A stretch of 64,000 nt of DNA. Source: Onchidella celtica (Eukaryota; Mollusca; Gastropoda; Systellommatophora; Onchidiidae). The notes under the pieces were generated by a model. The model did no database searches. It saw nothing but the letters and a program-made list of their open reading frames with translations, and was not told the origin of the DNA. Numbering within the stretch: the first letter of the stretch is position 1; each line of letters starts with the position of its first letter. Of the stretch, positions 1-64,000 are shown piece after piece. The position numbers were made by a program, and so were the translations under genes. The stretch spans positions 41,068,913 to 41,132,912 of the forward strand of contig OZ007571.1 of NCBI GenBank assembly GCA_963931925.1. The letters run 5' to 3'.

Positions 1-525
1 CGAGGGGACCACTTTCTTTCGATATTTAAAGAATCGGGATCACAGGTAAGGTTTGAAGCGGGGCCAACAGTATTAGGCTGAGCCCCTCTAGAAACCAAAG
101 GACCTCAAGCCGTGTAGGATTTGATGTCTTTGTCTCAGAAGCATCACTGGGCTACTCTGTGCATTTACACTTTGCTTTTCTTGTTTTAAGTTGTCCTGTC
201 TCTTGTTTCTTCTGTTTTTGCTTGTTTCTTGTCCTTTTCTGCCATATGTCTTCCACTTCCTTTTCTTCTACTTCTCCTGCATCTGTTTCTTCCGCCTCCC
301 CAGTTTTCTTCTTCTTCCTCTTGTTCTTAGCCTTCAAAAGCATGTTGGAATTGTATCGTCTGTATCGATTACCACGCTGTCATGAGAACCACGTGAGAAA
401 TAAAATCTGATCTACCTTTGCAGGTGAAAGATGGCAGCCTCGGAGTCCTGGAGGAACAACAACAGCCCAATAAAAGGCAAAAACTCAAGGGCATGACGGA
501 ACAGGATGCTTTTATCATTTTTTAA
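1..525 (+). CDS. 3' end of an unidentified protein-coding gene (last two coding exons)
   Basis: Two exons are proposed: 1-45 (open to the left, donor GTAAGG at 46) and 424-525 (acceptor TTTGCAG ending at 423, stop TAA at 523-525). Both are in phase 0, so they join without a frame break. The joined tail of 48 residues starts RGDHFLSIFKES and ends MTEQDAFIIF; it has a short Gln/Lys-rich patch and a hydrophobic C-terminus. A polyadenylation signal follows about 400 bases later. I do not recognise the family and give no function. The call rests on splice-site quality and phase agreement over a short stretch, so it could be chance. A lysine/glutamate-rich minus-strand frame overlaps the intron at 152-343; I regard it as low-complexity noise. 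Confidence 0.45.
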
Positions 526-918
526 AATAATAATTTAAATCAGTTTTTTTGGTTTTTGTTGTTGTTGTTGTTGTTTGCTTGTGACTTGGAAATCAATAAT
601 AATTATGTACCGGTACGATCAACGTGTGTATGAAGTAGAAACAAGATTTAATGATGTCTCTGATGTTGATTCCACATAATAATAATAATAATAATAATAT
701 ATTGCATTTATATACCAGGCTCTAAATCAACATACTCTTTAATGTGGGCCTATGATTTTATTACCATAGTAGAGCAGCAACAGCTATAAAGAGTATATTT
801 ATCGGAGCCATGCGATCATTTTTTTTTGTTGTTGTTAATTTTAATTTTTGTTTATTCTTTAATTTATGTGCATTTATTTAGGCTACATGTTCATGTATAA
901 GATCTATTTTCTTATTAT

Positions 919-924
919 AATAAA
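919..924 (+). terminator. Candidate polyadenylation signal AATAAA
   Basis: AATAAA at 919-924 is followed within 40 bases by T-rich and GT-containing sequence. It lies 394 bases after the stop codon of the unidentified upstream gene and would end its 3' UTR. AATAAA is common in AT-rich DNA, so this is only a candidate. Confidence 0.35.
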
Positions 925-2873
925 TCTGAATTTTTTGTCATTAAATTTATTTGTTCAATTGTTCATTATTCCCTTTCTCTACCCATTCAGTTCGTCAGTT
1001 TAAGTTACATACTGTCAGCAAATTAGTTACAAGTAATTTATCCATTCCTCGACCTGTACAATACGCATAATTTTATTTGTATGTTTTTCTGTTGTTTATG
1101 TGCATGTTTAAAGAAGGACCTATAGACCGAAAGCTTGCGTTGTTTTGTTGATGTTTTTTTTTTTTGTGTCTTTTTCTACCGCACCATCTTTTGAAACATG
1201 TCATTTTGTGTTTTCTGGTACCTCGTTTGTGTAGTGATCTTTAACTATTACACATTTTTACAACAGTCGGTGAAAATTGAAACCCTGGATCTTTAGATGC
1301 CAGATAAATAAGAAATAAAATGAGAGAGCTAGAGAAGTATGGTAGTTTACAAAAATGAAGTAATATCTATTCCTCTGTTTCCTCCTGGAAACCAAAAAAA
1401 AATAACTGGGAAAGAGATAGAAACTGGAAGAGACAGCAGCAGTATGAAAAAAGAATGAGTGAAAGCTGGTCTGACAAAAATCAGAGAGGTGAAAAAGAAC
1501 CAAAGATACTAAATCGTATCTTTGGAAGAACAACACAACAACAGGATATGGCGCATGATAGTGTGACTGTGAGTGAAAGACAAGAGGAAAGCAGGGCGTA
1601 CATGTATAGGGAGGATGAATGAAAGACAACAGTACTCACAGTAGAGCAAAAGTTGTTTATGTATATTCGCACAGCCAGATCATAACCATTTTACTTTTTA
1701 TCATCCATGTCTTTTCTTTTCTTCCACTGTGTGTATGTACCATATCATTCCAGCGGCCGAAAGCTCGCTTGTTTTTAAATTAATTAGTTGTGTGTTTAGG
1801 GCTCCCCTAAAAGAACCTTTTTATTTTTTTGGCCAACTATCGTCCTGCTTCTGGCCTTTCTGGGAATCACTGCCTGTAGATGTGCGATTTGTTTTGCCAT
1901 ATTAGTTCATTATACTATTATTATTATCATTATTTATCGGCAGTGTTTCTAGACTAATTACTAGTAACCAAGGAAAAACGTATCCATGTTGAAAGAATAC
2001 AAAATTGTATGGGAATGATTTAGGTGTGAAATCTGATATTTAATATGAATATACATATGATACATATACTAAATGAACCAGCGATTGCGTTTGCAAAATC
2101 TTCACACGTGATATGTGTTCCTGTTTGCAAATTAGATATAGAAATTTTGTTAATTCCTCCAAACTGATACAAGTACATGTACACGTATTTGGATTATTTT
2201 TGAGACCTCTCGTTTTGCATAATGCCTCGAGATCTATATCAAGCATATATTATAGTTTCTAAACTGCGTGCATTGTGTTGGGCTTCGCATACCCACATCC
2301 CAAAAAAAGGGATCATGCCGTTTTAGTATTTTGTGCTTAGAGTGGTACTGCTAAATCTGTCAAAATAATCTGAGTTGAAATGTTCTGTGACTATCATGAA
2401 AATTAATATGTGGCTTATCTTTCATCTACATTTATTACTGTAGGTACGTGGCTGAAGACATTAAGGTCATAATGAAGTAGTTTTTGTGTGTTAATCCACC
2501 ATATCTTTTCAGAGAATTGCAGGGATATAGTAAGAGCACACTCTCATCCTTTGCAATCTTGATAAAATATACAATGTAATATATATTTTAGGCTGCAGGT
2601 TGCAGTGGGTCTCCCGCTAAATTTTGTGGTGGGGCTTATATATGGACCATATTACTGTCAACATGTTATGGGCAGATCCGCATATTACCCCCCCCCCTCC
2701 AAAAAAAGGTTGTTAGTACTAATTAACTTGTCGACTCATGGCTAAGTTTCAATTCACATTGTAGATTTTTTTTAAATCAAAAAATATAATTCTGGTTTGG
2801 CAATGCGAACTGGAAAACCCGGGCCGACCGGACCGCCGAAAGGGGAGTGAAAGCTATGTTGTTTAGTGCCCTT

Positions 2874-2880
2874 ACTTCCG
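2874..2880 (-). promoter_or_regulatory. ETS-like CGGAAGT motif at the MRGBP start
   Basis: ACTTCCG on the plus strand (CGGAAGT on the minus strand) lies 9 bases before the MRGBP start codon, in a locally GC-rich stretch (2820-2860) of AT-rich DNA. Such ETS-type sites are typical of TATA-less housekeeping promoters. If it is the initiator region, the 5' UTR is very short. Function is inferred. Confidence 0.3.
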
Positions 2881-2889
2881 ATTACGAAA

Positions 2890-5800
2890 ATGGCAGGAGA
2901 TACAAGTGAAATCACATGGAACGTTGATATGGAAGTAAACCTCTTCCACGCGATGAGGGGACACAAACCAGCAGGTAGGAAGTAAACAAAAATACACATA
3001 TAGGGCAGCATATATACATAATTTTCTTTAAATTCTAGATCTAGATCTCTAGTCTAGTCTAGATCAAAATCGAGATCCAAAGACTAATCAAGTTGAGCTC
3101 AAATTTAGAAGGTAGAGCAGACAAAACTCTTGGACTGTATCATTTCAGATCAGGGTACTGGTAGTGTTTTGGTGGTCCTGCTGCTTTAGTCTGCCATCGT
3201 GATGGCTGATTCGATACCGGTCAATGCTAAATTGCGGGAGTAAGCCTATACAGATCCCCACAAGAACATGACTTTAATAAGAGAAGCTATTGTGCGGGGA
3301 GGGGAGGGTATCTTAGGGAATTACTCCTTTAAAGGTATGTTTTTTTATAATAAGTGCGCGGTTCGATGTGACTGTGACCTGGATAGAATCAACCAAAGTG
3401 TCAAAATGGCGGACTAAAGTAGGGGGCCACCAAACCTTGCTAGATGTAGACTTCTAGTCCTAGTGCCGTGCATTTGGGAGGACTTCCGAATGCGTTCCAT
3501 AGCCCGAGTGAAAACATTACATAGCTACCCCGGCGGCTTTCCCTGATATGTCAATCTGACTACTGCCTCGATGATACAAACTGACTAGACCCTCACGTCG
3601 TTACATATCAATCTGAGGAAGGACTTCCGAATGTGTTCCATAATGCTAAAGAGGGTTTATTTTGAGGGGTTTAAATAAAAAAAAGGGGCTAGGTATTTTT
3701 GGGGGGGTTTTCTAAAGAAAGACAAAGAACTAGATCTACTTCACGGCATGCTTCGCTTTCACTATCTCTCTCCCCTCTCTATCTTACTTCCATGTCATCT
3801 CAATATTTCTCTGCGTCAGAATCATCTGAAAGTGAACACATACATTATTATTATAAATCATATCATGACAATACTCGGATCCGCACCCACACCCTTTCGA
3901 TCCAAAATCACACGTCTTAACCATTTCGCCACGCAGGTGACTTAACAGCTTGACGGTAGTCATTTACTAATACTCACATACTGCACCCTTGACCTAAATT
4001 AGGGAAAGTTACCGACCTTGTTAATTTGCATAGTTTTTAAAAATTATGAATCGGCTTAGTAGCAAAACAATCCGATTTCAGCTGCTAGGAGATTGCATGA
4101 TCTGAGCTAATACAGGGCCTACATGAGTGTACGTCGATCGCCAATGGCTACCCCAGCCCCTTTTCGCCTGATTAGTCAATCTGACTACCGCCCATTGATA
4201 CAAACTGACTAGACCCTCACGCCCCCAGGTCCATCTGACCATTCCATGTGTTGTGAGTTTAAATTCCTGAACACCATATCAAGTTTTGTTTCAGCAAACC
4301 TTCATTAGTTAGTTGTGCTTTTGGTAAATTCTGTTACCGTGACCTCTCCCCAGCAAGTTTCAAAATGGCACCTGTTTGCGGATTTTGTCTCACTTCGGAC
4401 TTTTTTCTGGGATTATACTGTTTTTCTTGGCAAGTGTGTTACAAATGTTATTGTGAATATGAAGTGATAATTGGTAATAAAGTCTCAAACAATGCATAAC
4501 GGTGAGTAAAGTTCAATAATGTTATAAAAGCTATGGAACGCATTAGGAAGTCCTCCCAATCTGACAATGCCTATGCACTTGTCAAGCTATGGAACGCATT
4601 CGGAAGTCCTCCCGTGTATTTATTATAGAAAAAAATACCTATGGAGAGGATTAACTTGCGGGGGGCGGGGCGCTCATAAACTCCCTTGCTCAGAGTTGCT
4701 CCCAAAGTTGCATATAGTAAAATCCATAGGCTGCCATTATCCGCCATCATAAATCGATGGATACTAGCCAGGTTTATCCGCCAACGACATTGGTCTGGAT
4801 TTATCCACCAGAATTGGTGTTAAGGAAATACCAAAAAAAATTGGTTTATTCCCTACTATCGTTGTTGGCTTAAAAAAGAAAAAAAAATTAAACAGATTAA
4901 TTCCTAATAAAATTAAATTTAAGACTTTTTATTTAAAAAAAAAAGGACCCACCTGAGAACCAAATCATGGTCACTTGATTGACAGGCGAAGATGCTAACC
5001 ACTTCACTATTGCGGACCCTGTTAGGGATAGATTTAGGGTACTTTGGCTGGATGGTCGGGAGGTACCGTACTCTTTCCCAGTTAGGGGTAAGGACAGGGT
5101 TAGGGATTGACTTGGTTGTCAAGAATTACGGAACTCTTCCCCTTTCCAAATTGTTTAGTTTGGTCCTCCAGTCCGTTCTCTGTAATACAGTAATGGGTGT
5201 TAAAAAAAGAGCATGTAAATTCTCTGCAGAATACAGTACACCTCGAATCCAACGAACTCTGACTGAAAGAACACCTTACATTCAACGAACAGAGAAAAAT
5301 CCCCGTTTTTTTTCCTTCACTGACTTTGTTAAATATCTTTTATCGAACGAACTAATCTCAGACTCACCCTCAGCTCCAACGAACCAGAAATGTAGACAAG
5401 CTCACAATAAACTATTATAAACTGCTTGTCTACCTAGAAATCTAGTTGAAATTCGAAATTCAAAAGGTCTGCTGTCGGCGGACAAGAAATAAATAAGTGT
5501 ACCGTAGGCTATATTATGCCACGTAATGGGTAGGGCAAGGTGTGGACACACAGGGAGAAAATTATGAACACAGAAAGAGAGGGAAGGGGTGGCAGCCATC
5601 GAACAGCCGACGCGTGGGAAAACATGATACGGAATCAAAGAGACAAAGCCGCCGGAACTTGAATAGTGGGTAGGAAGGGTAAAGAGTGGTTGTAGGCCTG
5701 TAGACAAGCAATACGGGGCAGAGGGAACGTTGTGGACAGAGGGGGGATTGGCTTGTGTAGAATTGGCTCCAACGAACCTTGCATCCAAAGAACTTTTAAA

Positions 5801-8800
5801 AATGACCGAACCAGTTCGTTGAGTCCGAGTACTACTGTATCATGCTTAGACTTAGAGAAACCAAATCCAGTAGGCTTACATCAGTTGTACCACTGACACT
5901 GATATTGTTTGAATTTTAACGTTCACCCTACGTGCGACGGCTTAAAGCCCGCTGTCTGGTCATTGACCTTACTCACAGAAATCCTATCTGGGTTGCACCG
6001 ACCCTTGCCGATGTAGGATGACCACACTACCGCTGTCCATGTGGTTCGGTTTGTATTTGATCTGTATGAAAGCATTTGCTGCTGTGCCTTATGAGTTATC
6101 ACCCTTGATAATGAATTAATCAGCAAAACCTTTGCCTGTCAGTCTCTAACCAATGATCTGACTTACGATACCAAACTGACAGCTGTCATTTTTGTGAGAA
6201 AGAAGCATAATAACTAGCCTTATCCCCCCCCCCCCCCCCCCCCCCCCCCCGCCCTAAACAAATGGTTTCATCCTGAGTGACACTGTATACTATTATACTA
6301 ACGAACCAATTTGGGCATTTTGGGGCAAAGATCATTTCAGAGCTTGTTTCTGATTGGTTCTTAGATACAGACAACTCCAGATGGTGGTCAGCTTACACTT
6401 GTGAGAAAATGAGATAATATTGCAAATTTGTTGAGCAATAGTTTACATGTCGATGTTACATCTTTTGCTAGTGTAGGGAGAGCCTTTGAAAGCTTAGTCT
6501 TTGTGATTCCGATGAGTGGTGGTTCACAGGTTAACATGTCCTTGTCATAATGCCTTTGATTTAGAAGAGATACGGTGAGCAATAAGATGGTAGTTACGTC
6601 TCAAAGAGGTCAGTGACCGGACCGGACCATGCCATATTGGTAGGCCCGTGCAGAGTGAATGCATGGAAAGTCGATGCCTTATTGGTACGCCCATCGCAGG
6701 ATGAAGGTTAAGAAAAATGTGAAAAGTGAAGACACAAGTCATTAAACTGCAAAGTCACAAAACCGTGATAATATTTAACGAGGGGAATAGGAGGAAAAAG
6801 TAGAAAGATTTCATTTTCACTGTGAAAAGTGAAATTTCTTAGAACAATGGTGATTTAGAGATTGTTGACGAGGCACAGTGAATGTACTTGAAATATATTT
6901 AGCCACTTAATTTCTTCAAGCTGTCCTAACATGAGTTCTCCATTGGGTTCTGTGACTTTGAAGACAAAATCCATTCTTTGCACTTTATTAAGTTGATAAC
7001 AAAGCTTGTGTGACCAGTATCAATCGCATAAGACCGTCTGAAATATTACTTTTGAAATACCAGTAGCTGGCCTTTTTTCATTATCTACTACGCATAGCAA
7101 CTGTTTCATTTTGCAAATGGAAAGTGACAAAAAGTACCTCAGACCAAAAGGAACCTGAACAAAAACTTTGAATGGTGTAGATGCCGAGTTGCTTAATGTC
7201 ATCCACAATTCAGCAGACTATATAGATAGATTTTAATTTTCTAAAAGTTAATACTTACATTCTGCATTTTTGAAAAATTTTAACCAGCTAATTGGCCTGG
7301 CAACCTACCGCATACTATACCACAGTACAACCAGTTATTTCTTCTCTCCCAACCACTTCAGCGATTAAAGGAGACTAGAGTGGGGGTCCAGTGTGTGGAA
7401 TAGAGTCATGTTTGCAGCACACAATGGACACAGGGCATTGTGTTTGTGTTTAGTGAACCCATGTGTAGCTATCCAGATTTTTTTGCCAGTGTTGTTATTG
7501 GTGCCAGTTTGGGTTGAGTGATGGAACTTACACATGATGAGGGAGAAAGAATGAAAGGCAGATGCATTTTTACTGTTAATGGCCTTGAAATATAAGAGGG
7601 CAGTCGGTATCGTTTGTCAAGCTATTCCTAAAAGGCATTTTCATTGGTAAAGGTTGTTGGCGGATGCGAAAGTGAATGCTCGACTTGAGACTTGTGAATC
7701 AAAATTAAAAATATATATACTTCGGGCCATGATCTTGATGAAGTGTTCAACAGGCATCATTTCAGACCAAAAAATACCAGCACAAAAAGTTTGGTTAGTA
7801 TAGATGCAGAAATGGCTGCGCAAAAATCGGAAACTTTTTTTAATTATGAAGTGATGAAGTCAGGTCTGATGGCCATACAAGATGTATCCTTTGTAATAAT
7901 TGGGTACACGGGTAGCTTTCAAGATCATCAGCTGCTGGAAGAGTGTTTTTCTCAACTTCGTTGAAAATCATTAACACCAATCCACCATGAACAAAGATGA
8001 CCGAACGATACGATAATTTGGTAACCAGGGTATGTAACTGTCCCATTGTTAAATTTTATTCTCTGTTTCATCTATACTGTTTCAGCGTGTAGTCATTTTC
8101 TTTCAGGATTTAGGGGTCGTCCCACAAATTTATTGTAACAGTAAGGCTGTATTATTGTATACTGTTGGTGATGGATTGAACAAAAACTTTAATGAAAACA
8201 AAATAATTATTATTCAGAATACTTAAACTTGAGAGACAAGATATATATAGTCCTCAGATTTTGAGTCAGAACGTTTTTCTTTATTTCCAGTGTACATGTT
8301 CAAATATAACTATTTATGTGTAATAAATTGTATATGTATTTAAATTTCTCAGGTGTGAATCGCCACTTTGAGATGATAGCAATTCATGATCGACTAAGCT
8401 CAGCCTACAAAAAGCTATCTTCAGATGATGTATGGAGCCATCTTTCAACATTGTATGATTTACAAGCACTGGTATGTTCTTTCCTGGTTATTACTTCATC
8501 CCCTTAGAATGACAAGGTTCTAACTCCCTTTCATCAACGTTTGAGAAATTGATGATTGAAGTTTCATGTGCTTGGAGCTTTTGACGATACAGATTTTTTT
8601 ACTTTTCAGTCATACTTGCAAATTACACAGAGAATATGCTTGATGCTTTGACACACAATGAAGAGGGCCTGTAGATGTAATGTGTAATGTGTAACTCAGT
8701 TCAGCCAAAACCTGGTAGATAGAACCTTGTTATTCTAAGGGAATGACTTGTATCTTGAAGTTTTAGAAATACAATGTACAATGGTAACAATGGAGTTACA

Positions 8801-9965
8801 TTCATCATCAAACTTGAAACCATCTAACAAGCTTTTTTTTTCTTTTTTTCCTTTCCATCTGAAATGAGATGAATACATTCTCATTTTGAAACAGAGAGAA
8901 ATGCTTGTTTTCATCAGAACTGATCATCAAGACTTTGTTTTCTTTTTTACAGAATGAGTCTGAGATTGTCCCCTTTCCAAATAAGAATGGAGAGTTTTAC
9001 ATTCCTGACACTGAAAAATTAGATCTCTGTGACAGAAGTTTTCCACGCACATCCTACATCAATTTGCCATCTGCAGATGTGAGCAAATCAGAAGGTATTC
9101 AATGCTTTCCACTAATTCAAACTTGGCAAAACCTACATTGGTGCCATTGTGTGACAAAAGGCAGACATTTCTTTACAATACAAAGCTGTAACTTGAATAT
9201 ATTGAGATTTCTCTTATTTGGATCTCCATAAGAACATGCAAAAATTATGGGAAACTATTTTGCATAGTGTTTCACAAATTACGTTTGTGTGAACAGATAA
9301 CCATTGGCTGGCAGGTAAATAGGGCCTATGAATTGGGGTTCGCATGTGTGTAAACCTAATTTTAAATTGACATTTTGCTCATGTCTTATGTGTAGAGTGA
9401 TTATCCTTTCACCTTGCCTGAAATGGGACCTTTGTTACAACAAAACTTTTGTAGTGGTCCATGAACTGGTTGTATCCAAGTTCTACTGTACTATTTTGCA
9501 CACATTTGTGTCTGCATTTTATGTATACGGCAGTACACGGGCTGCAGGTAACAGTCAGCTGATTTCTCAACCCTCTGTATTTATAAGTTGAATCATCAAC
9601 AAGGCATTTTATATCATAAATCTTTTTAAGGGCAATCTATAAAAAACTTCTATTTCCTTTACTCAGGCAAGTTGACAAAATCAGGGAAACAGGATGGAAA
9701 GATATCTCAGCAGACACCTAAATGTGAAGCCAAGGCAGACAGTAAATCCAGTTCCAGTAAATCAGACAGCCGATCCGGCACACCAGCCAGCAGGGGAGAA
9801 CAAAAATCTGGACAAAGCAGCTCATCGAAAATGACCTCTCAGCAGAGCAATGCATCAAGCACACCTGAACCATCTCCCAAACGCACAAAGCGCACAAGGA
9901 ATGTTCCATCTGCCAGTGCTAGTCCAGCAACCCCTACAGAGCCCCCTGCTAAAAGGCGGAGATAA
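2890..9965 (+). CDS. MRGBP: MRG/MORF4L-binding protein (Eaf7/MRGBP family), complete, four exons
   Basis: Exons: 2890-2974, 8353-8471, 8953-9094 and 9667-9965, all with GT/AG borders and matching phases (1, 0, 1), giving 645 nt and 214 residues; human MRGBP has 204. Exon 1 encodes MAGDTSEITWNVDMEVNLFH and continues with AMRGHKP. Exon 2 continues with GVNRHFEMIAIHD and ends HLSTLYDLQAL; exon 3 begins NESEIVPFPN. These match the conserved Eaf7 domain of animal MRGBP (residues about 8-85). The rest is a Ser/Lys-rich tail ending in the basic stretch PPAKRRR, a likely nuclear signal. The family is a small subunit of NuA4/TIP60 histone acetyltransferase that binds MRG15/MORF4L1 in the nucleus. The start is the first ATG of exon 1, just after a GC-rich promoter-like stretch. 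Intron 1 (5.4 kb) is full of DNA-transposon remnants. The gene converges with SMAP downstream. Confidence 0.93.
2975..3475. other. Start of MRGBP intron 1
   Basis: About 500 bases after the exon 1 donor contain a cluster of TCTAGATCTAGA-type words (3037-3063) and no exon. The word cluster is a common simple motif in gastropod genomes, which I know from general experience and cannot check here. Confidence 0.4.
3525..4240 (+). repeat. Pair of ~90-bp diverged direct repeats inside the 28-bp-TIR element
   Basis: 3525-3618 and 4148-4240 share the order TACCCC, GTCAATCTGACTAC, GATACAAACTGACTAGACCC and TCACG with scattered differences. They sit near the two ends of the 3476-4613 element but in the same orientation, so they are not part of the terminal inverted repeats. 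Confidence 0.6.
3875..3939 (-). repeat. tRNA-like SINE head (candidate)
   Basis: Read on the minus strand the segment contains GTGGCGAAATGGTTAAGAC, like a pol III A box, and then GGTGCGGATCCG, like a degenerate B box, about 45 bases later. It has no clean cloverleaf, so it is more likely a decayed tRNA-derived SINE head than a tRNA gene. Confidence 0.35.
4945..5020 (-). repeat. Second tRNA-like SINE head (candidate)
   Basis: On the minus strand GTGAAGTGGTTAGCATCT resembles an A box and GGTTCTCAGG a B box at the expected distance, and the copy is followed by an A/T-rich stretch. It is diverged and its limits are uncertain. Confidence 0.3.
5234..5837. mobile_element. Tc1/mariner-pogo (Tigger-like) non-autonomous element
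   Basis: The left end reads CAGTACACCTCG and then CAACGAACT. The right end, reverse-complemented, reads CAGTAGTACTCG and then CAACGAACT. TA dinucleotides flank both ends (5232-5233 and 5838-5839). A CAGTA start, a CTCG core and TA duplication are typical of pogo/Tigger elements. The word AACGAAC recurs inside at several places (about 5285, 5347, 5378 and 5772), suggesting iterated transposase sites. TAGACAAGC/GCTTGTCTA at 5393-5401 and 5424-5432 form a small hairpin. No transposase remains in its 604 bases. Confidence 0.65.
5920..6707 (+). mobile_element. TTAA-flanked MITE family, copy 1 (piggyBac-type)
   Basis: TTAA at 5916-5919 and at 6708-6711 flank a 788-bp element that is clearly homologous to 35189-35959 and, reverse-complemented, to 53458-54221. 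The ends resemble CCCATACCCTGCGCGTGACGGC-like sequence (no more than the first 15-20 bases conserved). TTAA duplication and CCC-starting ends are the piggyBac signature. A run of about 26 C residues (from 6225) is private to this copy. It lies in MRGBP intron 1 and carries no transposase. Confidence 0.75.
6225..6250. repeat. Poly-C tract
   Basis: About 26 consecutive C residues interrupt MITE copy 1. The other two copies lack it, so it expanded after insertion. Homopolymer length is error-prone in assemblies. Confidence 0.7.
6712..8352. other. Remainder of MRGBP intron 1
   Basis: AT-rich intron. Two ~55-base segments, 7135-7192 and 7757-7812, share the pattern CAGACCAAAA, ACAAAAA, TTTG and TAGATGC, and look like pieces of one old repeat. 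I see no exon between them that fits MRGBP, whose exons 1 and 2 join directly in phase. Confidence 0.4.
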
Positions 9966-12084
9966 CATTTACAAGTTTTATTTTTAATTTATTTGTGCAA
10001 ATAAGTGTTAATAGTACCTGAGGAAAAAGGGTTCTTTATTTGCAATGCCCTGTTTCAGATTTTAAATCACATTTTTTTTTCTAACCCTTATCATAAAATG
10101 GGCTTGCATTATTATATTTTTTTTCACAGCCCCTGCTCACATAATTCAGAGTTTGCACAGCCTAACCCTAAAAATGACATTATATCATATCTTTGGAGGC
10201 CTACTGTACTTTGCTGTTGTTAGCTTAGCAAAATCTTAGATGTTGAAGGTGGTAATTTAAATGTATGTACAACATGTGTGAACTGGTATACACCATTTGA
10301 ACCTCGGCTCTCATCATAAGTCGTATTCTAGTTCTGTGAATGGTTGTAAAATCTTATACTGTACATGTATAAATACTGGACAATTCATACAATTCAGTAA
10401 AAAATTTATGCCTGTGAAATCTCACCTTTTTTTTTTTTTTTTTTTTTTAAATTCAAGTACTAAGAAAAGCATAATTGGGAATCTTGTTTCATTAACTTTT
10501 AACTTAAATTATGCAATGAATAAGATTTGCCAAAGGTGTCTTTGTAAAATACATGTAATACTGAATACATGTAATACTGTTGGAAAGGTTTGATGAAAAT
10601 TTCTTGCAATCGACAAGAATTGCCTTCTTTTGTAGTGGAGTGACAGTGGCACAGGCGACAGAAGAAAGAAAGTACAAGTAACCGTGGCGGTGAAGCTCCA
10701 GTACTGACAATTCTAACAGATTAATCCTAATAAGCTACGGTGATGAAAACAGGGTTTAGGTAGCAGTGAGTTGAAGATGAATGAAATACATGTCCTTCTG
10801 TACTTGGAATGTATTCTGATCACCCAACCCCATGATACAAAACAAAAAAGATGGGGTGACAAAATTCTGATGATTGTTTTCAGTTTGTGATGAAATAATT
10901 ACAAGTGACATGAACCTACAAATGCTTCATGACCCAGTTTACAAGACCAGGCTTATATAATGAATCAGCAATATCACTGAAAAATAATATTTGCACATTT
11001 GCTAAATAATTTACTCTTTAACAAAATACTTTAAAGCAGTTTTTTTTATTGTTTCATTTATACATGAAATTGACAATGAAAAACAGTACAAACACAAGAC
11101 TGTGAAACCATAATATCTACACAGACCCTTTAGATCAACCCCACCTCACACAGATATAGAAAACACATGTACAAGATACTGGTGATCTATGTACAATCAC
11201 TAGGAACACACAACAATTACCTCTAGGCTCTATCTGAACATCAAAAGTACATTTACTACTGACATGTAACAAGGGGAAAGACCTTTCACTGTATGTATAT
11301 TAATTATTATCAACATGGGCTGACCAACTGTCAGCTATATATTTTGGTTTTTCATAAACAATTTAAAAGTAGCTCCAACCATGACTTCCTCCTTTTTTCA
11401 CAAAAGAAGGGATCTTTAATATTAATAACATGTACCTGTGTAGGTGGAATTATTTCAGCTTCAGCATTGGGCAATCTTTACTGATATGATCAATGAATGT
11501 CAATATATAATGCACAAAGCCAGGGACAGAATTCAAAGAGCATTTCTTTATCCTATGCAGCTTAATCACCCTATTCCAGAAAGTTTGGTTGCCTGTACTA
11601 CAGTTTTGGTACCCTGGGAGTCAAAAAGTACCTAATTTGCCCATCAAACTTTGAAAATTTGAAAACAAGGCCAATGTCTGATCACAAATTCTCAGTTTAC
11701 AAATATGCAAAAACATATGTTTAGTGTCCTGTGATTACATGGGCACTTGAGTTACAGCCTGTTTGAAAACTGAACCAGGAAGTGATCAATAGATCAGCCT
11801 CACTGACATAGAACAGAGTAAAGAGATTAAACATCTTTCGAATAGTTTCAGGAGAAAGATACATCTAGCCAGCCCACATACTTATTCATTCTCTTTAAAT
11901 TTCATGTATTGGTGAATATTGAAACTGCATAATTCTTGTTTGAAAAATTTACACCAAGTAGCCCACTGTTTATACTTAAGAAATCTTATCATGTAACTTG
12001 GTGTTTAGGTCTTTATTTTAGGAGGTTCACTGCCCTTCGCACTTACACCTCACTTTTTCTTGTTGTGATAGGAATTAGTTTTTT
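9966..12084. other. MRGBP 3' UTR and downstream spacer
   Basis: Begins with the MRGBP 3' UTR. No canonical AATAAA is found in the first several hundred bases, so the polyadenylation site is undefined. A poly-T run lies at 10428-10448. The rest is AT-rich with no exon or clear mobile element. Confidence 0.4.
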
Positions 12085-12349
12085 AGAATTTTGCCCAGGC
12101 AGCGGCCTTGTAGGGCCTGCTCTTCACGATTTCCAACAGCCAAGGTATCTTTAACATGCACACAGGCCTTCTGAATTTTTTTGTCCTCATCCGAGAAGAC
12201 AAGGTGCTCGATCCTACCTAGCACAGGATCAGGGACAGGAAAATATGAGAAAAATCCCAAATTCCAACATGTCTGCACTGACCAGGATTTGAACCTGGAA
12301 CCTTTGGCATGAGAGGCAAACACCTTGCCTCTAGACCAACTTGTCCCTG
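12085..12349 (-). mobile_element. tRNA-derived SINE with conserved central domain, copy 1
   Basis: The minus strand starts at about 12349 with a tRNA-like head: GACAAGTTGGTCTAGAGG (A box) and GGTTCAAATCC (B box, within 12280-12300). It continues with a central domain (GGTAGGATCGAG, CTTGTCTTCTCGGATGAGGA, GTTAAAGATACCTTGG and GGGCAAAATT) that is also present at 41313-41453. A shared central domain on a tRNA head is the hallmark of the metazoan SINE superfamilies with highly conserved domains; I do not assign which one. The 3' tail is missing or decayed. Confidence 0.75.
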
Positions 12350-15300
12350 TACTATTATTAGTATTATCATGTAACTTACTTTCTTTGGAAATTCAATACA
12401 TGTAAGGAACCAAAATATCAAAGGCCAGCATAGGATTAGGAGTCTGTCTTACTTGAGAAGGTGATGACCTTCACCTAAATTATATGGACAATCGGTAACC
12501 TACCTATACATTTCTGCACACACATAAAATTTTCTAGTCTATGACTGATAGCATCATAGTAATACAGTGTATTTCCTGTTATTATGAAAGCACATGTACT
12601 TTAAGGGAAACCCAGGAATCTTTAAATTTCACCACATGATGAGGAAATTATTACTGGAACACAAGAGTTAAACTGAAACATGAAAGCACTCTGGAAAGAG
12701 CGACTTTCCTTACCAAGGAGGCTTAGGCTAAACACTGCAACATTTCAACAGCAGTGACAGCACAATATCAATGGATATTATATCCCAAATCATGTATCTT
12801 CATTCAATCCAATGCTAAATCAAACAGGCTGTGAACAGATTTGACAATAAGAATGAGAGTTTGTCTCACAAACATCTGAAATTTTATGATATGTGATACA
12901 TGAACTTTGATGTCCCTTTGCATGTCTCTTTCAAACCACCAAGATCAACATTTCATTGTCTGACTGTATGTATTGAGGTATGAAGTTCCAAACTACATTG
13001 TATATGAAATAACATGTTTACAAATGCAGTAGTTTGACATCAAATAACTGATGGTACAGAGCAGGCATTGGCAACCAATCTTTGATATAGTATGTTTATT
13101 TACTACTGAAACTGCTTTGCTTGCCTGGAGGGATCTTTTGACTTCCCTTGGTCTTTAAGTTTAACTGAGGTAGTGCAGGTATAGAAGCCTCACTCTCCTT
13201 CCTTTTACCCACTTGGTAATGAAAAGATTCACCTGCCTACAGATCCACCTACACCTTATAAGTGCTGCACAGAACATTCTTCTCTCTTCACTCTTATTCT
13301 ACTGTTTATCCAACTCCAAGAAAACATTTGCCACAAAGAGTTTCTAAGACCTGCAGCACACAAACTGTGGTTGTGTTTTAAGTCTTCACTTTTCATAGGT
13401 CTGTGGTTGTCAGCAGATACCTGACACCATCTGAAAAATCACTGAAAATCTAATGAGACTGATTACACCATAATAAGACTGGTGAAACAACTGTGGAACA
13501 CAAAAAGAAACAAGAAAAAACCCCAACCTTTTGCAGAAACTGCATATCCAAAATTGCTTGGGGTTGACATAAACTGCCCACAGATTTTCTGTTTTTGTTT
13601 AAATAATTATTTTGAGGACAAACAGGTGTATCCCTTTCTTCAAATGTCTAAGAAGAGATATTACATACTGGGATTATCTGATGTTTTCAGTGGAATTGGT
13701 GTCTTGTTCACAAAAATAAACACTCAGAACACATAAACAATGAATTGAATGTTTGTCCAAAAGGTTAGGTTTGTACAGATGCTCCAATCTGCAACATATC
13801 TAGCAATAGATACCTGGCAAAGAGTTTCCTCTGTAAATGAATGATCTGTCACATTTTATCACCTTTGCTTACGGTGCCATAGATTTGTCACGACAACAAA
13901 ACAGACTATCCTGATTATGATTATCAAAGAAAAAATACAATGATAGAAAAAAATCACCACTGCCATAACACAATAGCCCATGTTACATTTTGCATACGGT
14001 GCATTAACAAGTTCCATTACCAATTTCAAATAACTTTTTTGTTTACTGAGGACAAATATCGACATCAGGGAGAGGTCCCCATATTTTCTTTCATTTTAAT
14101 ACCCATCATCAACAGTCTGCACATCTATGTTCTTTCCACTTTCATACACGTATTTAATACATGTATTATAAGCCTTTGTGTTATGACTGTGATGAAATAC
14201 TGTAGGTAGCCCAGTTATGAACCCAAGGTGAAAAAGTCATCAAAGCTTGAAATTACAGGTCATACAGTAGGCTATGAATAACTGCATAAACATTTAAAAA
14301 CAATAAAACAACAAAATCATGCATGAATGAAGTTGTGAGGATGAATAAAAGAAATCTTGTCATAGCAGGAACACACTAATGCGTACAATTATCCTACACT
14401 GAGCCTTATGGAACACAATGATTTCATTCATTATCATATAAATTTGCCCTAGGTCAACTATTTGATCACAGCACAATTTCAGAAGATGAAATAATCTTAG
14501 CCTTTGTTCTGCTGTGATTCTTCATCCTCTTGAAGAAAAAAGTAATTACCCCCACAAAAGAAATATTGTAATTATTTACAGCAGGAAAATGACATACATG
14601 GACTTGATGAAAAATGAAACACTGGTACATAATCAATGTAACATTAAAAAAAAACAAAAACGTACAAAGGCAATTAAAATGAAAACGTGTCATAATAAAC
14701 AAAACAATGGATAAAATTAATTTCTCAAGCAGAAATCCCCTTTCCCAAACCTCTCATTCATTATCTCAGCACTCCTAAGCATCTATGCTATTGTGACTGA
14801 GACACAGGATGCTAAGACGAATCAACTTGCCAAATTCTGTCCATTGCTTTGTGCACAAACAATGATGTTAATAATGTGCATCTGTTCCCTTCATAATAAA
14901 AAAAAATAATTCATTATACCAAGCTGCTCTGCAGCAGGCACCATGTCTCACTAGTCTCAGCAACTTAACACATATACAGCTTGAACTAACAATGTGAAAT
15001 GGACATACACATACACTGAAAGAAAGAATAGTTCGTCGCTGTATCCTATGCCTTGAGCCACACAGTTATCACAGTTTTACATACTGGAAATTTTCCTTTG
15101 TGTTCTGTTAACTTCCTTTCCCACAACTGCTGCAATACATGTATCAATTTAAAAAGTTGTAGACTATAAGTATTGGTGTTAGTGCAGGTTATTATGTGAA
15201 GATTGTAAGGGGACATCTGCCTACATCAAATCATAGGCAAAAGATATGGAATAACAGGTTATAAGGTTTATGGTCCACTCCTCTGACACTACTATTTAAA

Positions 15301-17278
15301 CTACATGTACTAAATTTGGCAGTGCTGCAGGCTTCATCCAACTAAAATTACACTTTTCAAAAAGAACATTGTGAGCTCAGCAGTTATCCTTTGCCTCCAG
15401 CTGCATGGGGCTTTGATAAAAGAAAACGATGTAGAAACGGTAATCATATTGTTTTCTGGGAATTATTCAAAGTCCAAAATATCATGCTTCCTGTATTAGG
15501 GCAGCACAAAAATATTCATTTGCTCTTTGCTGAATTAATCAAATTTTACAAAATCTGGAAATCACAGAGGCTCCTCATTAGAAAATTAAGCTTAAGAGTC
15601 GATTATAATGTGGTAAAAAAAAAAATCTATAAGACTTTTAAGAGTAATGCACACTCTAAGACTAAGAGTAGGATATTCTGAAGGCAGCAACTCAAGGTTT
15701 TCAATTTACTTCAGAGGTTCAGACATTGAAGCGAGAATTCAAAACACGTTACGAGTCCCATGTCTCACCACTTACCATTTACAAGAATGGACTTGTGCAT
15801 TGTTTTCTTCAGATCAGAAATAAATTACCTGATGGTTGGAAATACAACCATATTCCTATTTTTAGTCACCAGATGTGTTTATAATTTCATATATATATTC
15901 AATTCTTCAGTGTTATGACATCTACTGGTATACTGCCCCTTCTGCATAGAATAATCAATAATAAAATTATAAGCAACAGACTAAACTTCCTTTTGGGGGA
16001 GGGAGGCGAGGGTAGAGACTAGTATGGAGGAAATAAGACAGGAGAATGGAATGTACACAAAATAATGATCTCTTGGGATTGTGGGTGGAAGAGGTATTGT
16101 TTCACTGAGACATGCAAGCAGAAACAGATTCCACAAATCAAAGTCTGTCTTGTGCATGCTTTCCATGTTATAACATGTATAGTCCAATCCACTATCTTGA
16201 CATGGCTTTTTTAATCGACATGCACGGTAACTCAACACAATTTTCAAAGCCCAACCTGTTCCTTTTTAAATGCTATTAAATATTTCCCTGTAATTTGATG
16301 TGTTATTCTATCCTTCCATGTTGGCACATTTCTCCCCCACCAGAGCACAGCAAATATGTTAGATCTACTACCATGCTGCTGAAAATGTCCACACATATAA
16401 GACCCCTTTATTTCTTTTTGCAGTGCCAGTGAGGAGGGATTGGGAGGGGGGGGGGTGTGGACAAAAGGGATGACCCTTGGCTTCAGTAACGCAAGTGTGA
16501 AGTGCGATACATAAGTGCACAGCAATAAAAGTACATGTACACAGCACCACAGATTGTGTGTGCTAACGTTTTCTTTTTTTTCTCACAAAAACATTTGTCC
16601 GCCGTTGATATTAGGTCTTCACTTAGATCTCTTGGTTAACTGCCATACTGTGAGTGTATCACTATCAGTATCATCACTTCTTCTGAAGAAACAGGTCGCG
16701 GTTGAAAAGAAAAAGTAAAACACTGGGTATCTGATATATAGCTATAGCATCTCGCCAATATCACTATCAGCAAACATTTGCCACACAACAATGATGTTGG
16801 AGAAACTGATGGTGGCATGCTGACAATTAGGAGAAATGGGGGACATAATTGCATTATTTATTGGACACTTTTCCCATCATGGTGATATTATTTGATCTCC
16901 CCTGCTTATTTTTTTTTTCTTTGTTCCCTTCCACCACTTACGTGTTATTTCCACTTCTCTTCTCTTTACTTGACATAATTCAGACAGTCCCACTGATGTC
17001 AAGATATTAGGATTGCACTTTATATTATAAACACACATGCATCAGAGGGACTTTTGCAGGAACACATCAACATATCTTTGCTGTCGAACATACAAGACTA
17101 AGATCATCGCTAGCATTATGTCTATTTCTACTTCAAAAATTTAGACACATTATCTTTATACATGTTCAATCACATAACAAACGAATAACTCTTTTTTGAT
17201 AATGCATAAAATTTATTAATTGTAAGACCTTGCATGTGCAAAAAACTGATATTTCCCCATGATCCAACTTTCATTTAC
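12350..17278. other. Intergenic spacer between convergent MRGBP and SMAP genes
   Basis: AT-rich DNA with no exon, RNA gene or assigned repeat that I can support. Open frames here are short and lack homology I recognise. A short run of Gs lies at about 16445-16455. Confidence 0.45.
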
Positions 17279-17279
17279 C

Positions 17280-18213
17280 AGGCCTGTCAGAAGTCCGCGG
17301 ATCCGCGATAATCCGCGGTTCGCGCTCCGCGGGCGGGCTGCGAGAAGTCGCGACCGCGGGCCGCGGTTTCAAGTCGGCGGGTCGTAGTTGTTATATTGGC
17401 GGGTCGCGGGCGAATATCTGGCAACTTTTTATTTTTATCGCGTTCGACTTCCTTCCGGTTTTGTGTTTATCTTTGCTTTCCTCCAGTTTTCGAAATGCGA
17501 ACAAAGACAAAGTTTCTATCTACCCACGTTGTATTTCTTGTGCCACAATCTTCTTTATTTGCTTTTATCTTGTGGTATTGTCTAAATATTTAAGTTCGTT
17601 TTAGTTTAAAGTGTAGTCTAGATTGTCCTAGGTTAGTTAGACAGTGAGAGGTGTGTTAAATTTCATCGGCATCGCATCATTTTTCACGAATCGGTGGACT
17701 TAGTTTTTATTAATCAGTAGATCTATCTACTCAGCTAAAAAAAAGGTACCAAAAAAAAAAAGAATCTAGATCTAGTAGTGAATAAAAATCTTGTGTCTGT
17801 GTGATGAACTTAGTCAAGTCATGAGTCCGACTCTTCTAGTACAAAAAAGGGACTGGCGAGTTAAACTTCTTAATTTAGTTAGTATGTTGAGTTGATAGGT
17901 AGATTTAATAGAAAAACAATTTAATATATTGGCAATATTAGACTGGTCTTTCGCGCATGCACAGACGTCTTTGTAAATTGTAAAATTTCAGTAGTAGATG
18001 TCGGTGGATCTACCTTCTCTTTTTTTTTTTCTAAGGCTGTTTTTCCACTGAGATAGTAGTCTAATATTGCCAATATTTTTGTATGTTTTTTAATACTATA
18101 ATACATGTCTAAAACTCAAAATGATTATCACGCTCGTTTTTTACTTTAATCCGTGTCGACGTATCGACCGCGCTAAGTTCAGGGGTTGAGATGATTTTCC
18201 ACTGACACCCCTG
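17280..18213. mobile_element. hAT-like non-autonomous element with GC-rich left end
   Basis: CAGGCCTGTCAG at 17279-17290 pairs with CTGACACCCCTG at 18202-18213 (10 of 12 positions). The direct repeat ATTTACC lies immediately outside both ends (17273-17279 and 18214-18220). CAGG-type ends with a 7-8 bp target duplication fit the hAT superfamily. The left 130 bases are strongly GC-rich with repeated CCGCGG words, unlike all surrounding DNA; the right end also has CGACCGCG. No transposase frame is visible in 934 bases. Confidence 0.6.
17926..18076. repeat. 151-bp segment bounded by a perfect 19-bp inverted repeat
   Basis: ATATTGGCAATATTAGACT at 17926-17944 is matched exactly by its reverse complement at 18058-18076, with a 113-base spacer. 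It lies inside the hAT-like element and may be a tiny nested MITE or a hairpin-forming part of the host element. Confidence 0.7.
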
Positions 18214-19381
18214 ATTTACCGGTATATCTGATCCTGAACATCACCTCCAAGCAAGCGTAAATGAAACAGTATATCAAACATTCTGAAAACTTTCCTTCAC
18301 AAACTATGAAGTATTTTTACTGTTAAGCAGTTTAACTGTAACAAGGATCAAATTAATGATGTTTCTTTTGAAAAGTATAATTAAAAGAAGAAGATGTACA
18401 CATGCATGTCCTTTAACACACATCATTATCATAAGGTGGACAATAGTGTAAAACATATGACATGTTTCTGCACACATTATCTGATAATTAACAAGGTGGG
18501 AGGTAACCAGCACCTCTAGATCTGCCACTACAACAAACAGTGATAAAAATACATAGAGAATGAAACTGGATACAGTGGACTTCCACTGACAGACCTTTTT
18601 TCTTAATGCCAGATCACTAGAATTCACTTGATCTACTTCACTGTCACATGTTGTTACTAAGCCTTCTTGTTTCCCTCATTTTTCCACCCCAAACGAACAT
18701 CCATTTAAAAGTGGTCCATTTGTGCTGATTATAAAACCGAAGTATTTCTGTTTCCAAATAACAGTGGATTTTAATTTTAAGCCATGATCTTCTATCTAAC
18801 TCTTTATTTTCTTTACCTCTTATCTTCTCTGCTTGACCGCATGGAAATTAAAGAAGACATGAGGTACCAAGCACATGTACGAAACACACAAAATGAAGAT
18901 CAGACTCGGAGACACCGAAAATGACTACTGTTACTGTGGTGAAAAAGATGAAAACTCAGGTCATTACACTTGACTGTAACCGTAAGCCTGTCTATGAGGC
19001 AAATATTCATTCTGCTGATATCTTTCACTTTTTGAATCTATCCTTTCACAATCTGCCTTTCTGTCAACAAATTTTTTGATGGAACTTCCATACACAGATT
19101 AATGCACGACTGAAAATTAACAGCATATGGAATTTTCCCACAAAAGAGATTTCAATGCTTTTTAATGCCTTAAAATGACCAAAATAGCATTTGGGATAAT
19201 TACATAATGTGCTTATCACTGAATCAAATAGCTTTTTTTCCCACCAAATCCTGTAATATGAATCAAATCCACATTTTATGAATGTCCACAAGAATGTCTT
19301 AAAAACAAAATGTACAAAAACTTGATGACTGAAGGAATGGAAAAGAAAAGGGTAAATAAATTATTAGTCAACACAGGACAA
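18214..19381. other. Downstream region of SMAP, including its 3' UTR
   Basis: Holds the SMAP 3' UTR on the minus strand. Candidate signals are ATTAAA at 19166-19161 (about 220 bases after the stop) and AATAAA at 18808-18803 (about 575 bases after it). No other feature is visible. Confidence 0.4.
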
Positions 19382-22300
19382 TCACTGCCATAAATTAGTT
19401 GACAAAGTATGTCCTTGGTTTGGGCCACCCCACCCGGCACCAGGGGCTGGGGTTGTTTGTTGGGGAATATTGCCTGTTTGGGCACCATTCAGCTTCATGG
19501 ATGTCATTTGCTGTTGCATCTGTGGAGATTGAAAGTGAGAGGTAAATACCCCTTTGAATACCAAACTACACTGTACATATCTGGCTAACATTTTCTGCTT
19601 TGTCACAGGTGCTAATAGAAAACTTTATGTGTCGGGTCATATTTCACGCAAGGATAACTTTTCAACTCAAGTTTGTTCTAAGATGCTGTGCCAACTTACA
19701 AAAGGCACAATGTTGTAGTAGTAATTGTTATTAACTATGGCATGAGTTCACCTACTTATAACTAATTTATTTTGCTTCACTAACAAAAAAAAGGATATAT
19801 GCAGTTATGACCTATGAGAAGATTAACTCACTGACTACTTTTACCGTGACAACTGTGGTAAAAATCACTGCTATGGTAACCTACTTTTACAGCAACCCCT
19901 GCAGTTCCAACTTCATCAATTTTTTTCCACATTAATACTGCAGCAACTGCAGTATAAATTCTCCTACTTGACACAGCATTCATTTCCTGTCATCCAAAAA
20001 AGTTGCAAAGCCATAATAATGACAAATAAGAAGCGAGCTATGATGATTTTACGATAGCCACCAAAAGCAGCCATAGCAACTACTCGTTTGACAAATTCAG
20101 TGCATAATCTGACTCAGATAATACTAATTAGTAGGTACCCAAAACCCATTGCTTCAGCAGCACATCAGGGGTGAAAATGCCACAAAATACACTCTTTTTC
20201 CCTTCTCGCCTCTCGTTCAATACTTATTTACAGCACAAGTCATCATCATCATTGCCTTTCTCACCCTGGATCAGGGTATAGGCCACCAACAAACACTTTC
20301 CATCCCTCTCTATCATGGGCCAGCCTCTTTACATTATTCCAAGTCTTTCCGCTTCGTTGCACATCATTTTCTCTGGCTCTTCTCCACGTTCCGCGCGGCC
20401 TTCCTCTTGATCTCTTGCCCTGGGGATTCCAATCCAATACCTTCTTCGCGATGCTGTTTCCTGGCCTCCTGAGAGTGTGGCCGATCCATCTCCATCGCCT
20501 CCTACCAATTTCCTCTCTGACTGGGCTCTGTCTTGTTCTTTTCCAAACAATTTCATTGCTGACCTTGTCTGTCCATCTGATCTTAAGTAGCTTCCTCAAA
20601 CATCTGTTGATGAAAACTTGGATTCTCTTTATGCAGGCCTGGGACGCATTCCAAGTCTCACATCCATACAACAGGACTGACTTCACGTTCGAGTTGAATA
20701 TCCTCAGCTTTGTTTTTAGAGATATATCCTTGGTTCTCCAAATCTTGCTTAAGGACGTGAAAGCTGCCTGTGCCTTTCCAATTCGTGCTTTGACTTCTGC
20801 CTCTGTTCCTCCCTTATTGTCAATGATACTACCAAGATAGCAGAAGGACTCTACATCTTCCAGTGGTTGATCTCCTACTTTGACTTGTTCGCTTGGGGGT
20901 GCCACAATTTTTAGGACCTTCGACTTCGCAGGATGTATCCTCAATCCAATAGATTCTGAAATTTTGTTTAGAGCTGTAGTCTTTGCTTGCATCTGGTCGT
21001 GTGTGTGCGACAATAGTGCCAAGTCATCTGCAAAATCTAGATCGTCCAGCTGTGTCCATGGGGTCCATTGTATGCCATTTCTTCCTCCATTGGTGGTTTC
21101 TTTCATAAGCCAATCAATCACCAGAATAAACAGAAATGGGGACAGCAAACAACCCTGCCTAACACCAGTCTTGATATCAAAGCTGTCAGTAAGCTCACCA
21201 TCGTGTACGACTCTGCAACTTGTCCCCTCATACATGCTCTTGATAAGATTCACCATCTTCTCTGGGATTCCATAATGTCTCAATATTCTCCACAGCGTTT
21301 CTCTATCGATGCTATCAAAGGCCTTCTCGTAGTCAAGGAAGTTCACTATCAGTTGGGAGTTCCACTCTAGCGACTGCTCTACTATAATTCTCAGCGTGGC
21401 GATCTGGTCGGTGGTTGATCGATTACTCCTGAAACCAGCTTGCTCCTCACGAAGTTTTGGGTCTGTTGCATTCTGTATTCGCTTGAGAATAATCCGATTG
21501 AAAACCTTTCCTGGGATGGAGAGAAGTGTGATTCCTCTGTAGTTACTACAATTGCTGAGGTCCCCTTTTTTTGGAAGCTTCACGAGGTGTCCTTCCTTCC
21601 AGTCCTTTGGAAACTTGCCTCCGATCCAAATCCTCGAGAATAGTGAGTGCAGATCCTCTGCAGCCCCAGCAGCATCTGCCTTCAGCGCCTCTGGTGGGAT
21701 CTGGTCTGGTCCAGCTGCCTTGCCTCGATTTAACTGCTTTATGGCATCATTAATCTCTGCTTTAGTCGGAGGGTCGCAACTGATCGGTAAATCATTTCTT
21801 GCGGGTAGAATGTCGGGTGGGTTGCTTGGTGGAGGTCTGTTCAAGAGGCTACTAAAATGTTCTATCCATCTTTTTGCCTGAGCTTCCTTTCCAAAAATAG
21901 CCTTCCTGTTGCAATCCTTGACAGGAACTTCCGGTTTTCCATATTTTCCAGCAAGAGTCTTTGTAGTCTGGTAGAGGATCCTCGTGTGTCCTCCTGTTGC
22001 TGCCTTCTCTGCTTTCTCTGCTAACATTCCTATGAACTCCTCTTTGTCTTTTTTAATTGATTTTTTGACCTCTTTAGCTGATGCTCGGTACTCTTCCTGG
22101 TTACCAATTCTTGAGCTTCTTGTACGACTTGCATTTACCTGTTCTTTTAGGTCTCTTCTTATCCTTATCAAGTCCAGTGATTTTTGACTGATCCATTCCT
22201 TGTGTTCCACTTTCTTTTCCCCAAGAACATCCTGACATGTCGATGTAAATACTCCTTTTACCTTAGCCCAGTGAGTCTCCAAATCTACTGTCTCTTCGAG

Positions 22301-25300
22301 GTCAACAAGGGGTTTGAATCTATTCCTCAGTGTCAGCTGGAACTCTTCCTTCTTGTCTCCATCCAGAAGGCTCACTTGAAACTTTCTCCTCTTTGTTCCT
22401 GCTCTGGTACCTTGTTTCTTGAGGCGGAGTTTGAGTCTTGCCAGCAGCATGTGATGGTCAGATCCAACATCAGCTCCTCTCTGTACTATGACATCCTCCA
22501 GTGAGCGTCTGAATCGTCGGGTGATGCAAAAGTGGTCAATCTGGTTTTCAGTTACTCCATCCGGTGAAATCCAAGTGGCCTTATGGATCCTCTTGTGTGG
22601 GAATACTGAACCTCCAATCACATAGCTGTTAAATGCGCAGAAACTTGCAAACCGCTCTCCATTCTCATTCATTTGTCCCAAACCATTGCGCCCCATAATG
22701 TCCTCATACCCTGTATTGTCCTGTCCTATCTTGGCATTGGCGTCCCCCATTATAATGTTCACATCTTTTCTTGGCAATGTGTCAACTATTTCCTGAAGCT
22801 GGTTGTAGAAATCGTCCTTGTCCTCATCGGTTGCTTCATTTGTTGGGGCGTATATCTGCACAATGTTCATGTTGATGTTCTTGTTCTTTGTAGTAAATGA
22901 TGCCAATATAATTCTCCTTCCGTAGGGTTCCCATCCCCTCAGTGACCTCTGGGCGTGCTTGCTCAAGATGATCGCTACCCCTTCTGTATGCTTTTTGTCC
23001 TCCCTTCCAGAATACAAAATCTTTTCCCCAGAATTAAGTTGTTTCAGTCCGGACTGTATCCAGCGGGTCTCGCTAACTCCAAGTATGTGCAGTCTGTATC
23101 GCCTCATCTCCATTGTAACCTGGGCACTCTTTCCTGCTTCATACATGGAGCGGACATTCCACGACGCAATCCGGAGTGACTTGTTTGATGAAGGAGCAGT
23201 CGGGCCAGTGGAGTCCTTTCGGCTTTGTCCATTGTCCTTCATTGAATCTACAGGTGCAGATGCTCCCCCTTCTCCCAAAATAAAAGACTGATTTAAAGTA
23301 TTTGCTTGTGTTTCTGTAACTGGTTTATTTTTACAGGGTGGGTAGTTGGCCCACCGCCAACTGGCTCTTCTCGGGAGACCAGGACCTTTGCACCTTTAGT
23401 CGCCTCTTACGACACGCAGTATCACGTCAGATGTATTCTTTGCTGTCCCTCTTCTGCAAGAGGGCCCCGCATCTGCACGGGCGACAGCACAAGTGAGGCG
23501 TATCAAATGAAAGAGCAATTCTTGCTCTAAAACCTCATATAAAATATATTTTAATTGCTGCCATTGTTTATTTTCTACGGATTTTTTTAGAAGTTGTGTA
23601 TCTCCAAAATTTAATGCGACTCCAGCAGGCACATCACAGCATAGCATGACCCCCTCTGCTCTTTGAGCGAGAATCGGATAAGAATGAGTGGTCGTACATC
23701 AGTGTATAATCACCACCAAATGAAAGCTAGGAGAATGCCCTGTCATTTGGTACAATTTTGCCAAGTGTTCATCTAGTTTTACATGGACAAATCATCGATT
23801 TAAAAAAAAATTCTAAGAAAAGTGGCCGATTCCGTAATCAAAATCAATGGAAAAATATATCAAAATAAAAAACGTTTTGTCGTCTTTAATCAGTGAAAAT
23901 TCGAAACTATTCTGCTGAATGGTTCCTCTCCGTATGCCCATTAACAGGGATGCGAATTCTCCGGAAATTTCCGGAATTCCGGATTTTTAAACATATCCGG
24001 CAGTGGAAATTTGCCACCAGAAGAAAATACAAATCTGAGAGCAAATTTCCGGAACACCAGTTTTTGATCCACGGGCAAAATAGAAGCTTTTTTCTGACTG
24101 GTTGTTAAGCTGTGTAAATTTGAATTGTGTCAAAAAGACACAAAACAAACGTGCAGTGGATTTTAAAAAAAATTCTAAGAAAAGTGGCCGATTCCGTAAT
24201 CAAAACATTCCGTGATCAAAACAAACGTGCAGTGGATTTTAAAAAAAATTCTAAGAAAAGTGGCCGATTCCGTAATCAAAATCAATGGAAAAATATATCA
24301 AAATAAAAAACGTTTTGTCGTCTTTAATCAGTGAAAATTCGAAACTATTCTGCTGAATGGTTCCTCTCCGTATGCCCATTAACAGGGATGCGAATTCTCC
24401 GGAAATTTCCGGAATTCCGGATTTTTAAACATATCCGGCAGTGGAAATTTGCCACCAGAAGAAAATACAAATCTGAGAGCAAATTTCCGGAACACCAGTT
24501 TTTGATCCACGGGCAAAATATAAGCTTTTTTCTGACTGGTTGTTAAGCTGTGTAAATTTGAATTGTGTCCTGCGTGTCAGGTCAGTGTGTTTTAGTAGTA
24601 GCGTGTGTGTATATATACGTGTGTGCGCGCTATATATCATAATTTTTGTTTCTGTAACTGTATTGTTATGTATTCAATGATCAAAACAAATTTCCTTGTA
24701 CAAGGACGAATAAAATTTATCTTATCTTATCTTAACTTTAAGCCGCCATCTTGAATATTTTATTTAATCCGGATGTTTACATTTTCTACCGCGGCATTCG
24801 ACTTGCTGCGCACATTGCTGTGTAGTAGTTATCACGTTGTTTTTAGATCTAACGGTTTAATCTTTCACCAAAATGTTGCCATATGACCCTCCAGGATTTA
24901 TGGACATAAGTGGGAGTGTCAAGAAAGTACATGTAGATAGATCTAGTCTAGCGGTGTTATTAAGTAAGCGGAACTGGTTTTGGATGGTAACGGTAAAGAC
25001 GATGATGGTGATTTCATAAGTAGGCCTACTGTAATTCGGAAAGGCTGAACATCTGGACTTGCATTTGTACCTGATATGCAACAAAGGCACAAGAAAAGAA
25101 GTAAATCTATGGAAGATGTGGAAAGACAGCTCTACCCCGTCATGTTGAACGGAAACGACATAAAAGGCAAAGAAGCTGATTAAAACATGTTGGACAATAC
25201 CAGCTCACATTTCAGCAGCGGAATCTTCCTTTCTGTTTCTCTTTCTGTTCTTCTTTTTCTAATTCAAACTTAAAGGGGGGAGGAGAGTTTTGTTTTATTA

Positions 25301-28300
25301 ATTATAGAATTACTAGTAAAGTTTAAAACATTAGTTTGTGAATGCAGTAGGCGTTGGCGCGTTTCGTCAAAAGTTCAGGAAATTTTCCTGTCAGTGTTTC
25401 CCATCCCTGCATTAAAAAACACAATAGGTTTTACGAATGATGAACAAAACGGCCATGGCGAGAGTTAGTCCGTGAAGCCAAACACACTTATTGATGTTTC
25501 CATTTTGAGTGGTGAAACTGTGTCAAAATGGGATTCTAGCGATTTTTAGACAATGATAAGCAGAAAAGTTGAACTGGCATCGTCCTGAGAAAAAATACAC
25601 ATATAATTTTTAACTTTTTCTTTGAAGATTTAATGTTTCGGGTGCCTCAGCTTATTAGTTTTCTTGTTTCATGCTTGCAAACATGGCTTTTCATGCTTCG
25701 GCCAAAAAATGCAAGAAAAGGGCAGTATTTTCAAAACTTAAAATAGCCACAACTTGGAGAGTTACCAACCGATTTTGATAATCTTGGTATGAAATTAATC
25801 AGAAAAAGTTCTTGCATGTGAAACTGTCTAACTTGGATTTATAAATTTGGGTTTTGGATACCTACTAATAGACATTTCTTTAAAGATTGGTATATTGTTT
25901 ATTAAAGCAAAACCCTTCTCCAAATTTCATACCTTAATTAACAAAGGTGCAGTGATTTAAAATACAGTGGATGCTGCTTAAGTTGATGTCCATGGAACGC
26001 AACCAGAAAGATTAATTTACATGAAAAATCGACTTAAGTAATTGCTCAGTTACCCTCCATATTAGAAAAAAAAATAAACCAATATGACAGCAGTAACGTC
26101 AAATTTTTGTGCTACCATTTTCTGCTTTTTGTCTGTTCAACATCAATCGGTGCTATTTTGATCTTTAATGAAAGCATTTTAGTTTTTGCTTGTCACAAGA
26201 AAGCTTGCAATTTAAGGAACAACTAACCTGTTGGAATTGTAACTGTTGCATCTGTTGAGGATTGTACATGCCTGGATTCCCTGCTATCATTTGTCCATTG
26301 TAAACGCCCATCTATAATTACAAAATCATATGAGTTTTAACATACAAAAGGTGTGGACAAATGAATTTGAACTTTTTCATCATTCATTTACCAGCCAATC
26401 TAATATGTGACAAAAAAATGAATAACATTCATTTGATCAAATGACAAATCCACATCGTATCTCGTGTCAAAGAAACACAATTTTCAGATATGGAATAGCT
26501 TGTCATGGTGTTTGTGATAATGACAAATGTATCACTATCAGGCTGCATAAATACAAACAACATGATCTGCTACTTTTCTAACCATTCAGTTGCTGATTAC
26601 ATTACTCTGACAACCAACAGAAACTTTTCAGTACCATCTGCAAATCTCTTCCTTTTCATTTAAACTAACAGACTTAAAAAAGTCATAAAAACTTATCTGA
26701 ATAGAGCATTTATTTCACACTTCAGTATCACATATTTCCATGCATGTAGGAAAAGTCACAATTGTTCTATTATCCCAAAGGGACATCATTCACAAAATAA
26801 AATGACGGTAAACTGCCGATCTTAAAACACATCAGTAAATCAATAAGAAAATATGGAGAAAAATGGTGTCAGGTTAGCAGTTTGCAAACACCTCAGAAAA
26901 CACTAGCTGTAACCCTGCAGAGACCAGCTGGGTTAGGCAGTCAAGTGTCGTAAGCACTAGTCCCAAATGAGGTACCTTCCTTACACCAAACTTTTCTATT
27001 GAAGGATCGCATAAGATGACCAACGACGCATCATCTAGAGATATTATGTCGTTACAAATTAACTACACACTTTTTAAAGAGGTGGTTAATTAAAGATGAT
27101 TATACTGCAGTCTGACCAATAAATTAATTACCTGTGGATTTCCCATCATGCCTTGAGGTTGTCCCATCACACCCTGAGGCTGTCCCATCATGCCCTGGTT
27201 GATACAAAATGTTCAAACTTAAAGATGAGATAAATGCAAGACGGATACAGATTTTTTTTCTTCAAAGATAATTTTTTACTTCTGAAATATTTGACCACTT
27301 TTCACATTCTCCAGCTCTTATGCAGAATCACTAAGCAGAGAGAACAGTTAAAAAAAAATAATACTGCATATACACATCAAATCAAAATGCTAAGTTTAAC
27401 AGCAAATAGGAAAATGAACTAGAGAAAAACATGCATTTTACTTTTGTCTCCTGAAAATAAAAATTGCCAGCTACAAGTAGTTTTTGAAAAATCAAAGGAT
27501 ATCAGGAAATGGACATGAGAAGGGACTTACCATTCCCTGCTGCTGTCCCACCATGCCTTGTGGCTGTCCCATCATGCCTTGCTGTTGCCCCATCATGGTC
27601 TGTGGGGGTCTCATGCCTTGTTGACCCATCATTCCTTGCTGCTGTCCCATCATGCCTGGATACATCTGCTGACCTTGTGGCATGTAAACTCCACCTGTAA
27701 TTGGGATCAAAATTTCACAAACTGTTAAATTCAAGCCAAAATCAAATGCAATTATTGATGCCACAGACTTGCCAGAGGCAAAATGAGATACATCTAAAAC
27801 CAAAACAAACCAAAGTTAAATGTCCCCGGATGCATTATACTGCCAGTAACTACTGTTGGACAATTTATCGAATTTCGTATCTTCAGAGATGAACAGTTGG
27901 GGCTTTACAATGATTATAAATGACCACAAATTCCACCAGATCTCTGGACATGTACGCTGAATAATGTCAACAAGAAAGATTTCCACTGTACACAGCACTG
28001 TGAGCAATAAAGAATTCACGAAGTTTTTAGCATGTGACTTATGAAATGATTATTATTATGGCCTGGGTACATCAATTCAGATAGTGTGTTATTTCACGCC
28101 TTTCCAAAATATTTCAAATTCATCTGGTGACAGCTTTGTCTTCACATCAGTTTCTTTCTAGAGTCACATGTACTAATCAACAATTTAGTACACATGAATA
28201 TCAAGCATTTCATATTTTCAAACGCATATGACGCAGATGCACAAAAACATACTTTACATGTAGATCTGAGGAAATTTTCTGATTCCAACCCTGCTAATCA

Positions 28301-31300
28301 CTTAATTAAGACAAATCACTGATCCATTTTTTATAGACTAGCAGCAACAAAAACACTGATTCAATCTGTTTGATGAGAATCTGTTCAGCTTGGGCCAAGT
28401 GAAAACCCAAGAACTGAATTGCGTTCAAGTTTGCCAGGATCAATCTCACAATCAGTAATACTGAGGCTTAAATTATGGATCAGATTGAGGTCTTGTTTAT
28501 CAATCTTTCATTTCCCAAGTGTCTCCTTTTGTTAACAATTTAACCTGATTCGTTGTGTCTAGAACAAGCTACTCAGACTAGCAGCAGATTCTCTGCTCAA
28601 ATTTACATTAACAAAAAATGAAACATACATTACAACAAAATACTATAATGAATGGACACAGAAAGACAGGGTTGGAACGTTGCTTTGCCAGAATACACAT
28701 ACATATATTTTAAATTTTTACGGGACAGCATGTACACAAGTACGTGTTTGGCTCAGAAAGTAGATAGGCCCTACTGATTATAAAAACAAGCTGCATTTTT
28801 AGGGTGAATTATGTAAAATGTGCGATGAGGAAATAAAAGGAAAAAAGATCAGAAAACAGAAATGAAATCTGGAATGCTGCAGATGGACATCTTTGTCAAT
28901 ACAATTTAAAATGCATCATTCTGCAGCAATGAACGCAGGCAACAACAGGTACTTCAAATTACAATTTGATAATAAAGTTCAATAATTAAGTATTGCATTC
29001 TTTGTCATTTTTACTTTTTTAAAATGTTTTTATGGGCAGAACTGATACTGTCTTCCAAAAACGTAAAACTTTACCACGAGGCTAGTCACTGAGACTGCAA
29101 CACTGTCTTTTCCAATCGAGCATTTTTCTTTTTTTTTCAATATTTTTGTGTGTTTTTGGTGCAAACAATTTAGCATCTGTAACAGAAACTAGTTACATTT
29201 TTTTTTTTTAAAATAGTCTGGCTGCAGACATTTAGTCTACATTACATACTCTTGTGAGATTTACGATTCAGTCTTGGTGATAATTAACCATGACCATGTA
29301 CTGTCAAGTCAATATAAAAAGGAGTCTGTGTGAATTCAATATGTTGAGTTCTTTAGATCTCTTCAGGTGAAAAAGAAACAAGCATGCATGTGATTACTAT
29401 TTGTGTTGATGTGTGAAAAAAAGAAACAACCTGGACATTTAGTAATGCACATTTCTGATATGCCCTAAAAATTACTTAATAAAACATTAAAACATGACTT
29501 TTAGTTTTAAATAAGTTATTACAGAATTTCTTTTGGTAATGCTGCCCCTCATTTGATACATGGCATCAGGGAATCATGCTCTCTTTGTAAAAAAAAAAAA
29601 ACCCAACAAAAACAAAAAATTGATGCAGGAAAACATATAATTGTTTCCATTCATGCTCAAGATGACCATAGGGGAAGATATTACCACATAATACTACTAA
29701 AAATTTATTTTTGATGAAATAAAACAGAAAATCACAGAGCTTCAATAATGACGAAAGATATCAACAACAAGCAAAAAATATGAATGTCTGATGGGAGGAG
29801 AAAACAGAGAAACAAAAATCTATGATTATTGAGATTTCTGTGTGAGAGTAAGTCACCTTACAAACTTAATGGATAAAACCAGTCATGATTTATGAGCTTA
29901 ATATTGGTTCTTGAAAACCATAAGCAACTCAAAAGGTTTGTTCACTCTATTGCTGACGGGACAGAAATGACTGCCCTGCTTGGATGCATTGAATTGTAAA
30001 TGGTAAGCTTGTGAATTTGGTATGTGCAAGCGCCATTTGACCTGGAGACCCCAACAAACTATGCACATTTCTAAAAAGCTGATTTCAAATTTGTTCTCAA
30101 GGTATAGAGTTGAAAAATTAGCTAGTTTATTGAGCTAGTGACCGTAACAGGGCCAAACCATCCCTGCCAAAACAATGTTTCCAGGATATGACCCAGCAAC
30201 TGGTATGAGTATCATCAATTTGATGTCGTTCTGTTGAACAAGCTACTGAGAAGGGTTTAATGCCTTTTTCAGTAATTCTGGCTGTTCTTTTCTTACTTTC
30301 TAGCAGGGAAAACAGAACAGAACCCGTGAAGCCCCATACATATTAAACAAATACGGTTGATGTAAACTGGAATATGCACACATAGCCATGTACATGTACA
30401 TACCGAACTATAAACGTGTTAAATAATTCAATACAAATGACTTTGCCTGGTTCATAAACAAAGTGGGAGAACTGAATAGAAATGAGGAGAAGATGTCAGT
30501 CAATCTCAACTGTAATCAACCATGTTTGGGATCTTCACCATACCAGCAAATCTTGGAAAATAGATACTTAACATATTCAAAAGTGAAGGTATTTCTGTTG
30601 AAATAGAGTATCTGTTAACATTTGGTATTTGCACTCTCAAAAACATGAGCAAACTTCGTTTTCCTGCAGATGAGGGGAAAGTATGCAAACCCTGTTAGGC
30701 CATGAAATTAAAATTTGATTAAAATTCACAATCCAAGAGCACTGAGACATTAAAATTGATCAGTACTCTAGATGAAGAAAGAAGTCAGAAAGATTTCTGG
30801 TTTGTTCATAAGTACTATTGGATACAACTTTTTGTATTTTTGCCTAGTTCCCTCTTTTATTGAGTAAATGTGTGACCTGTCAAGATCTCAAACATGTTGA
30901 TTTCAGCTGAGTTTCACCACTTCAAAAAAGCACGTAACTACAAATTCAGTAAAATCAGTGGAGCAGAAACAAGAAAAAAAAGGACAAAAGGGAAGAGGAA
31001 GGTGTGAAACGGCACATGTTCAGAATCTCCTTCCATGAATTGGAAAATGCAAACAAAAGCATACAGCAATAATAAAAAAAAAAATTGTATGAAGTCACAT
31101 GACCCTTTGGCACAAATTCATATAAATAAATTACAATTCCATTCTGGGTGAAAAAAGTCACAACTGAAGCAGAATGAATATCCAGATAGTCAATCATTGC
31201 AAGAAAATCTAAGCCCCAACCTCAGGCATGCCAAGAAAAACAAAAGTACCACGGAAAGAACAAAATGAAAAAATATGCAGAGGCTTCCATCAACCCACTG

Positions 31301-34300
31301 AGCAGGTTTGTTTACCTTGGTTACCATAGAAACCAAGTTGATTATATGCGGGCCAAGTAGGCATCTGTCCCATCGATTGACCGAAATTTTGCAGTTCCAG
31401 CAAGGCTCTCTGTTTGGTGGGAGAACTTTGAGACAGCTTTTGAGGGGAGGCATGACCAACTGATGTAGGGGCATGAGAAGTGCTTGCTAATGGAGGGGCC
31501 ATGTGTTGAACATTTGTGAATGATGACTGGCCAAATGCTGGATACTGGCCACTTGGCATCATCTGATTGGCTGGAGTGCCAAAATTAGTACCAGAGGATT
31601 GGGCAGCAGTTGCTGGTATCTGATTGGCAGAAGTGCTCGGCACAACACCTGATTGGTTGAAAGATGACTGCATCATGAACTGATTCTGATGGAAAGGGTT
31701 GTTTGTACTGACAGTTGTTTGAGCAAAAACTTGAGAGGAATTCATGCGATTGTCCTGCAATTTCATCAAAACACCAGATCCATTTTGAAGTGTAGGAGGA
31801 TTTGCGTTGGGGACCATCATCTCAGGCTGAGGGGCTAACAGGTGAAAGAATTCTTTAAACACTACCAGATGTAAATCAAATTACAAAAAAATGAAATACT
31901 AAGATAAATTAAACTCTTTGCTTGAGTGTATGGCCAACTGGTTTGAAGTTAACTTTCTTGCCAATGATATTGCATTTTAAACTCATAGAACCACCACGTT
32001 TTACTCTTTCACATTTTCTCAAATTCGGTGTCCCAAGATTAAATAGGCTCAATCTCCGAGCCTTCTTGTCTATATACAATAAATTCTGAGGCCAGCTGCC
32101 ATGTATATGCAATGCTCTTGACCACAAGAAACTTGCCAGCATAGACTTGTTTCTTGCCCCATGTCAGCTGCACTGTAAACTGTACGCTGAGTGGCTTAAC
32201 TACAACACAAAAGTGCAAAGGATGCAAGATTTGAAAGAAATTCTTTCGGCAGATTAATGTTCTTTTTCACAGGCTAGTTTCAACAAAGGTCCTGAGAATT
32301 ATAGAATAACAGTACGGGAATATTCCTACGTGAAACAAAAAAAAAAGTGTGATGATGTTCGATCATAACCTGCCCTAGTCCTTCAAAGAAAAGTCACCAT
32401 GTGATTTTCTCAATTCTTAATTTTTTTTTCACATGGACCAAGTTAAGCACAAAAGTGTGGAAAAGACAAATCTCACTCCTTACCACGTCAATACTACATG
32501 TATTTTGAATGAAGTCGTACATTGAAATAAATGTAAAAATGCTTCATTGTGCTCCACATTTTTGACAAGGTGGTTTGGAAACTGCCCATTTCGAGCGAGT
32601 TGAAGTGATAGTTTCTTTTTGACAAAACACAATATAAAGGGATATGAAGGGATGTTTCTCAGCATGAAGAACAGGAACAAATAAACCTGTATCCAGCGGG
32701 TAAATTCTCTGACACGACAGACCTGGACCACAGTGGTTTTAATATTCCATTTCGGTCAGTGTGAAATACAATTTTGATAGTAACAGATTGTTTGCGTATA
32801 TATGTATATGATATATATCCAAGGTTAGTTTATTGTGCACTGCTGAAGACTGAGGATGTTATCACCAGACAAAAGATTCTGAAAGCTCAAACTCCTTATA
32901 TTTTATGGCTGGAGCTAACCATAAGGTGCGACATGTTGTGCATGTAAGTGTCAGGCACATCCCTTAGCCCAACAATAAAACCAGAATAGATGTTATGATA
33001 AAATAATGCCAGGAAACCCTATTTAGCATTGCAGTTTTCCTTATTATGTTCATCACTGCATTCATGGATCCCTTCTCATCTCTCTAACTTTCGACATAAA
33101 GGAAATGGAGCTTACACAAGCTGCTGTATTTCTCAGGGTCGAGGGATTCATCCAGGAACCACATGGCCCCACTGACAGGATCAATTTTGATATGCCTAGA
33201 TTCTCAATTATGTTGTATTTTAAATAGGTACCAAAGTAATCAATTTGTTAAAAAAAGGATTTATGAAATATAGGTTAGCACCATAAAAGGCCACAACATT
33301 TAATTTAGAAGTATCTTGCTTGCCTAATATTTGCGAAATAAAAAGGCAGCACATAAACTACAATGGCTGATTAATAATACAGGTTTTTAAGATATAACAT
33401 TCAGTACAAAAATTAACAATGGTTAGAAAATACATGTAGTATAATTTGAGCATTATTTCTCAACATACTGAACTAACTTTGATAGACATACAGTTATAAC
33501 AACATATTTTATTTCATATCAGGTGAATTCTAGAAGCTTTAGGCCTGAGCATCTGGCATTCACAGAAGCCTCAGAAAAATAGAGTTAAAACTGGGAAATT
33601 TGGCATTCTTTTGTTGGCCCCACCAAATGAAAATTCTCAAATCCCAGTAAATTCACACAAGAGACTTTTCTAGGCCATAATTTCATAGAATAACATTTAG
33701 CTTGAGCATCAGTAATGTAAGCACAGGATTCAAGATGAAGAAAAAAGTGATAACTGCTATGAGTTTCTGTTCAGTTCAGGGCGTATTTCCTTAAAAGTGT
33801 TTTGTAGAAATGCAGCCAGTACATCTGCACAAGTGTCCAGTACACTCTTACTATGTTTACGACTAATACTGCATGTCAAAGAAACAGTATTTAATTGGTG
33901 AAACTCAGGATTATCTGTGCCGTCTTATTTTGTTAAGTTTCCCATTGCAGGCATATCTTTCTTCAGCTCAAGCCAAGCTTCAGCAGTGGAAATGACATAA
34001 TTACTCTGTCAAAACACTGGTCTTTGGGTAATTTTTTTGCATCCTCTGTTGTTAAGCAGACATGTAATACAGCATGTACTTTTCATAAATGCATGAAAGT
34101 AGTTTTGAGTTTCTATCTTTAAGTTCATGGCCAGGCTTAAAACCAATAGAACACACCTGGCGCATACCATTTTCCCTTCTTTTGCATTTGGTGAAAAATA
34201 AACTGATTAGATTGGTGCATAAGCTTGTACAGCATCTACCACATTGTCACTTGTGACTTGGGTAAATAATGTGATAACAGTGGGTGTTAAATGATAAAAG

Positions 34301-37300
34301 CATACTCAGTATTGCCCCAACTAATAAATAATGATCTACTTTATCATATAGACAAAATATTGTGAAATCAATCGATTTTTTTCCACAATGAGCTGGTGAT
34401 TGAAAAAGTCAACAAAATTTAGGCAGAAATTCATAAATAACTCTTGCTAGATATCATGCACTGGTGATACATGGTAAGGTGGTGATCATGGAAGTTTAAA
34501 TATATAATTTTATTTTCCCAGTCCTATCTGATCTACATGCAGTGCTCTGAAAGACTGCCAATTTCATTCTTATGATGAAATGATCTTCCATGAAGGTCAC
34601 AAGATATAGAATACGCAATGTAAGATTTAATGAAGTTAATTTCCTTATATGAATATTTTGTTCTATTGTTAGGCATACCTTTTCTAAAACTTTGTTCCTG
34701 ATCTGATAATTTTACGCACTGAACTCAGCATGTCAGGGCACAATAAAATATTTCTAATACACTTTTCTAGAACTTGGGTTCCTGATCTGACAATTATATG
34801 CTCCAAACTCAACATTTCAGAGTACAATAAAATATTTCTAATATACTGTTCTAAAACTTTTTTCCTGACATGATCTGATAATTTTATGCACTGAACCTAG
34901 CATGTCAGAGCATGGTAAAATATATGAATACTGCAAGATAGCTATAGTCTGTTCGGAAACTTCTAGTGTCCACCCATGTCCATTTTTGAAAAAGCCGTCT
35001 GATTTAGCGTCATGAATTTTCCACGATGTTAGGATTTTGTAAATTAGAGTTGTCCAGCCATTCTAGTTTTCTCAGAGTGACAAATTCCTTTAATCCTTTT
35101 CTACCAATGCATTACAGTTGCACTAAAAATTAAAATTCACAATAATTTTTTACAGTAGACTGTCTTCTACAGATCCATGGCATGTTAATCCATACCCCGC
35201 GCGCTACCCGTAAAGCCCGCTGCACGGTCAGTGACCTTACTCACGGAGAATCTTATCTGGGGTCACTGACCCGTGCCGCTAGACGATGACCACATACGCT
35301 GTCCACGTGGTTCGGTTTTTATTGATCGGTATGAAAACATTTGCTGCTATGCCTTATCACGCTTGATAATGAATTAACCAGCAAAATCTTAGTCTGTCAG
35401 TCTCTAACCAATGATCTGACTTATGATTCCAAACTGACAGCTATAGTTTTCGTGAGAACGAAGCATGATAACAAGCCACGCCCTCCCAAGCCCTACACAA
35501 ATGGTTTCATCCTGATTGACACATACTAATAAACCAATGTGGGCATTTGGGGCAAAGATTATTTCAGAGCTTGGTTCTGATTGGTTCTTAGATACAGACA
35601 ACTCCAGATGGTGGTCAGCTTGTGAGAAAATGAAATAATATTGCAAATTTGTAGAGCAACAGTTCGCATGTCGATGTTACATCTTGTGAAAGTGTGGGGA
35701 GAGCCTTTGAAAGCTTAGTCTTTGTGATTCCGACCAGTGGTTCACTGGTTATTATGTCCATGTCACAATGCGTTTGATTTAGAAGAGATACAGTGAACAA
35801 TAACACGGTGGTTACGTCTTAAGAAGGTCAGTGACCCGACGCGTGAAAATACGGCTTGCGCGTGGCGCGGTCAGCTTGACCTGGCCGACTTTTGCCGCCT
35901 GTGCGGCGTGAGCGCTTGCAAGTCAATACCGACTATTGCCGCCCTGCGCAGGGTGAGGGTTAAGGTTCACATCTGAGGAGGACCCTCGCTGTGGTATTTT
36001 AGCCAGCATTTACGTTTTTGCACAATAATAATCCTTCAATGCTGAACAATTTGAAAATTTCACTCCATGTCAAATCTGTCAACCTCTTCTTCCTTTCCTT
36101 GTTCAAAAGTATGATTAAAGTTATATGTACGAGGTCCTGAATACATCATGACAAATCATTATCGTATGTTCTGTTCTTGCCTGAGGGTCAGAAATATTTT
36201 GGTAAAGATGTCCACTGTTTGCTGCTCTGCAAAAATATTTGTATAAATCCATGACGAATTTCTGAACAGTGATAAAAATTAGTTTCATTTTGATTCATTA
36301 CAAGATAAACACAAAAACATGAAACAAAAACAGAGATGCAATACATATATTTTTTTTTCCAGGTTAAGGAAAGTCATGCAGTTTACTGAAAATGTAGTCA
36401 GAAGTTGTAAAATGCATGTGCAAGGTCGGACATATCTGAAAAAGTTGCGACTGTTGTTGAATAGTATGACCTCCTGATTGTAAGTAATTTAAAATAGTGC
36501 TAAGAGAACTTTCATCATTTTTTTTTTACACGAAGCACAGAGATAAAATCAAAAGCGGCTTTGATTTTCACACAGAGAATAAAACTTCACGTCATTGCTA
36601 CTGACAAGCTTTGTGCCAAGTTTCGATGTAATTTGGTGAAGCCACCACTGAGATATTGCACTGTAATGAATGGCACGAGTTTCCGAACGGACTATACAAT
36701 ACAGATTATTAAGATAAATTGGCAGCAAAAAATGAAAATGAAGCAAAGTTAATTAACCTGAATCAAGTGGTAGAAAAAAAAATTTACCATAATGGGGATG
36801 AGTAAAATACTGAATCCTTGGATCTGAAAGATAATCAAGTTAGTGCAACAAATGAAACTAATGATATGTGACATCGAATGAACTGAGGTTGTGCAGAAAC
36901 ATAACTCAGTCTTATAGAAGAACTGTGGGAATACTGACAGAGCCAGGAGATTCTGGCTGATGGATGAGCCTGCAATGTAGAGTATGGAACTTAACAAAAA
37001 GAAAATCATGCTTCACATCTCTATGTTGAGTCTGACAAGATAATGGACCTGCATCAGTATACAGAAACAATAAAGGCAAACAAAATCTTGACAATATTTA
37101 GTACAAAAATAATTTTACAAAATCACTAGCCCCAATCAACTTCTGTGCTAAAGTGTTGTTTTCTTGCATTTCAATATCTGTCAACTTTTTCTTTCCATTC
37201 CCGAACTTGGTGATCAAAGTAGTTTCATCCAGGCAATACTTAAGGTCTCACTAGCAACAAAGTCAATTAATACACATGAAAACTATGGGACATGTTATGG

Positions 37301-40300
37301 ACTACAGTTATGTTAAGGAGAGGATAAAGACAACGGATTGAAAAGCATGTTGGAGAAATTTTCCATGTACTGGTAGGGCTGCCAGTCATCGTTTGTAAAA
37401 TTTATTGTTCCTGATATCTAGCCCAGAAGTATGAAATCAGTGCACTATTAAGCACTCAGAAAACTGATAGATCAACACATATGTGAAAATGACAAGCTGC
37501 ACTTTAAATTCTTCAATGATGAAATGACTACTTGGGCATATGTTTAGAAATGCCAGAATGCTGGAACCCTGACCTTAGGGGTAAGTTTATGATCGCTCAG
37601 ACCCTATAGTTACTTTAGTTGTAATAAATTTTACAATTACTGAATCGTCCACTTTTAAGCAAAATTTTTGGATTAAAACAAGGTGGCTTTTCAATTATAT
37701 TTGAATGCTCCGACAATCACACATATCTTTCTTTTGAGTGCAATGATTTTAAACTTTGTACTCAAAATGTGATGCCAAGACACCAACTGAAGCTATACAC
37801 CTCTGTTGAGAATGCTGTGCTACCAACAGGCAAACCATTCCATGAAATTATAGAAGGGTGAGTTAAACCATAGAGAGAGAGGCAGACAAAACGAAAGAAG
37901 ACAACACAAATGAATACATGACACTGTGCATGGTAAGTAGCAAAGGTGAGAAAACCCAAAAACAATAAGAAATCTGCTGACAAGAATTACCCAGGGGAAT
38001 TACATATCAAAACTGAGCGTGGACCAGGTATGGTTCTATTTAAACCCCCCCCCCCCCCAGCTTTTTAAGTTTTAATTTAGTGTCACATAACGAGAAATGT
38101 TAAGTTCTTAGTCACAATTAAAACAAAAAGTCCCTATCATAACTGATCAGTTATTTCCACTGTGTTTCCATCTGGTGACAGATGAACAGAACATGCCTAG
38201 AAAGAAAACTATTATTGCAAGAATACTCCCAAAACTGATTTGTTGAGCAATATATGTTGACAACCTCATTCTGAACAACATGATGAAAAGGTGGGAAGAA
38301 GACAAAAAAAAAAAAAACATCTATCATATTTCTCACTTATTGTCCACAGAAATGCTAGCTCAAACTAAGTCATTAAGCCACTACAGAACTACACTATACA
38401 ACACCACTTCTAAGGACAGAAAAAGAACACAGAATCACCAACAATGTCTGACCTGGTACACCATACATCTGTGGCTGAGCTGCTGCTGCTCCTCCTCCTC
38501 CTCCCCCTCCATACAGTGCCAGGATGGAATCTTTTGTGCTGGCTTTCTTCTCATCTGTTTTCTCCTCTCCAAACAAGTTGCCCTCGGATGTTCCATTCTG
38601 CCAAAACAGACATCACCATATTATACCGTACTATCAGCAGGATGTGATGAGAGAATGACTTTCGTTATTTAATTTCCTCATGAAATTCCTTTCTGAGAGA
38701 GGCTAAGATCTACTACTTGATTTAAAAACTTTTTGTACTTGTTTACAAAACTCTTTTCAGATCTATACAAATCAACTTCTGAGAACTTTATTAATGTGAT
38801 AAAATTTATGTGGGGCTATTTAATTCTATTTGTGAAATTTAGAAGCTCTGAATATGAAACATAAAGTACCCAAATAGACCATGATAGGTGCAAAGTGGCT
38901 GTCATCATGCCAACACGCCGTAAAACCCAAACTCAAACCTCATAAAATGTTATGCAGAATGTCTCACCATTTTATTATGTTCACAGAAACCATTTTTTTA
39001 AATGACAAAACAGTGGACAAGAGACAGTGCTTTACATATTACTTCATAGCATTCTAAGAATATAGTTTTGTTTGTATTTTTTACGTTGAAATTTCGCCTT
39101 TTGAGTCTCAGTTTGGAGAAAGCTTGTCAACACAATAACAGTCTTATTGTGCTAGGAAGAAAGAAGACAACAGGCAGAGTATAGCAGAAATGGTAGGACA
39201 GTTGGAGACCCTACCAGAAGCCCTTACCAACCACCCATTTTTGTTGACATGAATAAATGGCCTTCTCTGACACACAGTAACATGCACTAAGATGAATAAA
39301 TGACTCATGAAAACTATTAACTAAATGTTCATTTTTCCATCAGGTTATATTTAGAATGAAGGAGACAATATATATGTCTAAAATTAGTGCTGAAAGCCTG
39401 CTCTCTGCTCCTTGTTTCAATATGGTAAAACATTCTAGTAACAATCAGCAATCTCCTTTAGGATAACAGGCATTACAGTACTAATCTCGTTGAATCAGCA
39501 CTTGTAACATAACTTTGGGAACAATTCTCTTTTGGTAGAATGAGTGTCAATTTCTTTTCAGTGGTATTATTATTATTATTATGAGTTGACAAAATATAAA
39601 AGCAGAATGTAATAGTTATGCTCTTGAATATGTATATTTTATCTAATGTGGTTATACACATGTAATGACACACTAAAAAAAAAGAAAAGAGTAATATGAA
39701 ATAAGCCTCTGCTTTGTTTCAGTGCAGTTCATCTTGCAAAGTACTGCCTTTACCATCTGGGTTAAAAGTTGTTGTTTTTTTTTTTTTTGCATGTGCATGC
39801 TTTAGCTTAGCAGATAACAAGGAGATTCTGCTGTAGAGATCCATTCATTTCACAACAAAATGCATATATTTCATCAAAGTTGTTTTGTTTTTAAAGGGGG
39901 TGGAGGAGTGCGCGCATGGTGGTTTGCAACATACAACCTTTTCAATCATTTTCGCCATATTCTAACCTCCCCAAACCCCACAGTGTCCAAACAGATTTTC
40001 TGTGTGTGTGTGTGTTTTTTAAACTACTTTACCATCAGGTCACTGCTTCCTGCTGGAGCTTGAGCTTGAACTGGGGCAGCACTGTTTGGGGCCTGGGAAG
40101 TCTGTTGGCCACCAAACAAATCCAACAATTCATTGCCACCTGAGCTGGGTACTGGAGCTGCAGCCTCTGTAAGTAGCATGACATGGAAATATACAGCATC
40201 AGTAAATAACATTTCACTGGCAGGGATAAGTAATGATGGTGCAATCAGAATATTGTACGATAAATGAAAAAAAACAACACTGAATTTATACTCTACTAAT

Positions 40301-43300
40301 CTATTTCTTTTTTTTTTTTTACATGAATTTTTTAGTTAATTTTTGTTTTGTTTTAATAGTTTAATTTTTTAGTCTTAGAAAGGTCAATATACTCTCAAAA
40401 TAATTCGGTTCTTTTGAGTACTTCTGATGTATTATTGTTTTGCCAAATTACAAGAAACAAGTTTTTTTTTTACAAACCCTAACAGATTATAGAATTATCT
40501 TGGAACATTTTCACACAAGCACTATCTTTGAGCATAAGATATTTTTTATCCCATAAATCTATCACAGAAGAACACAGTGTCTATTTACAAAGCCAAATAG
40601 AGAAGATACTGAGTCATGTTCACTGTTCAGCAATGGCTTATAATGTAAAATGGCTTATAATGTAAAATACTATGTGCCCCTAACAACAGCCGATTCAGAA
40701 ATGCATGGTTGTCTTAAAGTTCTATAAACATTTCATGCAATTTCTACTTCATTACTACTAGTTATTTCATTCAAACATGTTGGATAGAAACATTAGAAAG
40801 CTAATCATATCTTGCATGCCTATGTTATTTGTTTCTCCTTCGGGGTTAGATTATATTATGGGAGAGAGTTAACTTTTTTTTACCAAGTTCAGTAGCTTTA
40901 CTAATGAAACAAATTATGATAAATTATCATTCTAAAATGCTGTGGCATTCGTTTCTTTGGAAATGTTAATTTAAACACCCGTGGTCAGAATTTATTCAAA
41001 AGGAAAATGTGTCTGAAATATTTAAGAAATTCTAAAGAAATAGTTCTGGATCAATATTCCACTGATTGACTTTTTGAGCAGTCAAAATGTGCATGCTTTA
41101 GCTTAGCAGATAACATGGAGATTCTGTTGTAGAGATCCATTCATTTCACAACAAAATGCATACATTTCATCAATTGATTTACATACAGTAAAACTGATGA
41201 AATAACACTTATCAACTGACTCGTACCACCCATAATTCCCATGCCATCAGTTATTGGACAGACAGAGCCTTAAAAATTGTCGACAATGATGTAACTTTCA
41301 TTTTCAAGTCCCTGGTCCTATTGGGGGGTAGGATCGAGTACCTAGTCTTCTCGGATAAGGACGAAAAAATTCGGAGGGCCCGTGTGCACGTTAAAGATAC
41401 CTTGGCAGTTGGAAATCGTAAAGAGCAGGCCGAAAGGCCGCTGCCCGGGCAAAATTGAAAATTGAAATTAATAGATTAAAAATTTATCCATATCATCCCC
41501 CCCCCCCCCCCGCCAGAATTTATTATTCATTATTAAATATATATTGTTATTAATAAATATTCAAATATTATTTGAGTTGTGTGTTGTGTGAATTGATGTG
41601 AATTGTGAACTGCTGTGAATTGTGAACTGTTGTGAGTTGTGAACTGCGCCTAACAGGCTGCGTTACAATTTGCTCTGAGATAAAGAGAGAGAGTGAGCGA
41701 GACAGGGAGAGAGAAAGAAGCAGTGTAGTGTGTTGAGCGCTTCGCGCGTTTGTAAAGCGCTTTGAGGTCTAGGCATAAAGCGCTATATAAGTGTACTTAT
41801 TATTATTATTATTATTAAAATATCAGGTAACAAGACGACGTTTTCATTAACCTAAATTTTTCCAGGGGAAATGGGGAGGCCATTTTAAACATTTTGCATT
41901 TGCATAACACTTATTTATTAAACAAGAAGATGTTTCCTATAAAACTGACATGTTTAACAATATAGAAATGATGTGATTACTCAGTCAAATTTGATGAAAT
42001 CTGTTTACAAGTGTGCTTTAGGACAACAAACTGAAGATAAATTATCTTTTCTCCCTGGAAAGCTTCTCTCCAACTTTTCCACCCACTAACAGCTGAATGA
42101 CACTTGAGCATTTGAGAATAAAAAAAGATATGAACATGTAAAGTTTTTTCTTTCATTCAATAAACTTGTGACAAAATCATCAAAGCTTAGAAGTCCATAT
42201 TTTTGGACTAATGGGTGAAAAGAGCTAATGAAAAATAAGAAGTTTAATTTGGTGAATTGAGTTTTTAAAAAAAATGTAAAATCTGAAGTCCGAAGACTGT
42301 TTTTTATTTTCTGTAAACCATACCACTGACTGATTTTCCTGTGAAATTGATACATTGGTAGACTGAAAACAGTGGTGACTTTCCATACCAGAGGTAAACA
42401 TGAAAAATGTACAGGATGGAAGATTGAAGCAAACTAAAGCTTTGCTATTTCATCAACACAATTTGCCACTTGCAGGAACAAACTGAGTTAATTAGAAATG
42501 ACAGCATCATCCTCAATACCATCCTCTACAGGTTAGAAAAAAGCATAAGTAGAAAGAGATATGTTGAAACAAATAAGAAAAGCCAATGAAAAAAAAAAAT
42601 CTTCAAGATTCCCACAAGAAATAACAGTTGTTATTCATGTTGAACTGAAAAGTAAGAGCAATCCAAGATACCAGGCAAAGAGAACAGAAAAACATCACCA
42701 GCAGCCAAAGCTTCACAACTTACGCTGAGTATTTGTTTGAGGTGATCCTAAATCTAGATATGAATAAAACAACAAGCGGTTAACCCTACATTAATAAACA
42801 AAGTTTGTGAATGTTGGAATAGCCTTCGCCGTAAATCAATAAAAATTATGCATGGTGTACGCCGTGGTGTCTAATTGACACCACACTCCTAAGAACAATT
42901 TATTAGGATACTCTCTTTAAAAGTATGGTCTCTGTCAGACCCCAGAACATACGAATATAGGGATATAATATATATATATATATAAAATCCCCCATAGTGG
43001 TATGGTGCATCTGAGACCCAAAAATGTATGACTAATATGACAATAAAATCCTCTTTAAAAGCATGGTGACTGTGAGACCCCAGGAGGTACAAGTAGGAGC
43101 AGTAAAAATGCATGTGTGTTGGTAAGCATTCATGTGCATATTTTAAAATTTTAAAACTATGGGAAAATGGCCAACTATGTCGTTAAGATACCTGGAATTT
43201 CACAAGGAAAATTTCCAAGAAATAAGATAATTACAATTGTTTTTGATTGCATCTAGGTCCATTAGACCCATAATATACGGCGAAGGTTATGCAGTGTGAT

Positions 43301-46300
43301 GAACAAATTACGTACTTGCGACTAATAGTCATTGACAATGCTTGAAGTAAAGATCTGACAATGAGTGCTACCAATTTCCTGAAGGAATTTCTCAAATAAG
43401 TGCAGTGTCTTCAAACAACTTGATTCAAAACATTATTGAGCCTGTCATATCTGACATTAGTAACAGTCTTCTACACGCCAGCCTGCCATATATCAGTCAT
43501 ATACTGTTACTGCCGTTCACTAATGGCATAAGTTATTTTTGACACTTTTGTGACTTTAAGAAAAAACTGTATCTTTCACTATCATTTAGTGACTTGTGCC
43601 ATTATGATTCTGTTGGATTATTACACCAGTTGCCTTTTGGCATAATTCAGATATATGACATTATCATAGAGCAATGACGATATGTGACATACTTAGGAAT
43701 ATGTAGAGCTCAAGCTTTCCTTCCTTTGGTAAAAAACACTGAAGGTGCATGTGCAAGACTGCACGAAATTCAGTCTGACTTCTTCATGCAATTGCATAGC
43801 TTGGCATGTATTTTTCTGCTTTTATTATTATATTATAAAACTCTGTGTTTGTAGGTAATGTCTTTGGATAGTGAATCAACATTAAATCGGAAATGACAAT
43901 TTGACATGATCAAAAATATGAAAACTGATATGAAACACAAGAAAAAGAAGGTCAATTTATCAAAGCAATCACAATATTCATATTAAATATCACACCAACA
44001 ATGCCATCATTAGGTAGTGATACACAGTGGTAAACTAGGGAAAATGGTTACAAACTTGTATGAAGTTGCAGAATGCTTAAACTGCTCTCAAAAAAATAAA
44101 ACCACACAAAAAACTGCATCACTGAGACAATTTCATATTTTTATAGGCATACTGAGATATAAGATACTGACACATATACACCTTAAATAAAACTTACAAC
44201 AGAGACTCCTTATTTAATTAGTGCATGGCCTAATTTCATGACAATATTATGTTGAAGATCACATAATCTCCATATAATCTCTAGGTGTCCATGAGTGGTT
44301 GAAATGTAATAAAAAAACAACAACAACAAATCAACACCTGAATGATATGCTTTGGGTATTTGGGATTAAAAAAAATAAAAAAAGCAACAACTCAATTTTC
44401 TAATTTAATATTCTTAGCAAGCCACTTTTCTCATGCCAATCTTTTCTTGAAAATTGAGGTGGGGCTTGGGACAAAAAAAGGTTGAAAAACACTACTCTAG
44501 CTAGATCTGGCCTAACTTGTAAGTGCTGTCTAAATAATCCAAACGGCAACAGATAAAAATGAAAACCAGACACTGTTAGAATTTTATCCACACCTACCTA
44601 AACCTAAGAGATCATTAGATGCTGAGTTTGTGCTTGACTCAATTTTTATTTCTGTCTTTGTTCCTTGACTTGGCTTTGGAGCATCTCCTGATGTGCTCAC
44701 AGCTGGCTTGTTAGTGGGTTTGGGGACCTGCAGATGGAAAGGAAGAAACATGAATCAATGAATTCACTATACAACACAGTTTACACTCACTCAAACTGAT
44801 GGCGCCAAGGAAAATCAAAGCATGATTTTCCAAAACTCTTCTACAAAAACTAAAAGAATGATTTATATCTGGCAAAGGATATTTCAAGCCATTTTCTAAA
44901 TACAATACCACCAACAGTATTTGATCAAAGATACCAGATACAATAAGACAAGATACTCCCTCCTTCGCACCTCTAAAAAAATCGTGCACAGTTTGCGCGC
45001 TGATTGGGAGCGGGGTCCCTGGCCCATTGCATGAAACGAATGCTTGATACAATGATAAATTAATGACATGAATTTTTTGCAGTGCTACAGCAACTGAAAA
45101 AAAAAAAAAGCCAGAGTTTTCCTGCAGCTACTGAAGTTATAATTACAAAATAATTAACTTCAATCAAGGCCTACAGCAATTGCTGAACAGCGAAAAAATT
45201 CAATACTTTCCCTATATTGGCTTTGTAAAATACAGCATTGGTCATGAATTTTTCGCCGCTAGGTGGCAGGAAGAAATTTGTGCATGCTAAACAGAAATAA
45301 TTTTTTTTCAGATGCCTGATCTGAAATCACACTCCACATTTTTTCTGAATGCATGTACATACTTGAGTGATGATATGCCAATGTGCATACCGTCAAGCAC
45401 TAATGCAATTAATCACAGTGGTGTGGCAATTGCCTTACTTTAAAAAAATAGCTGTCTTTGACTCACATTACATGTACATTTTACACATCTGAAGAGCAGC
45501 AAGATAACAGGACAGAAGAACAAGAAGATGAAAAAAAACAAAAAACTCTCATAATTTCTTGAGAGCTTCCTCATGATTCCACTCACATTTGGCAATTGTA
45601 TTGTTGCCCCAGCTAGTTTGGCCTTTGCTTTCTTCTTTTCAGCCTTGGGGTCCTCCAACCACTGGGAAAAGATCAGAAAAACACTTACCCTTATTGTTTT
45701 ATGAAAACTTTACACACAGATCCCATGTAGTGCTCATGCATATAGACATCAGAATAGGATACACTAAAAGAAAAAAACCAGATACATTAAACAAAACAAA
45801 ATAATTTGTAAAAAAAGGCAGCGGTGGTGAAATCCCTTGTAACTCTGGAATGTTTTCATTTGAACTTTTGTGAATGGGTCGGGTATCTCAAAGGCGTATA
45901 AAAGACGACGCTATATCACATCACAAGATAAGACCAGTCTCATTATCGTAATCTTTAATTGTAAAACTGAAACAGTGATTGGGTTAAAACATACATATAG
46001 TCAAATTCATCACTGTCAACTGAATCATCACAAGTGTTAGTAGTACCATATAGATAAACTCAGATAGATGTTATCTTCCTGTCCTGATTAAGATGAACAC
46101 ATGTACCCTTAAAAGTTTAAGCCATGGAAGTCAACAGTACACTGAACAATGACTTAACAGTGTTGATATTCCCCCCCCCCCCTTTTTTTTAAAAAATTCT
46201 TTGAAACCTTGTACTTTTAACTACTCAGTTCTAGTAACAAGACAACCACAGGAAACTCTACTTCTCCAAGCCAATTCTCTCTTTCAGATAAACTTTTGAA

Positions 46301-49300
46301 GAGGATACTTCTGCACTAGCTGTGCACACTACAGCACAGCTGAGCTGGACCTAACGGATATTTATATTTTCTCTAACTGTTACTTATGCTTTCTTCCGGA
46401 CAAACTGAAAATCTGGTCTGATAACTGAATTTTTTCCCCCGTTCACTTTCCCACCCCAGTCTCTCTCAATGTACACAGTATCTTGGTTTCTTCCTCCAGC
46501 GCACACACTCTCTTTTGAATATAAATAAATTCGTGTTTTATCTGACAAACCATCATGTCCAGATTTCCTATTTCCCATGATATTATCTTTACAGAACAGT
46601 CGTTTCTTGGCCTGGTATTTGGTAACAACATTATGACAGCAGTGACCATACACCAACTTATGTCATGTGGGTAATGACACACGTAGTAATGGCAGGCTGT
46701 GGTGGAGTCTCACAGTTATCACGTACTCTGAAGTGATGGGAAGTCAGAAACAGCTGTGCAATGGTATTTAATCATACACTGTGATAACGACAACTGCTAG
46801 TGTCTACTCTAGTATTCCTAAATGTGGTCTAGATATTCAATGTGACACCAAAACTATTTTTTCAATTATAATAATTCAAATACTATCACATCTCATCCCA
46901 AAATGTTTCAGCAAATTTCTAAATAGTTTCTTAGCTGTAAGGCCACTCACATCCCATCTCTCACAATGTAAACTTACAAGGAAGAGCCTATTTGTGTGGA
47001 AAACCAAAAGTTAACTAATACATGAATTGTAATTTTGCTGACTATTTTAACTTATTGTTCAATGCACCTAAATGCAATGACAGATAATTTGCTGTCATGA
47101 CCTCAAACTGCCTGCGTATCACAAACTATACATCTGTGTAAGTTGTAACAGCTGCGTGCTATTCTCCACATGCTCTACTCCATTTTTCTCCACTTTTCAT
47201 CATAGGTACAGTGCATTTCTGATCCCGGGACACATGGCACAGTAATATTCATGGACTACACCTACTAACAAATCCATGATCTGCAACCTGTCACAGCCTG
47301 TATGTGTGGATACTCTCTGTGACAGAAGGCATGTGGTGTTCGTATCATTAACACTGGTCGCATAAACATCTGCAGCTTCATCCTCAGTGACTGCTAAATA
47401 TGCTACATTTTACCTGGTGAACTAAAGCTAACTAAATATCTGCATGTACTCGGCTCCATCACAACTCTCCTCCATCCTAACAAATGACACCAAATAAAAG
47501 GGACACATTTCTATAAAATTATAACCACCTAGAATTAAGTAAAGGTCACCATGCAAAGATATGTTACAACAACAAAAAGTCTCAAACCTGGGCAGACATC
47601 TAACACATAAGATTACATTTTCATCCTCGACTTTCCTCAGATAAGTATTAATATTTTTATAAATATTACAGAACATGAAACGGCGAAACAATTTCATAAA
47701 CTAAACATTTCAGAAGTTAAAATTCACCAGTGTTGAACCAGTCTGGGCATATTTCTTGAGTAATTATGATCTTGAGCTCAGAAAAGAGTGGTACTATCTT
47801 TGCTGGCATGCACAAACCATTTGTAAATGCAAATGAAAAAAAAACAAAAAAACAACAACAGAACCAGTGGCCATCATCTGTTTAGATTCACAACTGATCA
47901 GGCAAAGAGATGAGTGTCAAACAATCATTACAGCAAAAACAACAGGTGGGCAGATGAGAGATGTTTTACCAATAAACAAAATGTTACCGAAGAATCAATA
48001 GGTGTGATAAAGTGTGTTGTCACAAATATTTGTAATTGCAGGGAAAATTTATGCTCGCTACAGAGGCTGAATTTAAAATTAATCTTCCAGCTAACCTCAT
48101 TGATTTGGATATCGAATTCAAGGAGAGACTGAATTAATAACAAGGATAACATTATCTCTGTCCTGCAATGAAATGGAACAAAACTGGAAAAAAAATTACT
48201 CACACTCATAAATTTTCGTGCTCTCATTTTGTCATTTTCATACTGAGAAATTTTCATTACCTCTTTTTAAAAAAGAAAAGAGAAAATACAGGTATTGTCA
48301 TGATTATTTTACTATTTTGAACAACAGAATGCTGGATTTCATGATGATGGTGAGTTTTCTTCACAAAATTGCTTTACCGTGTTTTTTAAAATGCTTTTAA
48401 AAATGTACACTTGTGTGACACATTCTCTATCACAGACACTGATTAGTTTAAAGTTATTTTTTGCTTGGGAACAATAGGGGCTCAGCTCTTTTCCTGCTGT
48501 GGAATTTCTGATCAAAACAAGTTGAAAAAGCAAATCAGGCAGAAAAGAATTAAAATTCAGTATGGTTTATAAGGATTTCGTCTGTCATTTACGTGTGTAT
48601 ATAGCATTTATATTGAATAAGAAACCCTTTCCTTTTTCTTTGACTTCCTCTGACAACATGAAGCATGTTTTTTTAATAAGAAACTGAATTTTCCAGCAAA
48701 AAACACAGAGACCCTCCATAAGTATCTTCAGTGGTTAATATACATGAAGTTAATAATTTAAATACTGGGTCAGTTGTGGCATTTCAAGCTCACCTTTGGA
48801 GGATACCAATTATATAAGCAATCTTTCACAAAAGCTCTCTGGCTCAGCAAACCCCAAATGCACGTGGACGAAAACTTTTGAAAACACTGCTTCACACATG
48901 ACCACAACCACTGCACAATCTGGCTCACTCGTGATGTAAACGTTCAATGGCTCAGTCTCCTTTCTAACTGACAACACACTTATTTGCCCTCCTTACTGCT
49001 TGCCAGGTTTGCAGAGATATAACAAGCCTTCACTGGCACCCCTCTCTCATCAAGTCTCATCATCTTTGATATATTCATCACCATTCACATCACCGAAAAA
49101 GAAATCACATCACTTTACCATTCTCATTCACACCGAAATAAAAGGGATCAATTCAGGAAGGAGATTTAAAAATACAAAAAGGCATACAAAGAATAGTATT
49201 GTATACAAAAATAAAGCTTCAGACTCCATAGAACCAAACAGAACAGAATGCCATTCCATAGTTGTTGCCAGCTGAAAATGAGGAAGGTAAACATTTCTAG

Positions 49301-52300
49301 ATGTCTAATTTTTTATATTTAAAAAAAAAAAATTGGGGGGCAGCGAGAAAGGGCGTGCTACAGGAAAAGTGGAGGGCTGTTATTAATATATCAACTAACA
49401 TCTCAACTTCCCATATCCAATGTCCTCCAAGATATTAGCTTATAAAATACAATCAAGGTCTTAATTTTGTATACAATGTTTTTATCCCAGACCACAAAGT
49501 TATAGTTTAAGCTTAATGTATGCTGTATATTGTGAAATGAAAATAACAGTCAAACTGGATGTTACCAGTTCTTTCTGATAATTGTCCATCTTAGAAACTT
49601 TGAACATTCAAAGAATTCACAGATTTTTTTTCTTCTCTTATTTGAGCTTAGCTTAGCCTGATAATGATGCAGCTTGCACCATTTACCAAAAGCATTAAGT
49701 TTTCACAATTCATGAATATGTGCTCTATGGAAGTATTATAAATATATACTGTACAAGTTTATATTCATAAAGAAATGTCAGTACATGTATTTCATCTGAA
49801 AACTTGTCAAAGGTGTTGACATACTCTCATAGTACATTTGTATATCAGTGTTTAGCGCAAATATTGTCAAAAGTCACACAATTCTACCTGTTTGACTCTT
49901 TGTCTTTGCCAACATTTTCCATGCAATCACAAACTTGATAAACCACGACAATCACTCATGCATGCCAAGAAAGTAAAACAGGTTGGTCTATTTTGTATAG
50001 AAATATGCACTACCCCTCTCTAGGTCTGTATCTTTAACATCATCAATAAGAAAAGGAATAGTACAGTGATTAGCCGATCATTTGGGTCATCAGAGCAAGT
50101 TCCTAGCTATATTGCTATAATCAATATGTATTATATGTTCCTTTCTTTTCTTTTGGAGTCAAAAATTACCAACAGCAAATTATTCATTGCCATTACACCC
50201 CAAAGAAGTCTGGACATGTTTAGATCATGATTGTTTTTCAGAAGATTTTTATTCTTGGCACGTCCTCCACATGCCTGTTAGATTTTAATTACTCAACCAA
50301 TTATTCATGGAAATAATGAATTAACAGGCATACCAGGTCCATCTGCTTCTGGTCAGCAGTTTTCCACAACCCAAATGAGGAAATAACTTTTTGTTGACAA
50401 ACAGTTTTTTAGTATTTGAGATATAAAAACATGCTTCGTTTAAAAGAAAAAGAGCAACAAAAATGAAAATAAAAACAGACAGACATACTTCCCCAAAAGC
50501 TAAAGACGGTAGCATAATCGAAACTTACCGAATCAGTCAAACACTGAGAAAGTAAACATTTTCACACTGACTAAATCAAAAAATATGATATATATACTGT
50601 AGACCCGTGAACCACATGCCTAGTCCTGTCTTTCAAATGTAAATTTATGTAAATGTAAATACATGATTACCATAGCTAATTACAGACTCAAAATGTGTTC
50701 ATAAAAGATGCAAAATGACATACATTTTATATCATGCTGCTATAGATATCCATGAAATATTCATACACTCGCTTTTTTCCACCCACTTCCTCACAATAAA
50801 TCTGGGAATTATTATATTATGAGGACCATCACTTGAGACAATATGAAAAACAAATAGTGAAAGTGTATTTTCTGGTCTGCAGTTGCTTTTGCATATATAT
50901 ATGAAGAAACCTAGAAAGGCCATGTAATAACGGTTGGTCTCTGTTTCCAGCATGAAAGCTGTATGTAACTAAAACTTTCCAGCACACAGTGAGACAAACA
51001 GCTGATCAAACCACTTTATTCAGAGAAAGACTTAAATGGTTATCTGTAACCTCTCATAATCTGGTTTTAATGTTTGCCAGGAGCAGAGAATGCCTCAAGA
51101 CAACATACTGCTATAACAAATAGAAATCTTTATCTTATAATTTATCATGCCACTGAAATGATGGATGATTTGTTGATGTATTTTGTCCCCAGCTTGATCA
51201 AAATATTCGAAGATGTAGATGCAACTATTTGAATGTCGGGAGCTGTCCCTGGAGGTTTGCGATGAATATATGAATACTCATGAATGTAATTTAATTGCAG
51301 GTGAAATGTCATGGAAATCCTCAAAGGAATGTGTTGCATCCACAAACAAGGACGAGCTAACCATCGTTGTTATGGAATCAGTTCCCTGGTTAACTCCAGT
51401 GTTCCCTAACCCCTTCAACGCTACATGTTTTTCCCCCCTCCTACACTAAACAGCGCACTCCCACTAACATATTTAGGACGTCCACCATAAGTCCACAGAG
51501 CACTGTCACTATCAATTTTAAGATAATTATATATGATGTACGTCCACAGCACAGTGAAGGGAATAAAGAGGCTTTGTGACATCATGTGAGGAGGTCACTG
51601 TATTTTCAACTTTCTGTGCTTTGGTGTACAATTTGGAGTCTAAATAATGCTGCAGTCTAGTCATGTGAAAAAATGGATATCACTAGCAACTGCCAATCAA
51701 TGCCATGAATGCAAGGACTTAGTTTAGATCCATCATATTACTAGAAACTGCACGTTCTGGAATTCCGAAACTTCAGAATGTCAGGACAATTTTGTTAACA
51801 AATTGAGACACTCAGCTCACCTGGGCAAAAATGTTATAGCATTATGAATCAAATTTTACATTTAACAATTCATCACTAATTATATTTTAATAACAAAACT
51901 GTGATTTTCATTATCACAATATGATATTTACAGCTGTGTAACAGTGCAGAGTAAAATAATGATTTTTCACATTGAAATCGCAGACAAGGAAAGAGCCAGA
52001 CAGACTCTGAGGTAGAGATATAAGACAATTTAGAATGTCACTTTATAAAATTGCACAATTAAAGAGAAAATAAGTCTGATGATCAAATAAATTAGTCCAC
52101 TGAACAAATATATGCAATGCCAAGCTGTTTGTTATTGTCGTCAGTAAATGTTAGCAGATGTGCATGTGAGGAAAAACTTGCAATTCCAAATTAAAGCCAT
52201 TAACACCAGAACGTACCTCTTTAGGAACCTTAGGCTGTGGCGGTATCCATTCTCGAGCAATGTATTTTTTATGTTCATATTTGGATCTTATTAAAGACTC

Positions 52301-55300
52301 TAGTCCTCTGAATCACACAATGAAGGAAAATACTTACACATAACAATCTGAAATATTAATTTTAATCTAAAAAAGCATCATGTTCACTGCCACTATAACT
52401 TACTTTCTTTCACTGGCAGGAGGGCTGACACTACACACTTGGCAAACAAACTGATCCCTTTTGGGGGGTACACAAATTCTCAACAACTTTGACAAAAATT
52501 CTTAATCTAGTACAAACACAAAAGCTTAGTGAAAAAAAAGAGAGCAGTTACTTGACTGATTAAATACAATGTTGAGGAAAAAAAAAAGGTATTGGAGTCA
52601 TCCAAATAATCCTGCGCAATAACCTGATTAATCTAAATATATTTGGGTAGGGGCTGCACATGGTGCTGAAAATCCTGGTGCCCGCCCTGTTAATTGATAC
52701 CATTGACTTTCCATTAGTTTAACCCATACCTCATCTAAAATTGTGCAGAAGTCAACAGAAAACAATCAAAAAGAGAAAAATGAATTTTATTCATTTGAAA
52801 ATTTCTCTTACTTAGATTCTACTATCCCTCAGCATACTTCTCCTGACATACATTGGCATGGTTGAGTTTAAAAATCATTACACAAATATGCCAATTTATT
52901 ACAATATTGTGAATTTGACATCTGAGTCACTTTGTGATCATAAAATACACGCTACTATTTTTAATGTTGTTACAGAAGATGCTGATGTTGTGAGTGCATA
53001 ACACAAGCACCACTAATGAACATTATACTATCCTGATTGCTCTCGCCACTCTACATTAGCCAAGAACTAAAGGATACGAGTCTGACTGGGGTCTGCGAAA
53101 ACCATCTGGTATATTGGCTTCATAAACAGCTCTTGCTCGACTATTTCCCATTTCTTGCATCATCTGGAAAGGGAAAATGTCATAAAATAACAAATTTATA
53201 CATAAATAAAGCACTCATTGTGTGCCTATTTGATCTATTCATGTAACATCTATTCCAACAAACACGATCCCACACTGGACATTCTGAAAAGAAAAAACAT
53301 TCTGTATGTGCCTCTTTGATCTATGCATCAAGTACATATTTAATCAAACCTGATCCCTACCTTGGACATACTGGGCCAAAACTGGTGCATCAATTACATA
53401 TTTAATCAAACCTGATCTCTACCTTGGACATACTGGGCCAAAACTGTCAATAATTAACCCTCGCCCTTCACTACAAATAATATGGCATCGACTTTCCATG
53501 CATTCACTCTGCACGGGCGTACAAATTCGACAAGGACAAGCTGACCGTGCAGCGTGCAAGCCATATTTTCATGCGTCAGGTCACTGTCCTCTTTGTGACG
53601 TAACGACCGTGTTATTGCTTACTGTATCTCTTCTAAATCAATAGCATTGTGACAAGGACATATTAACCAGTGAATCACTGGTCGGAATCACAAAGACTAA
53701 GCTTTCAAAGGCCCTCCCCATACTATCAAAAGGTGTAACATTGACATGTAAATTGTTGCTCAACAAATTTGCAATATTATCTCATTTTCTCACATTAAGC
53801 TGACCATCATCTAAAGTTGTCTGTATCCAAGAACCAATCAGAAATAAGCTCTGAAATGATCTTTGCCCCAAATGCCCACATTGGTTCATTAGTATACATG
53901 TGTCAATCAGGACGAAACCATTTGTTTAAGGCTTGGGAAGTATGGCTAGTTATCATGCTTCGTTCTCACGAAATCTACAGCTGTCAGTTTGGTATCATAA
54001 GTCAGATCATTGGTTAGAGACTTACAAAGGTTTTGCTGGTTAATTCATTATCAAGCATGATAAGGCATTGCAGCGAATGTTTGATACAAACCGAACCACA
54101 TGCACAGCGGTAGTGTGGTCATCGTCCACCGGCAAGGGTCAGTGCAACCCAGATAAAATTCTCTGTAAGTAAGGTCACTGACCGGACAGCAGGCTATATG
54201 CCGTCACGCACAGGGTGTGGGTTAAGGTCTCTGTATCAATGTAACTAAAACTAATATTCATCTTAGACGCAACGAGAAAGTGAATAACATACCGCAACTT
54301 GTTCTGGTGTCCATGTGTCCAAGTTGACAGATTTGACTTTAGATATATGCACACCCAAGTTGCGATGAATGCCAGCACAGCGTATACACATGAAAATACC
54401 TAGATTCCATGATGCCCAACGAGGACCTGTGAAAAATGAAAATCAACACATTATTTGTCTTAATCCTTTTCCTTTTATTTTTGAAAACATGCTCATTTTT
54501 CATTCACTGAAAAACATTTCTTGAACTTCATAATGCCACTTCTCAAAGCAAGACTTATAATACAATGGGACACAGGCATTGTACAAGATTAGGGATCAGA
54601 AACAGAGAAGATTATTCAAAAGATCAGAATTTATGTAGTTTTCTATGATTACTTATTGCCAGATTTTGTCATACATATATTATATAATATAATGGAGAAA
54701 AAGGCATTCTAAAGGCACTAGCTGTCAAAAACTACTTATAATTGCAACATGTGCTGTAATCAGGTGTGAGGAACACATGGAAATAGGAATAGTCTCAAGA
54801 GAATAACAGATTCAGTCATGACTAAAATCAAGGTAGATCATACCACAGCTTTAAGTGTCAGCCAAAACCAACACCCCTTAATGTTTACAAAAAGTAGTAT
54901 GATTTTGATAGCAAGAGGAATTACCTGTACGTTATTGCTAATTTTACTGTGATTAGATATGATCCGGTACTGATAAAAGAACATGATCTTTCAGATTCAA
55001 TTCTTCTCTTCATGGGTCATAGGACCTCTGATGTCTGAAGACCCTAGCAGTCCCTCCCCACTGAAGACATTAATGTGTTCAATAAACTTCCTTTAGTGGC
55101 TGGTAGATTTGTGTTTTTTATGTTTGTCAACTTTGAAGCTCCCCATTTCAAATTATTCACAAAAGGGACCACACATGAACTGCACCCTACAAAGCTGACC
55201 ACTGCCATAATCATCTATTCTAACTGAAGTGTAGCCCTTTTTCATTTGGTTTGGTGACACCAGTCTGATCATAAGAGTAGGAGATCTGCAGTTTTAAATA

Positions 55301-57797
55301 TGCCTTATCTTACTTAATAACTATGTTTCAATTTCATCAAATTTCAGTGCATTTCAAGTGTGAAGATATTTTTTACAACTTTTAGTATCAACAAAAATGG
55401 CAAAATGCAAAATTCACATTTAATTGACAACGTGACCAAATTGTTTGTCTCAGAATACTTTCAATTTTTAACTTTTTTGGCTCCTTCAAGCTACAGTGCA
55501 GAAATACATTGACCATTGCATTATTAAACGACCTCCCTGTAATAAAATTTTGAGGCAAGATGAAATTTTTTATGTCCATTCCGCACCTGACATGCCCATC
55601 CATTTTCTATCATGCACAAACTGTATGAGATTATGTACATTGGTCAGCTGATGCACAGGACATGCTTGTTCCCCATCCTGTCTTCATTTCGCCGCCAAAT
55701 TTCGATTAACTGCCAGTCTCCCAGCAAGGAACTATGCACAATTCACCTATCTCGGAATCAGATTGCATAAATGTTCAATCACGGGTGTAAAATTATATTT
55801 CCTGGAGATTTAGCTGTTTGGCCACAACACTGCTGTCATATGCACATGAAAGAATTTAAAACATATAACAGGCATGAAAGGCACTCTGCTGTACAGGTAC
55901 AATTACTACTCCAACAGATGATGCAAGCTGTGTTGTCATTCAAATGGATGCTAATTGCTATGCTACTACAAATGGTAGTCAAAACCATAACAGATTGACA
56001 CAATATTTGCCTCAAACATTTAATAATCAGATAAAAGTCTTTTCAAAGAAATGCCCAGACTATTGACTGCCAGAAGCTTTGACTCAAATTTCGCTGCCGA
56101 GTCACGATGTTCTAGGTGGATGTTTGTATAGTAAACAAGCTGAAGGGCCTGCTCTACGAATGGTAGTAAGGGCGTATTTTGACATAAACTGGGCAGTTCT
56201 AGATGAGGCCTTGCCAAGGGGTAAACCGGAATCCGCCCTCCTTCCCTCTCCCAACCAACCCCCCCCCCCAACCAATTTCTCCTATCCATCTCATCTCTTT
56301 CTCTCTCCCACTTCCGTTACCTGTCCCCAATATATATCTCCCTTGTCTCCCTCCAATCTCCACCCCCCTTTTGTCCTCCACAGCAACCCCTCTCGTCTCT
56401 CTCTCCTTCCCTCCCCCTCTCTCTCTGACAGATGCTTTATTTAATGCCAGATATGCTCAGTTTCCCCAAGCTTAGGCTGCTTGACAAAGCTGTTACAATT
56501 TTCAAAAGGCACTGCAACAGTAATTTCTTGAAACAACCTGAACACATTTTATACTTGGTTCAACAATCATTTTTCGAGCGCTACACAACACACACTGACA
56601 CAGGCTGTTTGAGTCCAACTCTGGATCTAGATCTAGGTCACGTTAATAATGGAACTTAGATTCAATGCAAATACCAATAAACTTATTTTCACACTAGGGA
56701 TGCTTACAAAATACATGGATGTGATGTAAAGTTTATTTTCGACCAACAATGTGTGAATAAAGTTTTAAGAAAGGCGAAGAATGAAGACGGGGCGAAGTAA
56801 TCACCAAGTGAAAGTTTCGATCACACTTTTTGATTGAGGCACCCGGCATTATCCGGGTAAACCTGTGAATCCCCCGTTCATCTCTCTCTCTCTCTTCAGT
56901 CTAGAAAACTTCCCATAATAGGCCTATAATATATCCCAGAGCCTTACTACAGATTTCATGCGCACCAGCACACAACGCACTCATTTCTGGTAGGGATTTG
57001 CACTTTCGCTGTCTTTCAGTTTCAACTTCAAAACAAACATAATGCGCATGCGCAGCTTCAATAAAACCTTAAAATGGCGAACTATGATTCGAAATAGATC
57101 TAAAATTGGGGAAACAATAAATTTCCAATAAAAAAAGCTACACCGATTTGAGACTTCTAGTTCTATTAAAAACTGTGCACCCTTACATCCATTCTGGTGC
57201 ACCATATAAAATTTGAAGTCTGAGTGTTGCAACGAAAAATCTCAAGTCACAAATAGATTATAATATAGTAGGCCTATAGATGCGGGGCTCGGCGATTAAC
57301 ACACAGAACACAAAATAGGTGCAAGGCTACAGCTGTGTAACTTTTATGGTACTCCTCAGTTAGTAAGTCTGTTTGTAGCTTTTGCTTCCTGCTATGTCAG
57401 CAAACTGTGTGATCTTTCATACGAACACTCAGAAAAATAGATCTACTTCATGAGACACTATTCCTCTCTAAACCATGAATTCAATAAAAATGAAAAGTGA
57501 TATATACGGAAAGTCTACACTTTAATGACGACTAGATCTAGGTTTTGTAACAGAATTCTAATCCTGCTTTTCTGTCATTAGCTGCTACCCCATTGGTAGA
57601 TCTTGGTATTATAGTGAATTAAATAAGGAAATGTAAGTTCAAGCCTTGAATAGATCGAGAATCTAGAGATCTAGCTTACCTTTAGCATCGCAGTCAACAC
57701 AGTATTTATTGTCTTCATCTTTCAATAAAGCTGATAAAATCGCTTGAAATTTCTCTTGTTGATCTTTCAGCCTCTCCTTTTCTTTAAAAGATGTCAT
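19382..57797 (-). CDS. SMAP: SMAP-family small ArfGAP (stromal membrane-associated protein 1/2), 14 exons, complete
   Basis: Exons on the minus strand: 57797-57680, 54426-54293, 53163-53078, 52307-52217, 45661-45587, 44727-44598, 42753-42724, 40166-40033, 38597-38453, 31834-31316, 27694-27531, 27194-27132, 26311-26228 and 19519-19382. All have GT/AG borders and compatible phases: 1911 nt, 636 residues. The ArfGAP domain (residues about 15-140) has the zinc finger C33-C36-C53-C56 with 16-residue spacing and the arginine finger R61 in [13 protein letters not shown]. Then come a basic Lys-rich linker (144-168), the clathrin box LLGLD (208-212), LLDLF in exon 8, KDSILALYG (288-296), an NPF motif (360-362), and a Met/Gln/Gly-rich tail with repeated GMMGQ. 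SMAP proteins stimulate GTP hydrolysis by Arf6/Arf1 on clathrin-coated membranes. Human SMAP1 and SMAP2 have 467 and 429 residues, so this one is long, mainly through exon 10 and the repeat tail. Exon 7 (30 nt) is the least certain exon. Confidence 0.92.
19520..20240. other. SMAP: SMAP intron 13, part 3' of the retrotransposon
   Basis: About 700 bases of plain AT-rich intron between exon 14 and the LINE insertion. The last 11 bases (20230-20240, ACAGCACAAGT) are one half of the LINE target duplication. Nothing else is seen. Confidence 0.5.
20241..23483 (-). mobile_element. Full-length RTE-like non-LTR retrotransposon with target-site duplication
   Basis: ACAGCACAAGT occurs exactly at 20230-20240 and 23484-23494, bracketing a 3243-bp element on the minus strand. 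The order is a 241-nt 5' region containing CGTGTCGTAAGAGGCGACTA and a CCCTCTT/AAGAGGG hairpin (about 23446-23465), one long ORF, only 8 nt of 3' UTR, and a short (ATG)n tail at 20241-20252. A single endonuclease-RT ORF, an almost absent 3' UTR and a trinucleotide tail fit RTE-clade LINEs; the exact clade needs a tree. The 11-bp duplication and unbroken ORF suggest a recent full-length insertion. It lies in SMAP intron 13, in the same orientation as SMAP. Confidence 0.88.
20261..23242 (-). CDS. Endonuclease-reverse transcriptase of RTE-like retrotransposon, intact
   Basis: The frame is 993 residues from the ATG at 23242. It stays open upstream to 23396 without another ATG, so this ATG is the likely start. 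The N-terminal APE-type endonuclease shows WN (N29), SETRW (E58), [14 protein letters not shown] (D167, N169) and SDHH (D262, H263). The reverse transcriptase shows [11 protein letters not shown] (D637), [13 protein letters not shown] and the catalytic FADD (D739, D740), then YLGSIID. The C-terminus has [12 protein letters not shown] and ends [14 protein letters not shown]. All catalytic residues are present and there is no stop or frameshift. The enzyme nicks target DNA and copies its own RNA by target-primed reverse transcription. Animal databases often label relatives craniofacial development protein 2-like. Confidence 0.92.
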   Translation of the reverse strand: MKDNGQSRKDSTGPTAPSSNKSLRIASWNVRSMYEAGKSAQVTMEMRRYRLHILGVSETRWIQSGLKQLNSGEKILYSGREDKKHTEGVAIILSKHAQRSLRGWEPYGRRIILASFTTKNKNINMNIVQIYAPTNEATDEDKDDFYNQLQEIVDTLPRKDVNIIMGDANAKIGQDNTGYEDIMGRNGLGQMNENGERFASFCAFNSYVIGGSVFPHKRIHKATWISPDGVTENQIDHFCITRRFRRSLEDVIVQRGADVGSDHHMLLARLKLRLKKQGTRAGTKRRKFQVSLLDGDKKEEFQLTLRNRFKPLVDLEETVDLETHWAKVKGVFTSTCQDVLGEKKVEHKEWISQKSLDLIRIRRDLKEQVNASRTRSSRIGNQEEYRASAKEVKKSIKKDKEEFIGMLAEKAEKAATGGHTRILYQTTKTLAGKYGKPEVPVKDCNRKAIFGKEAQAKRWIEHFSSLLNRPPPSNPPDILPARNDLPISCDPPTKAEINDAIKQLNRGKAAGPDQIPPEALKADAAGAAEDLHSLFSRIWIGGKFPKDWKEGHLVKLPKKGDLSNCSNYRGITLLSIPGKVFNRIILKRIQNATDPKLREEQAGFRSNRSTTDQIATLRIIVEQSLEWNSQLIVNFLDYEKAFDSIDRETLWRILRHYGIPEKMVNLIKSMYEGTSCRVVHDGELTDSFDIKTGVRQGCLLSPFLFILVIDWLMKETTNGGRNGIQWTPWTQLDDLDFADDLALLSHTHDQMQAKTTALNKISESIGLRIHPAKSKVLKIVAPPSEQVKVGDQPLEDVESFCYLGSIIDNKGGTEAEVKARIGKAQAAFTSLSKIWRTKDISLKTKLRIFNSNVKSVLLYGCETWNASQACIKRIQVFINRCLRKLLKIRWTDKVSNEIVWKRTRQSPVREEIGRRRWRWIGHTLRRPGNSIAKKVLDWNPQGKRSRGRPRGTWRRARENDVQRSGKTWNNVKRLAHDREGWKVFVGGLYPDPG
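23800..24569. repeat. Tandem duplication, 438-bp period
   Basis: 23800-24131 and 24238-24569 are nearly identical (about 332 bases); a third partial copy of the leading ~45 bases lies at 24163-24207 between them. The two copies encode 71-residue frames that differ by one residue, which I take as a consequence of the duplication, not as genes. Each copy contains the palindrome CCGGAAATTTCCGG and the hAT-like left end CAGGGATG. High identity implies a recent duplication. Confidence 0.85.
23945..25409. mobile_element. hAT-like non-autonomous element whose left end is tandemly duplicated
   Basis: CAGGGATGCGAA at 23945 (and again at 24383) pairs with a right end that reads CAGGGATGGGAA when reverse-complemented from 25409. 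The similarity continues inside, with GGAAATTTCC on the left and GGAAAATTTCC on the right. CATTAA directly abuts both ends (23939-23944 and 25410-25415). CAGGG ends are typical of hAT elements; the repeat outside is 6 bp by my alignment, short of the usual 8. No transposase frame is visible. Confidence 0.5.
24680..24735 (+). repeat. 3' tail of a non-LTR retroposon, (TTATC)n
   Basis: TTTCCTTGTACAAGGACGAA is followed by TAAAATTTATCTTATCTTATCTTA. A hairpin (CCTTGTACAAGG) just before an AATAAA-like sequence and a pentanucleotide tail is a common 3' end of invertebrate LINEs and their SINE partners. Only the terminal ~55 bases are recognisable. Confidence 0.45.
27695..31315. other. SMAP: SMAP intron 10
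   Basis: A 3.6-kb AT-rich intron between exon 11 and exon 10. It contains poly-A and poly-T runs (29108, 29200, 29589). I see no exon, RNA gene or assigned repeat. Confidence 0.45.
34681..34922. repeat. Minisatellite, ~84-bp unit, about 2.9 copies
   Basis: Three consecutive units share TTCTAAAACTT, TCCTGATCTGA, AATTTTA, CTGAAC, CATGTCAG and AATAAAATATTTCTAATA, with offsets of 83 and 84 bases. Divergence is moderate, so the array is not recent. It lies in SMAP intron 9. Confidence 0.8.
35189..35959 (+). mobile_element. TTAA-flanked MITE family, copy 2
   Basis: TTAA at 35185-35188 and 35960-35963 flank 771 bases homologous to copies 1 and 3. The right end, reverse-complemented, starts CCCTCACCCTGCGCAGGGCG; the left end is TCCATACCCCGCGCGCTACC. 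Shared internal words include AAAGCCCGCTG, GTGGTTCGGTTT, TGATAATGAATTAA and AGATGGTGGTCAGCTT. The right ~130 bases are clearly richer in G+C than the rest. Confidence 0.75.
38598..40032. other. SMAP: SMAP intron 8
   Basis: AT-rich intron with a poly-T run at 39776-39788, the first 87-bp duplicate (39791-39877) and a GT microsatellite near 40002. No other feature seen. Confidence 0.4.
39791..39877 (+). repeat. 87-bp direct duplicate, left copy
   Basis: ATGTGCATGCTTTAGCTTAG to TTTCATCAA recurs at 41087-41173 with about three substitutions. The two copies lie 1296 bases apart and flank SMAP exon 8 in direct orientation. Confidence 0.9.
41087..41173 (+). repeat. 87-bp direct duplicate, right copy
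   Basis: The partner of 39791-39877. It starts ATGTGCATGC and ends TTTCATCAA, in the same orientation and with the same length. Confidence 0.9.
41497..41512. repeat. Poly-C tract
   Basis: About 14-16 C residues inside the SINE region, preceding an AT-rich stretch. Confidence 0.7.
41587..41648. repeat. Short minisatellite, ~17-bp unit
   Basis: About four degenerate units of TGTGAACTGYTGTGART lie in the interrupted middle of the SINE region. Confidence 0.7.
42724..42753 (-). CDS. SMAP: SMAP microexon 7 (30 nt)
   Basis: The microexon is bounded by TATCTAG and GTAAGTT and has the phase needed between exons 6 and 8. It adds [10 protein letters not shown]. Its first two bases complete the Asp codon of the clathrin box LLGLD begun in exon 6. 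Because it is 30 nt long it can be skipped in frame; the junction would then give LLGLE, which still fits the clathrin-box consensus. Existence is inferred from splice signals, phase and the restored motif. Confidence 0.65.
42821..43290. mobile_element. MITE candidate with CCTTCGCCGTA ends and internal GGT...ACC hairpins
   Basis: CCTTCGCCGTA at 42824-42834 is exactly inverted at 43276-43286, within a ~15-bp imperfect inverted repeat (TAGCCTTCGCCGTAAAT versus ATAACCTTCGCCGTATAT). Gapped palindromes occur just inside each end: TGGTGTCTAATTGACACCA (42865-42883) and GGTCCATTAGACC (43257-43269). Three more GGT...ACC palindromic units lie between them. A clear target duplication is not seen. It ends in SMAP intron 6, only 68 bases from microexon 7. 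Confidence 0.55.
42911..43089. repeat. Three degenerate units with GGTSNCTGTSAGACCC core
   Basis: GGTCTCTGTCAGACC (42927-42941), GGTGCATCTGAGACC (43004-43018) and GGTGACTGTGAGACC (43065-43079) recur at 61-77-base spacing. The first and third are preceded by CTCTTTAAAAG and each is followed by C-rich sequence. A (TA)n run separates the first two. Confidence 0.7.
44728..45586. other. SMAP: SMAP intron 5
   Basis: AT-rich intron without a recognisable element. Confidence 0.4.
45662..52216. other. SMAP: SMAP intron 4
   Basis: A 6.6-kb intron with a poly-C/poly-T junction near 46171-46190, a poly-A run at 49320-49332 and scattered AT microsatellites. I find no exon that fits the SMAP phase between exons 4 and 5 and no recognisable mobile element. 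Confidence 0.4.
52308..53077. other. SMAP: SMAP intron 3
   Basis: A 770-base AT-rich intron; nothing recognisable. Confidence 0.4.
53222..53446. repeat. Tandem repeat, ~62-bp unit, two good copies and one decayed
   Basis: 53325-53386 and 53387-53446 share GCATCA, TACATATTTAATCAAACCTG, CTACCTTGGACATACTGGG and CCAAAACTG with few differences. A diverged unit (53222-53285) with GTGCCTATTTGATCTAT and CACTGGACATTCTG precedes them. The array abuts MITE copy 3. Confidence 0.8.
53458..54221 (-). mobile_element. TTAA-flanked MITE family, copy 3 (inverted)
   Basis: TTAA at 53454-53457 and 54222-54225 flank 764 bases that match copies 1 and 2 in reverse complement. In family orientation the left end starts CCCACACCCTGTGCGTGACG, and the other end, read inward, starts CCCTCGCCC. 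It sits in SMAP intron 2, and its TTAA is 67 bases from the exon 2 splice donor. Confidence 0.75.
54427..57679. other. SMAP: SMAP intron 1
   Basis: A 3.25-kb intron. Besides the polypyrimidine tract (listed separately), it contains a (CT)n run at 56879-56896 and AGATCTAG words near the 5' end. No exon or assigned transposon seen. Confidence 0.4.
56234..56427 (+). repeat. Polypyrimidine tract of about 190 bases
   Basis: The plus strand is almost entirely C and T with a few A interruptions, ending in CTCTCTCTCTCT. The SMAP transcript is therefore purine-rich here. Such tracts can form triplex (H-DNA) structures; whether this one does is unknown. Confidence 0.75.
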
Positions 57798-57862
57798 TTT
57801 TGTGAAAGGGTTGAAATAATTTTGGTCAAGATGGGCAGAGACAAGGGGAGGTAATGCGATTG

Positions 57863-57873
57863 ACTTCCGCCCC
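57863..57873 (-). promoter_or_regulatory. GC-box/ETS composite in the SMAP promoter
   Basis: On the minus strand GGGGCGGAAGT lies 66-76 bases upstream of the SMAP start codon, next to GGCCCGGGCC. It combines a GC box and an ETS core, as in TATA-less housekeeping promoters. Function is inferred from motif and position. Confidence 0.4.
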
Positions 57874-59922
57874 AGCAGGCCCGGGCTCGCTTACGTGTTC
57901 ACGTTCGAAGTTGATGTTAATTCCAAAAATAAAAAATGGGGAGTGGGGGTTTAGTACTATCCAATCGTGAAGTTGTTTTATTTATTTTTTCAAATGCATA
58001 ATAGATTTCTATTTTTACTTCAATCACAGAAATTAAATAGGTTACCGGCAGTGCGAGATCTTCGAATATGCGAAGGTACGAATTTGATCATGGATAGCCT
58101 CCCCTAATTTGTTCGTTTTTTTTTTTTACTTGTGAAAGTGTGGGAGTGGCAACGTGTATTATTCATCAAGTAGGTGTAAATGAAAGCGGGCGTGATTTCA
58201 TTTAAATATGTTGTGTCTGTCAACACAGCTTGTTTCAGTAAATTTACGTAGAAAGTTAACTAAACCAATAACAAAGAAAGGGTAGGCAATATGAAATATA
58301 ATAATTGTTTCCCATCTCAACTCACCTAAGGGTGTCCGTCAAAACAGTTAGAAAGGCTTGGGCACTAAACGTGAGATGTAAATGCAAAGGGCCCCGATCC
58401 TCCCTAAAATAAAGATGTACAATAGAGCATGTGTATGCCTATCTCTTTTTTTCATGCAATTAAGCCTGATCTCTCACTCATCCCATCCCGACCGAAAAGA
58501 AAATCTTCAGCAAAATCACTCAGTCATGTGACAGTCCAGCACATAGTATATAAACTATAGGCCTACTCTCTGGATATACACCACTAAAAGGTCCAGCATG
58601 ACTTTAATTTAAGGACACGGCTAATGTATGCGCTTGTCGTTTTCTGCTCTTCTTTCGTGCTAAAAAAAAAAAAAGGCTAAATTTAACGCAGTAACATTAC
58701 CTGCTCTTCTGCTAAATATGACCTGTAAAATAAAATTACGATTTCCATTATAGGGCACTGATGTCGACCTATCGTTCATCCGAAAGGAAGCAGAAGTTGA
58801 TGAACAGTGATTTTTTCTTTCTCCCTCCAATAGACCTTGTCCTTCAGGCACATGAAGATACTGCAACTTTCTTCAGTCTCCTTCCCCCGAAGTGTCATCA
58901 ATCTGTATGCTTGTTTAACATTTCAATGGGGAGTTTGGGGGGGGGGGGGGGGTAAGTGTTCAACACCATCTTCTCCCTTGCAAGTTTTTTCTGGTAAATA
59001 TTTTATAGTTCATTTTCGGGGTTTCAGTGGATGCAGCTGACGAACGCTGGACTGGACTTCCTACAAGAAGACCTTTCACATAAAGAGTATTTGGGGGGGG
59101 GGGGGGGTTGTTAGGTCAACTACAGAAATAAGCAGAGAAAAGTTACATTGTTGGCTCACAATGATTGTGTGAATACTTACCTAGGTTCTGAGCAAATGTT
59201 AGGTTTCAAAGTAAACCAAAATAGTAATAATGTTAATATCTATTATATATTTCAGTAACTTGCAACCTTTGGCATCACTAACTGACCAAACTATACACTC
59301 TTCAGGCCTTAAATTTGGCAGGAAGGTGGCAATTGAGATATGGAAGATGATGGCTATAATTAAATGTTGTTTACTTCAAGCATGTATTTATAAAAAATAA
59401 CAATGTTTATTGCTATGTAACATCTGTATTTTTGCATGTTTGTTTCGTAATAATTATATAGTACCGTGCAAGTCATAAAAAGTAACCGTATCAAGCGTTC
59501 AGTTTGGTACGTAGTGTTCTGGTGCGCATGAGTTCTGAAGCAAGACTTTTATTATAGGCCCATTGCGGATAACGGCCATTTTAGTTCTCAGGACCGACGC
59601 CTCACCATGGCGATGGTAGCATTGACTTTGATTCGTTAGCTGAATTGCACCGTGAACACTTCAGGAGTCGAGCAAAAAAAAAGTAAACACTAACACGTGT
59701 GTTCACGCACATGGGAGACGTTTGGTCAATTCTTTCACTTCCTTTCCCTTGTTAAACAAGTTGTTTACACGGATGGTAGGGAATCTGATCAGCTTGGATC
59801 CATCCTTTCCACCCCTGTCATAACAGTCAACTGCAATGCAACCAGCAGGCATTTTAACCGCTTAGACATATCTCGAAGTTACACTCGTCAGCTGATCCAC
59901 CCCCCCATTTTAGGTGTCGGAA

Positions 59923-59925
<3 letters not shown>

Positions 59926-59958
<33 letters not shown>
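59926..59958. repeat. (GA)n microsatellite
   Basis: About 16 GA dinucleotides lie 47 bases left of the piggyBac target site. Confidence 0.9.
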
Positions 59959-59959
<1 letters not shown>

Positions 59960-60004
59960 ACATGGTTGTTTATTCAGGGCAATACCCGGTACGTCATCTA
60001 GTCT

Positions 60005-60008
60005 TTAA
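60005..60008. other. TTAA target duplication, left
   Basis: TTAA immediately before the left terminal repeat; matched by TTAA at 63488-63491. Confidence 0.8.
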
Positions 60009-60024
60009 CCCTCTACCGCATAAT
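60009..60024 (+). repeat. Left terminal inverted repeat of piggyBac
   Basis: CCCTCTACCGCATAAT, directly after TTAA; pairs with 63472-63487. Confidence 0.8.
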
Positions 60025-60040
60025 GTTGCCTCAGGGCAAC
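60025..60040 (+). repeat. Subterminal gapped palindrome, left copy 1
   Basis: GTTGCC-TCAG-GGCAAC directly follows the left terminal repeat and is preceded by GCATAAT. Confidence 0.8.
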
Positions 60041-60372
60041 ACACCAAAATTGTGCTTACTAAATTGAGTTCATCATTGAGTGTGCTACTGGAGTAACTTC
60101 CCTTGATTTTTCAAAGCTATGTATACACTATTAGCCCTACCGTTTGATTTTGGCACTACTGCGGAGGGAAACAGAAGCATCTTTGTCTGACAAGTCTTTG
60201 CATTTTGGAACCCAGCTATTCCTACAAAGTTGATTCCCAGCATCGTCCTTATAGGTGAGTAACCACTATTCAAAAAATTTTTATTTATATTTGTATGGTT
60301 ATAAGAAAGTAGAGGCAGCATTACTGTGCACAGGTGAAGTGTCTGGACTTTGTAGTGTGGTGTCAAGTGTTT

Positions 60373-60388
60373 GTTGCCTGAGAGCAAC
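60373..60388 (-). repeat. Subterminal gapped palindrome, left copy 2
   Basis: GTTGCCTGAGAGCAAC followed by ATTATGCA; on the minus strand it repeats the layout of copy 1 (GCATAAT and then GTTGC...GCAAC). Confidence 0.75.
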
Positions 60389-60426
60389 ATTATGCACTTC
60401 CTGAGAAACATTCATCCAGAGGGTAT

Positions 60427-60442
60427 GTTGCTTCAAGGCAAC
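60427..60442 (-). repeat. Subterminal gapped palindrome, left copy 3
   Basis: GTTGCTTCAAGGCAAC followed by AGTATGCA; the same layout as copy 2, also inverted relative to copy 1. Confidence 0.75.
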
Positions 60443-60711
60443 AGTATGCAGTTCAGCCTGAACTAGATGTCATATCATTTATATTCAGTGCATCATTGAT
60501 TGATGAATATTTATGTAAGTATTATGCAGTAACATCCATAAATGGGGAGGGGGGGGGGGGGAGAGCCCGAAGGCCTAGATCTGGCTTCTATGTGGTTTGT
60601 TCTAGAATCCTGTATCACGTTTGTATTTGTAGAATATTTTCCCTGTAGAAAGGACTGTACTAACTTTTGTGTGTGTGTGTGTGTTTTTACATTTCAGTTT
60701 TCAAGATCAGA

Positions 60712-62835
60712 ATGGAACTCGACCCCGTAAGATTCTATGGGAGGCGCCACAGGAATGTCGCTGTGCGACAAATACCAGACGAATCTGATGACAGTCAGCT
60801 TTCGTCATCTGATGACGAGGAAGTCAACATACCAGATCAAGATCACCAAAACACAAATTCTGGTACAATATGGCCTTTTTATTTCTCCTGCTGTTGTTTG
60901 ATTGTGTGTCCGTAGTTGTTTGTGTCATGTGGGCCAAAATGTATGTTTCCTCTGTTGCATTGCTAATGCTGTTTTACACTTTACCATGCACAACAGTATG
61001 AATTCTAAATGAAATGAGACAGCTATTATCATTTCAAATAATAGTTCTCCGTTTCAAGTGTCAGAATGTGTTGTTTAGCTTCATGTAGGCCTATTTGTTT
61101 CAACGGCCTCTGGAAACAAGAAGTTTATTTATTATGGCTATTGTGACAACAAATTGGCATCATTATATTTTTTGTTTCTTTCCAGGAATTGAATTGCTAT
61201 ATTGAATTTGCAAATTATTTATCCATACTCTGTCCACTGTTCTCAGATTCAAACTCAGAAGACTCGGACCCAGACGTCCCTGGTCCTTCCAGAAAAAAGA
61301 ATGGTCCTCGGCGAGTCATCTGGCGGAAAAGAAGGCCTGAGGATGTGCCTGCACAAGAGCTGCCATTCACTGGTAGGACCCCTGCTCCTGTCAATGAACT
61401 CAAAGATCCCATTCAGTATTTCAAACAGTTCCTAACGGACGACCTACTACTACACATGACAATGCAGTCAAACCTGTATGCCACCCAGTGCAACCCGAAC
61501 AAGCCCCTGGAACTTTCTAGGAAGGAGCTGGAGCAGTTCATCGGAATTGTTCTCACGATGAGCTGTGTGAAAATGCCCAATTCACGCATGTATTGGAGCA
61601 AGTCTTATCGTTACAGCCAGATTGCAGATGTAATGACAGTAAATCGATTTGAACAAATCAAAAAGAATCTGCATTTGAATGACAACACCCAAATGCCCGT
61701 CGATAACACTGACAAGCTGTACAAGGTACGCCCTCTCCTGAACGGCCTGTGCATGAAATTCATGGAAACAATCCCAGCAGAGAAACTTAGCATCGATGAG
61801 CAAGTCGTTCCCTTCAAAGGAAGATCCACCTTGAGAACTTACAACCCCAAGAAGCCAAAGAAATGGGGTTACAAGATCTACGTCCTTTGTGGAGTTGATG
61901 GTCTCATCCACAATTTTCAGTTCTATACAGGGACAATTTACCCAGTGCCTGGACAGCCTGACTTGAAAGCATCTGGCAACATCGTTCTGCAGCTACTTCA
62001 GGCAGTCCCCAGAGGTTTGTGGCATAAGGTCTACTACGACAACTGGTTCACGGGAATCGACCTTATGTCCACTCTGTGGAAGCAGCAGATCGCCTGCGTG
62101 GGGACAGTTCGGGCAAACCGCTTGATGGGCTGCAAGATGGAGAGTGACACAGAACTGAAGGCTGAGGGCAGGGGATCAATGGTTCTTTACACGGGGCAAA
62201 GTGATGGAGTGGAACTAAACGTGGTAAAGTGGTTCGACAACAAGGCCGTCACTCTCCTGAGCACTTTTGTTGCAGCTGAGCCAGTCAACGAAGTTGAGAG
62301 GTGGTGCAAGAAGGAGAGAAAGAAAATCACTGTCTCTCAACCAGCTGTCGTTGGAACATACAACAAGTTCATGGGGGGAGGAGTTGACTTGCTTGACTCC
62401 CTCATTGCATTATACAGAACCCACTTGCGGTCCAGAAAGTGGTACCATCGAGTCATCTTCCACATGTGGGATATGACCACCGTGCAGGCCTGGCTTCTCT
62501 ATAGAAGGGAGGCTGCAGCAAAGGAGATCCCAAAGAAGACTCAGCTCTCCCTTCTGGACTTCAAACTACAAGTGTCTGAATCTCTTATGAAGATGAACAC
62601 AGGCGCTGGGAATGGAGCCAAGCGCGGCCGTCCATCGATGGACATGGAGCTGCAACTGGCTGCGAAGAAGAAAAGGGGACCAGCAGCTCCCGTCCCGGTT
62701 CAGGCTGTGAGGACTGACCAGACAGGTCACTGGCCTGTCTATGGTGAGAATACGCCAAAAATAATGTGTGAAAAGTGTAGCGTCCACTTGTGTTTTACGC
62801 CAGAGAACAATTGTTTCAGGCTGTTTCATCAGTAG
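60712..62835 (+). CDS. piggyBac transposase (PGBD4-like), two exons, intact
   Basis: Exons 60712-60862 and 61247-62835 join in phase 1 to give 579 residues, close to human PGBD4 (585). The ATG has good context (AGAATGG), and a splice acceptor (TTTCAG) lies just upstream, suggesting a further 5' UTR intron. The N-terminus is acidic (DESDDSQLSSSDDEE). The DDE/D catalytic core is complete: SIDEQVVPFKGR (D234), YYDNWFTG (D315) and MGGGVDLLD (D431, D434). The C-terminus has a basic KKKRG stretch and a compact Cys/His-rich segment with C558, C561, H564, C566, C573 and H578. The enzyme excises and inserts the element at TTAA. There are no stops or frameshifts. The ends and palindromes around it are described separately. 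Confidence 0.93.
60863..61246 (+). other. Intron of the piggyBac transposase
   Basis: GTACAA donor and TTCTCAG acceptor. Reading through the intron hits stops, whereas splicing restores DSNSEDSDPDVPG after the exon 1 serine. It is 384 bases long and AT-rich. Confidence 0.75.
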
Positions 62836-63251
62836 ATACCTTTTGCATTCATTATATATATGTGTTTAGCACAGCAGAAACTGCCTGTTCTAATTTTAGT
62901 TTACTTAGATGTTTGCTATTTTCTTGAGGAGTGAAGTTCCTGTAGTACCTTTGGTTTGAATGTCTTCAATTTGCTTGTTCCATGTTAGTGCTATGTATTT
63001 TAATTACTGTATGTAATCATTTTGTATCCTTTGTCTTTGAAGTTTCACTTTCACTTACCACTAATATGATTTTAGCTTTGTATTATTACATATTTCTTGA
63101 TTTTCCTGCTACAATTTCAATCAGTCACTGTATTTTCTCATTGAAACAATTGACGAAAGTCCAAGTTTTCCATTTTCATAGTTGTGTTATTTAGGCCTAT
63201 AATGTAATTGTTCTTGCCAACTGTTATGAAAAGAAAGCTCTTTGAATGAAA

Positions 63252-63257
63252 AATAAA
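63252..63257 (+). terminator. Polyadenylation signal of piggyBac transposase
   Basis: AATAAA 417 bases after the stop codon, inside the element and ahead of the right-end palindrome. Confidence 0.5.
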
Positions 63258-63338
63258 TGGTAAAGCACCAAAATATTACATGAAAAAGAAAAACACTGTG
63301 TTGATCTCTTTATGTATATGTTGTGCAAAAAGCACAAT

Positions 63339-63354
63339 GTTGCTTTCAGGCAAC
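63339..63354 (+). repeat. Subterminal gapped palindrome, right copy
   Basis: GTTGCTTTCAGGCAAC preceded by GCACAAT; 133 bases from the right end of the element. Confidence 0.75.
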
Positions 63355-63471
63355 AAACCCACCCTGGGTGCCCATATTGCATAATCAGCAAATTCTTGCA
63401 AACACACATTATTTTGTGATGAAAATAGCCTACATTCCAATTTTCATGCTGCAATTACAAAATTTTCATAA

Positions 63472-63487
63472 ATCATGCAGTAGAGGG
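63472..63487 (-). repeat. Right terminal inverted repeat of piggyBac
   Basis: Reads CCCTCTACTGCATGAT on the minus strand; followed outside by TTAA (63488-63491). Confidence 0.8.
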
Positions 63488-63491
63488 TTAA

Positions 63492-64000
63492 TAATTGAGT
63501 CTTCCAGTTCACTCCAATTCTTTGTTTCGCTGTTTGTACGATGGCACCATAAGGCTATGTAAATCAAATCGCGGAGGATTTTAAAAAAATTTTTTGGCGG
63601 GGGCATCTGTGGGGGGGGGGGGGTGGGGGGTGACGTTAGGAGTTTGGACGTGAAGTGACTTTCCCGGGGGGATAAAGTAATAAAAGAACAAAAAATAATG
63701 TACGATATTATTTAATTGGCGTAATATACTACTAGGCCTAGGCCTACCACTCCTTTCCATTACTACATGATGTACTTCAATAACTGTTTTACAGGCTGTT
63801 GCTGCCGCTACTAGCCTACAATACACCGCAACTATAATTGTCATCACTGCTACAGACACATAGTACTATTAGAATTACAATCATTTCTAGCACATGTAGG
63901 CCTACTAGTTCTGCCTTTGCAAAAACTGTTTAAACTTGAGAACAGGTGAAAGAGAAAAAAAAAATGACCTCTAATTCATCTTCAGGTGCTTTATTGTTAG
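63492..64000. other. Right flank of the piggyBac insertion
   Basis: Non-coding, with poly-G runs at 63611-63630 and TAGGCCTAGGCCTA words near 63734. No gene, RNA or further element recognised. Confidence 0.45.

Follow-up and report, generated by a model that had tools for sequence, protein, structure and literature searches.

The window, which is the whole 64-kb stretch of DNA analysed here and belongs to a genome of 1.14 Gb, contains a complete piggyBac element (Table 1). The sequence TTAA CCCTCTAC... is found at both ends of this element and again at further loci, in keeping with the TTAA target duplication and the terminal repeats beginning with CCC that characterise the piggyBac superfamily. 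Six copies, including the one in the window, align at 99.9-100% over essentially their full length, a seventh (on C12) aligns at about 99%, and older relatives are located on C5 (two), C14, C2 and C1. The main open frame encodes a transposase that matches those of piggyBat (9c0f, 2.6e-33) and piggyBac (6x67, 4.9e-23), and the aspartates that we take to be the three catalytic ones of DDE_Tnp_1_7 are invariant in seven families and align with those of 6x67 and 9c0f. The zf-Tnp_2 profile scores 19.4 bits on the window protein against a cut-off of 24 bits, and the putative C-terminal cysteine-rich domain (CRD) is shortened by an in-frame loss. C12, C5 (two) and C1 carry copies that have the missing 10-residue stretch or most of it, and five near-identical siblings share the shortening, as judged by equal frames and by matches without a long gap (L036-L041 versus L042 and L046). 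The copies with the shortened CRD are those that spread most recently.

Table 1. Features of the window (positions in the window) and layout of nine piggyBac families (first base of each site as distance in bp from the tip on that side; numbering starts at the base that follows TTAA)
Feature or family	Position	Strand	Remarks
Whole piggyBac element, TTAA to TTAA	60005..63491	+	3,487 bp; terminal repeats, TTAA on both sides
Left terminal repeat CCCTCTACCGCATAAT	60009..60024	+	16 bp; ends in the 7-base arm of module 1 (60018-60024)
Palindrome 1	60025..60040	+	Exact match; bp 17-32 from left tip
Predicted splice donor GTGAGT	60255..60260	+	bp 247; sequence prediction
Inner module 1	60373..60395	-	Palindrome 60373-60388 (bp 365-380), arm 60389-60395; inverted
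Inner module 2	60427..60449	-	Palindrome 60427-60442 (bp 419-434), arm 60443-60449; inverted
Main open frame, piggyBac transposase (DDE_Tnp_1_7)	61189..62835	+	Pfam 1.7e-74
CRD gap site	62746..62751	+	30 bp (10 residues, two cysteines) of other copies absent
Right-end module	63332..63354	+	Arm 63332-63338, palindrome 63339-63354 (bp 134-149 from right tip)
Right terminal repeat CCCTCTACTGCATGAT	63472..63487	-	16 bp; arm without palindrome
Family A (window)	Left 17, 365, 419; right 134		Left arm GTTGC
Family B	Left 17, 367, 414; right 134 (1 mismatch), 180		Left arm GTTGC
Family C (four copies)	Left 17, 365-368, 398-401, 565-568; right 133-134, 177-178		Left arm GTTGC; C69 without one inner site
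Family D	Left 17, 367; right 130		Left arm GCACC, 7-base centre
Family F	Left 17, 371, 410, 436; right 134, 168		Left arm GGTYC
Family G	Left 17, 370 (1 mismatch), 410; right 133		Left arm GTGCC
Family H	Left 17, 357, 409, 461; right 136		Left arm GTCCA
Family J	Left 17, 365, 420; right 129		Left arm GTCCT
Family K	Left 17, 366; right 134 (1 mismatch)		Left arm GTCCC

The exact pattern GTTGC-N6-GCAAC occurs four times in the window, at 60025, 60373, 60427 and 63339, in agreement with an earlier note on this DNA, and at no other place in the 64 kb. The expected number is 0.06 and none of 100 shuffles reached four, so that a chance origin of the four palindromes was rejected. If one mismatch is permitted, no further site appears, but the expectation rises to 1.56, and 5 of 100 shuffles then reach four; the case for the palindromes depends, therefore, on the exact matches. 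An arm resembling GCATAAT accompanies all four units (GCATAAT, GCATAAT, GCATACT and GCACAAT), not three of them as had been noted, and the units do point in both directions, but in the order +, -, -, + on the + strand of the element rather than in alternation. In the first unit the arm coincides with bp 10-16 of the terminal repeat, and the right tip has a similar arm, GCATGAT, but no palindrome. In both inner left modules and in the right-end module the arm lies on the inner side, that is, these modules are inverted relative to the nearest tip. A genome-wide search for the 23-base arm-plus-palindrome pattern rendered 32 exact matches and 76 with at most one mismatch, against none for the reversed-pattern control; by position, 28 of the exact matches belong to the window family and four to one sister family.

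Conservation among diverged copies, which the earlier note had proposed as a check, is apparent at the right end. In four of the five diverged family-A copies with right-end matches the module can be aligned, its arms being identical at 10/10 bases and its centre at 4/6, and the rest of the right end is 98, 94, 91 and 71% identical in these four. In the fifth, on C2, the right-end region is rearranged and an exact palindrome lies elsewhere in the locus. The diverged copy on C1 (L066) has one mismatch each at the tip and the first inner site and an intact second inner site, with a tip-to-inner distance of only 161 bp.

Both ends could be located for 12 piggyBac families of this genome, and nine of these agree in their layout: the left end starts with a palindrome at bp 17 and has an inverted module at bp 357-371, and the right end has a module whose distance from the tip is 129-136 bp (Table 1). 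At each end, the first inner or right-end site was taken to be the one closest to the tip, not counting the tip module, with at most one mismatch per 10 arm bases; the sites with one mismatch are the right-end ones of families K and B and the first inner one of family G. The inner module is inverted in all nine families, and the right-end module is in + orientation in eight, with one tie. The palindromes are written with seven different arm spellings, those of H, J and K (GTCCA, GTCCT, GTCCC) being close to each other. Families B and C were chosen partly for their common arm sequence, D and F came from a scan of further protein matches (for F at up to 3 mismatches in 12, which also gave two matches inside the gene), and G and H from an out-of-sample scan after A-D and F. 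The predicted layout was then fixed in advance and compared with five new families, for which six regions were taken, the sixth (L074) belonging with family D: J and K fit the prediction, and I, E and M did not. Family I (L073:849-3505) has TTAACAC ends and tandem left palindromes at 17 and 60, 43 bp apart, with no right-end palindrome, and thus has the palindrome at bp 17 without the layout of the nine families. Families E (L071 and L077) and M (L072 and L079), which are related, have no sites beyond a single tip palindrome of 18 bp, which occupies bp 27-44 and is exact in M; they represent a different end type. In the family-D relative L074 the tip palindrome is absent (L074:84), for L051 element ends were looked for and not found, and a search of viral contigs for relatives gave 86 pattern stretches, none of them confirmed. 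Regarding the insertion sites, L076 (family K) has TTAA at its left end and CTAC after its right tip, which was recognised via the terminal repeat, so that its two ends may stem from different insertions, and two family-C copies, L052 and L081, are flanked on both sides by CTAG and by ATAT, respectively, in place of TTAA, so that in this family insertion may not be restricted to TTAA among four-base targets.

The spacing is very tight. The tip-to-inner distance in the nine families is 349.2 bp (SD 4.0, range 340-354), with family H 9 bp short, and the right-end position is 133.0 (SD 2.2, range 129-136); under uniform placement in zones of 540 and 360 bp, respectively, ranges so narrow appeared in none of 2,000,000 draws each, a comparison in which the families are not independent. 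Protein identity among eight of the families (F left out) is 26-53%, and all nine lie on one side of a branch of the tree with support 97/95. The right spacers have a mean z of 0.35, with none of 36 pairs above 3, and the left ones a mean z of 1.77, with 6 of 36 pairs above 3, which amounts to a slight residual similarity. Positions, rather than sequences, are what the nine families have in common. Since a single genome and one side of one branch are concerned, the layout may have been inherited once, and we conclude that it arose once. It could then be the case that the sites are transposase-binding modules whose positions were merely inherited from that ancestor, with no selection for distance, as the common branch and the trace of similarity in the left spacers would allow. 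We consider this distinctly improbable, because the spelling and nearly all of the spacer sequence have changed and the length has not, whereas a toy indel model, at a divergence of one substitution per site, leads one to expect an SD of 12-26 bp in the left spacer. The lengths of the layout are probably held by selection, as argued from that model.

Copies within families offer natural comparisons. Family C has nine right-end copies, and the positions of exact pattern matches, together with the loci, show the inner and right-end modules to be retained in eight of them. The copies examined at sequence level, L052 excepted, have lost coding DNA, and no full-length family-C protein was found among the 81 candidates scored out of 904, only part of these 81 being assigned to families. 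The copy on C9 (L069) has two of its inner modules fused by a loss of 33 bp, from palindrome to next palindrome; that at C1:26.67 has an unmatched tip; that on C15 (L052) has one mismatch in the tip and right 133 sites; and that on C18 (L081) has these two sites intact, two inner sites and right 177 damaged, and the third inner site absent. One gene deletion is common to L068, L069 and L081, so that a deletion derivative seems to have moved. In family D, a tip module is matched in 23 copies, and in 18 of these the distance from its start to the start of the inner module is exactly 358 bp. The other five have no inner match and are all gapped there, the gap sizes differing from copy to copy, so that no loss of the inner site is seen to have spread; the gap clearly spans the module in two of them (C4:39.96, which has an open 620-residue frame, and C17:19.87), and the remaining D copies, too, often have gaps near the inner site. 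On the basis of these copies, a site lost after insertion is indistinguishable from an element that transposed without it. The refuting condition set by the earlier note, namely copies that lack the palindromes and yet keep intact ends and activity, gave no clear refutation. A family-B deletion derivative of roughly 400 bp (L067:79-475) retains both ends and TTAA without the inner and right-end palindromes, and says little, since it has a full-length match at one place only. The palindromic modules themselves seem prone to deletion, at the tip (L074:84) as well as at the inner site (C4:39957547-39957681, C17:19870380-19870544).

The modules have counterparts in known elements. In Trichoplusia ni piggyBac a CRD dimer occupies bp 17-33 of one left end, where the sequence is palindromic (PMC7351741), and the LE35 and RE63 ends of that element resemble those described here in the left palindrome (here bp 17-32), in their asymmetry and in the TTAA target (PMC7351741, PMC12324416). 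The right-end repeat of T. ni piggyBac, however, begins 31 nt inward from the 13-bp terminal repeat (PMC7351741, PMC12324416), whereas the right palindrome here is at bp 134-149, not close to the tip, and is inverted, not direct, and the inverted inner left modules, some 350 bp from the tip, are a further difference. In piggyBat, from Myotis lucifugus, a six-base motif at bp 11-16 stands three bases before an imperfect palindrome bound by two CRDs, and this pair occurs three times at the left end (PMC11707139), so that a directional motif plus palindrome repeated on the left, and a right motif without palindrome, are found in piggyBat as well (PMC11707139, PMC13405395). On the other hand, the piggyBat modules are in tandem and in the same direction, with motifs at bp 11, 55 and 99, ca. 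44 bp apart, and with no right palindrome (PMC11707139, PMC13405395), whereas the inner modules here are 348 and 402 bp inward and inverted, and a right palindrome is present; it is family I, with sites at 17 and 60, that resembles the piggyBat arrangement. Short palindromes near the ends of piggyBac-like elements have already been described as a class, and the accessible portion of that work, in treating their inner or subterminal inverted repeats, mentions no fixed long-range positions (PMC12324416). To the earlier note the repeated layout was unfamiliar. Repetition as the whole of the novelty had to be rejected, because piggyBat already has three left palindromes; the long-range fixed positions, on the contrary, seem new, no description of them having been found in the open literature searched, although a prior one is possible. 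Inner inverted repeats of piggyBac-like elements have reportedly been dealt with by Helou et al., and Li et al. (2005) are said to have addressed the need for internal piggyBac sequences. In the Drosophila P element, internal inverted repeats enhance transposition. As an analogue in its way of working, this element has them ca. 100 bp inside, and a zebrafish relative at 400 bp, but its transposase is unrelated and it makes an 8-bp target duplication (PMC7776569).

By analogy with these relatives, the most plausible reading of the palindrome and the adjacent GCATAAT is that of a module for transposase binding, of a kind already known, and an array of transposase dimer sites, one of two readings in the earlier note, is the better supported, in view of the agreement in position with the CRD site of piggyBac and with the piggyBat modules. 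We lean towards the view that the palindromes are CRD-dimer sites, that the arm is a contact for the core, and that the inner modules load dimers for end pairing. A CRD dimer on the palindrome and the core on the outer motif would correspond to the published structures of relatives: each palindrome would bind the CRD pair of a transposase dimer, the core of which would touch the GCATAAT arm next to it. The left-tip module (bp 10-32) would load the cutting dimer, which would pair with the right tip, and the inverted modules at left bp ~366 (in most families also at ~400-420) and right ~134 would load one or more further dimers holding the interiors of both ends together, so that an active complex would require a left and a right end that are both complete and correctly spaced. 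This model draws on the near coincidence of the tip palindrome with that of piggyBac and the adjacency of the arm as in piggyBat, on positions common to nine families with seven spellings, inverted inner modules and poorly aligning spacers, on the arms preserved in four diverged copies and the modules kept in 8/9 family-C copies, and on piggyBat, where a non-catalytic inner dimer is needed for pairing (PMC13405395). Against it count the restriction to one genome and one side of a branch, the unfitting families I, E and M, the short distance in H, the five D copies, the residual similarity of the left spacers and the lack of two cysteines in the window CRD. We infer that the inner modules bind transposase and act in end pairing, and that the distance is a selected feature, and the near-equal distances despite differing spellings suggest a measured protein-DNA assembly.

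Hairpins or cruciforms, or sites for a host protein instead of the transposase, would agree with the exact inverted repeats and with the loss of 33 bp from palindrome to palindrome in L069. Five-base exact arms make weak hairpins, though, a directional arm accompanies the palindrome, and it is difficult to see why the spelling should differ from family to family if a host protein were to bind it, all of which renders this explanation very improbable. The other reading of the earlier note, a built-in regulatory site, continues to compete where the two inner left sites are concerned, since these are situated past the predicted splice donor. They could be an operator in the 5' untranslated part, to which the transposase would bind and so restrict its own expression, or inhibitory end sites capping mobility; a donor-like GTRAGT lies between the tip and the inner site in eight of the nine families (1.74 expected), so that a predicted donor precedes the inner sites in these, and the third left-end site of piggyBat lowers activity (PMC11707139). 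But the right-end module is equally fixed though far from any promoter, a simple operator needs no exact bp 366, and most family-C deletion copies keep all modules, and we regard such a role as unlikely.

Extending the model of transposase binding at the modules, it is conceivable, if somewhat short of probable, that the transpososome of this clade is built on a conserved ruler, in which three to six modules with palindromes stand at defined distances and their spacing licenses the left-right pair. The modules would be at 17, ~366 and often ~400-420 on the left and at ~134, in some families also ~168-180, on the right, the first inner ones being inverted and several transposase dimers joining in a looped complex. 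The recognition sequence would vary between families and the geometry remain constant, so that spacing, not sequence, would identify the proper pair.

The asymmetry of piggyBac ends has been called enigmatic (PMC7351741). A layout shared by nine families with differently spelled palindromes predicts where extra dimers should sit, and opens the question of asymmetry to tests in which sites are moved or mutated. Should the palindromes be CRD sites, the six copies with the shortened CRD may depend on the transposase of other copies. Moreover, the pairs of a transposase and its differently spelled sites could serve gene delivery by tools free of mutual cross-reaction, and a vector that retains no more than the tips may be without some of the natural assembly.
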